Source: Psychromonas hadalis ATCC BAA-638 (GTDB lineage: Bacteria > Pseudomonadota > Gammaproteobacteria > Enterobacterales > Psychromonadaceae). From it: 50,695 nt of DNA. Location: assembly GCF_000420245.1 (NCBI RefSeq), contig NZ_ATUO01000005.1:1-50695 (forward strand), read 5' to 3'. The notes under the pieces are model-generated. The model saw nothing but the letters and a program-made list of their open reading frames with translations. It had not been told where the DNA came from and searched no databases. The translations under genes were made by a program, and so were the position numbers. Positions 1-50,695 of this stretch are shown in pieces; within the stretch, counting starts at the first letter, position 1; every line of letters begins with the position of its first letter.

Positions 1-639
1 ATAAAATTTAATCAGTCGATAATAAAGTTTAACCACCCTGTAATATTGCTAGAGAATAGAGATTGATGGGATACAGTTCAGCACTGCCCTATAGGAAACC
101 TTTTTATACCAAGGGCTATAATAAGCCGCCGGATTGATGAGGTAATAGGGGCGGAAATCCATCAGGGCTAGAGGCATCAGTGATACCTCATAAAAAAGCC
201 GAATATATGGCTGCAATGCACTCTATTTCAACGATCAAAATTGTCTTGCAATCGGAGAGGGTCCATATATGGTATAAGGTTGTTGATAATGGACCTTTAC
301 ACTCTTTTATTCAAAGTCGTGCATGGTGCTAAATTGCTAAGAACTTAAACTATATATAAAATAAAAATTAACAATTTTAGAGGGTATTGATATCATACTT
401 AACGATTCGGCATAATTTTGCTCCGCTATTGGAGGTACATTTTATTTTGTATTTCTAAGGTGTACTATATTTTTACTTTTATGTTTATACCTTTTTATTG
501 CGTGACTTGTATATTCTAGTAATGATTGCATAGCAATTACTTTTTATATTTAACAAATGTGACTTTGAGCCATGATAGTCGCTTGAGTCAAATTCGTCAT
601 TTACAATCAATTTTTAACTCAAATTAAAAGGATTTGGAA
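1..639. other. Left-edge intergenic region, no gene recognised
   Basis: No convincing gene is visible. A stretch open on the plus strand from 141 to 332 has no recognisable protein and lies after two stop codons (135-140), so it may be a decayed fragment. The part from about 340 to 620 is very AT-rich and probably holds the promoter of the glycosyltransferase that follows, but no clear -35/-10 pair stands out. Confidence 0.4.
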
Positions 640-1794
640 TTGCAAAAGAAAAAGAACGTCGTTCATTATTGGGGAGGATCCCCAATGGTAGCAACATCAA
701 AATGGATGAGCTATTTAAAGCTAATTGAGAGGTGTGCGGAGCAGGGGTGGAATAATTGGCTTATTTTATCTAAGCAACCAGAAGACCAGTCCCTTATTGA
801 GCCATTCTTAAAAGTGGGTTGCAAAATTATTTATCAACCGCGATCGAAAGGGAATTTTGATCTGCAAAGTATTCACCGAAACTATAAATTATTACGATCG
901 ATTCAGTGTGATATTTTTCATTGTTATAATGATCATACTAGTCCGCTTATTGCAGCTAAGTTAGCAGGGGTACCCGTTAAGCTGTGGTCTAAGTTATCTA
1001 TGTCCTCTTATTATGAGCTAAGTACACGCCCTTCAGGTTTGCAAAAGCTTATGCTCAGTTCGAGAATTACAGGCTGGTGTGTTGATCGTATCCTTGCGGT
1101 AAGCGACCTTGCTGGAAAAGAGGTTATTGAACAAGTTGGTTTTAAAGATAAAGTAACCACCGTCACAGTGCCTGTTTCTGTTGAACGTTTTGTCTCGATT
1201 AAACACTCGCAGGTGAGAAAAGAATTTAATTTAAAAAAGTCGGATGTTGTTATTGTAGCTGTTGGTCACTTTGTAGAAATTAAAGGCTGGGATATTGCTA
1301 TCGATGCTTTTGCACTCGTTAATAAAAATGTTCCAGATGCAAAATTATTATTAGTGGGTAAGAAAACCTCAGAGCGTTTTTACCAAAAGGTAATTAAAAA
1401 AATTGATGAATACGGATTATCTAAGCATGTCATTATCTTAGGAGGGCGAAGTGACATCCCAGAAATACTTAAAGCAAGTGATCTTTTTATATTACCTTCG
1501 CTATCTGAAGGTACCCCCGCTGCGCTTGTTGAAGCGATGGCAGTTGGTATTCCTTGTATTGCGACTGCAACGGGTGGTATGCCTGAGGTGATCGAAAATG
1601 GGGTAAATGGTTTTCTCTTTCAGCGTGAAAATGCAGATGAGCTTGCGGAGAAAATTATTTATGTTGTGTCTCATCCTGAATTACGTATGAAAATTGTCGA
1701 TGAGGGGCGGAAAGGCTTGCAGAGATACTCAATGAAAACTTATGTCGAGACGGTATTTAGCCATTATCAGAATTTATTAGATAGCTCTCAGTAG
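640..1794 (+). CDS. Family 4 glycosyltransferase
   Basis: Likely transfers a sugar from a nucleotide-sugar donor to a growing exopolysaccharide or lipid-linked repeat unit at the inner face of the membrane. The GT-B fold is visible as an N-terminal half (PMVATSKWM region) and a C-terminal donor-binding half with the E-x7-E type motif EGTPAALVE near residue 290, followed by AMAVGIPCIATATGG. Length about 384 aa is normal for GT4. An in-frame TTG lies at 634, but the AAAAGGA ribosome site at 626-632 leaves it only one base of spacing. TTG at 640 has seven bases and is the better start. The stop overlaps the next gene by one base, so the two are probably translationally coupled. The sugar specificity cannot be read from the sequence. 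Confidence 0.88.
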   Translation: MQKKKNVVHYWGGSPMVATSKWMSYLKLIERCAEQGWNNWLILSKQPEDQSLIEPFLKVGCKIIYQPRSKGNFDLQSIHRNYKLLRSIQCDIFHCYNDHTSPLIAAKLAGVPVKLWSKLSMSSYYELSTRPSGLQKLMLSSRITGWCVDRILAVSDLAGKEVIEQVGFKDKVTTVTVPVSVERFVSIKHSQVRKEFNLKKSDVVIVAVGHFVEIKGWDIAIDAFALVNKNVPDAKLLLVGKKTSERFYQKVIKKIDEYGLSKHVIILGGRSDIPEILKASDLFILPSLSEGTPAALVEAMAVGIPCIATATGGMPEVIENGVNGFLFQRENADELAEKIIYVVSHPELRMKIVDEGRKGLQRYSMKTYVETVFSHYQNLLDSSQ

Positions 1795-2846
1795 TGTTTG
1801 ATATGAATTTTTTGACATTATTTAAAAGTAAGTTGCTATTGAAAAAGGCTTTTTTATGGATTTTATCAAAGTTCGGTGTGTTGGCGTTTTTACATTATAA
1901 AAATCGTCATAAAATTTGTGTGTTGATGTTGCACGGTGTAATGGAAAAACAGACAGCAAATACATGGAATCCACTACGATCACAGATTTCACCCAATGAA
2001 CTCAAACGTACTTTGAAAATATTGTCTGGTTATTATCGCTTTATTAATATTGATCAAGCTGTTGATATATTAACAGGTCAGATGCCGTTAATTGATAATG
2101 CAATGCTCATTACCTTTGACGATGGCTATCGTAATAATATTGATTATGCCTTACCAATTTGTGAGCAGTTTGGCATTAAGCCCGTTTTATTTGTTGTCAC
2201 TGGGCATATTGATTCTGGTTTGCCTTTTTGGTTTGATCGCTTCGATTACGCATTACAACAAAATATGGGGGAGTGGCTTTCGTTGCAATATGAGCATGAA
2301 ACATACCTGTTTGATGCAACATCTCGCGGTGCGTTGCAGAAAAGCTACAAAGTTTTTAGAGATGACTGCAAAAGAAAATTTACTGATGATATTAAAATGA
2401 ATCAACTCTTTAATGGGCTTTCTGAAATGCTTGAACAACAGTCAGGTAAAGCACTTTCTGATATCTGTGCAGATGATGATTGGTCTGCTATTGCCTCCTG
2501 GTCGCAGTTGCAAAAGGCCGTAACACAAGGGCGAATGGATGTTGCAAGTCATACTGTTGATCATTTTCGTTTGGGGAATTTATCGGCACCGCAAATGTTA
2601 TCACAAATAAAACAATCAAAAATCCGTATAGAGGAAAAAATGGCAGTGAAATGTCAATATTTTTGTTATCCTAATGGCAATTACAATAAGTCTGCTATTA
2701 GTCTTTTAAAGAGCAATGGCTTTAAGGCTGCTTTCTCCACGGATGTTGGATTATGTCAATCAAAGGATGATTTAATGACTTTAAAACGTTTTAGCTTCCC
2801 TTTGGATAAATCAGAATCTGAATTGCTATATCTGCTAAACCGATAA
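1794..2846 (+). CDS. Polysaccharide deacetylase (NodB domain) family protein
   Basis: Probably removes N- or O-acetyl groups from a polysaccharide or its lipid-linked precursor. The NodB/CE4 fold is supported by the metal-binding Asp pair in ITFDDGY near residue 108, the His motif SHTVDH near residues 252-257 and a late FCYPNG motif. There is a hydrophobic stretch in the first 30 residues but no clear cleavable signal. The GTG start overlaps the stop of the upstream glycosyltransferase; an ATG nine bases later (1803) is an alternative, and neither has a clear ribosome site. Deacetylases of this type are common partners of exosortase-linked polysaccharide loci. The substrate is inferred only from the neighbours. 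Confidence 0.85.
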   Translation: MFDMNFLTLFKSKLLLKKAFLWILSKFGVLAFLHYKNRHKICVLMLHGVMEKQTANTWNPLRSQISPNELKRTLKILSGYYRFINIDQAVDILTGQMPLIDNAMLITFDDGYRNNIDYALPICEQFGIKPVLFVVTGHIDSGLPFWFDRFDYALQQNMGEWLSLQYEHETYLFDATSRGALQKSYKVFRDDCKRKFTDDIKMNQLFNGLSEMLEQQSGKALSDICADDDWSAIASWSQLQKAVTQGRMDVASHTVDHFRLGNLSAPQMLSQIKQSKIRIEEKMAVKCQYFCYPNGNYNKSAISLLKSNGFKAAFSTDVGLCQSKDDLMTLKRFSFPLDKSESELLYLLNR

Positions 2847-2913
2847 TGCATTCGATTGCAGAAGCTCCACCTATTTCATCAAATTTTAAATACTTATTAG
2901 GTTATAAATTATC

Positions 2914-4035
2914 ATGTTAAATATCTGCTTAGTTGCACATTTCGCATACGATGCAATAAAGGGCGGTAATACTGGCTTTATCGGTGGTGTAGAAAGGCAA
3001 ACCACTTTAATGGCGAAATGGCTAGCGGAAAAAGGGCATAAAGTTTCTTTATTGACTTGGGCGGATGGTAATAGCGAAGATGAAGTCATTGACGGTATTA
3101 ATGTTATTAAAATTTGTAGGAAAGATGCTGGTATACCGGGTGTACGTTTCTTTTATCCCCGTTGGAGTGGCTTAATTAGTGCGATGAAGCGTGCTAATGC
3201 AGATGTGTATTATCAAAATTGTGGTGAGTACATTACTGGGCAAATTGCCATGTGGTGTAAATTAAACAATAAGCAGTTTTTATATTCATTAGCAAGTGAT
3301 GCCGATGCGGATCCCGCTTTGCCTGTAATGACAAAGCTACGTGAAAGAGTTTTGTATCGTTACGGTTTACGCCATGCAGATCATATTTTGTCGCAAACAG
3401 AAAAGCAGGTTAATTTATTGGCATCTGGGTTTCAGCTAGCTTCAACAGTGATGCCAATGCCTTGCCCTGGTCCTACTGAAAATCAGTATCAGCCTTTAAA
3501 ATATAAAAAGGATAAGCCAACAATATTGTGGGCCGCCAGAATCCACCCATGTAAACGATTAGAGTTGTTATTGGAAGTGGCAGAGTCACTTCCTGAATTT
3601 CAATTTGTGGTCGGTGGTAGCCCTTTAGAGGAGGATGATTACTCCGACGCGTTGTTTAACACGATGAAACGTTTAGACAATGTATCATATTTGGGTATGG
3701 TAGGACGTGATGATATGCCCGCTTTGTATCGTTCCAGTACGCTGTTTTGTTGCACTTCAGAATATGAGGGTTTTCCAAATACATTTTTAGAATCTTGGAG
3801 TAATGGATTGCCAATAGTATCTACATTTGATCCCGATGACTTGATTCAGAAAAAGCAATTAGGATTACCGGCCACAAGCAAAGATGAGCTTATTGCTGGC
3901 ATTCGATCATTATGCAAAAATGAACAACAGTGGTCTGAATGCTCACATAATGCGCGATCGTATTATCAGAATAATCACTCTGTTGATGAAGTGATGACCC
4001 GTTTTGAAAAAGTATTTAAAGAATTATCTAACTAA
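2914..4035 (+). CDS. Family 4 glycosyltransferase
   Basis: Second GT-B glycosyltransferase of the cluster, 373 aa. The N-terminus has the glycine-rich acceptor-side loop GGVERQTTLMAKWLAEKGH. The C-terminal half has the donor-binding region with SEYEGFPNTFLE near residue 282, matching the E-x7-E pattern of GT4 enzymes. It lies 67 bases after the deacetylase and 14 bases before the next glycosyltransferase, in the same direction, so it is part of the same transcription unit. It differs strongly from both neighbouring glycosyltransferases, so it likely makes a different linkage. Donor and acceptor are unknown. Confidence 0.87.
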   Translation: MLNICLVAHFAYDAIKGGNTGFIGGVERQTTLMAKWLAEKGHKVSLLTWADGNSEDEVIDGINVIKICRKDAGIPGVRFFYPRWSGLISAMKRANADVYYQNCGEYITGQIAMWCKLNNKQFLYSLASDADADPALPVMTKLRERVLYRYGLRHADHILSQTEKQVNLLASGFQLASTVMPMPCPGPTENQYQPLKYKKDKPTILWAARIHPCKRLELLLEVAESLPEFQFVVGGSPLEEDDYSDALFNTMKRLDNVSYLGMVGRDDMPALYRSSTLFCCTSEYEGFPNTFLESWSNGLPIVSTFDPDDLIQKKQLGLPATSKDELIAGIRSLCKNEQQWSECSHNARSYYQNNHSVDEVMTRFEKVFKELSN

Positions 4036-4049
4036 AGCTAAGGATTAGC

Positions 4050-5204
4050 ATGTCGACTACCAAACTCGCCTTCGTTACTCAGTTTCCTATCGATTCAAAC
4101 CGACCCTTAGGTGGTGTTGAAGCGGTGAGTGTTAATTTAGTGCATTCATTATCAGCTTATTCAGATCTGAAAATTGATGTCGTTACCTTGTGTAGTAGCA
4201 TCACTGAAGCGATGATTGAAACGTGGGGAAAAGTGAAAATTCATCGTTTGCCTAAACCTGTTGGTAGTGAGCTTGTGAATGCAATTGGTAAGAGTAAAAA
4301 GCTGATTGAAGCTTACATTCAACAACTACGGCCTGACCTTATTCATGCTCACGATACTTATGGCATTATGACTCAAGATATCGATGTACCGAAAGTATTT
4401 ACCGTGCATGGTTTTATTTACGGTGATACCTTATTTTCAAGCGGTAAATGTAAATGGCTTCGTTCTAAAATTTGGGAAAAAATAGAGAAAGGCAGTTGGG
4501 CGAAGCAACCGAATATCATCTCAATTAGCCCTTATGTGCGTGAACGTGTTTCGCCTGTGTCTGATGCCATTATTTATGATATCGACAACCCTATCTCCGA
4601 TGCGTTTTTTAACTTAACACGTGATGAGATAAAGGGGCGCATATTTACCTCTGCGGTCATTTGTCCTCGCAAAAATACCCTGCAATTGGTTAAAGCGGTA
4701 AAACTACTGGTTGATGAAAGTGTTAATGTTGAACTGCGCATTGCGGGTAGTGTTGGTGATGATCAATATATGCAAGAGATGCTGGCTTTTATTAAAGACA
4801 ATAATCTTGATAAGCATGTCACTATTTTAGGGCGCATTACCACCACAGAGGTGATGCAAGAGCTAATTCACGCCTCTATTTACGCGTTAGCGTCCCTTGA
4901 AGAGAATTCACCCATGGGTATTGAGGAAGCGATGGCAGTAGGCATTCCTGTGGTTACTTCCAATCGCTGTGGCATGCCTTATATGGTCAAAAATGGTGAA
5001 ACGGGCTATTTGGTTAACCCATTTGATGCTAAAGATATCGCTAACAAGTTGAAACGAATTTTAGATGATAGCGAATTAAAAAAATCGATGGCTAAAAAAT
5101 CAACTGAGCTTGCTTTAGATCTTTACCACTCGGAGAGTGTCGCAAGACGTACCTATGCTGTTTATCAGGAGTTATTATTGGTCGCGGAGAGTTCGCCTTG
5201 TTAA
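4050..5204 (+). CDS. Family 4 glycosyltransferase
   Basis: Third GT-B glycosyltransferase, 384 aa. It shows the GGVEAVSVNLVHSL loop near the N-terminus, the mid-protein HAHDTYG and FTVHG segments typical of GT4, and the donor-site motif EENSPMGIEEAMAVG near residue 284. An AAGGA ribosome site precedes the ATG. Its last codons overlap the TTG start of the exosortase by seven bases, which argues for co-translation with it. The role is inferred as assembly of the same exopolysaccharide repeat; specificity is not visible. Confidence 0.88.
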   Translation: MSTTKLAFVTQFPIDSNRPLGGVEAVSVNLVHSLSAYSDLKIDVVTLCSSITEAMIETWGKVKIHRLPKPVGSELVNAIGKSKKLIEAYIQQLRPDLIHAHDTYGIMTQDIDVPKVFTVHGFIYGDTLFSSGKCKWLRSKIWEKIEKGSWAKQPNIISISPYVRERVSPVSDAIIYDIDNPISDAFFNLTRDEIKGRIFTSAVICPRKNTLQLVKAVKLLVDESVNVELRIAGSVGDDQYMQEMLAFIKDNNLDKHVTILGRITTTEVMQELIHASIYALASLEENSPMGIEEAMAVGIPVVTSNRCGMPYMVKNGETGYLVNPFDAKDIANKLKRILDDSELKKSMAKKSTELALDLYHSESVARRTYAVYQELLLVAESSPC

Positions 5205-6652
5205 AACGATTTGGCGCTGTGAATATCGCTTCTCTGCTAGGTTTATTAGTAATCTTATTAGTAAATACTTCAGTTTTAGTAACCATCTTCGATGAATGGA
5301 ATAGCAACGGTCCTTATAGTCATGGTTTTTTGGGTTTTGCAGTCGTACTTTATGTATTGTGGTTAAAGCGCGATATTTTTAATGATGCACAGCATGCGCC
5401 CTCTTTTATCGCCTCCTTGTTATTAGTAATGAGCTGTTTAGGGTTGTTGATTAACCATTTAGCGAGTATTCAGCAACTGCAGCAGTTGATGTTGTTTGCG
5501 GTAATGGTATTTTATATCGCTAGCATTTATGGCTTTTCAATGCTTAAAAAACTGTTTTTTCCACTGACCATGCTGGCGCTTATTTTACCCGTTTGGAATG
5601 TTTTTCAAATGCCTTTGCGTGAGCTTTCTACCATCGCGGGGGATCTCGGTCCTCGTTTAGTGGGTATTGATGTATTGCGTGATGATTATCGCCTTTCAAC
5701 CTACGGGGGGCTTTTTGATGTAGAGCCTGCCTGTTCAGGTTTAGGTTTCTTTCTGGTTTCCGCTCTGTTCGCGGTCTGTGTTAGCTTTTTTAATAACCTT
5801 GGAATAAAAAAAGGATTACAGTTTTTATTAATATGTCTCTGTTTTGCAATCTTTGCTAACTGGATGCGTATTATCATCATTATTGTGGTGGGTAGTTATA
5901 CTCATATGCAGCACTTTATCGTGCAAGACCACTTAACCTTTGGCTGGGCTGTATTTGCTGTTTTCTTAATGCCTCTTATTTATATCTCTCGTTTCTATTT
6001 TGAGGATGAAGTGCAACGAGATAGTGCTGATGAAGCGTCAACTGTTACTGCTGTTAATAAAATTCAGCTATTAACGACTTACTCTATTTTGACTATTTTT
6101 ACACTGGCATTATTTTGGATACCCTCACGGTTTGATGAAAACTATCAGTTTCAACTACCTGTTTTAGATGAGTACAACTTAGTGAGCGCAGACAAGCTAT
6201 TCAGTCCAAATTGGTCGCCGCTCTCTCATGGTGTGAGTGCTGAGAGTTTTAACTTCTTCATCAAAGATGAGGTGGCTGTGCAGGTTTATTTAGCCAACTA
6301 TATCAAGCAAAGCCAAGCGCATGAGATGATCTATGTAGAAAATAGCCTTTATGATAAAAAACATTGGTCAGTGACGGAGCAAGGTAAGTTGTGTCTTGAG
6401 AATAACCAAGTGAATCTATTAACGCTAAGTAGAGGGCAAGATCGCTCACGTTTGATTGTTTATTGGTATTTGGTCAACGGTAAGCATACCGAAAATAAGA
6501 AACGAGCAAAATTAGAAGAGGTTAAATCAGCCATTGTGGGTACACCGGGAGCGACATTGATTGCCTTTGCGATAGATTATCGTAAGCAGGGAGAGGCTAT
6601 CGCACATCAGCAGATGCAAACCTTTACACAAACATTTTTTAATAATTTATAG
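5198..6652 (+). CDS. xrt: Exosortase fused to a C-terminal EpsI-like domain
   Basis: Integral membrane cysteine protease-transpeptidase thought to process proteins with a PEP-CTERM type tail, usually next to exopolysaccharide genes. The first 270 residues form about eight membrane segments. The three expected active-site residues are visible: Cys179 in EPACSGLGFF, Arg224 in NWMRI and His245 in QDHLTFGW. The soluble C-terminal half (from about residue 310) resembles the EpsI/DUF3485 domain, with YWYLVNGKHT and a late KLEEVKSAIVG segment. Exosortase A proteins with this fusion are known. The TTG start at 5198 is preceded by CGGAGAG with six-base spacing and overlaps the upstream gene. No PEP-CTERM substrate is encoded in this window. 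The exact exosortase subtype was not settled. Confidence 0.85.
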   Translation: MLKRFGAVNIASLLGLLVILLVNTSVLVTIFDEWNSNGPYSHGFLGFAVVLYVLWLKRDIFNDAQHAPSFIASLLLVMSCLGLLINHLASIQQLQQLMLFAVMVFYIASIYGFSMLKKLFFPLTMLALILPVWNVFQMPLRELSTIAGDLGPRLVGIDVLRDDYRLSTYGGLFDVEPACSGLGFFLVSALFAVCVSFFNNLGIKKGLQFLLICLCFAIFANWMRIIIIIVVGSYTHMQHFIVQDHLTFGWAVFAVFLMPLIYISRFYFEDEVQRDSADEASTVTAVNKIQLLTTYSILTIFTLALFWIPSRFDENYQFQLPVLDEYNLVSADKLFSPNWSPLSHGVSAESFNFFIKDEVAVQVYLANYIKQSQAHEMIYVENSLYDKKHWSVTEQGKLCLENNQVNLLTLSRGQDRSRLIVYWYLVNGKHTENKKRAKLEEVKSAIVGTPGATLIAFAIDYRKQGEAIAHQQMQTFTQTFFNNL

Positions 6653-6664
6653 ATAGAGAGCTTC

Positions 6665-8665
6665 ATGCAATCAATTACTTGGTATGTAAAACGCATTAAA
6701 ATGATGTCAGTCAAAGAGATCATTTGGCGTGTCACTTCATTAACGGATGCTTATGTTGAGAAAGGGCGTGTGCAATTTAATCTTGTACCCAAGGTTAAAT
6801 TCAAGCCTACTTATAACCCTGATGCTGATTTTGTGGGTGGTTTTGAGGTGTTTACCGGTGCAACCGAAGGTTTTCAAAAGCAATGGAAAATAGATTTAAT
6901 AAAAAAATCTGAGATGATTCTTGAAAATAAATTAAGCTATTTTGATCTTAAAGAGCATGATTTAGGAACGCCTATTAATTGGCATAAAGACCATTCTGCA
7001 AACATCTTTTCAAGCTTGAATCATATTGTGGCAGTGAATTATCGCGATTTTGCAAATAATGGTGACTGTAAGTTAGTTTGGGAGCCAAACCGCCATCATC
7101 AGTTAGTGGTGTTGGGGCGTGCTTATAAAGTCACGGGTGAACTTAAATATGCGCAGGGTGTGGTTGCTCAATTAACCTCATGGTTAGATGCCAACCCTTA
7201 CGGTTATGGTATGAACTGGCGTAGTCCGTTAGAGTTAGCTATTCGTTTAATTAGCTGGGTGTGGGCGATTGATTTAATCAAAGATTCAGGGCTTTTTAAC
7301 GGTGATTTTAAAGCGCGTTTATTAGCTAGTGTTTATCTGCACTGTAGAGATGTAAGTGGAAAATATTCGCAAGGTACCTCTGCAAATAACCATTTAGTAG
7401 GGGAAGCTGCGGGTGTTTATATTGCGGCTTGTTATTTTGATATGTTAGCCGATGCACCACAGTGGCAGATTGATAGTAAAGTTGTTTTAGAGCGTGAAAT
7501 TCAAGCGCAAACCTTTGCCGACGGCTGTACCAAAGAGCATGCATTTAGTTATCAGTTTTTTGTTTTCCAATTTTATCTGTTTACCGCATTAACGGGTAAA
7601 TGGAGCAAAGATCAATTCTCAGATGAGTATTGGTCAACACTAAATACTATCAGTGCTTTTATTGCGAAGGTTGCTCAGGGCGGTGAATACTATCCCATGT
7701 TAGGTGATCAAGATGATGGTTATGTTTTAGATTTAGGCGATCATGTTCATAATATCAATGCAGTGTGTGATATATCTGGTTATCTCTACGACGATGAAAT
7801 ATTTTCTTCATCCTTTAAACAGCACAGTGAATCCACTTTTTGGTTATTTAATGGCAGAGCCAAACGTAAACAAGCGCCAATGACAGAAGTGAGGCCATTA
7901 AGCTCACTACAGTTTAAAGCGTCTGGTTATTTCCTGTTGCAAGCTGGCTCATTAGCTGAAAAAAACCAAGCAAGCATCCTGTTTGATTGTGCAGAGCTAG
8001 GTTATACCGCGATTGCTGCCCATGGACATGCTGATGTATTGAGTTTTGTTATGCGCATTAATAATAACGATCTGTTTGTGGATACTGGCACTTATGATTA
8101 TTTCAGCCATCCTTTATGGCGTAACCATTTTAGAACCACTAAAGCACATAATGCACTAGAGGTTGATGGATTAGATCAATCGGTGATGACCGGCCCGTTT
8201 ATGTGGGAATCACATGCACAGGCAAGTTGTACAGAGTGGTCGCCAAGCGATATTGGTGGACGTGTTGTTGCTGAGCATACGGGCTATTTACGTTTAAGCT
8301 CTCCAGTAAAACATCAGCGTGCGATTACCTTAAATAGCGAACAGAAAAACATTACTATCATTGATAGTGTAGAGACTGAAGGACAACATGATATTGCTTT
8401 ATACTTGCATTTTTCTGAATTTTGTTCTGAGATTAAAATTGAAAATGGAGTTTGTCGACTGAAGCTGGGTGATGAGCAGATTAATATTAGTTTATCTGCT
8501 GAGTTGAGCGCTGAGATTATTACCGGGCAAGAGGGCGACGATAAAGAAACACCTGCACTGGGGTGGTTAAGCCGTGGTTATCATCAAAAAGTGGCTATCT
8601 CAACATTAGTACTTACAACACGTGTGACAGGTGATAGTGAGTTTAAAACAACAATCACTTGGTAA
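6665..8665 (+). CDS. Heparinase II/III (alginate-lyase-like) family protein
   Basis: A 666 aa protein with an alpha-toroid N-terminal part (NWHKDHSAN and NWRSPLELAIR segments) and a beta-rich C-terminal part with the family motifs HGHADVLSF near residue 453, DTGTYDY and RTTKAHNAL. Members cleave uronic-acid polysaccharides by beta-elimination. Within exosortase-linked clusters they often trim or edit the cell's own polymer, and that is the likely role here. No signal peptide is visible, so the location is uncertain. It lies 12 bases after the exosortase stop with the ribosome site AGAGAG and ends the operon, followed directly by a strong hairpin. Confidence 0.83.
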   Translation: MQSITWYVKRIKMMSVKEIIWRVTSLTDAYVEKGRVQFNLVPKVKFKPTYNPDADFVGGFEVFTGATEGFQKQWKIDLIKKSEMILENKLSYFDLKEHDLGTPINWHKDHSANIFSSLNHIVAVNYRDFANNGDCKLVWEPNRHHQLVVLGRAYKVTGELKYAQGVVAQLTSWLDANPYGYGMNWRSPLELAIRLISWVWAIDLIKDSGLFNGDFKARLLASVYLHCRDVSGKYSQGTSANNHLVGEAAGVYIAACYFDMLADAPQWQIDSKVVLEREIQAQTFADGCTKEHAFSYQFFVFQFYLFTALTGKWSKDQFSDEYWSTLNTISAFIAKVAQGGEYYPMLGDQDDGYVLDLGDHVHNINAVCDISGYLYDDEIFSSSFKQHSESTFWLFNGRAKRKQAPMTEVRPLSSLQFKASGYFLLQAGSLAEKNQASILFDCAELGYTAIAAHGHADVLSFVMRINNNDLFVDTGTYDYFSHPLWRNHFRTTKAHNALEVDGLDQSVMTGPFMWESHAQASCTEWSPSDIGGRVVAEHTGYLRLSSPVKHQRAITLNSEQKNITIIDSVETEGQHDIALYLHFSEFCSEIKIENGVCRLKLGDEQINISLSAELSAEIITGQEGDDKETPALGWLSRGYHQKVAISTLVLTTRVTGDSEFKTTITW

Positions 8666-8668
8666 ATA

Positions 8669-8696
8669 CTTTAACGCCTGTAAGCAGGCGTTAAAG
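8669..8696. terminator. Bidirectional hairpin between convergent genes
   Basis: A perfect 12-base-pair stem (CTTTAACGCCTG with its complement) around the loop TAAG, just after the polysaccharide operon. The stop codon of the convergent minus-strand gene (8691-8693) lies within the right arm, so one hairpin probably terminates both transcripts. Confidence 0.75.
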
Positions 8697-9794
8697 CTCC
8701 TTTAAATAGCGCCCTGTTGGCCAGATTGCTTTGAGTTTAAAAGGAGTGTTTTTAACTTTGTTAGAGAAGATAAAGAGGTTACAACCTTGCCTCTTTTCTG
8801 CTAACCAGCGACGTTTATGATCTGTATAAACACCTAAAAAATCATAAGCTTGAAGTTTCTCTTTAATGCAACGTTGAAAAGAAAAATAGCGTAAAACCTG
8901 TCCTGTTCCCGCAAGAAAATCAGGATTAAATCCCTCTTGAATTGCTAAAAATTGTTGTTTATAAACATAACCTATCTGCATCGCTTGTACTTCACCATCG
9001 ACCTCTAAACGTAATAAACGTAACCAACCTTTTTTTAGTGCTACTTGTGCAAATTGTTGGTAAAAATCAGCCATTGCAGGGCGTCGTTCAAATGAGCCTT
9101 GCAAGCCTGCTTTTTGCCAGCGTTTATTATGTAGCGTAAATAAATGCTGTAATTCAGTGGCTAATGTTTCTGGCTGAGTGCTTGTGGTTACTTGCCATTC
9201 ACCTTCTCGAGTAAGGTATTTTTGAGTCTGTTTTATATTGGTGCGTAGGCTTTTAGAAAGGTGAGGTAATATATCCTCTCCAAGTGAATTTAATGGGCTA
9301 CTACTAAACTCGATAGTACGTTGATGAACATTGAGTTTGTTAATTTTTGCTAATGCCTCGATTAAACTTTTTCCGCCAGCGGTCCATTGCGCAATATTGG
9401 TTAGCCAGATAAAATCCCAGTGTTTTTTATTATCTAATAAAACCTGCCAACAGTGTGTTTTTAGCTTTTCACTGTTGCTATTATTAACAATAAAATTACT
9501 GTATTCAGATCCAATACCTTGGTCGCCGGCAAAGCGTAGTGCTTTGTATTTTATGCTGTTTACGAGTTGGTAGGTTTGTTCATAAAAGGGGGCGATAGCA
9601 ACAATATGATCGTTCTCTTTTAAGATTATAATATAGGGTGTAATAGGGTTGGCAACGCTGTTTCGCCAGCAATTTATCCACTGCCAGGTTAAAAAAAGGT
9701 TGTCAGCATCAGACTGGGTAAGTAACTCATCCCATCTATCTTCTAATGCTTCAAACTCTGCCCATGTTGTTAATATTTTACTTTTTAAACGCAT
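8691..9794 (-). CDS. FemAB/BioF2-like acyltransferase (GNAT superfamily)
   Basis: A 367 aa protein resembling the BioF2/CelD-type acetyltransferases found in polysaccharide clusters. The N-terminal half has FLTWQWINCWRNS. The C-terminal half carries the acetyltransferase core, with LRLEVDGEVQAMQIGYVY followed by the FNPDFLAGTGQVL and YDFLGVYTDHKRRW segments. The likely role is transfer of an acyl or aminoacyl group to a polysaccharide or its precursor, inferred from the adjacent cluster. It is transcribed toward that cluster and shares its terminator. The ATG at 9794 has only a weak upstream GGTG site. A single-gene unit seems likely, since pckA upstream has its own terminator. Confidence 0.75.
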   Translation of the reverse strand: MRLKSKILTTWAEFEALEDRWDELLTQSDADNLFLTWQWINCWRNSVANPITPYIIILKENDHIVAIAPFYEQTYQLVNSIKYKALRFAGDQGIGSEYSNFIVNNSNSEKLKTHCWQVLLDNKKHWDFIWLTNIAQWTAGGKSLIEALAKINKLNVHQRTIEFSSSPLNSLGEDILPHLSKSLRTNIKQTQKYLTREGEWQVTTSTQPETLATELQHLFTLHNKRWQKAGLQGSFERRPAMADFYQQFAQVALKKGWLRLLRLEVDGEVQAMQIGYVYKQQFLAIQEGFNPDFLAGTGQVLRYFSFQRCIKEKLQAYDFLGVYTDHKRRWLAEKRQGCNLFIFSNKVKNTPFKLKAIWPTGRYLKEL

Positions 9795-9875
9795 CTTTGC
9801 ACCTTATATCAATCGATACAATGATACTTCGATTATCTTTAAAAGTAATTTTATTTTGCTAAAAAGGGAAGGGAG

Positions 9876-9908
9876 AACAACGCTTATCATTAAGAGATAA
9901 GCGTTGTT
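9876..9908 (-). terminator. Terminator hairpin after pckA
   Basis: A 13-base-pair perfect stem (arms 9876-9888 and 9896-9908) with the loop ATTAAGA, 20 bases beyond the pckA stop. On the minus strand it is followed by a pyrimidine-rich tract, so it probably ends the pckA transcript. Confidence 0.65.
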
Positions 9909-9928
9909 GATTTTTACTCAGCGAGATT

Positions 9929-11539
9929 TTAACTCAGTTTAGGGCCCGCGCTAACTAACTCTTTTCCTTGCTCTTTATCAGTGTATTTTTCAAAATTAGT
10001 GATAAAAAGTTGTGCAAGATGTTGTGCTTTTTTATCCCACTCTGCTTTATTCTCGTAGGTATCACGCGGATCAAGAATATTGCTATCAACATTCGGTAAA
10101 GCGAGAGGGACTGCAAGATCAAACAGTGGGATCTGCTTGGTTTGTGCTTTCTCAATTGAGCCATCTAAAATCGCATCAATAATGCCCCGAGTATCGGCAA
10201 TTGAGATACGTTTACCGGATCCATTCCAACCTGTATTAACCAGATAAGCTTCTGCGCCACAGGCTTCCATGCGTTTTACTAATTGCTCTGCATATTGTGT
10301 TGGATGCAAACTTAAAAATGCAGCACCAAAACAAGCGGAAAAAGTCGGTGTAGGCTCAGTAATACCAAGCTCCGTCCCTGCTAGTTTTGCGGTGAAACCA
10401 GACAGGAAGTGGTATTGTGTTTGTGCTTTCGTCAGTTTGGCAACGGGAGGTAAGACCCCAAAGGCATCGGCAGTTAGAAAGATAACTTTTTGTGCATGAC
10501 CTCCTTTCGAGATAGGTTTTACAATATTATCAATATGGTTAATCGGGTAGGAAACACGTGCATTTTCTGTTTTGCTCGCGTCGTCGTAATCGACAACACC
10601 ATCACTATTAATTACCACGTTTTCAAGCAGTGCATCACGGCGAATTGCACCATAAATATCAGGTTCGGCTTCGGCGCTTAAACGAATGGTTTTTGCGTAA
10701 CAGCCACCCTCAAAATTAAACACCCCATCATCGTCCCAGCCATGTTCATCGTCACCAATCAGAGCGCGTTTTGAATCGGTAGACAGGGTGGTTTTTCCTG
10801 TCCCTGAAAGACCGAAGAAGATGGCGGTATCTCCCGCTTCTCCGATATTGGCAGAGCAGTGCATAGAAGCCATACCATTAAGCGGCAATAGGTAGTTCAT
10901 CACGGAGAACAGCCCTTTTTTCATCTCGCCACCGTACCAAGTCCCACCAATGACTTGTACTTTTTCGGTAAGGTTAAAGGCGACAAAATTTTCAGAATTT
11001 AGCCCTTGTGCTTGCCAGTTGGGGTTAGTGGTTTTTGAACCATTCATGACCACAAAATCAGGTTCAAAATCGATGAGTTCTGTTTCTGTTGGGCGAATAA
11101 ACATATTTTTAACAAAATGTGCTTGCCATGCCACTTCCATAATAAAGCGTACTTTTAGGCGTGAGCTTTCATTGGCGCCACAATAAGCATCGATAACAAA
11201 GAGGCGTTTATTGGACAGTTGTTTGCTAACAATGTTTTTTAGATCCGACCAAATGCTTTGATCTATCGCTTTGTTATCATTTTTACCTTGGTCGCTCCAC
11301 CAAATGGTATCGCGAGTCGTTTCGTCTTTAACAATATATTTATCTTTCGGAGAGCGGCCAGTGAAGATGCCTGTGTCAACAGCTACCGTACCGTTGGATG
11401 TAATAATTCCTTTTTCAAACCCTGTTAAATTAGTCGCCATCTCCTCTTCGAACAGTGTTTCATAACTCGGGTTGTACACAATCTCAGAAACAGCTGTAAT
11501 GCCATATTTGCTTAATTTATTAGGTGCTAATGCAGTCAT
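9929..11539 (-). CDS. pckA: Phosphoenolpyruvate carboxykinase (ATP)
   Basis: Converts oxaloacetate and ATP to phosphoenolpyruvate, CO2 and ADP, the entry step of gluconeogenesis, in the cytoplasm. The 536 aa length is normal. Visible features are the P-loop GLSGTGKT at residues 243-250, the PEPCK-specific [10 protein letters not shown] near 59-68, the metal/substrate region [12 protein letters not shown] near 198-209, and [22 protein letters not shown] after the P-loop. The ATG at 11539 is preceded by a good AAGAGGAA site. It lies downstream of hslR and hslO on the same strand but 250 bases away and behind an AT-rich hairpin, so it probably has its own promoter. The order pckA-hslO-hslR is conserved in related gammaproteobacteria. 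Confidence 0.97.
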
Positions 11540-11715
11540 AATCAGTTCCTCTTAAGTGATTGAAATATCAATCTTGAGAGTAGGGGATTATCGGTGAAAA
11601 GGGTGAGATCTAGCTCATAAAATTGATTAAAAAATCGTCGTTAATGTTAATTAATTGTAGCGAGCTTATTGTGGTGGCTTTTGTTTGAAAAGTATCACCA
11701 CGAAGTCGTTACATT

Positions 11716-11745
11716 AAAAAAAGAATAAAAGTTTATTCTTTTTTT
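11716..11745 (-). terminator. AT-rich hairpin after hslO
   Basis: A 14-base-pair A/T-rich inverted repeat (11716-11729 with 11732-11745) 47 bases beyond the hslO stop. The low GC makes it a weak terminator. Read on the minus strand, the right arm supplies the A tract and the left arm the U tract. Confidence 0.4.
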
Positions 11746-11791
11746 TCTTGGTAACTTTGTGGTTAATCAGCTTTTAAGTGGGTTGTTATTT

Positions 11792-12652
11792 TTAGTGTTG
11801 TTGGTTGTGAGTATCACCTAATAAGATCTGTAGATCGTTTACTTCAAAACGATAATCACTGGCGCAATATTCACAATGCATCTCAATGGCGCCACGTTCA
11901 TTTAAAATGCCTAAAATCTCTTCGGGTGTGATAGAAGCAAGTGATGATAAGCAGCGATCTTTTGAGCATGAGCATTTAAATGCAATGGCCTGCTTTTCAA
12001 AAAGACGCACCGTTTCTTGATGGTATAAACGATGCAGCAGTTCTTCTTGTGTTAACTCGTATAGTTCATCCGCTTTTACGGTATGTGCTAATGCGCAAAC
12101 GTGCTGAAAATCATTTTCATGGTTGTCACCAGTTGAAGGTAATGTTTGAATTAAAAGACCTGCCGCTTGTGCTTTACCTTCGCTGTCTGCATGTAAAATA
12201 ACACGCGTAGGCAGTTGTTCTGATTGATCAAAATAATTTTCTAAACAGGCGCTTAATGAGTCTTTACTGAGGTCAACAATACCTTGGTAACGTTCACCAT
12301 CATCCGGGCTGATGGTGATCATCATATGTCCATTACCCACTAACTGTGAGAAAGACAGCCCTGCTGTTTCGCCCTTTACACGCGCTGTACCACGTACCTG
12401 TAAATTTTGATCGGCATTAATTACCACCATTTTTAGTGGTCCGTCACCCTGTAGCTGTACCGCTATTTTTCCTTCAAATTTAAGCATGGCGGTTAACAGT
12501 GTAGTAGCAACTAAAAGCTCACCCATTAGGTTCGCTACTTCTAGCGGGTAATCATGGTTTTTGATGATCTCGTTAAAGCTGTTATCGGCATTGGCAATTT
12601 CACCACGAATGTCAAAATCATCAAAAAGGAAACGTTGTAGTTGATCGGTCAT
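11792..12652 (-). CDS. hslO: Hsp33 redox-regulated chaperone
   Basis: Cytoplasmic holdase chaperone activated by oxidation. Its C-terminal zinc switch is intact: CSC at Cys227/Cys229 and CEYC at Cys260/Cys263, giving the expected CxC-x30-CxxC pattern. An extra Cys234 lies in CSCSKDRC. The N-terminal part (QLQGDGPLKMVVINAD, residues 67-82) matches the Hsp33 core. 286 aa is typical. It starts 15 bases after the hslR stop and is surely co-transcribed with it. Confidence 0.96.
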   Translation of the reverse strand: MTDQLQRFLFDDFDIRGEIANADNSFNEIIKNHDYPLEVANLMGELLVATTLLTAMLKFEGKIAVQLQGDGPLKMVVINADQNLQVRGTARVKGETAGLSFSQLVGNGHMMITISPDDGERYQGIVDLSKDSLSACLENYFDQSEQLPTRVILHADSEGKAQAAGLLIQTLPSTGDNHENDFQHVCALAHTVKADELYELTQEELLHRLYHQETVRLFEKQAIAFKCSCSKDRCLSSLASITPEEILGILNERGAIEMHCEYCASDYRFEVNDLQILLGDTHNQQH

Positions 12653-12667
12653 TATTTTTATCTCTGT

Positions 12668-13072
12668 TTAGTCAAAGTTAGCGTTATTACGTTGGGCTTT
12701 CGCTTGTATTAGCTCTCTGCGCTGTTTTTTATTGGGTTTTTTATCTGGATGAGGGGCATTTTGTAGACTTAATTTGCGCAATATTGAATATTCTTCGCGT
12801 TTTTTAATGCTCAGGGCTGTTTCTTGGTAGAGGGTAACAGCAATAGGAGCACCACGACGTTGATCTGATAACTGTTCGATAGTGACCTGTTTCGCAATAT
12901 CACCTAGGCGAATGGTGAGTAACGCACCTAATTCAATCATTTTACTCGCTTTAGCGCGCTGACCATTATAGTGGACTTTACCACCATTAATCATGTCACG
13001 AGCGATGCTACGTGTTTTATAAAAACGTGCTGCCCAGAGCCATTTATCTAAGCGAATTTTTTTATCAGACAT
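12668..13072 (-). CDS. hslR: Hsp15 ribosome-associated heat shock protein (S4 domain)
   Basis: RNA-binding protein that recognises stalled 50S subunits carrying nascent chains. The S4 domain spans about residues 8-65 (RLDKWLWAARFYKTRS, then MINGGKVHYNGQRAK). It is followed by a basic tail rich in Lys/Arg (HPDKKPNKKQRRELIQAK), as expected for Hsp15. 134 aa is the usual size. It heads the hslR-hslO unit and is divergent from gspC, with 184 bases between their starts. Confidence 0.94.
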   Translation of the reverse strand: MSDKKIRLDKWLWAARFYKTRSIARDMINGGKVHYNGQRAKASKMIELGALLTIRLGDIAKQVTIEQLSDQRRGAPIAVTLYQETALSIKKREEYSILRKLSLQNAPHPDKKPNKKQRRELIQAKAQRNNANFD

Positions 13073-13201
13073 TACTTTATCCTATCCTGTAAACTAGCAG
13101 TATAACAAAGAAGAATTTACCGCTAGTTAATTTTTCACCACTTGCTATAAAAAAATAATCAATTTTCCAATAAAATGTAACGTCTCGAGGTGATTACCCT
13201 C

Positions 13202-13207
13202 TATAAT
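13202..13207 (+). promoter_or_regulatory. Candidate -10 box for the gsp operon
   Basis: A perfect TATAAT lies 50 bases upstream of the gspC start. The -35 region at 16 to 18 bases upstream has only poor matches (around ACGTCT), so this is a tentative promoter. Activation by a regulator would be needed if it is real. Confidence 0.35.
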
Positions 13208-13256
13208 CCACATAATTCGTGTCATTTACTTGTTGCATTGTCACCCCTAGGGTAGC

Positions 13257-14168
13257 ATGCTGAATCATTATATTTGTATGAAAACAGGGTTTTTATCGGT
13301 GTCATTAGCTTCTCTTTTACAAAAATCTCCCATGATTGTATTAGCAATCGTCGCTACTTTGTTCGCGTATCAATTAGCATTGTTAACATGGTTTTTTGTC
13401 CCAACAGAAAAACCTGCACTGCTGTGGCAACCAGTAACAACGAATAAAACGCAAAATAGTAGTAAAATTAATACTCACCAACTGCAAAATCAGCACCTGT
13501 TTGGAGAAAAAGCGCGACAGGTTAAACCGGTTGTTAATGAAACCAGTATTACCAATGCACCTAAAACCCGCTTGAATTTAAAATTGGTGGGCGTGGTCGC
13601 CAGTACGGAGCCAGAATATTCAAGTGCTATCATTGATCAAAAAGGGCGTCAATCGAGTTATTTTATCAACTCTAAGATTGATGGTACCAGCGCAGTGATT
13701 ACAAAAATTTATCAAGATCGTATTATCTTACAAGTGAATGGTTCACATCAAACCTTGATGTTAGACGGTGTTGAGACATTAGATAAGCAACATCAGCGTC
13801 AAGAGACAAAAGCAAAAAGTACACAACAAAGAAAGACAGCGATGAAAAGTTCAGAGGTAAGAACGGTAAAATTAGACCGTCAAGCGCTCTTGAGAAACCC
13901 CGGTAAATTAACTGACTATATTCGTATTTCTCCTGTGCGCCAAAATGGTAAGGTGAAAGGGTATCGTGTGAAACCGGGTAGAGATAGAACGCTGTTTGAC
14001 CAAGCAGGGCTGAAAAGTGGAGATTTAGCGGTGGAATTAAATGGTATTGATTTAACGGATACGCAACAAGCGTTTACATTGATGAAAGAGTTTCCAACCA
14101 TGACTGACATGACCTTAACCGTTGAACGAGCTGGGCAGTTACATGAGTTGTATTTTAGTATCCCGTAG
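13257..14168 (+). CDS. gspC: Type II secretion protein GspC
   Basis: Bitopic inner-membrane protein linking the T2SS inner platform to the secretin and helping to recruit substrates. One membrane segment lies at about residues 25-45. The homology region (NQHLFGEK, then LNLKLVGVVAS and SSAIIDQKGRQSSYFINSKI) spans about 75-165. A C-terminal PDZ domain (GYRVKPGRDRTLFDQAGLKSGDLAVELNGIDL) lies from about 235. It is 303 aa from the ATG at 13257, which has an AGGG four bases upstream; an in-frame ATG at 13278 is a possible alternative. It is the first gene of a twelve-gene operon. Confidence 0.94.
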   Translation: MLNHYICMKTGFLSVSLASLLQKSPMIVLAIVATLFAYQLALLTWFFVPTEKPALLWQPVTTNKTQNSSKINTHQLQNQHLFGEKARQVKPVVNETSITNAPKTRLNLKLVGVVASTEPEYSSAIIDQKGRQSSYFINSKIDGTSAVITKIYQDRIILQVNGSHQTLMLDGVETLDKQHQRQETKAKSTQQRKTAMKSSEVRTVKLDRQALLRNPGKLTDYIRISPVRQNGKVKGYRVKPGRDRTLFDQAGLKSGDLAVELNGIDLTDTQQAFTLMKEFPTMTDMTLTVERAGQLHELYFSIP

Positions 14169-14230
14169 TAGGGGTCATTCTTAAACAGTAATTTTAGACA
14201 TTAAGTAATAGATAGTCGGAGTGGTATTAA

Positions 14231-16282
14231 ATGGTATTTTTAGGGATAAAAAACAGAGTGGGCAAGTTGCTTAATTTGGGTCTATTAGCGGCCGTTTTAA
14301 GTGTTAGCCACGTTGGCACGTTGAGTGCAGTAGAATACTCTGCAAGCTTTAAAAACGCGGATATTAATGAGTTTATTAATATTGTGGGTAAGAATCTTAA
14401 AAAAACCATTATATTAGATCCTGCGGTGCGTGGCAGTATTAATGTGCGTAGTTATGATCTGCTTAATGAAAGTCAATATTACCAATTCTTTCTTAATGTC
14501 TTAGAGGTTTATGGTTTTGCTATTGTTGAGATGGAAGGTGGCATCATTAAGGTGATAAAAGCCAAAGATGCCAAAGTGTCCGCAATTCCAGTCGTCGATG
14601 ATGGCAATCAATATAAGGGTGATGAGATGGTTACCCGTGTTGTGCCTGTGACCAATGTTTCAGTACGTGAATTAGCGCCTCTACTACGCCAGCTTAATGA
14701 TAATGCCGGTGGTGGTAACGTAGTACATTACGATCCGTCAAACGTTATTATGATCACGGGGCGTGCTGCCGTGGTTAATCGTTTGGTCAAAATCATTCAC
14801 CGTGTTGACAGAGCAGGTGACCAAGAAGTTGATATCATCAAGCTTAAATATGCTAGCGCATTGGAGATGGTGAAAATTATTACCGCGATTCAAAAACCTG
14901 CCAAAGGAACTAAAAACACCACACCAAGCATACTAAAGCCTCGTTTGGTCGCTGATGAACGTACGAACTCACTGATTGTTAGTGGTGAAAAGAAAACCCG
15001 TGCGCGCATCGTAAAACTGGTAAAAACATTGGATAGTGAACTGAAAAATAGCGGTAATACCCGTGTTTTCTATCTCAAATATGCAAAAGCTAAAGAGGTA
15101 GTAAGTGTTTTAAAAGGGGTTAGTAAAAGCCTTGGAAACACAGATAGCAAAACAGGCAATAAGTCGAGTCGCTCTGAATTAAGCATTGAATCACATGAGG
15201 GTACCAATTCAATTGTTGTTTCCGCACAACCTGCATTGATGTCATCACTGAGCAGTATCATTCGCCAATTAGATATTCGCCGCGCACAAGTATTGGTGGA
15301 AGCGATTATTGTAGAGGTTTCTGAGGGGGATGGTATTGACTTAAGTGTACAGTGGGCAACACCCGCTGGTGGCACACAATTTAAAGACAATGGTGTCACT
15401 ACGGGTGAAGTGATTGGTGCCGCTTATCAAGTACGTAATGATGAAGATGATCTTTCTGCAGTGGTTAATGTGATTGGTAAACTGGCGGGTGGTGTCGCGG
15501 GTTACGTGGGTGATGATTGGGGGGTGATGTTACAAGCATTGAGTAGTAGTAGTACCTCAAATATATTAGCGACACCGAGTATTACCACTTTGGATAATCA
15601 AGAGGCAAGCTTTATGGTCGGTGATGAAGTGCCGGTATTAACGGGATCAACATCCAGCTCTTCGAATGATAATCCTTTCCAAACTATCGAACGGAGGGAG
15701 ATTGGTATTAAGTTAAAAGTCACACCGCAAATCAATGAGGGTGATGCAGTGCAGTTAACCATTGAGCAAGAGGTCTCTAATATTAAAGGGAAAACATCGG
15801 TGGATGTTATTTTTTCAACACGATCAGTGAAAACCACGGTATTAGCAAAGTCGGGTGAAACGATTATTATTGGAGGCTTGATTGATGAAAAAGTCACTGA
15901 AACCGTTAGTAAAGTGCCACTGCTTGGGGATATTCCATGGATTGGTCATCTCTTCAAATCAACGAAAAGTAGTACCGAAAAACGTAATTTAATGATTTTC
16001 CTGCGTGCCACAATTATTCGTGACGATGAAACCATGAGTAGCCTCAGTATGCGTAAATACGGCTTGATTCGTGCCATTCAATTAAGGCATCGAGAGGGCG
16101 GTATTAATTTGATGCCAAATACTGACGCGCCTGTATTGCCTGAGTGGGGGCAAAGCCATGAAATTAACCCTGCTGATTTTTTTACTGAAAAAGATCTTGA
16201 AACAACACAACAAAAAATGAGTAAAGAGGAGCCACAAGCGTTGTCTGGCTTCACCGATGATGCAACAGAGGAAAAACAATAA
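14231..16282 (+). CDS. gspD: Type II secretion outer-membrane secretin GspD
   Basis: Forms the multimeric outer-membrane channel. The 683 aa protein has a signal peptide of about 33 residues (cleavage near LSA-VEYSA), then the N0 domain ([20 protein letters not shown]), N1-N3 repeats with [20 protein letters not shown], and the secretin domain with VPVLTGS and [27 protein letters not shown]. The C-terminal extension after about residue 610 would be the S domain, which is the part that meets a pilotin. Its stop overlaps the gspE start by one base. Confidence 0.97.
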
Positions 16283-17814
16283 TGACTGCACTTGATAGTG
16301 AGTTATTAGAGGAGATCACGGAGAGTGAAGGGGATCATTCTGATATCACGCCACGTGGTCAACTGCCGTTTCCATTTTCTAAAAAACATGCATTAGTGGT
16401 TTTTTATGAAGGAGAGAAAAGCGAACTCTGTTTTAAAGTGCCTCCTAGCGCCGATCTCATTTTAGAGGTGCGTCGTGTACTGGGGCATACCTTTACCTTG
16501 ACCCAAGTTGATGATGATCGGTTTGATCAGCTGGTGGGTATTGCTTACCAGTCATCTTCTTCTGAAGCGCAACAACTCATGGAAGATATTGGTAGTGAGG
16601 ACTTTTTTACGTTGGCAGAAGAGATGCCCGGTGAAGAAGATCTGCTCGAAGCGGAAGATGATGCACCTATTATCAAACTCATTAATGCCATGTTGGGTGA
16701 AGCGATTAAAGAGGAAGCTTCCGATATACATATTGAAACATTCGAAAGTACTCTGGTCATTCGTTTCCGTGTGGATGGTATCTTACGTGAGATTTTGAAA
16801 CCTCGGCGTAAACTCGCTTCACTGTTAGTGTCACGTATTAAAGTCATGGCAAAACTAGATATCGCAGAAAAACGTATTCCTCAAGATGGTCGTATCTCAT
16901 TGCGTATTGGTGGGCGTGCGGTGGATGTGCGTGTTTCAACCATGCCAGCAAGTCATGGTGAACGTGTGGTGATGCGTTTATTAGATAAAAATGCCATTAA
17001 ATTAGATTTAAATACCTTGGGTATGACCCAGAAAAATCACCATATACTGCGTGATCTGATTCATAAACCGCATGGCATTATTTTGGTGACGGGGCCGACT
17101 GGCTCAGGTAAAAGTACCACTTTATATGCGGGGCTGTTAGAGATAGATGCGAGAGAGCGTAATATATTAACTGTAGAAGATCCGATTGAGTATTCGATTG
17201 AGGGTATCGGACAAACACAAGTTAATACCAAAGTTGATATGACCTTTGCACGTGGTTTACGCGCTATATTACGTCAAGACCCCGATGTGGTGATGATTGG
17301 TGAAATTCGAGATTTAGAAACAGCGCATATTGCCGTACAAGCTAGCTTAACAGGTCACTTAGTGCTATCAACACTGCATACTAACACCGCGGTGGGCGCA
17401 GTAACGCGTCTACGTGATATGGGGGTTGAACCTTTCCTTTTATCGTCGAGTTTATTAGGTGTGCTTGCGCAACGTTTGGTACGCCGTTTATGTTTACATT
17501 GTAAAGAAGCGCATCCTGCGACAGAAAAAGAGCAACAAATATTAGCGTTGAAAAGTGCAGATAATCCGTTGATCTATCGCGCCATTGGTTGTGCTAAATG
17601 TAATCATAGCGGTTACAAAGGGCGTACCGGTATTCATGAATTGTTGGTGGTGACCGATGAAATACGTGAAATGATTCAAAATGGTGCCAGTGAACAAGCG
17701 GTTGAAAAAGTGATCCGTAAAACATCAAACAGTATTCGTGATGATGGCCTCGCCAAAGTATTAGACGGACAAACCACATTAGAAGAAATTTTACGTGTAA
17801 CAAGAGAGGATTAA
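16282..17814 (+). CDS. gspE: Type II secretion ATPase GspE
   Basis: Cytoplasmic ATPase that drives pseudopilus assembly. In the 510 aa protein the N-terminal GspL-binding part is followed by the Walker A motif GPTGSGKST at 271-279, an Asp box around VEDPIEYS (298-305), the Walker B region around [10 protein letters not shown] (335-344) and a His box near LSTLHTNTA. The four zinc-binding cysteines are present: C404/C407 (CLHC) and C437/C440 (CAKC). The ATG overlaps the gspD stop. Confidence 0.97.
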
Positions 17815-17815
17815 A

Positions 17816-19030
17816 GTGGCGACGTTTACATACAAAGCTATTGATGCCAATGGTAAACAGAAAAAAGGTACGTTAGAGTCTGATTCTGCACGTTTATTAC
17901 GCCAACAGTTGCGTGGTATGGGATTAACGCCGATTGAGGTGGAGCCTGTTGCCAATAAAGCCACTAAATCAGGTTCAAGTCTACTGCGCAGTAAAATTAA
18001 AACCGCCGATTTAGCCTTGATCACCCGTCAACTTTCGACATTAGTGGCTTCCTCTATTCCTATCGAAGAGTGTTTGTATGCGGTAGCCGAGCAGTGTGAT
18101 AACCCTAAAATTAAAGTAATGCTCTCAGCCGTGCGCAGTGGTGTTATTGAGGGGCATAGTTTGGCTGATAGTATGCGTGGCTTTCCTCTTATTTTTGATA
18201 ACCTGTTTTGTGCAATGGTGGCCGCGGGTGAAAAATCGGGTCATCTTGATAAAGTATTAGATCGATTGGCGGATTATGCAGAGCAGCGCCAAGAGATGAA
18301 AAGTAAAATGATGCAAGCAATGATCTATCCAATTGTATTAACCTTAGTCGCTGTTTCAGTGGTTGCTATTTTGCTCACCTCGGTTGTACCACAGGTTGTG
18401 GGGCAGTTTGAGCATATGGGCACCGACCTTCCTGGTTCTACGCAATTTTTAATCGCTGCCAGTGATGCATTGCGTGATTATGGGATCTATTTTGTGATAT
18501 TGGTTTTTGCTTTTATTAGTGGTGTAAAAGTGTGGTTGAAAAAAGCCAAAAATCAGCTTGTTTTTGATCAATACTTGCTAAAAGTACCGGTTATTGGTCG
18601 TGTTGCTAATGAGCTAAATACCGCCCGTTTTGCACGTACATTAAGTATTCTTAACAGTAGTGCCGTGCCACTTTTAGAGGCGATGGGTATTGCTGGTAAG
18701 GTATTGAGTAATCAATTTATTCGTCTCAAAGTGGGTGAGGCAACTAACTTAGTGCGTGAAGGAACGGGTCTTGGACTGTCACTAAAAAGCACCCAACTAT
18801 TTCCTCCGATGATGTTGCATATGATAGCCAGTGGTGAAAAAAGTGGTGAATTAGGTAATATGTTGGAACGATCTGCTGATAATCAGGACAAACAGTTCTC
18901 TATGCAAGTAACGGTTGCCTTGGGGATTTTTGAACCTGCACTGGTTGTTTCTATGGCAGGAGTGGTGCTGTTTATTGTTTCTGCTATCCTGCAGCCCATT
19001 TTACAGCTTAATAATATGGTTTCAGGCTAA
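17816..19030 (+). CDS. gspF: Type II secretion inner-membrane platform protein GspF
   Basis: Polytopic platform protein that couples the GspE ATPase to pseudopilin extraction. It is 404 aa with two duplicated T2SSF domains: LITRQLSTLVASSIPIEECL to about residue 190, and RFARTLSILNSSAVPLLEAM from about 270, each ending in membrane helices (about 170-192, 222-240 and 373-395). The GTG start at 17816 has GAGAGGA five bases upstream and lies one base after the gspE stop. Confidence 0.96.
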   Translation: MATFTYKAIDANGKQKKGTLESDSARLLRQQLRGMGLTPIEVEPVANKATKSGSSLLRSKIKTADLALITRQLSTLVASSIPIEECLYAVAEQCDNPKIKVMLSAVRSGVIEGHSLADSMRGFPLIFDNLFCAMVAAGEKSGHLDKVLDRLADYAEQRQEMKSKMMQAMIYPIVLTLVAVSVVAILLTSVVPQVVGQFEHMGTDLPGSTQFLIAASDALRDYGIYFVILVFAFISGVKVWLKKAKNQLVFDQYLLKVPVIGRVANELNTARFARTLSILNSSAVPLLEAMGIAGKVLSNQFIRLKVGEATNLVREGTGLGLSLKSTQLFPPMMLHMIASGEKSGELGNMLERSADNQDKQFSMQVTVALGIFEPALVVSMAGVVLFIVSAILQPILQLNNMVSG

Positions 19031-19069
19031 AGCCTGAATTTTTACATTTAGATTAAAAAGGAAAATTTC

Positions 19070-19507
19070 GTGAACAATAATAATAAAAAACAGAGTGGTT
19101 TTACCCTGCTCGAAATCATGGTGGTTATCGTTATTCTTGGTGTGTTAGCGTCAATGGTTGTGCCCAACTTAATGGGCAATAAAGATAAAGCTGATCGCCA
19201 AAAAGTGGTTTCAGATTTGATCGCATTAGAAAATGCGTTAGATATGTACAAGTTAGATAATAATCGTTACCCAACAACAGACCAAGGTTTAGAAGCGTTA
19301 ATCAATAAGCCAAGTGGAGAGCCTGAGCCACGTAACTACCCTGAGGATGGTTACATTAAACGTTTACCAGAAGATCCGTGGGGTAATGAATATATCTTAA
19401 ACAGCCCGGGTGAACATGGTAAAATTGATATTCTTTCTGTGGGTCTAGATGGTGAAGAGGGCACAGATGATGATATCGGTAACTGGAACCTTGATGGTAA
19501 AAAATAG
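19070..19507 (+). CDS. gspG: Type II secretion major pseudopilin GspG
   Basis: Main subunit of the periplasmic pseudopilus. The short leader ends at Gly10 with cleavage before Phe11 (SGFTLLEIM), and Glu at mature position +5 is present. The usual calcium-loop region at the C-terminus is seen in LSVGLDGEEGTDDDIGNWN. 145 aa is standard. The GTG start follows an AAGGAAAA site. It begins 39 bases after gspF, the widest gap within the core of the operon. Confidence 0.97.
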   Translation: MNNNNKKQSGFTLLEIMVVIVILGVLASMVVPNLMGNKDKADRQKVVSDLIALENALDMYKLDNNRYPTTDQGLEALINKPSGEPEPRNYPEDGYIKRLPEDPWGNEYILNSPGEHGKIDILSVGLDGEEGTDDDIGNWNLDGKK

Positions 19508-19517
19508 GACTTAGCGA

Positions 19518-20126
19518 GTGTTACAAAAATCATCAAGCTCGTTGTTAGATCAGCGAGGATTCACCCTATTAGAGATCATGCTGGTATTAGTGTTAATTGG
19601 TATGGCTTCTGCGGGGGTGATGATGACCATGCCAAATAATATTAGTAATAATGATAATGTTGATTGGCAAGCACAACGATTTAGTACCCTATTACAGTTT
19701 GCAGAAGATGAAGCGTTAATTTCTGGTAAAGAGTTAGCGCTGGTTTTTAACGACAATACTTACCGCTTTGCCTTTTACGATTACCCAAGCAAAAAATGGA
19801 TCGCGTTAGCGTCTGAACAGATTGGTAAAGTGATTGAGTTGCCAGAATCGATCAATTTCGAGTACACCCTGATAGGCTCTGTCTGGGATGAGATTGAAAC
19901 AGAAGATGAAGATGTTTTTATTGATGAAACATATTTAGTGCAGATTGACGGTGATGAAAATGAGGTGAAAAGCTTCTCTCCACAGGTATACATCATGTCG
20001 AGTGGTGAAGTGACGCCCTTTCGTGTGCTGTTTTCAGAGAATGCTACAGGGCCTGATAAACGTAGTAGTTTATTGCAAGTGAGTATGAGTGGCATGATCA
20101 TACGGATGGAGTCAGATAAGCAATGA
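19518..20126 (+). CDS. gspH: Type II secretion minor pseudopilin GspH
   Basis: Minor pseudopilin near the pseudopilus tip. The prepilin leader ends at Gly14 before Phe15 (RGFTLLEIMLVLVLIG), with the conserved Glu at +5 of the mature protein. 202 aa. The GTG start lies ten bases after the gspG stop. The acidic stretch IETEDEDVFIDE around residues 125-140 is longer than I would expect for GspH. The last four bases overlap gspI. Confidence 0.93.
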   Translation: MLQKSSSSLLDQRGFTLLEIMLVLVLIGMASAGVMMTMPNNISNNDNVDWQAQRFSTLLQFAEDEALISGKELALVFNDNTYRFAFYDYPSKKWIALASEQIGKVIELPESINFEYTLIGSVWDEIETEDEDVFIDETYLVQIDGDENEVKSFSPQVYIMSSGEVTPFRVLFSENATGPDKRSSLLQVSMSGMIIRMESDKQ

Positions 20127-20503
20127 ATTGCTTAAGTTTCTTTAAAAAACAGCAGGGTATGACTTTACTTGAGGTGATGCTGGCACTGGTTATTATGGCA
20201 ACAGCAGGTGTTGCAGTGATGAATTCTGCCTCTAGCGCACTCAATAGCCAAGCATATCTACAAAACAAAACCTTTGCATTGTGGATTGCCAGTAATCGTT
20301 TGGCAGAGTTAAAATTACAAAAAGTGTGGCCGGCGGCCAGTTGGCGTTATGACACAACGGAGTTTGCGGATGTGACATGGTTTCTGCGTTATAAAAGCGT
20401 AGAAACGGGTGATAATAATTTTAAAGCATTAGATATTGAGGTGAGTGATGTAGAGCGTGGACGCGCACTCGCTTATATGAGGACTTACATTGCAAAACCG
20501 TAA
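20123..20503 (+). CDS. gspI: Type II secretion minor pseudopilin GspI
   Basis: Minor pseudopilin that nucleates the tip complex with GspJ and GspK. It has a leader to Gly12 followed by Met13 (QQGMTLLEVM, Glu at +5), a hydrophobic helix, then the GspI-typical NKTFALWIASNRLAELKLQ. 126 aa is typical. The ATG overlaps the gspH stop (ATGA) and its 3' end overlaps gspJ by 14 bases. Confidence 0.94.
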   Translation: MNCLSFFKKQQGMTLLEVMLALVIMATAGVAVMNSASSALNSQAYLQNKTFALWIASNRLAELKLQKVWPAASWRYDTTEFADVTWFLRYKSVETGDNNFKALDIEVSDVERGRALAYMRTYIAKP

Positions 20504-21122
20504 GCTCTATCGTGGTACACAAGGTTTCACGCTGTTAGAGGTGCTGGTTGCTATCTCTATTTTTGCGCTGATGAGCATGGTCTCTTATCAGATCTTGCAA
20601 GGCGTTATTCGTAGCGGTGAGATAAGCAAAAAACACAGTGATAAATTGCTTAAAATACAGCGTGCAATGTTGATGATGGAGCAAGATTTCACGCAAATTA
20701 TCGCCCGTGCTTCAAGAGATGAATCGGGAAACAGTGATAAAATTAGTGTACTAACCGTGGGTAAATCACTCTTTGAATCAGAAGATGAAGGTATTGAATT
20801 CACCCGTTTAGGCTGGACTAATCCGCTCAACTTATTGCCCCGTTCAAATCTACTGCGCGTGCGTTATCGCCTAATGGATGGTGAGTTACAACGTCTTTAT
20901 TTTTTATACCCTGACATTGTTGCTGGACAAGTGCCTGAAGTACAGGTGTTGTTAAAAGACATTGAGAAATTAAGCTTTCGTTTTTGGGCAGATGGTTGGC
21001 AAACCAATTGGAATGAAAGCAATAAATTACCGCGTGGTATTGAGATACGTTTTAGTAGTAAACAATTTGGTGAGCTTAATCGCATCTTCTTAATCCCAGA
21101 AAGTGAGGTGATCAAACTATAA
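20490..21122 (+). CDS. gspJ: Type II secretion minor pseudopilin GspJ
   Basis: Tip-complex minor pseudopilin, 210 aa. The leader ends at Gly12 before Phe13 (TQGFTLLEVLVAISIFA) with Glu at +5. The family region KIQRAMLMMEQDFTQIIAR follows the helix. The TTG start at 20490 has GAGG seven bases upstream and lies inside the end of gspI. Its stop shares one base with the gspK start. Confidence 0.94.
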   Translation: MQNRKLYRGTQGFTLLEVLVAISIFALMSMVSYQILQGVIRSGEISKKHSDKLLKIQRAMLMMEQDFTQIIARASRDESGNSDKISVLTVGKSLFESEDEGIEFTRLGWTNPLNLLPRSNLLRVRYRLMDGELQRLYFLYPDIVAGQVPEVQVLLKDIEKLSFRFWADGWQTNWNESNKLPRGIEIRFSSKQFGELNRIFLIPESEVIKL

Positions 21123-22102
21123 TGGCGAACTCACCAAAAAAACAGCAAGGTATTGCGCTGATCACAGTATTGATGATTTTAGCAATAATGGTGACGATTG
21201 CCGCTACCATGACTGGGCGTTTAACCATGAGTCTTAAACGTACCGAGGGGCTGATTTTTTCACAAAGTGTTTATTGGTATGGTCAAGCTGCCGGTGATTT
21301 TGGACGCATGGTATTAAACCAAGATTTTGCCGATAGTAGCGTGGTCAGTTTAGATCAAAATTGGGCGCTGCCAGAGATGATTTTTCCGCTTGAAAATGGC
21401 AATATCGCGGGAGAGTTCAAAGATATGCGTAGCTGTTTTAATCTCAATGCATTAGGGGTTAAAGATAAAGGCAATATTCGTGCGACGCCTGTAACACAGT
21501 TTCAAACACTGTTAGAAGCCATTGGTATTAACGATTATGCAGCTGAAATGATTGCTGAATCGAGTCGCGATTGGGTCGATAAAGATGATGTTAGCAATGC
21601 AGCGCAAGGCGCTGAAGATAGTATCTATCAAGCGCGTAGTGTACCTCATTTAGCAGCTAACAACTTGATGGTCGATATCAGTGAGTTGCGCGCAGTACAA
21701 GGTGTTGGTCAAAAGGTATATGAACGTATTTCGCCCTACTTATGTGCCATTCCAACAAAAGATCAAAAGATCAATGTTAATACCGTGACCATCGAACAAG
21801 CCGCCATATTGTATGCCCTGTTTAAGCAAGATTTTGATTTTGCTTTAAGTGATTTCAGTAAATTATTAGAAGATAGGCCCGTCAGTGGCTGGAACAAGGT
21901 AGATGACTTTTTAGCATCTTCTTTATTTAGTGATGTAAAAGTATCAGCAGGGTTAAAAAAAATGTTGAGTGTGACAAGTGAATATTTTCAGCTTAATGGT
22001 GCGGCAGAATTTGAAGATCGTATTACTGCAGTGCAAATATTATTTAAAATGGACGATAAGAAAGCCAAGGTGATCCGATATCAATCGGGTGGGCTTAAAT
22101 AG
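21122..22102 (+). CDS. gspK: Type II secretion minor pseudopilin GspK
   Basis: Largest minor pseudopilin and tip subunit, 326 aa. The leader ends at Gly10 before Ile11 (QQGIALITVLMILAIM). As is normal for GspK, the Glu at +5 is absent (Thr there). The inserted helical domain follows (DWVDKDDVSNAAQGAEDSIYQ, then HLAANNLMVDISELRAVQGV). The ATG overlaps the gspJ stop. Confidence 0.95.
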   Translation: MANSPKKQQGIALITVLMILAIMVTIAATMTGRLTMSLKRTEGLIFSQSVYWYGQAAGDFGRMVLNQDFADSSVVSLDQNWALPEMIFPLENGNIAGEFKDMRSCFNLNALGVKDKGNIRATPVTQFQTLLEAIGINDYAAEMIAESSRDWVDKDDVSNAAQGAEDSIYQARSVPHLAANNLMVDISELRAVQGVGQKVYERISPYLCAIPTKDQKINVNTVTIEQAAILYALFKQDFDFALSDFSKLLEDRPVSGWNKVDDFLASSLFSDVKVSAGLKKMLSVTSEYFQLNGAAEFEDRITAVQILFKMDDKKAKVIRYQSGGLK

Positions 22103-22115
22103 ATGGAGAGTGTGG

Positions 22116-23315
22116 GTGAGTGAACGATTAATAATCCGCCTAGCAAGTGAAGCTTCGCAGAAACAGCATTGGCTTATCTGGTCTGAAAGTGAAAAAGAGA
22201 TCATCGGCTCAGGTGAGTTAGATAATGCTGAGCAATTAAAAACATTAACGGAAAAAGCACAATCACGGCATGTTATCTGTTTATTGCCGGGTGTGGATGT
22301 GTGCATCAAAGAGGTGGTCATCAAGGGGGCCTTTAATCGCCAGATGCAACAAGCATTACCCTACATTATTGAGGAAGAGCTAGCGGGCGATGTTGAAAAA
22401 CTACACTTTACCGTGATCGCTAAACGCACCAATTTAGTGCATGTTGCAGTGTGTGATAAACAGCGTATGACTAGCTGGTTAGGCTGGCTTGCTGATGCAA
22501 AAATCAGTTGTAAGCAGTTTATCCCCGAAGGGTTAGCATTGCCGTTTCCTGCTGCTAGAAATTGGCAAGCGGTGCAACTTGATAACCACTGGATAATACG
22601 TGAAAGCAAAGAGCTGGCATGGAGTTGTGAGCTATCAATGCTGGATATTATCTTATCCAGTAAAATTGACGAGCAGAGCAATCAAACCATTGAAAGTTAT
22701 AGTCCCCTTCTGGAAGGTTGCTTGGGTGATTGGGTTAATGACTTTCCCACATTGCCGATGGAGCTATTAACCGCGGGAGCCATCGGTTGTAAAGTGAACC
22801 TGCTTAACGGTGAATTTAAAGTTAAAAAAGAGATCAATAAAAATTTACTGAAATGGCGTTTACCTGCGATTTTAGTGGCGCTGTTCTTTGTGATTAGCTG
22901 CATCAACCTAGTGATGGAAAATAGTCGCGTTGAAGCACAAGTTGCGATGGTAAAAGGACAAGTTGAGAGCGTTTATAAACTCGCCTTTCCAGAACAAAAA
23001 AAATTGCGTTACAGCCGTGTCAAAAAGAGGTTGAAAACCATGCTAAAAGCGACCAATGGTAACCGTGATCCTTCTGGTTTTTTAGTGATGCTTGATGAAA
23101 TAGCACCTATATTTGAAAATAATAAAGAGCTCGAAACAAGTAGCTTAAAATATGATGCCAAAAAACAACAGATGCGTATTTTAGCGGTAGGTAATAACTT
23201 CCAAGCGTTTGAAAAATTCTCAAATGCGCTACCCAAACAGTATCATTTACAGCAGGGGGCACTTAATAGTAGCAAAAACCAAGTAAGTGGTTTGCTGACA
23301 ATAGGGAAGAAATAG
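22116..23315 (+). CDS. gspL: Type II secretion protein GspL
   Basis: Inner-membrane protein whose cytoplasmic actin-like domain binds GspE. The start was chosen as GTG at 22116, which gives VSERLIIRLASEAS, the usual GspL beginning, with GGAGAG five bases upstream; an in-frame GTG at 22089 lies within gspK and is less likely. From 22116 the length is 399 aa. The cytoplasmic domain reaches about residue 250, one membrane helix (LPAILVALFFVISCINLVM) follows, then a small periplasmic domain. Confidence 0.92.
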   Translation: MSERLIIRLASEASQKQHWLIWSESEKEIIGSGELDNAEQLKTLTEKAQSRHVICLLPGVDVCIKEVVIKGAFNRQMQQALPYIIEEELAGDVEKLHFTVIAKRTNLVHVAVCDKQRMTSWLGWLADAKISCKQFIPEGLALPFPAARNWQAVQLDNHWIIRESKELAWSCELSMLDIILSSKIDEQSNQTIESYSPLLEGCLGDWVNDFPTLPMELLTAGAIGCKVNLLNGEFKVKKEINKNLLKWRLPAILVALFFVISCINLVMENSRVEAQVAMVKGQVESVYKLAFPEQKKLRYSRVKKRLKTMLKATNGNRDPSGFLVMLDEIAPIFENNKELETSSLKYDAKKQQMRILAVGNNFQAFEKFSNALPKQYHLQQGALNSSKNQVSGLLTIGKK

Positions 23316-23317
23316 CA

Positions 23318-23791
23318 ATGGAACAGTTTAAAGCCTGGTGGGAAAGTATCACACCAAGAGAGCAACAATTAGCGATGATCAGTGCCGTCGTTTTGGGTAT
23401 TGCAATACTGTATTGGGGAATTTGGTCACCATTAACCAACCAGCTTGCTGATAGCCAAAAACAACTGGTACGTGCTGAAAGCACACTTAATTGGAGTAAA
23501 GAAAAAGCAACCGTTTTATTAGACTCTGGGGTAGGAAAACCACCGGTGAGAGGTGGCAATTTAACGCAAATCATTAATAGTAGTGCCCAAAAGCATGGCA
23601 TCATTTTTTCGCGTATTGTTAATAAAAAAGGAAAAATGGAAGTGTGGATAACGGATGTTGAGTTTAATCGTTTTATAAAGTGGTTAACTAGCTTAAGTAA
23701 TAAACAGGGTGTATCGGTATTAAATGCTGATTTAGGTAGAACAGAGCGCAGCGGTTATATCAAAGTTAATCGTTTGTTGCTGAGTCAATAA
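23318..23791 (+). CDS. gspM: Type II secretion protein GspM
   Basis: Bitopic inner-membrane partner of GspL. It shows WWESITPREQQLAMIS before a single membrane segment (about residues 20-37), then a coiled region and a ferredoxin-like periplasmic domain. 157 aa is typical. It starts two bases after gspL with an AGGGAAGAA site lying across the gspL stop. Confidence 0.93.
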   Translation: MEQFKAWWESITPREQQLAMISAVVLGIAILYWGIWSPLTNQLADSQKQLVRAESTLNWSKEKATVLLDSGVGKPPVRGGNLTQIINSSAQKHGIIFSRIVNKKGKMEVWITDVEFNRFIKWLTSLSNKQGVSVLNADLGRTERSGYIKVNRLLLSQ

Positions 23792-23819
23792 TTGTTTAGA
23801 GGTAAGTTAGGGATTGCAT

Positions 23820-24572
23820 ATGAAATTAAAAATTAGCTTGGCATTTATTACTCTGTATCTCATCTCACTGGTATTAACTGTGCCTGCAAGCATGGTGACA
23901 CGTTTTATTCCTGAAAATTCAGGTGTGCAAATAGGCCATATATCAGGGACACTGTGGAATGGTAAATTCTCACAGCTGGATTATCGTAATCAGTTTCAAT
24001 TGCAAAAATTAACTTGGAAATTTGACTGGTTAGCGCTGTTAACACTTAAATTAAAAGCCGATGTTAGGTTTAACAACGGTCGAAAAGTGATGTCCGGTGT
24101 CGGTTCGGTCGCCTATGGTTTTTCAGGACTGACACTTTTTGACATTGAGATTGATATGAAAGCCACAGAATTACTCTCCTATATAAAACTGCCTATCCCA
24201 ATTACCCCATCGGGGAAATTTTCATTAGTGATTGAAAATGCAACACAGGGTGTGCCGTACTGTGGTGAACTTGATGGTTATTTAGTGTGGCATGAAGGTA
24301 AAATACAAACCCCAATGGGTAATATCAATTTGGCGACGCCAAGCATGGATCTCAACTGCGCTGAGGGCGGATTGCTCGCCTCACTTAAACAGCACTCTGA
24401 ACAGTTAACCACTCACGCCGAGATCTCATTAAAAGAGGGTGGGAATTACCAGCTTAAAGGCACGATTATTGGAGGTGAAAAACTCGATCCTTCTATTTTA
24501 CAAGCGCTCTCATGGCTTGGGCCAAAAACAGAAGCAGGTGAAACGGTGTTGAACTTTAAAGGGCGATTATAA
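23820..24572 (+). CDS. gspN: Type II secretion protein GspN
   Basis: Inner-membrane-anchored periplasmic T2SS component, not always essential. The first residues give a membrane anchor (ISLAFITLYLISLVLTVPAS), followed by GVQIGHISGTLWNGKFSQ, the family signature. The start was set to ATG at 23820 (ribosome site TTAGGGA six bases upstream) instead of the in-frame TTG at 23814. About 250 aa. It is the last recognisable gsp gene; no gspO prepilin peptidase lies in the window. Confidence 0.92.
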   Translation: MKLKISLAFITLYLISLVLTVPASMVTRFIPENSGVQIGHISGTLWNGKFSQLDYRNQFQLQKLTWKFDWLALLTLKLKADVRFNNGRKVMSGVGSVAYGFSGLTLFDIEIDMKATELLSYIKLPIPITPSGKFSLVIENATQGVPYCGELDGYLVWHEGKIQTPMGNINLATPSMDLNCAEGGLLASLKQHSEQLTTHAEISLKEGGNYQLKGTIIGGEKLDPSILQALSWLGPKTEAGETVLNFKGRL

Positions 24573-24577
24573 TTTTT

Positions 24578-25033
24578 ATGAATAAAATTTTCTACTTATT
24601 GCCACTGTTGATGCTTTTATCGGGCTGTTTTAATGATAACAATGCACAGCTAAATAACCTTTATGATGATGGTGACAAACAGGCAGACTCACTGCTTGAA
24701 GGTGCTGAATATATCGAATTTTTGTACAAACAGCAACGTGGTGGTGTGATGGTCAGTAGCGCAGGACGTATTGCTAAGCTACTAGAAAATCAACAATCCC
24801 CCTATATTGCACAGGTGATTTTAATTCGTCTTAGTTCTGGCAGAAAACTACTGATTAAACACAATATTGAAAAAGCCAACGCAGTGCCTAAGTTAGTTGT
24901 TGGTGAAACGCTCACATTTAGTGGTACTTATCGTTGGAACAGTAACGGTGGCATGATCTTATCAACCTATCAACAAGCTGATAAACCACAGTACTCTGGC
25001 TGGCTTAAATATCAGAATACTCTTTACCAATAA
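24578..25033 (+). CDS. DUF3465-like lipoprotein
   Basis: A predicted 151 aa lipoprotein: MNKIFYLLPLLMLLSGC is a lipobox signal with Cys17 as the lipidated residue. The C-terminal half resembles DUF3465: RLSSGRKLLIKHNIEKA, then VGETLTFSGTYRWNSNGG and GWLKYQN. The usual HWTH stretch of that family appears changed here (ILSTYQ). It starts five bases after gspN and is probably co-transcribed with the secretion genes. It does not resemble the pilotin GspS. The function is unknown; periplasmic or outer-membrane location is inferred from the lipobox. Confidence 0.65.
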   Translation: MNKIFYLLPLLMLLSGCFNDNNAQLNNLYDDGDKQADSLLEGAEYIEFLYKQQRGGVMVSSAGRIAKLLENQQSPYIAQVILIRLSSGRKLLIKHNIEKANAVPKLVVGETLTFSGTYRWNSNGGMILSTYQQADKPQYSGWLKYQNTLYQ

Positions 25034-25087
25034 ACCCTAAGTGACATTATTGTCATGAGTGCGTCAGCCAAGTGACAGGGTTTATTG
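25028..25087 (+). terminator. Terminator-like hairpin after the gsp operon, with inner palindrome
   Basis: An 11-base-pair perfect stem (25028-25038 with 25077-25087) overlaps the stop codon of the lipoprotein gene and is followed by TTTATTATT. Its 38-base loop holds a second palindrome, TGACATTATTGTCA (25042-25055), which is one base off the CusR half-site pattern TGACAA-N2-TTGTCA. It may be only the inner stem of the terminator or a real operator for the next gene. Confidence 0.5.
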
Positions 25088-25144
25088 TTTATTATTAAGT
25101 GGAGTTAACAAGTTCTTCATTCTATTAATAAATAAGGAAAGATC

Positions 25145-25522
25145 ATGAAAAATTTAACCCCTGCATTACTCCTCGGTAGCACGCTTATGATGTTAAGTGG
25201 TACAGCATTAGCAGACGTTACATTCCCAGCGGGAAACTACACCTTACGTAACGCTGAACGTCATATTACAACTAAAATAGCGACCACAAAAGAGCAGGCC
25301 TACAATAATGGTTATGAAAGATTAGTCGCAGTCAAAGGTAAAAAAGGCTCTGCACTTAATAAAGAGTTGCGCTTTTGGGGAGGGGCCTCTGCATTAAATA
25401 GAAGCCTCCATTTAGATAACGTCTTTGTAACCGTTACTGAGTTTATGGATGATTCGGGAAAGATGGCATACCAAGGTATTGTAAATGTTAAATATCATTA
25501 TCAGGAACGTAGCTCTAATTAA
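25145..25522 (+). CDS. DUF3316-like secreted protein
   Basis: A 125 aa protein with a clean signal peptide (cleavage near ALA-DVTF, residue 23). The mature part resembles DUF3316, common in Vibrionaceae: SLHLDNVFVTVTEFMDDSGKMAYQGIVNVKYHYQER. Function is unknown; periplasmic location is inferred. The start has an AAGGAAAGATC site. It stands alone between the gsp operon and the copper region, 90 bases after a palindrome resembling a CusR box. Confidence 0.62.
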   Translation: MKNLTPALLLGSTLMMLSGTALADVTFPAGNYTLRNAERHITTKIATTKEQAYNNGYERLVAVKGKKGSALNKELRFWGGASALNRSLHLDNVFVTVTEFMDDSGKMAYQGIVNVKYHYQERSSN

Positions 25523-25628
25523 GGGGCAGTTTGAGTATCCCGACAGATAAAACACATTAAAGAGACTTAATGTTAGGCATAAACGCTAAAAAGAGATGGC
25601 GAGTGATGAGCGGAAATAAACGCTATGC

Positions 25629-25958
25629 TCATTCCTTCGCCATTTTCTCATAATAGGCGCTAATATCGGCTAAGTCTTGATCGTTTAACCTTGATAATTG
25701 CTTACTCATCATGGTGGCAAGACCACCACTGCGCATACCACTTTGATAGATCTTCATACTTGAAAATAGATAAGCACTCTTTTGACCTGCTAAATTAGGG
25801 TAAGTATCCTGAGTACCGATACCATCCTGTCCATGGCAAAATCGACAACTGGGAGTTTTTAAGGGGCCTAAGTTTGCGTCACCTACAGGCATCTGCGCAT
25901 TCACAACTGCACTAGATAAGCTTAACAAGATGATAATAAAGGTTATTTTTAGCTGCAT
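25629..25958 (-). CDS. Small periplasmic class I cytochrome c
   Basis: A 109 aa secreted cytochrome: signal peptide to about residue 21 (VVNA-QMPV), one haem motif CRFCH (Cys38, Cys41, His42) and a probable axial Met at 83 or 84 (GLATMMSKQL). It would carry electrons in the periplasm. Its place next to a copper-resistance operon suggests a role there, as with small cytochromes found in other copper clusters, but this is inference. The ATG at 25958 is followed by a normal signal core. Transcribed away from the copA operon. Confidence 0.85.
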   Translation of the reverse strand: MQLKITFIIILLSLSSAVVNAQMPVGDANLGPLKTPSCRFCHGQDGIGTQDTYPNLAGQKSAYLFSSMKIYQSGMRSGGLATMMSKQLSRLNDQDLADISAYYEKMAKE

Positions 25959-26073
25959 AGTGTCCTTTTTTGTGCGTTAAATACGTATTTATACCGTACA
26001 GTAATATTGTCGTTACAACTATCTTCATGGTGAAAAAGGCTGGATGTTTAGTGAATCAGCGTTTTGTCATTGC

Positions 26074-26439
26074 TTATTTTCTCTTAGTCATGGCAGGAGC
26101 GTGATGACAACTTACCTCTTTATAGGATTTTTGTTCTAAAATATTTTGGTCAACAAATTGATAATAACTCGCTTTAATACGCCCCCAGAAGTGTTGATCG
26201 ATACCTACCTGCTGTGAGTGAATAATGGTTTTTAGCGCATCTAAACTTGTATGTGTTGCATCGTAATGAACGATTAATAAAGCGGACTGTTGATTAAGCG
26301 TCACCTTATCTACCCCGAACGTTGTATCAATTGCTTGATAAAGTCGGGCATAATTTTTATCTGTGAGCCCTGTTAATATTAATTTTCTGATCACTAAATT
26401 GAGTTCACAAACACCGGCTAGATGGTTGAAATGATTCAT
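26074..26439 (-). CDS. Small HMA-like protein without a CxxC motif
   Basis: A 121 aa protein of unknown function. Residues 18-72 read like the beta-alpha-beta-beta-alpha-beta fold of heavy-metal-associated domains (VIRKLILTGLTDKNYARLYQ, then FGVDKVTLNQQSALLIVHYD, then LDALKTIIHS). The metal-binding CxxC that should sit in the first loop is missing. The C-terminus carries a possible metal-binding cluster, SCHHAP. The ATG at 26439 follows AAGGAGTAACTT. It is divergent from copA and lies between the cytochrome c and the copper operon, so a copper-linked role is plausible but unproven. Confidence 0.6.
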   Translation of the reverse strand: MNHFNHLAGVCELNLVIRKLILTGLTDKNYARLYQAIDTTFGVDKVTLNQQSALLIVHYDATHTSLDALKTIIHSQQVGIDQHFWGRIKASYYQFVDQNILEQKSYKEVSCHHAPAMTKRK

Positions 26440-26619
26440 AAGTTACTCCTTATTTTAATGGTTATGGGCTTAGTGCACAACCATTTACTTGTCTGCCGCT
26501 AATGATTGCTTATTGTGCAGTTTTAAGCGTTGCAACACCGCTTTCACCTTCAATAATCAACGTTTGTTGTTTATCTGTTGCTGATATATTTCCCTTCAGA
26601 AAGAATCAATATCTACCTT

Positions 26620-26661
26620 AAAAATAACCTTTACCCGTGGGGAAAGGTAAAGGTTATTTTT
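26620..26661. terminator. Perfect 16-bp stem hairpin upstream of copA
   Basis: Arms 26620-26635 and 26646-26661 pair without a mismatch, with A and T runs at the outer ends and the loop CGTGGGGAAA. It looks like a bidirectional rho-independent terminator, yet no gene ends here. It may insulate copA from transcription on either side or be a remnant of a lost gene. Confidence 0.6.
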
Positions 26662-26677
26662 ATGACAATATTGTCAT
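26662..26677. promoter_or_regulatory. CusR-type operator upstream of copA
   Basis: ATGACAATATTGTCAT is a perfect 16-base palindrome that matches the E. coli CusR box pattern TGACAA-N2-TTGTCA at every defined position. It lies 71 bases before the copA ATG, in a position suited to activation. A CusR-like regulator is encoded at the end of the same operon, so autoregulation by copper is likely. Confidence 0.8.
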
Positions 26678-26747
26678 CTTGCTGTCACCTTTGTGAAAGT
26701 AAGCATCTATTATTATCTAAGTCGATATTTCATTAAGGAGTCAGAAT

Positions 26748-28580
26748 ATGAGCCATAACATTGCAGAGTGTGATACCGCTCGTCGCCAATTTATGAAAAA
26801 AACGCTTACCGGAGGCAGTCTACTCGCTGTTGCTACGCTGATACCTATTGCGAAAGCTAATAATGATGATGTAAAACAAAAAGATGAAAAGAAGTCGGTA
26901 TTAACGGGTAATGAATTTTTTCTTACCATCGTAGAAAGTAAGGTTAACTTTACTGGCAATACACGTGTTGCCACCACGGTAAATGGTTTACTGCCAGGGC
27001 CAACTCTACGCATGAAAGAGGGAGATACTATTACTGTCCACGTGCGTAATGAACTTGATGAAGATACCTCAATTCATTGGCATGGCATTATTCTTCCTTA
27101 TCAGATGGACGGTGTTCCCGGTATTAGTTTTACAGGTATTAAAGCAGGGCAGACCTTTACCTACCAATTTACACTGGCGCAAAGTGGCACTTATTGGTAC
27201 CACTCACACTCTGCTTTTCAAGAAATTACAGGTTTGTACGGTGCTTTAGTGATTGAACCCGCAGAGCAGGTTGAGCCGGTGATGGCAGAGCAAGTGATTG
27301 TATTGTCTGACTGGACTGATGAAAATCCGATGCGTGTTTTTGGTAAGTTAAAAACACAAAGTGATTATTACAATTATAACCAAGCGACCTTTTTTGATTT
27401 TATGAGTGATGTTAGCAAGGTAGGTATCGGTGGTGCGGTCAGTAAGCGCAAAATGTGGAATGAGATGCGTATGAGTCCAACAGATTTAGGTGATCTTTCT
27501 GCTGCCACACTCACTTTCTTGATGAATGGTAAAACTGCCGATGATAATTGGAGTGGTCTATTTAAAGCGGGTGAAAAATTACGTTTACGCTTTATTAACG
27601 GTGCGGGTAATAGTTTTTTTGATGTGCGAATTCCGGGATTAAAAATGACTGTTGTGGGCGCTGATGGTGGAGATCTTGAACCTGTTGAGGTTGATGAATT
27701 TCGCTTTGGTCCTGGCGAAACTTATGATGTCATCATTGAACCCACGGAATCTGTTTACACTCTTTTTGCACAATCAATGGAACGTAGTGGTTATGTACGT
27801 GGCACTCTGGCGATAAAAGCAGGGTTAAACGCGCCAGTACCTGAGGTTGATGCTGTTCAGCCATTGACCATGGGAGATATGATGGGGGGTATGGATATGT
27901 CGAATGATATGAGTGCGATGGATCATTCTGCGATGGATATGTCGGGTGACATGAGTGCGATGACTATGAATATGCCGGGTGACATGAATGCGATGACTAT
28001 GGAGATGTCGGGTGACATGAGTGCGATGGATATGCCTAATGCGCGTAGCAAGGCATCTCAAACGGTGCGCCATGCACAGCAAGAATATGGTGCGTCAGTG
28101 GATGCGCGGGTTGATACACCTCGTATTACATTAGATGATCCCGGGGTGGGGCTACGTAATAATGGTCGCCGTGTATTAACACTTGCAGATCTGAAAAGCA
28201 AAGGGGGTGAGATAGATACTCGTCCCGTAGACAGAGAGCTTGAACTGCATTTAACGGGAAATATGGAACGCTACACTTGGTCTTTTGATGGTGTTGAGTT
28301 TGGCAGTTCAACCCCAATTCATTTAAATTATGGCGAGCGTGTACGTATTATTTTACATAACGATACGATGATGACACACCCTATGCACCTGCATGGCATG
28401 TGGAGTGATTTGGAAGATTCTGACGGTAATTTTTTAGCGCGTCGCCACACTATCCCAATTCAACCTGCACAACGTGTGAGTTTTTTAGTCACAGTGGATG
28501 CTAGAGGGCAGTGGGCTTGGCATTGTCACCTTCTTTTCCATATGGAAGCGGGGATGTTCCGCAAAGTGGTGGTCTCATGA
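26748..28580 (+). CDS. copA: Copper-resistance multicopper oxidase CopA
   Basis: Periplasmic multicopper oxidase that probably oxidises Cu(I) to the less toxic Cu(II) and binds copper. A Tat signal lies at the N-terminus (RRQFMKK, residues 12-18, then a hydrophobic core). Copper-ligand motifs are HWHG near residue 110, HSH near 152, HPMHLHG near 544 and HCHLLFHMEAGM near 592, so all type 1, 2 and 3 copper sites look complete. Between about 375 and 430 is a Met-rich insert built from repeats such as SGDMSAM, typical of CopA and likely an extra Cu(I) store. 610 aa. First gene of the copper operon; overlaps copB by four bases. It is not the P-type ATPase that shares the name CopA. Confidence 0.95.
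   Translation: MSHNIAECDTARRQFMKKTLTGGSLLAVATLIPIAKANNDDVKQKDEKKSVLTGNEFFLTIVESKVNFTGNTRVATTVNGLLPGPTLRMKEGDTITVHVRNELDEDTSIHWHGIILPYQMDGVPGISFTGIKAGQTFTYQFTLAQSGTYWYHSHSAFQEITGLYGALVIEPAEQVEPVMAEQVIVLSDWTDENPMRVFGKLKTQSDYYNYNQATFFDFMSDVSKVGIGGAVSKRKMWNEMRMSPTDLGDLSAATLTFLMNGKTADDNWSGLFKAGEKLRLRFINGAGNSFFDVRIPGLKMTVVGADGGDLEPVEVDEFRFGPGETYDVIIEPTESVYTLFAQSMERSGYVRGTLAIKAGLNAPVPEVDAVQPLTMGDMMGGMDMSNDMSAMDHSAMDMSGDMSAMTMNMPGDMNAMTMEMSGDMSAMDMPNARSKASQTVRHAQQEYGASVDARVDTPRITLDDPGVGLRNNGRRVLTLADLKSKGGEIDTRPVDRELELHLTGNMERYTWSFDGVEFGSSTPIHLNYGERVRIILHNDTMMTHPMHLHGMWSDLEDSDGNFLARRHTIPIQPAQRVSFLVTVDARGQWAWHCHLLFHMEAGMFRKVVVS
27895..28035 (+). repeat. In-frame Met-rich repeat within copA
   Basis: About five degenerate copies of a 24- to 30-base unit encoding variants of GDMSAMxM. 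The DNA copies are close to each other (ATGAGTGCGATG recurs), so copy number can change by slippage or recombination. A His-rich open frame on the opposite strand is only the mirror of the ATG codons. Confidence 0.8.
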
Positions 28581-29473
28581 TATTTATAAATAACGTTAAA
28601 AAAGTGAGTTTGGTGGCATTTTTTATCTTGCCACTGACAGGCAGTTTTGCAGATGAAACGACTGAGCAAGAGCATTCGGCTGTTAATGATTCAATGGCTG
28701 AGATGGATCATTCACCAATGACTCGCTTACCGACTTTAAAAGCGTCATCGCGTAGTGCCGATCAATATTCTAATGGCTATACATTAGAAGATGCACCTTA
28801 CGGTTTGGCGGGTCCACGGCAGCTGAAATTGGCAGATGAACTCCTATTTTGGGGGTTAAAAGCGGATCGAATAGAATATGTTAATAGTGGCGATCAAGAC
28901 TATCGCTGGATTTACGATACACAATTTTGGATAGGTAGTGATTACAATAAATTATTACTCAACGCCGAAGGTGAGTTCGATAAAGATGGCAAGTTAGAAG
29001 AGAGTAGCAGTGAGGTTTTATGGAGCTATGCGCTCTCAACTTTCTGGAATACACAGCTTGGGGTGAACTACACAACCAGTGACGCACCTTCGCAAACATG
29101 GTTGGGAGCAGGAATTTCAGGACTTGCACCCTATTGGTTTGAGATTGATATGATGGCTTATGTTACTAAAGGCGGACAAAGTGCCTATCAATTAGAAGTA
29201 GAATATGAGCTATTACTGACTCAGCAGTTAATTTTGCAGCCACGTATCGAATTAGCTGCTTTTTCAAAAAATGATGATCAACAGGGGCAGGGAAAAGGGC
29301 TTTCTGAAATGATTGCTGGGTTACGTTTACGTTATGAAATCAGTCGTCAAATAGCACCTTATATAGGTGTTGAATGGCAAAGTACACTCGGTAATAGTGC
29401 CGATATGCGACAGCAATCAGGTGAAAACAAGCAACAAACAAATTGGATTGCAGGTTTGAGTTTTTGGTTTTAA
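28577..29473 (+). CDS. copB: Copper-resistance outer-membrane protein CopB
   Basis: Outer-membrane copper-resistance protein. The start was set to ATG at 28577, overlapping the copA stop (ATGA), which gives a proper signal peptide (VSLVAFFILPLTGSFA). The mature N-terminus carries a short Met/His segment (AEMDHSPM). The CopB domain follows, with AGPRQLKLADELLFWGLKADRIEY and alternating beta strands to the C-terminal aromatic WF that suits outer-membrane insertion. 298 aa. Longer in-frame readings that begin inside copA are not needed. Confidence 0.93.
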   Translation: MIFINNVKKVSLVAFFILPLTGSFADETTEQEHSAVNDSMAEMDHSPMTRLPTLKASSRSADQYSNGYTLEDAPYGLAGPRQLKLADELLFWGLKADRIEYVNSGDQDYRWIYDTQFWIGSDYNKLLLNAEGEFDKDGKLEESSSEVLWSYALSTFWNTQLGVNYTTSDAPSQTWLGAGISGLAPYWFEIDMMAYVTKGGQSAYQLEVEYELLLTQQLILQPRIELAAFSKNDDQQGQGKGLSEMIAGLRLRYEISRQIAPYIGVEWQSTLGNSADMRQQSGENKQQTNWIAGLSFWF

Positions 29474-29496
29474 ATCGTCTAAAAAAGGAAAGTAAC

Positions 29497-29949
29497 ATGA
29501 AAAAGATAGTCGCGTTTTTATTAATGAGTTTATTAGCTGGGCAAGCTTTTGCGGGGGCGGGTCATGGTAAACAAGAGAGTGTTGTTGGTATGCCGGGTCA
29601 TGCTGATGAGGTAACACGTACCATTAATGTAACGCTCAACGACTTAATGCGCTTTACTCCTGATAATATTAACGTTAAAAAGGGGGAGACAGTGCGACTT
29701 GTTATTACTAATAAAGGGCAGTTAAAACATGAACTTGTGATTGGTGAAACGCAAGCACTATTGAAGCATGCTAAAATGATGCGCTCGATGCCAGATATGC
29801 AACATACCAGCCCTAATACTGCGAGTTTAGAACCGGGTAAGCAAGGCGCTATCATTTGGACGTTTGATAAGGCTGGTAGTGTTGATTTTGCTTGTCTTAT
29901 TCCTGGTCACTGGGAAGCGGGCATGAAAGGTGCGTTTTCAGTTAATTAA
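29497..29949 (+). CDS. copI: CopI-like periplasmic cupredoxin
   Basis: A small type 1 copper protein, 150 aa with a signal peptide (LLAGQAFA-GAGHG). The ligands are visible in the cupredoxin order: His78 (LKHELVIG), Cys133, His138 and Met143 (ACLIPGHWEAGM). The family CopI is known from copper-tolerant proteobacteria, where it lies near copper oxidases. Its Met/His-rich middle (HAKMMRSMPDMQH) may bind more copper. The start was set to ATG at 29497 with AAGGAAAG upstream, 23 bases after copB. Likely role: periplasmic copper buffering or electron transfer. Confidence 0.85.
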   Translation: MKKIVAFLLMSLLAGQAFAGAGHGKQESVVGMPGHADEVTRTINVTLNDLMRFTPDNINVKKGETVRLVITNKGQLKHELVIGETQALLKHAKMMRSMPDMQHTSPNTASLEPGKQGAIIWTFDKAGSVDFACLIPGHWEAGMKGAFSVN

Positions 29950-29964
29950 TCCTCTGGCATTGAT

Positions 29965-29999
29965 GTAGGTCGATTAACCACGAAAAAGTCGCCTACTTT
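29965..29999 (+). terminator. Intercistronic hairpin between copI and the regulator pair
   Basis: GTAGG-T-CGA (29965-29973) pairs with TCGCCTAC (29989-29996), with one bulged base, and is followed by TTT. The weak structure could lower transcription into the regulatory genes compared with the structural copper genes. Confidence 0.35.
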
Positions 30000-30023
30000 A
30001 ATGTCGTTTAATCAAGGTGGTCA

Positions 30024-30710
30024 ATGAAAATATTAATTGTAGAAGATGAAGCTAAAACAGGCTCCTATTTGCAACAAGGGCTTACAGAGTCTGGTTTTAT
30101 TGTCAATTTAGCCTGCAATGGGGTTGATGGTTTATTTTGCGCACAAACAGAGCATCATGATCTACTGATTCTTGATGTGATGTTGCCTCAGCTTACCGGC
30201 TGGGAAATTTTACAAAAATTACGTGCGCAAGGGGATGAAACACCCGTGATCTTTTTAACTGCACGTGACAAAGTAGAAGATCGTGTCAGAGGACTGGAAC
30301 TTGGTGCCGATGATTACCTCATTAAACCTTTCTCATTTTCAGAGTTATTAGCACGAGTGCGCACTATTTTAAAGCGTGGTTCTAAAAGTAGTGAACAAAG
30401 TATCTTATCTGTTGCAGATTTAACCTTAGATCGCCTAAAGCGACGCGTGCAACGTAACGGGCAAAATATAATATTAACGGCAAAAGAGTTTGTTTTATTG
30501 GAATTTTTTATGCGCCGTCAAGGTGAGGTATTATCACGCGCATTGATAGCATCAGAAGTCTGGGATATGAACTTTGATAGTGATACCAATGTCATTGATG
30601 TATCGATTCGTCGTTTACGTAATAAAATAGACCGCCCTTATGAAGTGAAATTATTACAGACTATCCGAGGTATGGGATACTTACTTGATCTCCCCGAGGA
30701 AGGTATTTAA
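30024..30710 (+). CDS. cusR: CusR-like copper response regulator
   Basis: OmpR/PhoB-type response regulator, 228 aa. The receiver domain has the acidic pair in VEDEAK, the phospho-acceptor Asp51 (LLILDVMLP) and the Lys of IKPF near residue 100. A C-terminal winged helix (from about 130) ends with [13 protein letters not shown] and TIRGMGYLL, as in heavy-metal regulators. It probably binds the palindrome at 26662 and activates copA. Located 74 bases after copI and six bases before its sensor kinase. CusR and CopR cannot be told apart by reading alone. Confidence 0.9.
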
Positions 30711-30716
30711 TTATTC

Positions 30717-32030
30717 ATGTTTAAGTATTCACTGACACTGCGTCTCACTCTTTTTTTCACTATTGCCATCCTTTTGTTATTAAGTGGATTATCTTTTTTT
30801 GTTAGCTCCGCTATTGATGCACATTTTATAGAGCAAGATAACCATACCTTAGAAGAGAAAAAAGAGAGCTTTAAAAACGCTTATCAACAGAATGCTGATC
30901 TGGCATCACTTTTTCAAATTGCAAAAAATCACACCGGATTAATATTCTTAGTTAAAGGGGTCAGTGAGCAATTTCCAATGGGAAAAAAGGAGGCTCTTTT
31001 CAAGTGGCAAGACAAAGAAAATCGCTATTTAGGCCTGCCCTTTTTATTAAAAGAGGGTTCTACACCCATATTGCATGCTGTTTTAGCGATAAATATTAAT
31101 CATCACCAACAATTTCTAGATATTTTTCATGCGATATTATTAAAATTTATCTTATTTACTGGGGGAATAGGCGGATGCCTTGCGTGGTTTTTAACGCGTA
31201 AAGGGTTACAGCCATTGGTCAAGTTAAGTAAGCAAGCATCACTGATCTCGTTACAAGATCTCACGCAACGTATGCCTGAAAAGGGATTACCTATTGAGAT
31301 ACTATCGTTATCAAAAACACTCAATAAAATGTTACAACGGTTAGAAGAAGCGGTCGGTCAGCTTTCTCACTTCTCCTCGGACATTGCGCATGAATTGCGT
31401 TCCCCGGTTAATAATTTAATGACACAAACGCAAGTAAGTCTCAGTAAGCCACGCAGTAAAGCGCAGTATGTTGACCTTCTCGCTTCAAATGTTGAAGAGT
31501 TTGAACAGCTTTCTCGAATGATCACTGATATGCTTTTTTTAGCTAAATCAGATAACCACGCTTTTCAGTTTGATAAAAAAAAGCTGGCACTACATGACGA
31601 ATTGTTACAGTTAATTGAATTTTATGACGCACTAGCAGAAGATAATCAGCTCCAGATAAAAATAGAAGGTGAAGCCTATTTTACAGGTGAACAACGGATG
31701 TTACGCAGGGCATTTAGTAATTTGCTTTCAAATGCTATTCGTCATAGTTATACAGGGAGCTGTATTGAAATATCCTTAACAACAGATCAGCAGAGTATTA
31801 CTATTGAGATCAAAAATAGGGGGGAAACAATCTCTGGCACAGATCTCCCCTATCTTTTTGACCGCTTTTACCGTGTCGATAAATCACGCACACATAGCAA
31901 ACACTCAGGAGTCGGGCTGGGGTTGGCAATCACTCGTTCTATTATCGAAGCTCATGCAGGCAAGCTATCCGTCACCTCTTTTGATGAAGAGACTATTTTT
32001 AGTATTAAGTTTTTACTACTTGAGCAATAA
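30717..32030 (+). CDS. cusS: CusS-like heavy-metal sensor histidine kinase
   Basis: Inner-membrane sensor kinase, 437 aa. Membrane helices lie at about residues 9-32 and 140-160 around a short periplasmic sensing domain, followed by HAMP and the HisKA box SDIAHELRSP with phospho-acceptor His225. The ATPase domain has NLLSNAIRH, YLFDRFYRVD and GVGLGLAI. It matches the family of heavy-metal sensor kinases paired with CusR/CopR-type regulators. The periplasmic domain (about 105 aa) is shorter than I would expect for CusS. The partner regulator lies directly upstream. Confidence 0.9.
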   Translation: MFKYSLTLRLTLFFTIAILLLLSGLSFFVSSAIDAHFIEQDNHTLEEKKESFKNAYQQNADLASLFQIAKNHTGLIFLVKGVSEQFPMGKKEALFKWQDKENRYLGLPFLLKEGSTPILHAVLAININHHQQFLDIFHAILLKFILFTGGIGGCLAWFLTRKGLQPLVKLSKQASLISLQDLTQRMPEKGLPIEILSLSKTLNKMLQRLEEAVGQLSHFSSDIAHELRSPVNNLMTQTQVSLSKPRSKAQYVDLLASNVEEFEQLSRMITDMLFLAKSDNHAFQFDKKKLALHDELLQLIEFYDALAEDNQLQIKIEGEAYFTGEQRMLRRAFSNLLSNAIRHSYTGSCIEISLTTDQQSITIEIKNRGETISGTDLPYLFDRFYRVDKSRTHSKHSGVGLGLAITRSIIEAHAGKLSVTSFDEETIFSIKFLLLEQ

Positions 32031-32319
32031 GAGTCATTAATTCGTTACTTTACCCCGTTGCAGTGTTTAATTGGTCTCGGCTAAGCCAAGTTTTCTCTCT
32101 GATAGATAATAAAACAAGCTATTCTCATGCTAATAATAACATCTGGATTATCTTGCATACTCGCAACGCTAAATTTTGGGGCATGGACTGGTAACGGGTA
32201 TATATTATTTAATAAATAACATTAATGTTGTTATTCAAAAATAGTCTTATGATTAATTACCCCTCAGGGTCAATCAGTTCCATACTTCTTAACGTCATTA
32301 TTGATAAAGGAGCGAGCAG

Positions 32320-32634
32320 ATGATAGTTGCAAGGTGGACGATTGATGCTAAATTTGGACACAAGCCTGATGTACTTAATTCACTAAAAGGATGGTTTGAG
32401 CAGTTTGGATCACAAATAGGTTGGAATAAAGGTAAATATCGAATTTTAGTGGGCTCTATAGGGGCATTAGAATCACAAGTGATATCAGAGATAACCCTTG
32501 ATAACCTCTCTGAGCTAGATGAGTCTTGGAAAAAACTGGGGGAGTTATCTGGGCATAAACAGTGGAGTAAAGAGCTAGAGGCTCATATAGTATCAGGTAC
32601 TCAAAAATGGGAAATATTTAGTGTAGAAACATAA
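32320..32634 (+). CDS. Small protein of possible dimeric alpha/beta-barrel fold
   Basis: A 104 aa cytoplasmic protein I do not recognise with certainty. The pattern of two beta-alpha-beta-beta-like halves, with VARWTIDAKFGHKPDVLNSL at the start and SELDESWKKLGELSGHKQWSKEL later, recalls NIPSNAP/ABM-type small dimeric barrel proteins. A good AAGGAG site lies upstream of the ATG. It stands alone between the copper operon and lexA, with a 289-base gap before it that holds only AT-rich sequence. Confidence 0.5.
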   Translation: MIVARWTIDAKFGHKPDVLNSLKGWFEQFGSQIGWNKGKYRILVGSIGALESQVISEITLDNLSELDESWKKLGELSGHKQWSKELEAHIVSGTQKWEIFSVET

Positions 32635-32818
32635 GTGCTAGATTATCTATTTAAATCAGGCGTAGTATGACCGCTATCCTGATTTAAAGCTGATATTCGT
32701 GAAGACGTTACCATCCTATTTCCTATCCCGTGCAATGCTTTTTCTGTAGCCTCCCATGCACCGCTTCATAAAAATGATAGCGCAAAGATTATTTACCCTG
32801 CAAAACTAGAATAATAGT

Positions 32819-32834
32819 CTGTATAGATATACAC
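32819..32834. promoter_or_regulatory. SOS box 1 of lexA
   Basis: CTGTATAGATATACAC follows the LexA operator CTG-N10-CAG except for the last base, with an AT-alternating centre. It lies 41 bases before the lexA start and shares its final C with the second box. Confidence 0.75.
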
Positions 32835-32849
32835 TGTGTATGTTTACAG
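32834..32849. promoter_or_regulatory. SOS box 2 of lexA
   Basis: CTGTGTATGTTTACAG is a complete CTG-N10-CAG LexA operator, 25 bases before the lexA start. Two adjacent boxes also control lexA in E. coli, so tight autorepression is expected. Confidence 0.8.
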
Positions 32850-32874
32850 TCCCATTCTATTTGCGAGGTAAGTG

Positions 32875-33504
32875 ATGAAAGAGTTAACTAAACGTCAAGG
32901 TGAAGTTTTAGAAGTTATCAAAGATTGCATCAATAAAACCGGTATGCCTCCCACACGTGTTGAGCTTGCGAAAATTTTAGGTTTTAAAAGTGCAAATGCG
33001 GCCGAAGAACACCTGAAAGCGTTAGCACGTAAAGGTGCTATTGAAATTTTATCGGGTACTTCTCGTGGTATTCGTATTGTGGAAAGCCACAAAAACAATA
33101 TTGTCCCTATTGAAGAGGGATTGCCTTTAGTGGGTATGGTCGCAGCGGGTGAACCTATTCTAGCGACAGAAAATGTGGAGTCTCACTATGATGTTGATCC
33201 AAACTTGTTTCATCCCTCTGCTGATTTTCTTTTACGTGTGCAGGGTGAGAGTATGAAAGATATCGGTATTATGGATGGTGATTTGTTAGCGGTGCATAAA
33301 ACCCAAGATATTAGTAATGGACAGGTTGTTGTGGCACGTGTTGGTGATGATGTGACGGTGAAGCGCTTTTATCGTGAGGGTAGTCGAGTGACACTGAAAG
33401 CAGAAAATGATAAATTTAATCCAATAGAGGTAGACCTCGAATATCAAGCATTTGATATTGAAGGGATTGCTGTCGGTATTATCCGCACAAGTGATTGGAT
33501 GTAA
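32875..33504 (+). CDS. lexA: LexA SOS repressor
   Basis: Represses the SOS regulon and cleaves itself when RecA filaments form. The N-terminal winged helix (residues 1-70, [24 protein letters not shown]) binds the operators. The cleavage site Ala91-Gly92 (VAAGEP), the nucleophile Ser126 (GESMKD) and Lys163 (VTVKRF) are all present. The start was set to ATG at 32875, five bases after GAGGT; a GTG one codon earlier is possible. 209 aa. A SCO-like gene follows after 16 bases and may be read from the same promoter. Confidence 0.97.
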
Positions 33505-33520
33505 ATTTAAAGGATTAATC

Positions 33521-34162
33521 ATGAAAAAAGGGTTGTTGGGTGGTTTTGTTTTTTTAGTGGTTATGGTTAGTATTTTCCTAAAAATAGGACTGACTAATAC
33601 TCTTTCTGATAACCCCTCATTAGTGATGCAAACAGAGGGTAAAATTTTACCTGACTTTGCGTTTGAGATGGCAGACCATAAAGTTTTCAACAATGAGAGT
33701 CTACTTAATCACTGGACGCTGTTGTTTGTTGGTTATACATTCTGTCCTGATATCTGTCCCACTACGTTGGCTGATTTAGACCGCGTGTATCCTGAATTAA
33801 GTAAACCTCCCTATGACAACATTCAAATTGTATTTGTCTCCGTTGACCCAAACCGTGATAAAGCCAATAACCTTGCTGAATACGTAAACTACTTTAATCC
33901 TCATTTTCTTGGGACAACCAGTACTCATGAGCAACTGTTCCCTTTTGTACAAGATCTTGGTTTGGTGTATAGCATTGTGGATGAAGGTGACAGTGAAGAT
34001 GCTTATTACTTGATTGATCACAGCGCTTCATTAGTACTGGTTAACCCACAAGGTGAACATCAAGCAAGCTTTAAAGCCGTATTAAATGAAGATGGCATTC
34101 CACATGTTGATATGGATTTTATGGTGGAAGATATCCATAAAATAATTCAAGTTAAACAATAA
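33521..34162 (+). CDS. SCO1/SenC-family copper protein
   Basis: Membrane-anchored thioredoxin-fold protein that usually delivers copper to the CuA site of cytochrome c oxidase. It has an N-terminal membrane anchor (residues 5-22), the copper motif CPDIC (Cys75, Cys79) and the third ligand His167 (LIDHSAS). The start was set to ATG at 33521, where the anchor is correctly placed and AAAGGA lies upstream; a longer reading would overlap lexA. 213 aa. It begins 16 bases after lexA, an odd partner, and no oxidase genes are in the window. Confidence 0.88.
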   Translation: MKKGLLGGFVFLVVMVSIFLKIGLTNTLSDNPSLVMQTEGKILPDFAFEMADHKVFNNESLLNHWTLLFVGYTFCPDICPTTLADLDRVYPELSKPPYDNIQIVFVSVDPNRDKANNLAEYVNYFNPHFLGTTSTHEQLFPFVQDLGLVYSIVDEGDSEDAYYLIDHSASLVLVNPQGEHQASFKAVLNEDGIPHVDMDFMVEDIHKIIQVKQ

Positions 34163-34262
34163 GGATCGGCTTCAAAATTACTTGTGCTTTTGTTTTCAAA
34201 ATAACCAGTCATTTCAGGCTTTTTGAAAACAATTTAGCGCAAGTTATTATGTAACGATTCCT
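34162..34262. repeat. Nested inverted-repeat element
   Basis: Two nested arms pair across about 65 bases: ACTTGTGC (34180-34187) with GCGCAAGT (34237-34244), and the perfect 11-base pair TGTTTTCAAAA (34191-34201) with TTTTGAAAACA (34221-34231). An outer AGGATCG/CGATTCCT pairing extends it. It starts at the stop codon of the SCO-like gene. It could be a terminator or a small non-autonomous palindromic element. Confidence 0.5.
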
Positions 34263-34304
34263 AAGTGGCTATGCTAGTAACTGTATTCATTTTGTGGGCT
34301 AACA

Positions 34305-34676
34305 ATGAAAAAAATTCTACTAGCAATAGCATAAAATTCACTGTGTGAGTCTATTCACTTTGCCCTTTCTCAGAAAAACTATCATGTTGATGTTATTGAT
34401 AATGGCCAAGATGCTCTTGATTTGATGGCTCAGAGGGACTTTGGTCTGCTTATTGGCTGTTTGAAATTGCCCGCTATTGATGGATTAACTTTATCTTCAC
34501 GATTACGCGATCATGTACAGTGTCGATTTCCCCCTGTACTGCTTCTGCTTGATGGTGTTGTTAGTCAAAATGAGAGTAAGTCTCTGTATGGCAATATCAG
34601 TAGTACCCTTAATATCCCCTTTAATATGGATGAACTGCTGTTTAAAATAGAGAAGTTATTACCCTGTCAAAAGTAA
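34305..34676 (+). pseudogene. Decayed stand-alone response-regulator receiver
   Basis: Translation from ATG at 34305 gives a CheY-like reading of about 123 codons, broken by one in-frame TAA at 34332-34334. The fold is still clear: MKKILLAIA at strand 1, YHVDVIDNGQDALDLM in the first alpha/beta unit, LKLPAIDGLTLSSRLR after the phosphorylation strand, and a C-terminal MDELLFKIEKLL. All receiver signature residues are lost: the acidic pair is gone, the phospho-Asp position reads IGCLKLP and the KPF Lys is IPF. A short product from an internal start near 34422 is conceivable, but a functional phosphoreceiver is not. Confidence 0.75.
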
Positions 34677-34812
34677 TCGCACCTGCTCGACTTTAAGAGT
34701 ACTTATGGAAGTGAAACGTTACTATTTGCCTTAATTTTGAGGTATGGGTTAAGTGCCATTGTTCGTTATTGATATAGCGACAGGCGGGAGTCATATCTTC
34801 AAGGAGTTGTTT

Positions 34813-35301
34813 ATGAAAGAGCAATTATACCAATCAGAATTGATTATTCATGGAGTTACCCACACTCTATCAGAATGGAAAAATCAACTAATTTTAGTGG
34901 TTAACACCGCTACTAAGTGTGGTTTTTCATCACAGTTTAGTGAGTTACAAGCACTGCAAGATGAATATGGTGAAGCGTGTTTGAAGGTGATTGGTTTCCC
35001 CTGTGATCAATTTCGTCATCAAGAGCCTGAAAATGATGAGAGTATGGGTAAATTTTGTGCATTAAATTTTGGTATTAGTTTCGATTTAGCACACAAAATT
35101 GAGGTTAATGGTCAGAATGCGGATCCTCTTTTTCAAGCGTTAACATCACTTGCTCCAGGTTTATTAGGCAGTAAAGCTATAAAGTGGAATTTTACCAAGT
35201 TTTTAATCAGTGCTAATGGGGAACAAATATTACGTTTTGCACCACAAACAGCCCCGAAAAAATTAAAGGCGGATATTAACAGGATGATGGTCGTTAAATG
35301 A
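34813..35301 (+). CDS. Glutathione peroxidase (cysteine type)
   Basis: Reduces hydrogen peroxide or lipid peroxides with a thiol donor. It has the family segment VVNTATKCGFSSQ with Cys36 in place of selenocysteine, Gln70 in HQEP and the WNFTKFL motif containing the catalytic Trp and Asn. The start was set to ATG at 34813, directly after a strong AAGGAG; 162 aa, the usual bacterial size. No signal peptide, so cytoplasmic. The next gene (DoxX) overlaps its stop by four bases, so the two are co-translated. Confidence 0.92.
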   Translation: MKEQLYQSELIIHGVTHTLSEWKNQLILVVNTATKCGFSSQFSELQALQDEYGEACLKVIGFPCDQFRHQEPENDESMGKFCALNFGISFDLAHKIEVNGQNADPLFQALTSLAPGLLGSKAIKWNFTKFLISANGEQILRFAPQTAPKKLKADINRMMVVK

Positions 35302-35693
35302 TAAATATAAAAAATAGCTTTGAATGGATTGCCACTACATTATTAGCACTTTATTTTTTAATACCTGGCATGCTTAAATTTTCCACTTGGCAGCAACATA
35401 TTGAGATGATGCAGCTGCATCAACTGCCAATGCCTGTACTGTTGTTATTTTTTGCAGCGGTTTGGGAAGTGGTCGCAGCTATGCTACTTTTAACGCGACG
35501 TTATGTGGCTTTTAGTGCTTTATCTTTGGCGTTATTAACTTTATTTATCAATGTGGGTATGCATGATTTTTGGAACCTTGATGGCATTGTAAGAGATCAT
35601 GAAATGCAAAATTTCATTAAAAATTTAGCTGTTTTTGCAGGGTTATTGTTACTAAGTAGTCAGCATTGGCCAAAAAATAAGCATCTAAGATAA
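35298..35693 (+). CDS. DoxX-family membrane protein
   Basis: A 131 aa membrane protein with four predicted helices (about residues 8-26, 48-66, 70-88 and 105-122). The DoxX-type features PGMLKFSTWQQHIEMM and WEVVAAMLLLTRRY are visible. DoxX-like proteins are often linked to thiol or oxidative stress, which fits its fusion-like coupling to the peroxidase upstream (ATGA overlap). The exact activity is unknown. Confidence 0.78.
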   Translation: MINIKNSFEWIATTLLALYFLIPGMLKFSTWQQHIEMMQLHQLPMPVLLLFFAAVWEVVAAMLLLTRRYVAFSALSLALLTLFINVGMHDFWNLDGIVRDHEMQNFIKNLAVFAGLLLLSSQHWPKNKHLR

Positions 35694-35803
35694 ACTCATT
35701 ACCATTCAAGGCTTCTAGTAACGAAATGTCTTTTTGATCGCCGTTAGTGACTGAGCAAAGCAGTTTGATTCGCAACGGGTATGAGTTTACTTGTCATTGT
35801 AAG

Positions 35804-36289
35804 TTATTTTACCAGTGATTTACTCCAAAACAGCGCATTGCCCTGTGCTGGGTCGAGCTGGTAATCCGCATAACCCAGTTTTTTATAGGCATTTTTTGCA
35901 ATTTCGTTACCTGATAAAACCTCTAAGGTAATTTTACAATACTTACGTTGCTTGGCTATTTTTTCAATTTCAGAAAACAACATTGTAGTAAGCCCTAAAC
36001 CGCGAAACGCTTTAAAGACTATAACATCATGAATATTGAACAGTGGCTTGCAATAAAATGTTGAAAATCCCTCAATAGCCGTTAACAGTGCAGCTGGCTT
36101 GTCCTCTTTGAAAATTAATAAAGTAATCACATCATCGCGTTTTAATAAACTACTTACTAAATTCTCTTTAGCAAAGTCGGAAAGATCTTCGCCACCCCCC
36201 ATTGGATCGCAAGCGTAATGAGACATGAGTGATAAATAAGCGTTAGCATGTTTTTCGTTGGTTAAATCCGTTTCAACAAGAGTAAACAT
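35804..36289 (-). CDS. GNAT-family N-acetyltransferase
   Basis: A 161 aa acetyltransferase of the GNAT fold. The acetyl-CoA pyrophosphate loop appears as FRGLGLTTMLFSEI near residues 96-109. The C-terminal KITLEVLSGNEIAKNAYKKLGY is the classic motif B region. The N-terminus begins MFTLVETDLTNEKHANAYLSLM. The substrate is unknown; small-molecule or protein targets are both possible. Single gene, divergent from metA. Confidence 0.85.
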   Translation of the reverse strand: MFTLVETDLTNEKHANAYLSLMSHYACDPMGGGEDLSDFAKENLVSSLLKRDDVITLLIFKEDKPAALLTAIEGFSTFYCKPLFNIHDVIVFKAFRGLGLTTMLFSEIEKIAKQRKYCKITLEVLSGNEIAKNAYKKLGYADYQLDPAQGNALFWSKSLVK

Positions 36290-36359
36290 TTGAAATCCTT
36301 TGGGAAATTATTTAGAACTACTATCTCATAATCATTATGCCTAATGAAACATTAATGTT

Positions 36360-36375
36360 AGACTTCTAGATGGCT
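36360..36375. promoter_or_regulatory. Tandem MetJ-box-like site upstream of metA
   Basis: Two adjacent octamers, AGACTTCT (36360-36367) and AGATGGCT (36368-36375), match the met box AGACGTCT at seven and six of eight positions. They end 33 bases before the metA start chosen here. Tandem boxes are what MetJ needs for cooperative repression by S-adenosylmethionine. Confidence 0.6.
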
Positions 36376-36408
36376 AAATTAGAAAAATTAACATTTATGG
36401 AGTTGCTT

Positions 36409-37326
36409 ATGCCTATTCGTATCCCCGATGATCTGCCCGCCACAGGAATTTTAAAATCTGAAAATATTTTTACCATTTCAGAATCTCGTGCAAGCCATCA
36501 ACATATTCGTCCTCTACGTGTTTTAATTTTAAATTTAATGCCTAAAAAAATAGAGACAGAAACGCAGTTGATGCGTTTGCTTTCTAATACACCGCTACAG
36601 GTTGATGTTGAGTTAGTACGTGTTGATGCGCGTGCGTCACGCAATACACCGCAGGAGCACCTTGACAAATTTTATGGTGATTTTGAGCGTGTTAAAAGTC
36701 AAAAATGGGATGGCTTTATTATCACAGGTGCCCCACTGGGAAAAATTCCTTTTGAAGATGTTTATTACTGGGAGAAGTTCAAAGAGATTGTTGATTGGTC
36801 GCATCATAATGTTACCTCAACCCTCTTTTTATGCTGGGCTGCACAAGCGGCACTGACCCATCTTTTTGATATTAAAAGAGAAACACGTGAAACGAAGCTT
36901 TCAGGAATTTACAAACATAATACCTATAACCATCATCATCCTTTAGTGCGTGGTTTTGATGACCAATTCTGGGCACCACTCTCGCGTTTTGCTGAATTTG
37001 ATTCTAAAAAAATAAAAGCCAACAGCGATTTAACTATTTTTGCAGATAATGCTGAAACCGGGGTTTATCTGGCTGCCAGCCCTGATTGTCGTCAGGTATT
37101 TATCTCTGGTCATCCTGAATATGATGCTAATACATTAAATAATGAATACTTACGTGATTTGGATGGCGGGACTAATCCTAATTTGCCTGTGGATTATTAT
37201 CCAGAAGACGATGAGAACCAAATTCCGCGTGCAAAATGGCGGAGTCACGGTAACTTGTTGTATAGTAACTGGTTAAATTATTGTGTTTACCAAGTAACGC
37301 CATATGACTTAAATGAGTTGAAATAA
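36409..37326 (+). CDS. metA: Homoserine O-succinyltransferase
   Basis: First committed step of methionine synthesis: acylates homoserine from succinyl-CoA, in the cytoplasm. The ATG at 36409 ([11 protein letters not shown]) is preferred over an in-frame ATG at 36370. It has GGAG six bases upstream, gives 305 aa and places the catalytic residues at the known E. coli positions Cys142 (LFLCWAA), His235 and Glu237 (SGHPEYD). The earlier ATG would lie inside the MetJ-like site. Some family members use acetyl-CoA; the choice cannot be made safely by eye. Followed by a weak hairpin. Confidence 0.95.
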
Positions 37327-37590
37327 AAACTGTGACATAGATTAAAAAACACCTTAAAAGCGTCTTTTTAGACTGGCATAAATAAGTAGTCATCCTACAC
37401 TTAATAGTAATTAAAGCGTTACAAAGGAGAATAAAATTAGTACCTAGCACAGTGATAAATGAATAGCCTTAGTCGTTAACATATAAGAGGCAATTGGTAA
37501 CTTAAGAAGTTCGACATAATTGATGCAACTTCAACGCACTAAAATAGTGTTTATTACCAAAGGATTTTATTACTGATAATCTAAAACAGA

Positions 37591-37630
37591 GATGGAGGCA
37601 TTGTTATTACTTCTTATCAGTTTTTAGTAA
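37591..37630 (+). repeat. Imperfect direct repeat, copy 1 (metH upstream region)
   Basis: GATGGAGG followed, after a variable spacer, by TTACTTC and TATCAGTTTTTAG. The same order recurs at 37766-37808, with 20 of 22 matches over the core (ACTTC to TTTAGNAA). Confidence 0.6.
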
Positions 37631-37647
37631 GGCAAACACCCAACGAG

Positions 37648-37682
37648 GCGTTACCAAGGTAACGCATCCGCTCAACGGAGCG
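37648..37682 (+). ncRNA. Tandem hairpins, candidate structured RNA
   Basis: GCGTTACC (37648-37655) pairs perfectly with GGTAACGC (37658-37665); in practice the inner pairs would open to a six-base loop. Next, CGCTC (37669-37673) pairs with GAGCG (37678-37682) around AACG. The segment is GC-rich against AT-rich surroundings, and a T run begins at 37695. It is compatible with the 3' half of a small RNA or a riboswitch domain. No known family was recognised. Confidence 0.4.
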
Positions 37683-37765
37683 ATCGGGAAAGGTCTTTTT
37701 TATTTTGGTGGTTTAGTCCAATAAAATGACTGAAATAAAATGCTGGTTGTCGATTCAACTTTCAA

Positions 37766-37808
37766 ATGGAGGGATAAGATATTTTTACTTCATATCAGTT
37801 TTTAGAAA
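37766..37808 (+). repeat. Imperfect direct repeat, copy 2 (metH upstream region)
   Basis: AATGGAGGGATAAG then TTTTTACTTCATATCAG and TTTTTAGAAA. It repeats the element at 37591-37630 in the same orientation, about 175 bases downstream, and runs straight into the 5' arm of the terminator-like structure at 37806. Confidence 0.6.
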
Positions 37809-37881
37809 AGAGTAATCAACTTTAGGAGTTTGTTTTATTAAGCAACTCATCGCCAAATTGGCATATTAGTTACTCTTTTTT
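37806..37881 (+). terminator. Branched terminator-like structure
   Basis: The 5' arm AAAAGAGTAA (37806-37815) pairs with TTACTCTTTT (37870-37879) and ends in a T run. The 54-base interior can form two more small stems (GAGTT with AACTC, GCCAA with TTGGC). It looks like a terminator with a large, possibly regulated, loop. Confidence 0.5.
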
Positions 37882-38119
37882 GTTATGTGATAGTCGATCA
37901 TAAAGTAAATGGTTTTTAAGTTTTACTGTGGAATTTTCCGTTTTATACGGATTTAGTGTCTTTGGTTTTTAAGCCTGTTTTTTGTAAACACTTTGACGTT
38001 CTTAAGTTTATGTTTATAGGGATGATGGAGTAGCAATACTAATGGAAGGTGAAAGACCGTGAAACTGTAAAATAGAATCACTGTTTATAATGATGACATT
38101 ACCCAAGCTCTTTTAAGAT

Positions 38120-38149
38120 AAAGCGAACTGTAATTAGTTCGCTTTTTTT
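38120..38149 (+). terminator. Rho-independent terminator upstream of metH
   Basis: A ten-base-pair stem AAAGCGAACT/AGTTCGCTTT (38120-38129 with 38136-38145), loop GTAATT, then seven T in total (38143-38149). It sits 140 bases before the metH start and does not follow any protein gene. It ends either an upstream small RNA or an attenuated metH leader. Confidence 0.8.
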
Positions 38150-38188
38150 ATGCCTAATTTTTAGCCCTCTTTTTTCTCATGTTGTTCA

Positions 38189-38201
38189 TGACAATATTTC
38201 A
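38189..38201. promoter_or_regulatory. MetR-like site upstream of metH
   Basis: TGACAATATTTCA differs by one base from the MetR pattern TGAA-N5-TTCA and lies 88 bases before the metH start. MetR activates metH in enteric bacteria. A single degenerate match, so tentative. Confidence 0.4.
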
Positions 38202-38289
38202 ATTTATCACTTCAGTTACCGAAATACTGACTGTTACTTTTATGTTAAACTGCGCCCTCTATTTTATGAATAAAATTGTAAGGGATACT

Positions 38290-41200
38290 ATGTCAGCCAT
38301 CGATCGCAGCGCATTAATTAAATCACAGTTACAGAAACATATTCTGCTTATTGATGGTGGCATGGGCACCATGATTCAAGATTATAAACTTGAAGAGGAA
38401 GATTATCGTGGTAGCCGTTTTGCCGATTGGAAATGTGACGTAAAGGGTAATAATGATTTACTGGTTTTAAGTCAGCCAGAAATTATTGAAAATATTCATA
38501 AAGAGTACCTTGATGCAGGAGCAGATATTCTTGAAACAAACACCTTCAATGCCACTACGATTGCCATGGCAGATTACCAGATGGAATCACTCTCGGCAGA
38601 AATTAACCGTGAAGCCGCACGTATTGCACGTAAAGTGGCCGATGCCAAAACGGCTGAAACGCCAGATCGCCCGCGTTTTGTGGCTGGCGTTTTAGGACCC
38701 ACAAATCGTACTTGTTCTATCTCTCCGGATGTCAACGATCCCGCTTTTCGTAATGTGAGTTTTGATGAATTAGTCGAAGCTTATACAGAATCTACACTGG
38801 CTTTGATTGAAGGTGGCTGTGACCTGATTCTGGTCGAAACTATTTTTGATACCTTAAATGCAAAAGCCGCTGTTTTTGCCATTAGCGGTGTGTTTGAAAA
38901 GTTGGGTTACAAATTACCGGTGATGATATCGGGTACTATCACTGATGCCTCGGGGCGTACTCTGTCTGGACAAACAACCGAAGCATTTTATAACTCATTG
39001 CGTCATATTGAGCCGATCTCATTTGGTTTGAACTGTGCGTTAGGCCCTGATGAACTGCGCCAATATGTCGCCGAGCTGTCGCGTATCTCAGAAACGTTTG
39101 TTTCTGCACATCCTAATGCAGGTCTGCCTAATGCTTTTGGGGAATATGATTTAGAAGCTGATGAGATGGCGGAACATATTAAAGAGTGGGCGGAAAGTGG
39201 CTTTCTCAATTTAGTGGGTGGCTGTTGTGGCACCACGCCTGCGCATATCAAAGCGATGTATGATGCGGTTGAAGGGGTGACTCCACGTGCTATTCCTGAG
39301 ATAGAGGTTGCATGTAGACTGAGTGGTCTCGAAGCGTTAACCATCCGCAAAGACTCACTGTTTCAAAATGTCGGTGAACGTACCAATGTAACGGGTTCAG
39401 CACGTTTTAAACGTTTGATTAAAGATGAATTATACGATGAAGCGTTAGATGTCGCGTTACATCAAGTGAAAGCGGGCGCTGATATTATTGACATTAATAT
39501 GGATGAAGCGATGCTTGATTCATTGTATGTGATGAAACGTTTCTTAAACCTCTGTGCCTCTGAGCCAGATATCTCTCGTGTGCCTATTATGGTCGATTCC
39601 TCTAAATGGGAAATTTTAGAGGAAGGGCTGAAATGTGTGCAAGGTAAAGGTATTGTTAACTCTATTAGCATGAAAGAGGGGGTTGATAACTTTATTCGTC
39701 AGGCCACCCTGATTCGTCGTTATGGTTTTGCCATGATAGTGATGGCTTTTGATGAAAAAGGGCAAGCCGATACCCGCGCGCGTAAGTTTGAAATTTGTAA
39801 AAAATCTTACGATATTCTGGTCAACCAAGTGGGTTTCCCACCCGAAGATATTATTTTTGATCCTAATATTTTTGCCGTTGCCACGGGAATTGAAGAGCAC
39901 AATAACTACGCGGTTGATTTTATTGAAGCGGTAAAAGATATTAAAGAAAACTTACCACATGCGATGGTGTCGGGCGGTGTTTCTAATGTGTCATTCTCCT
40001 TCCGTGGTAATAACCCCGTGCGTGAAGCGATTCATGCGGTATTCCTCTATTACTGTGTGAAAAATGGCATGGACATGGGTATTGTTAATGCTGCACAATT
40101 AGCAATTTATGATGATATTCCCGCGGATTTAAAAGAGGCAGTTGAAGCCGTTGTTTTGAATAAAAGTCTCACCGCAACCGATGATCTACTCGAAATTGCA
40201 GAGAAATTTCGTAATGCAGGGCAAGAAAAAGTAGACGATGGTAAAGCGCTTTTATGGCGTGAACTGCCTGTTAATGAGCGAATTGCCCATGCGTTAGTGA
40301 AAGGTATTACTGAATTTATTGTCGAGGACACCGAAGTTGCTCGCCAGAATGCCGATAGACCGATTGAGGTGATTGAAGGCCCGTTAATGGATGGCATGAA
40401 TATCGTTGGTGACCTATTTGGTGAAGGTAAAATGTTCCTGCCACAAGTGGTAAAATCGGCACGGGTTATGAAACAAGCAGTGGCTTACCTCAACCCTTAT
40501 ATCGAATTAACCAAAGAGAAGGGCGCAACCAACGGCAAAATCGTCATGGCGACGGTAAAAGGTGATGTACACGATATTGGGAAAAATATTGTTGGTGTTA
40601 TTTTACAGTGTAATAACTATGAAATAATCGATTTAGGCGTGATGGTATCGACGGAAAAAATCATCAAAACTGCAATTGCTGAAAAAGCAGATATGATTGG
40701 TTTGTCTGGTCTTATCACGCCATCACTTGATGAGATGGTTTATGTGGCCAAAGAGATGCAACGCCAAGGGTTAAAACTGCCGTTATTGATTGGTGGAGCA
40801 ACGACTTCCAAAGCGCATACCGCAGTGAAAATAGAGCAAAACTACGATGAACCCGTGGTTTATGTTTCTAATGCATCTCGTGCGGTGGGTGTTTGTCAGC
40901 TATTATTAAACCCTAAAACTAAACCTGATTTTGTGGCGAAATTGGCACTCGATTATGATCGTGTACGTGTTCAATATGCCAATAAACGTCCGCGTAGCAA
41001 GCCAGTTTCACTGGCGCGTGCGCGCTTTAATTGCGCTAAAATTGACTGGAAAAATTATGTACCACCGACACCTAATAAACTCGGTGTGCAGGTCATTAAA
41101 AAAATGTCGATTAAAATATTGCGTGAATATATCGACTGGACGCCGTTCTTCATGACATGGGGTTTAGCGGGGAAATATCCACGTATATTAACCGATGAAG

Positions 41201-41973
41201 TGGTCGGTGAAGAAGCGACTCGTTTGTTTGCTGATGCATTGGAAATGTTAGACACCGTTGAAGCGCAAGGTGAAATCTCAGCATCGGGTATTGTGGGTAT
41301 TTTCCCCGCCAACAGTGTCGGTGATGATATTGAAATATATACCGATCAGTCTCGTAGTGAAATATTACAAGTTAGTCACCAGTTACGCCAACAATCAGAG
41401 AAAAAACCGCCTTTTATTAATCATTGTTTAGCGGATTATATTGCGCCTAAATCGTCAGGTGTGGCGGATTATATTGCCACCTTTGCCGTTACGGGCGGTA
41501 TTGGTGAACGTGAAGTAGCAGACAGATACAAAGCGAATAACGATGATTACAATGCGATTTTAGTACAAGCGATTTGTGACCGACTTGCAGAAGCGTTCGC
41601 AGAGTATCTGCATCAACAAACGCGTAAAGATTATTGGGGTTTTGCTGCGGATGAAACCTTAGGCAGTGACGAGATGATCCGTGAAAAATACCAAGGTATT
41701 CGCCCTGCACCAGGTTATCCGGCTTGCCCTGAGCACACGGAGAAACAGGTGATTTGGGACTTAATGAATGTAGAGAAAGAGATAGGCATGGAGCTGACTT
41801 CGAGTTACGCAATGTACCCCGGTGCTGCTGTTTCTGGTTGGATATTCTCGCATCCTGAAAGTCGTTATTTTGCAATCGCACAGATTCAACAGGATCAAGT
41901 GGAAGATTACGCAAAACGCAAAGGTTGGGACTTATTAACGGCTGAACGCTGGTTAGGACCTAATATTAATTAA
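38290..41973 (+). CDS. metH: Cobalamin-dependent methionine synthase
   Basis: Transfers the methyl group of 5-methyltetrahydrofolate to homocysteine by way of methylcobalamin. From the ATG at 38290 (AAGGGA upstream) it is 1227 aa, equal to E. coli MetH; an upstream in-frame start at 38179 would add 37 unlikely residues. Domains in order: homocysteine/zinc barrel (GGCCGTTP near 305-315), pterin-binding barrel ([13 protein letters not shown]), cobalamin cap and Rossmann domain with DVHDIGKN (cobalt ligand His761), and the reactivation domain binding S-adenosylmethionine ([12 protein letters not shown]). All parts look intact. It needs vitamin B12; no B12-independent metE is in the window. Confidence 0.97.
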
Positions 41974-41984
41974 CCCAACCTTTG

Positions 41985-42022
41985 TATTTATGCCATCTCA
42001 ATTGATGGCATAAATATTTTTT
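41985..42022. terminator. Terminator between metH and the PhzF-like gene
   Basis: A 13-base-pair perfect stem (41985-41997 with 42004-42016), loop TCAATT, followed on the plus strand by TTTTTTAT. Strong for metH. The stop of the convergent minus-strand gene lies just beyond it, so it may serve both. Confidence 0.8.
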
Positions 42023-42875
42023 ATAACACAATAACCTCACGCTTAATCAATTTCGCAAAACCACCCACTTTAACATTACTAATCTTGCTATCTGTTATCG
42101 CAACCGACGCACTTAATAAACTGCTACGCCTCATACTTCTCCCTTGCTGAAATAGGCTATTTTCTATTTTTAAATGCTGATAAAGATAACAAGCTAACGC
42201 CCCACAAGCGCTACCTGTTGCGGATTCTTCATCAATACCAACTAATGGTGCAAAGTTGCGACAGCTTGCGCTTACTTTTTCTGTTTCTGCATTTAATTCA
42301 AAGAGGTGTAAACCTATTATGTTTTTTTCAAAACAGAATTTTTTAATCAAAGGCAAGTTCGGTTTAATGGTATCGAGTAGACCGAGTGGTATAGGTATGA
42401 ACAAATCAGCTAAGCCTGTTGATAAGACTTCAATCGGTAACGTGTTTATTAATTTTTCAGGTTTTAAATTTAGTAATGGTGCAATTTGTTCAGAAGAAAA
42501 TCGTGCTAATGTTTTAGGTAAAATTTGTTGCATTATCACGCCACCATCCGCTTTTAGCGTGACAGATAAAATGCCTGCTTTGGTGCGTTGTTGATAGTCA
42601 CCTATACCGACTATTCTTTGTTCAAAGAGTAGATAAAAAAGTGCTAAGGTTGCATGACCACAAAAATCGACCTCTGCTGTTGGGGTAAAAAAGGAAACAG
42701 AAAAGTCTACCTGTGGATCAGAGCAAACAAAGGCAGTTTCAGAATATCCTGCTTGTTTGGCTATCTGCTGTTTTTGCTTATCGGAGAGCTTATCGGCATT
42801 TAAAACCACACCTGCTAAATTTCCACCATGGCCATGGTCTGTAAAAGCACTAATCGTGTGCAGTATCATTTCCAT
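42021..42875 (-). CDS. PhzF-family isomerase/epimerase-like protein
   Basis: A 284 aa cytoplasmic enzyme of the PhzF fold (two related diaminopimelate-epimerase-like halves). It shows GGNLAGVVL near the start, SETAFV with the catalytic Glu near residue 46, FFTPTAEVDFCGHATLAL near 63-80, and late ESATGSACGALACYL. Members isomerise small acids; the true substrate of most is unknown and there are no phenazine genes nearby. A GGGAG site precedes the ATG at 42875. Confidence 0.87.
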   Translation of the reverse strand: MEMILHTISAFTDHGHGGNLAGVVLNADKLSDKQKQQIAKQAGYSETAFVCSDPQVDFSVSFFTPTAEVDFCGHATLALFYLLFEQRIVGIGDYQQRTKAGILSVTLKADGGVIMQQILPKTLARFSSEQIAPLLNLKPEKLINTLPIEVLSTGLADLFIPIPLGLLDTIKPNLPLIKKFCFEKNIIGLHLFELNAETEKVSASCRNFAPLVGIDEESATGSACGALACYLYQHLKIENSLFQQGRSMRRSSLLSASVAITDSKISNVKVGGFAKLIKREVIVL

Positions 42876-43089
42876 ATTATCTCCCTGTTTTTTTGTATAA
42901 ATTTAACATAAAAGCAACGATTCAGCATTTTATAGCATTGAATTTGATGAGAAAGAGATAGCCGTAGTAACCGTTAGTTCATTATTAGATAGTGTCATTA
43001 ATCAAGCTAAAGTAGGGTAAGAGGTGAATGTGAGTATTGTGGGTAATTTGATTCTTAATGAAGTGGTGGATATTCGATTTTAGATTGTT

Positions 43090-43252
43090 CTGCAATATAT
43101 TACTTTTCCAGCGAACCACTGCTGATGAAGATGCCCCTGAAAGCTCTATTATTTGATTATTAGAATAATTTTTTTTCAACCATTAATTTTTTATATTCTA
43201 ATTTTTGAGCATGTGTAAATTTAATGTGTACTTTACGAGTTGCATTGGTCAT
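43090..43252 (-). pseudogene. IS3-family transposase OrfA remnant
   Basis: From ATG at 43252 the minus strand reads MTNATRKVHIKFTHAQKLEY and then LMVEK, followed in the next frame by NYSNNQIIELSGASSSAVVRW. Together these match the N-terminal helix-turn-helix part of IS3-type OrfA proteins. The frame breaks at a run of eight A (one more than needed), and similarity stops after KSNILQ near 43090. The rest of the element, including orfB, is missing. Confidence 0.75.
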
Positions 43253-43490
43253 TTTAATTTCCTGTTTTAATGAATTTAAGAGGTTATCAAACCCTCTAAA
43301 TTTATTAAACCATTACACGTTATGGTTTTACCAACAGCGAACTACAATAAAGCATATTATGCACACTACTTTTATGTTGAGAGAACCCCCAAATAGGTAT
43401 CAAATTCATTGACCTATAAAACAACATATCCTACCATTTGATAACAAAAGTACCTATAAAATATCTTATAGATACATAAAAGGAACAGAT
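43253..43490. other. Upstream region of the chemoreceptor gene
   Basis: No gene seen. It holds a small inverted repeat AGAGG/CCTCT near 43280-43300, a palindrome TATCT-TAT-AGATA (43462-43474) and a good AAAAGGAACAG ribosome site before the ATG. No clear sigma-28 flagellar promoter was found. Confidence 0.4.
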
Positions 43491-45470
43491 ATGAATCCTT
43501 TCAGTATTAATAAAAAAATCATGACTATGAGCGTGATATTGCTCATAGCCGCAGCTGTACTTATCTATTCAGTGATGCAGTATTTAGCCCTGCCAGTGAT
43601 GCAACAACAAGTTCAACGCGAGGCTAGAGCTCAGGTGGCGACTACGGTAAATGAATTGAGAGTATCGTTGACTGACGCGTCCTCGCTGACCCAGAGTCTT
43701 GCGGGATTAGCACAATCACTGCCGTTAGAGCAACAATTATTCGAAAGTTATTTTCCTGCGCTAGTCGATAAATTTTCCGATAGTAGCATAGCTGGTGGGG
43801 GCATATGGCCTGAACCTAATGCTTTTACAGCAGGCATCGCAAGGCGTTCTTTTTTCTGGGCCCGTAGCAGCAGTGGAAACTTGAGTTTATTAGATGATTA
43901 TAACGACCCTGCTGGGAGTGGCTATCACAATGAAGGTTGGTATCAGGTAGCTAAAAAATTAGCACCTGGCCAGTGCGCATGGTCGGAAGCTTATGAAGAT
44001 CCGATCTCGAAAGTGCCGATGGTTACTTGTACTGTAGCAATTCAAAGAGATGGCGCTTTTTGGGGGGCTGCAACTGTAGATCTAATGTTATCGAATTTAA
44101 CAGAACTTTTTACCCAACAAAATGAAATGACCGGTGGTTACAGCTTTGCCGTTGATCAGACCGAACAAATTGTTAGTTTTCCACAGATCCGCACTAACAG
44201 CCTAGCGATGACGACACTGGCTCAAGCCTTGAAAACTGATAACAGTTTAGCGCCGCTAGCTAAGGCCATACGTACAGGAACTGAACTCTCTATTATGCCG
44301 AGTGGAGTCGTCCCTGGGGATAGCAGTATCTTAATATTGCAAAAATTAAAGCAACTGGACTGGACCATTGGTATGCTGCTACCTGACAGTGTAGCTCAAC
44401 AACCAGTACAAAAGTTAGCAATCAGTTTATATGTAACTATATTTCCCGCTCTGCTTATCTTCGTTGCTATTTTCACTTGGTACAGCAAGGTTGTGCTGGG
44501 CTGGATTAAAGACACGACAAGGCAGATTAAGTTACTTTATAGTGGCGGCTCTGCAGCCTGCTTAGAAATTAGTTCAATGGATGAAATTGGTCTGTTAAAA
44601 GAGGCAGTCAATGAATACGGCAGTTATCTCAATAATTTACTTGATGAAATTGGTACCGAAGCTAAGGGTATCAGCAAAGAGGCTGATGGTTTAAACCAGT
44701 TGAGTATCACCCTCCGTGACCGCGCTACCGCTCAGATGGATGAGAGCAATATGTTGGCTACCGCTATCCATGAGATGTCTGCCAGTGCTCGCGATGTGGC
44801 ACAAAACACCGATGAAGCAGCAGGGACTGCAGAAAATGTCAATGCCTTAGTTTCTCAGGGGCGAGAGTTAGCGTTACAAAACGGGAGCGCAGTACAAAAT
44901 CTAGCCGAAGCACTGGATGAAACATCGGGTGTGATTGATAGATTGTCGGCTGATAGCCAAAAAGTTGGGGTGGTCTTAGATGTGATAAAGGCGATATCTT
45001 CCCAGACCAATTTGCTGGCTTTAAATGCAGCTATTGAAGCGGCCAGAGCTGGTGAGCACGGACGAGGCTTTGCGGTAGTGGCAGATGAAGTGAGAACATT
45101 AGCTGCCAGAACTCAAGATTCTGCCGCCGAGATTGAAAATATGATTCAACAATTACAAGAGGCGGCAACAAATGGTGTAAAAATTATCGCCAGTAGCCAA
45201 AGCTTGTCGGCCGAGTCGATTCAGCGTGTCGATAAAGTTGTCGAATCCTTTGAAAACATAGTAGAAGCTTTCGATAATATTAATCAGCGTACATCAATGA
45301 TCGCGTTGGCCGCCAATGAACAAGCGAAAGTTACGGATGAAATTCATGAGTTGGCCGAGCGGATTCGTGGCATTAGTGAGCATAACGCTACGGATGCTGC
45401 CAAGCTTACTGATATGAGCAAGATCTCTTTAGAGGCATCGAGTCGACTTTATCAGCTCAGCAAAGTATAA
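43491..45470 (+). CDS. Methyl-accepting chemotaxis protein with a Cache sensor domain
   Basis: Transmembrane chemoreceptor, 659 aa. Membrane helix 1 at about residues 12-34; a large periplasmic domain of dCache type to about 310 ([18 protein letters not shown] and [18 protein letters not shown] motifs); helix 2 at about 313-333; HAMP-like linker; then the cytoplasmic signalling coiled coil with the hairpin tip [27 protein letters not shown] near 502-527. It would pass ligand binding to CheA/CheW. Ligand unknown, often amino acids or small organic acids for this sensor class. Flanked by IS remnants and slightly richer in G/C by eye, which hints at acquisition. Confidence 0.92.
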
Positions 45471-45913
45471 GAAGAATACACGCTCTTTTATTGGTAATTT
45501 TACCTTAAGCAATCGATGTGCGACAATTTATTATTGCAGTTGAGGCTGCAGTCTTGTTTATGTATCGATTGTTGTCCAGTATGGAATAGATGGTTTTTCA
45601 GGAGTTAAAAACCATCTATTGTCACGACTGAAAATCAAATAAAAAGTTGCAATATTTCTTATAGTGGATCTGTGTTAATAAATTATTAGTGAAAACATGA
45701 GACTCAATGTTCAACCTGAATTCTCATTTATAATTTACTGAACTTGATTTTTCATCAATTTAGCGCCCCCAAATTTAAGAACACCTGATGGAAACATTAA
45801 GTGTTCTTTATCTCTAAAATACAGTCATACCTGTCTAGATCCGTGATCTTTGAAAATGCTTTTCAATTCAATAAAAACATTGAAATTTATTTTAGAAGGA
45901 TCAAACTAATAAA
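45471..45913. other. Intergenic region after the chemoreceptor, with two hairpins
   Basis: No gene seen in these 443 bases. There is a perfect 14-base-pair hairpin (45585-45620) and a second one, AAGAACAC/GTGTTCTT (45777-45784 with 45801-45808), followed by a short T-rich stretch. The second is the better terminator candidate. Confidence 0.5.
45585..45620. repeat. Perfect 14-bp hairpin
   Basis: Arms 45585-45598 and 45607-45620 pair without mismatch around the loop CAGGAGTT. No T run follows on either strand, so a simple terminator is not certain. It may be part of the IS-related debris. Confidence 0.55.
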
Positions 45914-46934
45914 ATGTAAATATCTCTGACCTACCAAGAAAAATTAGCCTTAGAATCACGCCATAAAAAATGCAGTGATAAACGAGAGTGTGACTGAATT
46001 AAAGCGATTTTATTGTCAGATGAAGGTTGGTCAACAACGATGATCTCTTAAGTTTTACGAAAGCACCCAACAAGCATTATTCGCCACCTGAATGATTATG
46101 CCTCTCACCAGAAAACCACATCAGAAAAGGGTAGTTCAGATAGTTAGCTCAATGATGTACAAACCGAATTGGTTATTGAAAATTTGAGTAAGATTACTTA
46201 CTTTCATATGCATGATATTCGAGAATATATAAAAGACACTTTTGACGTAGAGTATTCAATTCCTGGTTTGCAAAAATGGCTTCATCGCAATGGGTTTAGC
46301 TACAAGCAATTTAAAGGCGTCCCACACCAATATGACCAAGAAAAGCAAGACACTTTTGTTGAAAATATAATGCGCTAAAAGCGCACGTAGCAAGCGATTA
46401 GCCCATACTTTTTATGGATGTCACACACCCAACGCAGGCAACTAAAGTAAGTTGTGGCTGGATACGAACTGGGATAAACCGATAGAAATAACAAGTAGTC
46501 GAACTCGATTGAATATTGTTGGTGCAATCAGGTTAGGTCATTTACAAGATGCGATAACGAAACAATATGCCACAGTAAACGGTGAATCTATTATTGATTT
46601 TTTAAAGTTGATAAAAGAGCAGTATGTAACAGATAAAGCAATCCATTTAATACTTGATGGTGCAGGATATCATCGTAGTGATGTCGTCAAAACTCAAGCG
46701 AAAAAGTTCGCAATTATACTACATTATTTACCGCCTTACAGTCCCAACTTAAACCCAATAGAACGGTTGTGGAAGGTAATGAATGAGCATGCAAGAAATA
46801 ACAAGAATTTCGCAATTGCCAAAGAATTTTGACAGAGCATTGATAATTTTTTTGATGATGCATTACCTCAAATTGGACATACTTTAACGAGTAGAATTAA
46901 TGACAACTTTCAGACCTTCAATTTTTCATCTTGA
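45914..46934 (+). pseudogene. Decayed IS630-family transposase
   Basis: Reading across frames recovers nearly a whole IS630/Tc1-type transposase: an N-terminal helix-turn-helix (LTYQEKLALESRH, SDEGWSTTMIS), a middle part (YSIPGLQKWLHRNGFSYKQF), and the catalytic half with IHLILDGAGYHRS and LPPYSPNLNPIERLW. In-frame stops occur at 45917, 45995, 46049 and 46145, each explained by one C to T change in a Gln or Arg codon. Frameshifts lie between 46376 and 46452, and another stop at 46830. The element is dead. Its terminal repeats were not identified. Confidence 0.85.
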
Positions 46935-47120
46935 ATGATGACGGGTATATACGAGGATTTTTGTTTCCTTTTTACCTTTATGATGGGTAATCAGCGATTT
47001 ACCTTACTGCTACTAAGTCAGCTTGTTTGCATATTGATGACGCAAATAACTTATTATTCCTTTCCTTATAGGTAAGATCTCTCTATCATGAATGATCCAT
47101 TTTTACCGTTGGTTACCTAG

Positions 47121-50100
47121 ATGCCTAAGATCACTCAGCAAGACATTTCCACCAGTTTTGGTCGCAACATTATCGACCGTGGCACTCGCTATTTTAAAGA
47201 GAGTCGCGTCCTGTCTTGTGAGTTTGATGACGAAAAAAGTAAGCTTAGTGGCAGTGTAAAAGGGGGATCTGAAACCCCATACCAAACCAGTGCGACTATT
47301 AAACCCTCTAATAAGGGCGGGTTTATTATTCACAGTACTTGCTCATGCCCTGTGGGGTGGAACTGTAAACATGCGGTTGCGCTATTACTTGCTTATCAAG
47401 CAGATACCCCTAATTATAATATTGAAAACAGTTATCAAACTTGGTTTGAGATGTTGCAGGGGCAACTCGATAAAAAACAACCGACTGTGGTCGCAAGTGC
47501 TTATCAAGGTTATTTCCGACTCTCTTTCATTAAAACCGCTTATAACCATGCATTACAATATATTCAGGTCGAATATGGCTCAGTGCGTTTTCTTAAAAGT
47601 GAAAATGTCAGTGTTTTTGCTGAGAAAGACCTTATCTCTGTGGTTGACAATGAAACATGGATGGAGAGTTACAAGTGGGTAAAGCCTGAAGATATTAATA
47701 TCTTACAACTGTTACTTTCTAAAGAGGGACGGGTTAATAAGTTAGCTAAAACCACTATTCATACCGAACATGATCAACTCGCACTACAAAAAATATTAGC
47801 GACTGGGCGCTGTTTTTGGTCTGAGATGGCATTGCCTGTTGTGGCTGCGGAGCCTAAAGTATTACAACTAAATTGGCAGAATGAAGAGGAGCTTAAACAG
47901 CTTCAATTGAATTTAACCGACAGTGAAAACTGGCTACTTATTCCGACACCAACTCCCTATTATATTGATACTGACAGCGGTTTTATTGGTGAGATAGAAA
48001 GCGAGTTTGATAGAGAGTGGATCTTATCACTTATTCAGACGCCACCGCTTGCGGCCGAGCAGTGTGAACATTTCACCGAGCAAGTTTCGCTGCGTTTTCC
48101 GCAGACTGTTTTGCCAAATCCTATCGCTTATCAAGCGCGTGAATTAGATGCTCCGCTGAAAATAGAGTTCAGTTTAAAAAGTAAAATGGTTAAAGATAAA
48201 CCGTTGTTTATTGCACGTCTGTCTTTCTTCTATGGTGAATTGCAACTTGATCCCAGCATACTTGATGAAAAAAGCCGTGATCAATTTATGTTTAACAATG
48301 AGATTGTCACTATTAATCGTGATGTTGAAGCGGAGGTTGTTGCGCTACAGGAGTTTGACCAACTGTGCTTGTTAGATCTGTTTCTCTACGATGATAAACA
48401 GCCAAAATCAAAAATGTTATTAGGTATTTTACCTCCTGAATTAGGCGGTTCTCAACAGTTTCAGTGGCTCTCTTTTTTAACGGCTCACAAAGCACGTTTA
48501 GAGGTGTTGGGTTGGCAGTTTAATATCGCCAATGATCTGGTCTTAGAGAGTGAGCAGATTGATAGTATTGACATTGCAATTTCAGAACAGGGGAACTGGT
48601 TTGATTTAGGTGTTTCCATTGAGGTTGAAGGTAAACGTATTGAGCTATTACCGCTGTTACTTGAGTGGTTACGTAGCAATGAAAGTTGGCAACAAAACAA
48701 TTTTGATATCTTATTAGCGCAAGCAAATGGTCGTCCGCTACGTGTGAAACGTAGCTCTATTCAGCCTATTCTCTCTATTTTACAAGAGTTAGGTGAAGTG
48801 AATAATGATCATATTAAACTACCACAAAGCCAAGCAGCACTGCTTGCGCAACTTCCTGAGATTAATAAATGGGTGGGTGGCAGTCATGTGAAAGCGCTGG
48901 CTGATAAGTTAGCTACCTTTACGGGCATTGAAACCGTTGAAGTGCCAGAGGGATTACAAGCGACACTGCGAGATTATCAATTGACGGGTTTGAACTGGTT
49001 GGTATTTCTTAATGAGTATGGATTTTCTGGTGTACTTGCGGATGATATGGGCTTGGGTAAAACAGTTCAAGCATTGGCTTATCTGCTTTACAAAAAACAG
49101 CATCAACAACTTAATGAGCCTGCGATTGTTATTTGCCCAACGTCGTTGGTGGGTAACTGGTTAAATGAAACAAAGAAATTTACCCCGGATCTGAATGTGC
49201 TGGTTTTACATGGCGCAGATCGTCATCAGCATTTTGCAAAAATTACCGAGTATGATTTAGTGATCACCACTTATCCGTTAGTGGGTCGTGATTTTGCACA
49301 ATTGGAAGCGATTACTTTTTCAGATCTTATTTTGGATGAAGCGCAAACGATTAAAAATCCATTGGCAAAAATGACTAAAAGTATCAAACAGTTAAATGCA
49401 AAGCAGCGGTTATGTTTAACGGGTACGCCGATGGAAAATCATCTTGGTGAATTGTGGTCACTGTTTGACTTCTTAATGCCGGGATTTTTGGGCTCGCATA
49501 CTACTTTTAACCGTTTTTACCGTAAAGGCATTGAAGGTGAGGGTAATGTGCAGATACAGGAGTGGTTGATTCAAAAAACCCAGCCATTTTTACTGCGTCG
49601 TACTAAAGATGAAGTGGCGAAAGAGTTACCTGCGAAAACCGAGATCATTCATAAAGTGATATTACCCAATGATCAGCGCACCTTGTATGAAAGCATTCGT
49701 ATTACCATGGAAGCAAAAGTACGTGATCTGCTCAAAGAAAAAGGCATGGCGCGTAGTCGTATTGAATTTTTAGATGCGCTGCTTAAACTTCGTCAAGCGT
49801 GTTGTGATCCTCGCTTGGTAAAATTAGAACATGCACGGGGCATTAAAGGCTCTGCAAAATTAGATTTCTTAATGGAGATTGTGCCTGAGATGATTGAAGA
49901 GGGAAGACGTATCTTAATCTTCTCTCAGTTTGCCACTATGTTAGGGCTGATTGAGCAGGAACTTAATGAAAAAGGTATTGAGTTTGTAAAACTCACAGGG
50001 CAAACACGTAACCGCACCGAGATTATTGATAGGTTCCAAACGGGTGAAGTGCCTGTGTTCCTTATCTCATTAAAAGCGGGAGGCGTAGGTTTGAACCTTA

Positions 50101-50363
50101 CCGCCGCCGATACAGTGATTCATTATGATCCGTGGTGGAATCCTGCGGTTGAAAATCAAGCAACAGACAGAGCATATCGCATTGGTCAGGATAAGCCTGT
50201 ATTTGTGTATAAACTAATCTGTGAAGAAACCGTTGAAGAGCGTGTACTTGCGCTACAAGCTCGTAAGCAAAAATTGGCTGATAGCGTCTATGGTAAAGAG
50301 CAGGAGGAAAAATATGCACCCGATAACAGTGATGCATTGCTGAAGTTGTTTGAACGTTATTGA
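47121..50363 (+). CDS. SNF2-family helicase-like ATPase with SWIM zinc finger
   Basis: A 1080 aa DNA-dependent ATPase of the SNF2/RapA superfamily. An N-terminal SWIM finger CSCPVGWNCKH (Cys74, Cys76, Cys82, His84) is followed by a long middle domain of unclear role. From about residue 615 comes the SNF2 motor: LRDYQLTGLNWL, motif I DDMGLGKT near 640, motif II DEAQ, then LTGTPMEN. The C-terminal helicase half has LKAGGVGLNLTAAD and motif VI QATDRAYRIGQ near 1015. It probably remodels DNA-protein complexes. The ATG at 47121 has no clear ribosome site. The gene looks intact and stands alone between IS remnants. Confidence 0.93.
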   Translation: MPKITQQDISTSFGRNIIDRGTRYFKESRVLSCEFDDEKSKLSGSVKGGSETPYQTSATIKPSNKGGFIIHSTCSCPVGWNCKHAVALLLAYQADTPNYNIENSYQTWFEMLQGQLDKKQPTVVASAYQGYFRLSFIKTAYNHALQYIQVEYGSVRFLKSENVSVFAEKDLISVVDNETWMESYKWVKPEDINILQLLLSKEGRVNKLAKTTIHTEHDQLALQKILATGRCFWSEMALPVVAAEPKVLQLNWQNEEELKQLQLNLTDSENWLLIPTPTPYYIDTDSGFIGEIESEFDREWILSLIQTPPLAAEQCEHFTEQVSLRFPQTVLPNPIAYQARELDAPLKIEFSLKSKMVKDKPLFIARLSFFYGELQLDPSILDEKSRDQFMFNNEIVTINRDVEAEVVALQEFDQLCLLDLFLYDDKQPKSKMLLGILPPELGGSQQFQWLSFLTAHKARLEVLGWQFNIANDLVLESEQIDSIDIAISEQGNWFDLGVSIEVEGKRIELLPLLLEWLRSNESWQQNNFDILLAQANGRPLRVKRSSIQPILSILQELGEVNNDHIKLPQSQAALLAQLPEINKWVGGSHVKALADKLATFTGIETVEVPEGLQATLRDYQLTGLNWLVFLNEYGFSGVLADDMGLGKTVQALAYLLYKKQHQQLNEPAIVICPTSLVGNWLNETKKFTPDLNVLVLHGADRHQHFAKITEYDLVITTYPLVGRDFAQLEAITFSDLILDEAQTIKNPLAKMTKSIKQLNAKQRLCLTGTPMENHLGELWSLFDFLMPGFLGSHTTFNRFYRKGIEGEGNVQIQEWLIQKTQPFLLRRTKDEVAKELPAKTEIIHKVILPNDQRTLYESIRITMEAKVRDLLKEKGMARSRIEFLDALLKLRQACCDPRLVKLEHARGIKGSAKLDFLMEIVPEMIEEGRRILIFSQFATMLGLIEQELNEKGIEFVKLTGQTRNRTEIIDRFQTGEVPVFLISLKAGGVGLNLTAADTVIHYDPWWNPAVENQATDRAYRIGQDKPVFVYKLICEETVEERVLALQARKQKLADSVYGKEQEEKYAPDNSDALLKLFERY

Positions 50364-50439
50364 TAACATACCTCTGAATGTTATGAGCTATTATGGAAGT
50401 GAATGATTTTTAATAAGGGGCAGATTCAACCTTGAAGTG

Positions 50440-50469
50440 CATAACCGCTACGCCACTAGTGCGGTTATG
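50440..50469. terminator. Hairpin at the 3' end of the IS30 transposase
   Basis: CATAACCGC (50440-50448) pairs with GCGGTTATG (50461-50469) around a 12-base loop. The transposase stop codon (50448-50450) lies at the edge of the left arm, so it may end that transcript on the minus strand. Confidence 0.4.
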
Positions 50470-50695
50470 TGTCCTGCCATCATTTGAAGCGGGGTTTTAA
50501 AAAAAAGCTTCTTTCTCGGCCTATTATTCAGCTGTATTAAATTCACCCTGACATCCTCATTGCGGACCAATTTAAAGTCGGTAGATTTTGGCCAATATTG
50601 TCGTAAAAGTCCATTGGTATTCTCATTTAATCCTCGTTGCCAAGAGCAGTAAGGATCTGCAAAATAATAGTCACAGCTAAGCTCTTTAGATACCT
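50448..50695 (-). CDS. IS30-family transposase, C-terminal part (cut by the window edge)
   Basis: The minus strand is open from the window end and reads DPYCSWQRGLNENTNGLLRQ, then YWPKSTDF and LNNRPRKKLFFKTPLQMM, ending at TAG. This is the highly conserved C-terminal end of IS30-type transposases, including the last catalytic Glu region (GLNENTNG). The final residues (AGHITALVA) look unusual but plausible. Only about 81 codons are visible, so whether the whole gene is intact cannot be judged. A possible element end (GGGGCAGATTCAA) follows at about 50417-50429. Confidence 0.85.
   Translation of the reverse strand, partial: VSKELSCDYYFADPYCSWQRGLNENTNGLLRQYWPKSTDFKLVRNEDVRVNLIQLNNRPRKKLFFKTPLQMMAGHITALVA

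Follow-up and report, generated by a model that had tools for sequence, protein, structure and literature searches.

What occupies the 963 bases that separate metA from metH in Psychromonas hadalis? In the window analyzed here, a contiguous stretch of 50,695 nucleotides, metA (36370-37326, Pfam HTS) is followed by this gap, which we read on the same strand as metH (start ATG at 38290, Pfam B12-dependent methionine synthase). A first-pass annotation had described the gap as a structured region devoid of genes, and had proposed that it encodes one or more small RNAs or a leader controlling metH by attenuation. The only listed open reading frame of at least 40 amino acids lying wholly within the gap is a 42-amino-acid frame on the minus strand, and no tRNA or tmRNA was found in the window. 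The elements listed in that annotation are likewise present in the sequence, namely the tandem hairpins at 37648-37682, the branched structure at 37806-37881, both copies of TGTTTATA and the terminator at 38120-38149. Two terminator-like sites occur in the region (0.4 expected), and at the DNA level it resembles the metA-metH gap of other genomes in the genus, its best match in relatives having an E-value of 9e-196. Single-sequence folding revealed a modest excess of structure over chance (z = -2.2 for 37560-37720, -2.1 for 37740-37890 and -2.3 for the whole region); since these values reach only about -2.2, the case for an RNA rests on comparison between genomes. From that comparison we conclude that a folded noncoding RNA composed of repeated modules is very probably encoded in the gap.

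Read 5' to 3' on the plus strand, the element consists of a promoter-like site, a variable 5' domain (D0), two modules (m1 and m2), a variable 3' domain (D3) and a common terminator. D0 (37426-37560) contains a GGAG (37426-37429), AATTAGTACCTAGCACAG and, in single folds, a three-way junction closed by the stem TTGGTAA/TTACCAA (37494-37500 with 37554-37560). The same type of fold is obtained in several genomes, and the domain is short or missing in four (G005, G022, G002 and G004); across genomes the putative closing stem takes the forms TTGGTAA/TTACCAA, CTGACAA/TTGTCAG and CTAACAAC/GTTGTTAG. Each module comprises a GGAGG-like motif, then a conserved U-rich stretch (commonest form ATTATTACTTCATATCAGTTTTTA), followed by two hairpins enclosed by a closing stem. 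Module m1 (37594-37701) has its GGAGG at 37594-37598, the conserved motif ATTACTTCTTATCAGTTTTTAG at 37606-37627 and a three-way junction in which the closing stem (37629-37633/37693-37697) encloses hairpins at 37648-37665 and 37669-37682. The corresponding parts of the three-way junction module m2 (37768-37881) are the GGAGG at 37768-37772, the motif at 37781-37805, the closing stem (37806-37816/37869-37879) and the hairpins P2 (37826-37830/37844-37848) and P3 (37852-37854/37860-37862). A U tract ends both modules in the window. The conserved motif differs by clade, m2 carrying ACTTCATATCAG in one and ACGTTTTATCAT in the other, and m1 has no clear U tract in eight of the nine genomes of the clade to which the window does not belong.

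Behind the modules lies D3, delimited by alignment (37882-38119, plus strand). The small hairpins AGTA-GCAA-TACT and GGT-GAAAG-ACC of the first-pass annotation are present in the window and are not a feature of the genus: D3 is long, with the ATGGAGTA block, in nine of the 22 aligned genomes, and shorter, lacking this block, in the other 13. The unit is closed by an intrinsic terminator, AAAGCGAACT-GTAATT-AGTTCGCTTTTTTT (38120-38149, plus strand), and a similar terminator occurs in the 22 aligned genomes as well as in G007, which lost the RNA. In the element of G021 (L042) an insert in the terminator loop contains an inverted repeat of its own (CTAGTG...CACTAG). Elsewhere in the genus (L002; L014, L016, L017, L019) there are further short matches to the terminator region (AAAGCGAACT...AGTTCGCTTT), perhaps representatives of a shared terminator type.

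The imperfect direct repeat annotated at 37591-37630 and 37766-37808 is present as well, and a covariance model confirmed that its copies are homologous. We cut both modules from 22 genomes (19 metA-metH gaps plus G001, G004 and G011) and trained the model, R1, only on the 22 m2 copies. R1 detected m1, which lay outside the training set, at E < 0.01 in 13 of the 22 genomes and at E <= 1 in 21, while the same search returned two further matches outside the modules (E = 0.17 and 0.98). Within the genome of the window, the two module sites scored 115.2 and 41.1 bits and a third match had an E-value of 8.8. Module m1 and module m2 are thus homologous tandem copies. Extra copies elsewhere in relatives were also considered; the four weak matches inspected resemble terminators, coding sequence or chance.

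The closing stem of m2 covaries. It was found by a direct helix search and then put into the model; RNAalifold had missed it on the MAFFT alignment A1 because the 3' strand is misaligned there. A stem of 9-18 pairs with at most one mismatch is present in all 23 genomes (the 22 plus G017), and in 20 of them it surpasses 99% of shuffled strands. When strands were swapped between 15 representatives, a comparison independent of A1, cognate strands scored 28.9 versus 17.7 +- 1.4 for swapped ones, and none of 20,000 permutations attained the cognate score. On the model-fitted alignment, which biases pair counts towards the model, both sides had changed in 13 of 21 pairs, and the covariation score was 0.377 compared to 0.201 +- 0.016 for shuffled alignments and 0.075-0.147 with slid partners. 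For m1, MAFFT alignments gave covariation scores of 0.369 versus 0.262 +- 0.024 in 13 genomes and 0.336 versus 0.171 +- 0.024 in nine; in the same 13 genomes, the number of pair types did not exceed that of shuffles (378/500 did as well) and changes on both sides were matched by 29/500. A GGAG-CUUC hairpin, proposed from one single fold, received no support from swaps between genomes, as the observed value was reached by 1,468 of 20,000 permutations within the window's clade (26 modules) and by 4,364 of 20,000 with the full set of 44.

Signals that could direct transcription flank the modules. A promoter-like site, CTGGCA-N17-TACACT (37373-37401, plus strand), has its best match 35-57 bases past the metA stop. 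With spacings of 16-18 allowed, the spacing is exactly 17 in all 20 metA-linked, RNA-bearing genomes, with 0-3 mismatches to a consensus derived from the same data on which it was scored; shuffled sequences have about four mismatches on average (minima 2-4), and next to metA in G007 and G017 there are four and five. A generic sigma-70 scan does not list this site, which counts against an RNA gene, and gave one other site in its place (5.0 expected). Transcription would start from this promoter just 3' of metA and end at the terminator before metH, and the likely transcript spans approximately 37408-38150.

Is this RNA a part of the methionine genes? MetA was found in 22 of the 24 genus genomes, and metH follows metA in 20 of these 22, with a gap of 767-1246 bases in 19 and of 196 bases in G007; in the other two, the contig ends (G001) or no metH lies nearby (G017). 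A partial second metA-like stretch (64 residues, 72% identity) was seen in G010 (C1:26156-26347, L045), which has a full metA as well. In 19 of the 20 loci with adjacent metA and metH, the RNA is found immediately upstream of metH in the same orientation, a position that it shares with the metH, SAM, SAH and cobalamin leader riboswitches and that would suit a cis-acting 5' leader controlling metH by attenuation, as initially proposed. However, the RNA also occurs INDEPENDENCE from methionine genes. Neither MetA nor MetH has a match in G004 and G011, and the two modules are retained there, flanked by genes for a sugar PTS and an SNF2-type helicase and just upstream of the latter (L013/L021, L015). 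G011 is a single contig, 99% complete, and the gene absences in G004 rest on an assembly that is 79% complete. In the window, an SNF2-type helicase gene is located at 47121-50360, 9 kb downstream of the RNA, and a simple history for G004 and G011 would be that the methionine genes were lost around a retained RNA. In G017, a fragmented assembly, the RNA, metA and metH lie on three different contigs. Conversely, G007 lost the RNA and kept a terminator and approximately 150 bases adjoining metH. The RNA is therefore independent of metA and metH, and its retention in relatives without both flanking genes suggests that it is a separate gene.

The region next to metH points the same way. Positions 38151-38289 (plus strand) lie behind the terminator and outside the RNA, correspond to the block kept in RNA-less G007 and probably hold metH's own promoter. 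An AT-rich conserved block, TTCATAATTTATAACAGAATATTTCAA, precedes metH in many relatives and is only partly recognizable in the window at 38151-38289; it could be a binding site for a methionine regulator. As no Rfam riboswitch family matches the locus either, and unlike a riboswitch the RNA persists without metH, we consider a metH leader very unlikely. Structure 5' of metH is thus not necessarily a leader of that gene.

Homologous regions in relatives, which the first-pass annotation recommended seeking, were found throughout the genus: R1 matched 23 of the 24 genus genomes searched, with G007 as the only one lacking the RNA. The other genomes searched in the order, 370 in number, gave no match, and in a class-wide sample of 369 the window's own genome was alone in doing so, in searches with stricter filters able to lose weak matches. 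A motif scan matched records named Psychromonas ossibalaenae, P. aquimarina, P. antarctica and Psychromonas sp. Urea-02u-13. G017, which was outside the training set, also has the module; it lies on a small contig, and its stem of 17 pairs is entirely different. As far as searched, the RNA is confined to the genus Psychromonas. Repeats that one genome has lost might be taken for a degenerate or selfish element without function, yet the stems bear compensatory changes, only the two modules score well in the window's own genome, and the four weak matches in relatives look like chance. Moreover, viral contigs contained no exact match to the motif pattern, and blastn of 37560-38160 against plasmids and phages returned nothing. 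We regard such an element as extremely improbable.

The GGA-containing motifs raise the possibility that the RNA sequesters CsrA or a similar GGA-binding protein, acting like CsrB or RsmY while being unrelated to them. Like CsrB, CsrC and RsmX-Y-Z, it is an intergenic RNA with repeated GGA-containing units. GGAG is enriched in 16 of 23 genomes, where no more than 8/200 dinucleotide shuffles have as many copies, and the window's element contains ten A.GGA motifs compared to 3.1 +- 1.5 expected, a number that none of 500 shuffles attained. However, A.GGA is enriched in only seven of the 23 genomes, including the window's (at most 5/200 shuffles), whereas in the other 16 at least 30/200 shuffles do as well, and the GGAG in P2 of m2 is partly in a stem. 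Nor is the RNA CsrB itself, since the CsrB model (RF00018) has matches elsewhere in the same genome and none here. Those CsrB-like RNAs are at C3:32475-32779 (L046; 77.5 bits, above the Rfam cut-off) and C132:4641-4844 (L047; 54.2 bits, below it). The CsrB above the cut-off has 21 GGA in 305 bases versus 14 in the 963 bases of the gap. A protein sponge of this kind thus appears unlikely to us.

A different use of the GGAGG motif would be as a ribosome binding site. According to this reading, GGAGG and an AUU start codon open tiny reading frames that run into the closing stem, and ribosomes that open or close the stem set termination. An ATT located 4-9 bases past GGAGG opens at least nine codons in 41 of the 44 modules, a count made on related and hence not independent sequences; the next best codon at this position, TAT, does so in 26 of 44, and shuffled tails in 6.3 on average (maximum 13/44). 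Against this, a canonical start codon stands behind GGAGG in just three of the 44 modules, and indels interrupt the m1 motif (a 1-base deletion in seven genomes, a 2-base insertion in two). Peptide coding in the ATT frame was not significant, with column permutations doing as well in 223 and 147 of 1000 cases for m2 and 67 of 1000 for m1, and with another frame scoring as well or better in 45, 165 and 56 of 1000. We judge a translated attenuator to be rather unlikely, and it is decidedly improbable that Shine-Dalgarno and AUU units start mini-ORFs such that initiation at AUU decides, module by module, whether junction or terminator forms. Initiation at AUU is monitored by initiation factor IF3, as for infC, and if the idea were true, these modules would amount to a transcribed sensor for the fidelity of initiation or for how many ribosomes are available.

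The reading that we favor, and think fairly likely, is that of a stand-alone gene for a trans-acting regulatory RNA that, within the genomes searched, is restricted to Psychromonas. Covariation of the stem, the repeats, conservation across the genus, the promoter-like site of fixed spacing, the enrichment of GGAG and the independence from metA and metH all count for an RNA gene. The same structure, promoter-like site, conservation and persistence without metA and metH, along with the terminator, support the earlier suggestion of one or more small RNAs, as judged from sequence. The core of the transcript would be the two homologous modules, preceded in some species by a similar 5' three-way junction that may be homologous to them. 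Because U tracts follow both modules in the window species, shorter RNAs of approximately 110-130 bases could be released. Like tandem sibling sRNAs, the RNA may act in trans, using the conserved stretch and the GGAG motifs to pair with target mRNAs or to contact an RNA-binding protein or 30S subunits.

Targets were sought by scanning for the complement of the motif with one mismatch allowed, which gave 72 matches, 17 of them the element itself and 55 elsewhere, compared to 24 for the backward pattern. There is therefore some excess of the complement outside the element. From the 30 of 72 sites that were fetched, the 21 outside the element included no target common to more than two genomes; five pairs, each from two genomes, shared their surroundings, and one of the 21 sites (L101) lies at most 20 bases from an ORF start. 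The lack of a consistent target, the absence of the RNA from G007 and the unclear U tract of m1 in the other clade count against a trans-acting RNA, and a motif that differs between clades is odd for a fixed seed.

How does this RNA relate to known families? Rfam 15 gave no match at the gathering cut-off in the window or in 19 further loci, in agreement with the first-pass annotation, which had assigned no family; with E-values up to 10 nothing credible appeared, the best in the region (E = 0.22) scoring far under that family's gathering score. No paper on this locus was found among the titles and abstract openings of a partial library. Psychromonas is absent from the available passages of PMC4239095 and PMC2965389; in those of PMC3228920 it is named twice, on metF2 and MetNIQ, and in those of PMC5471319 P. 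ingrahamii is named once, as a comparison genome. On sequence grounds, the predicted RNA is a new family outside the known Rfam families. With it, structured RNAs gain a well-supported family that is not yet listed and has homologous modules, and which offers a compact test case for the function of repeated, GGAGG-bearing three-way junctions.

Among large multi-domain bacterial noncoding RNAs are OLE, GOLLD and ROOL, which the Psychromonas RNA resembles in its length of several hundred bases, its multiple domains and its narrow distribution; it differs from them in consisting of modular repeats, in having no match to them and in that no linkage to phages or plasmids was found. The closest likeness is presumably to the tandem sibling sRNAs of gammaproteobacteria, such as OmrA/OmrB, Qrr and PrrF1/F2. 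Unlike these, the Psychromonas RNA has no Rfam match, a three-way junction where they have a single terminator hairpin, just one promoter-like site at its front, a GGAGG-like motif in every module and no clear U tract behind m1 in most of the other clade. What it has in common with them are adjacent homologous copies within a single intergenic region, 3' ends that resemble terminators in the window species, and a conserved stretch that is possibly unpaired.
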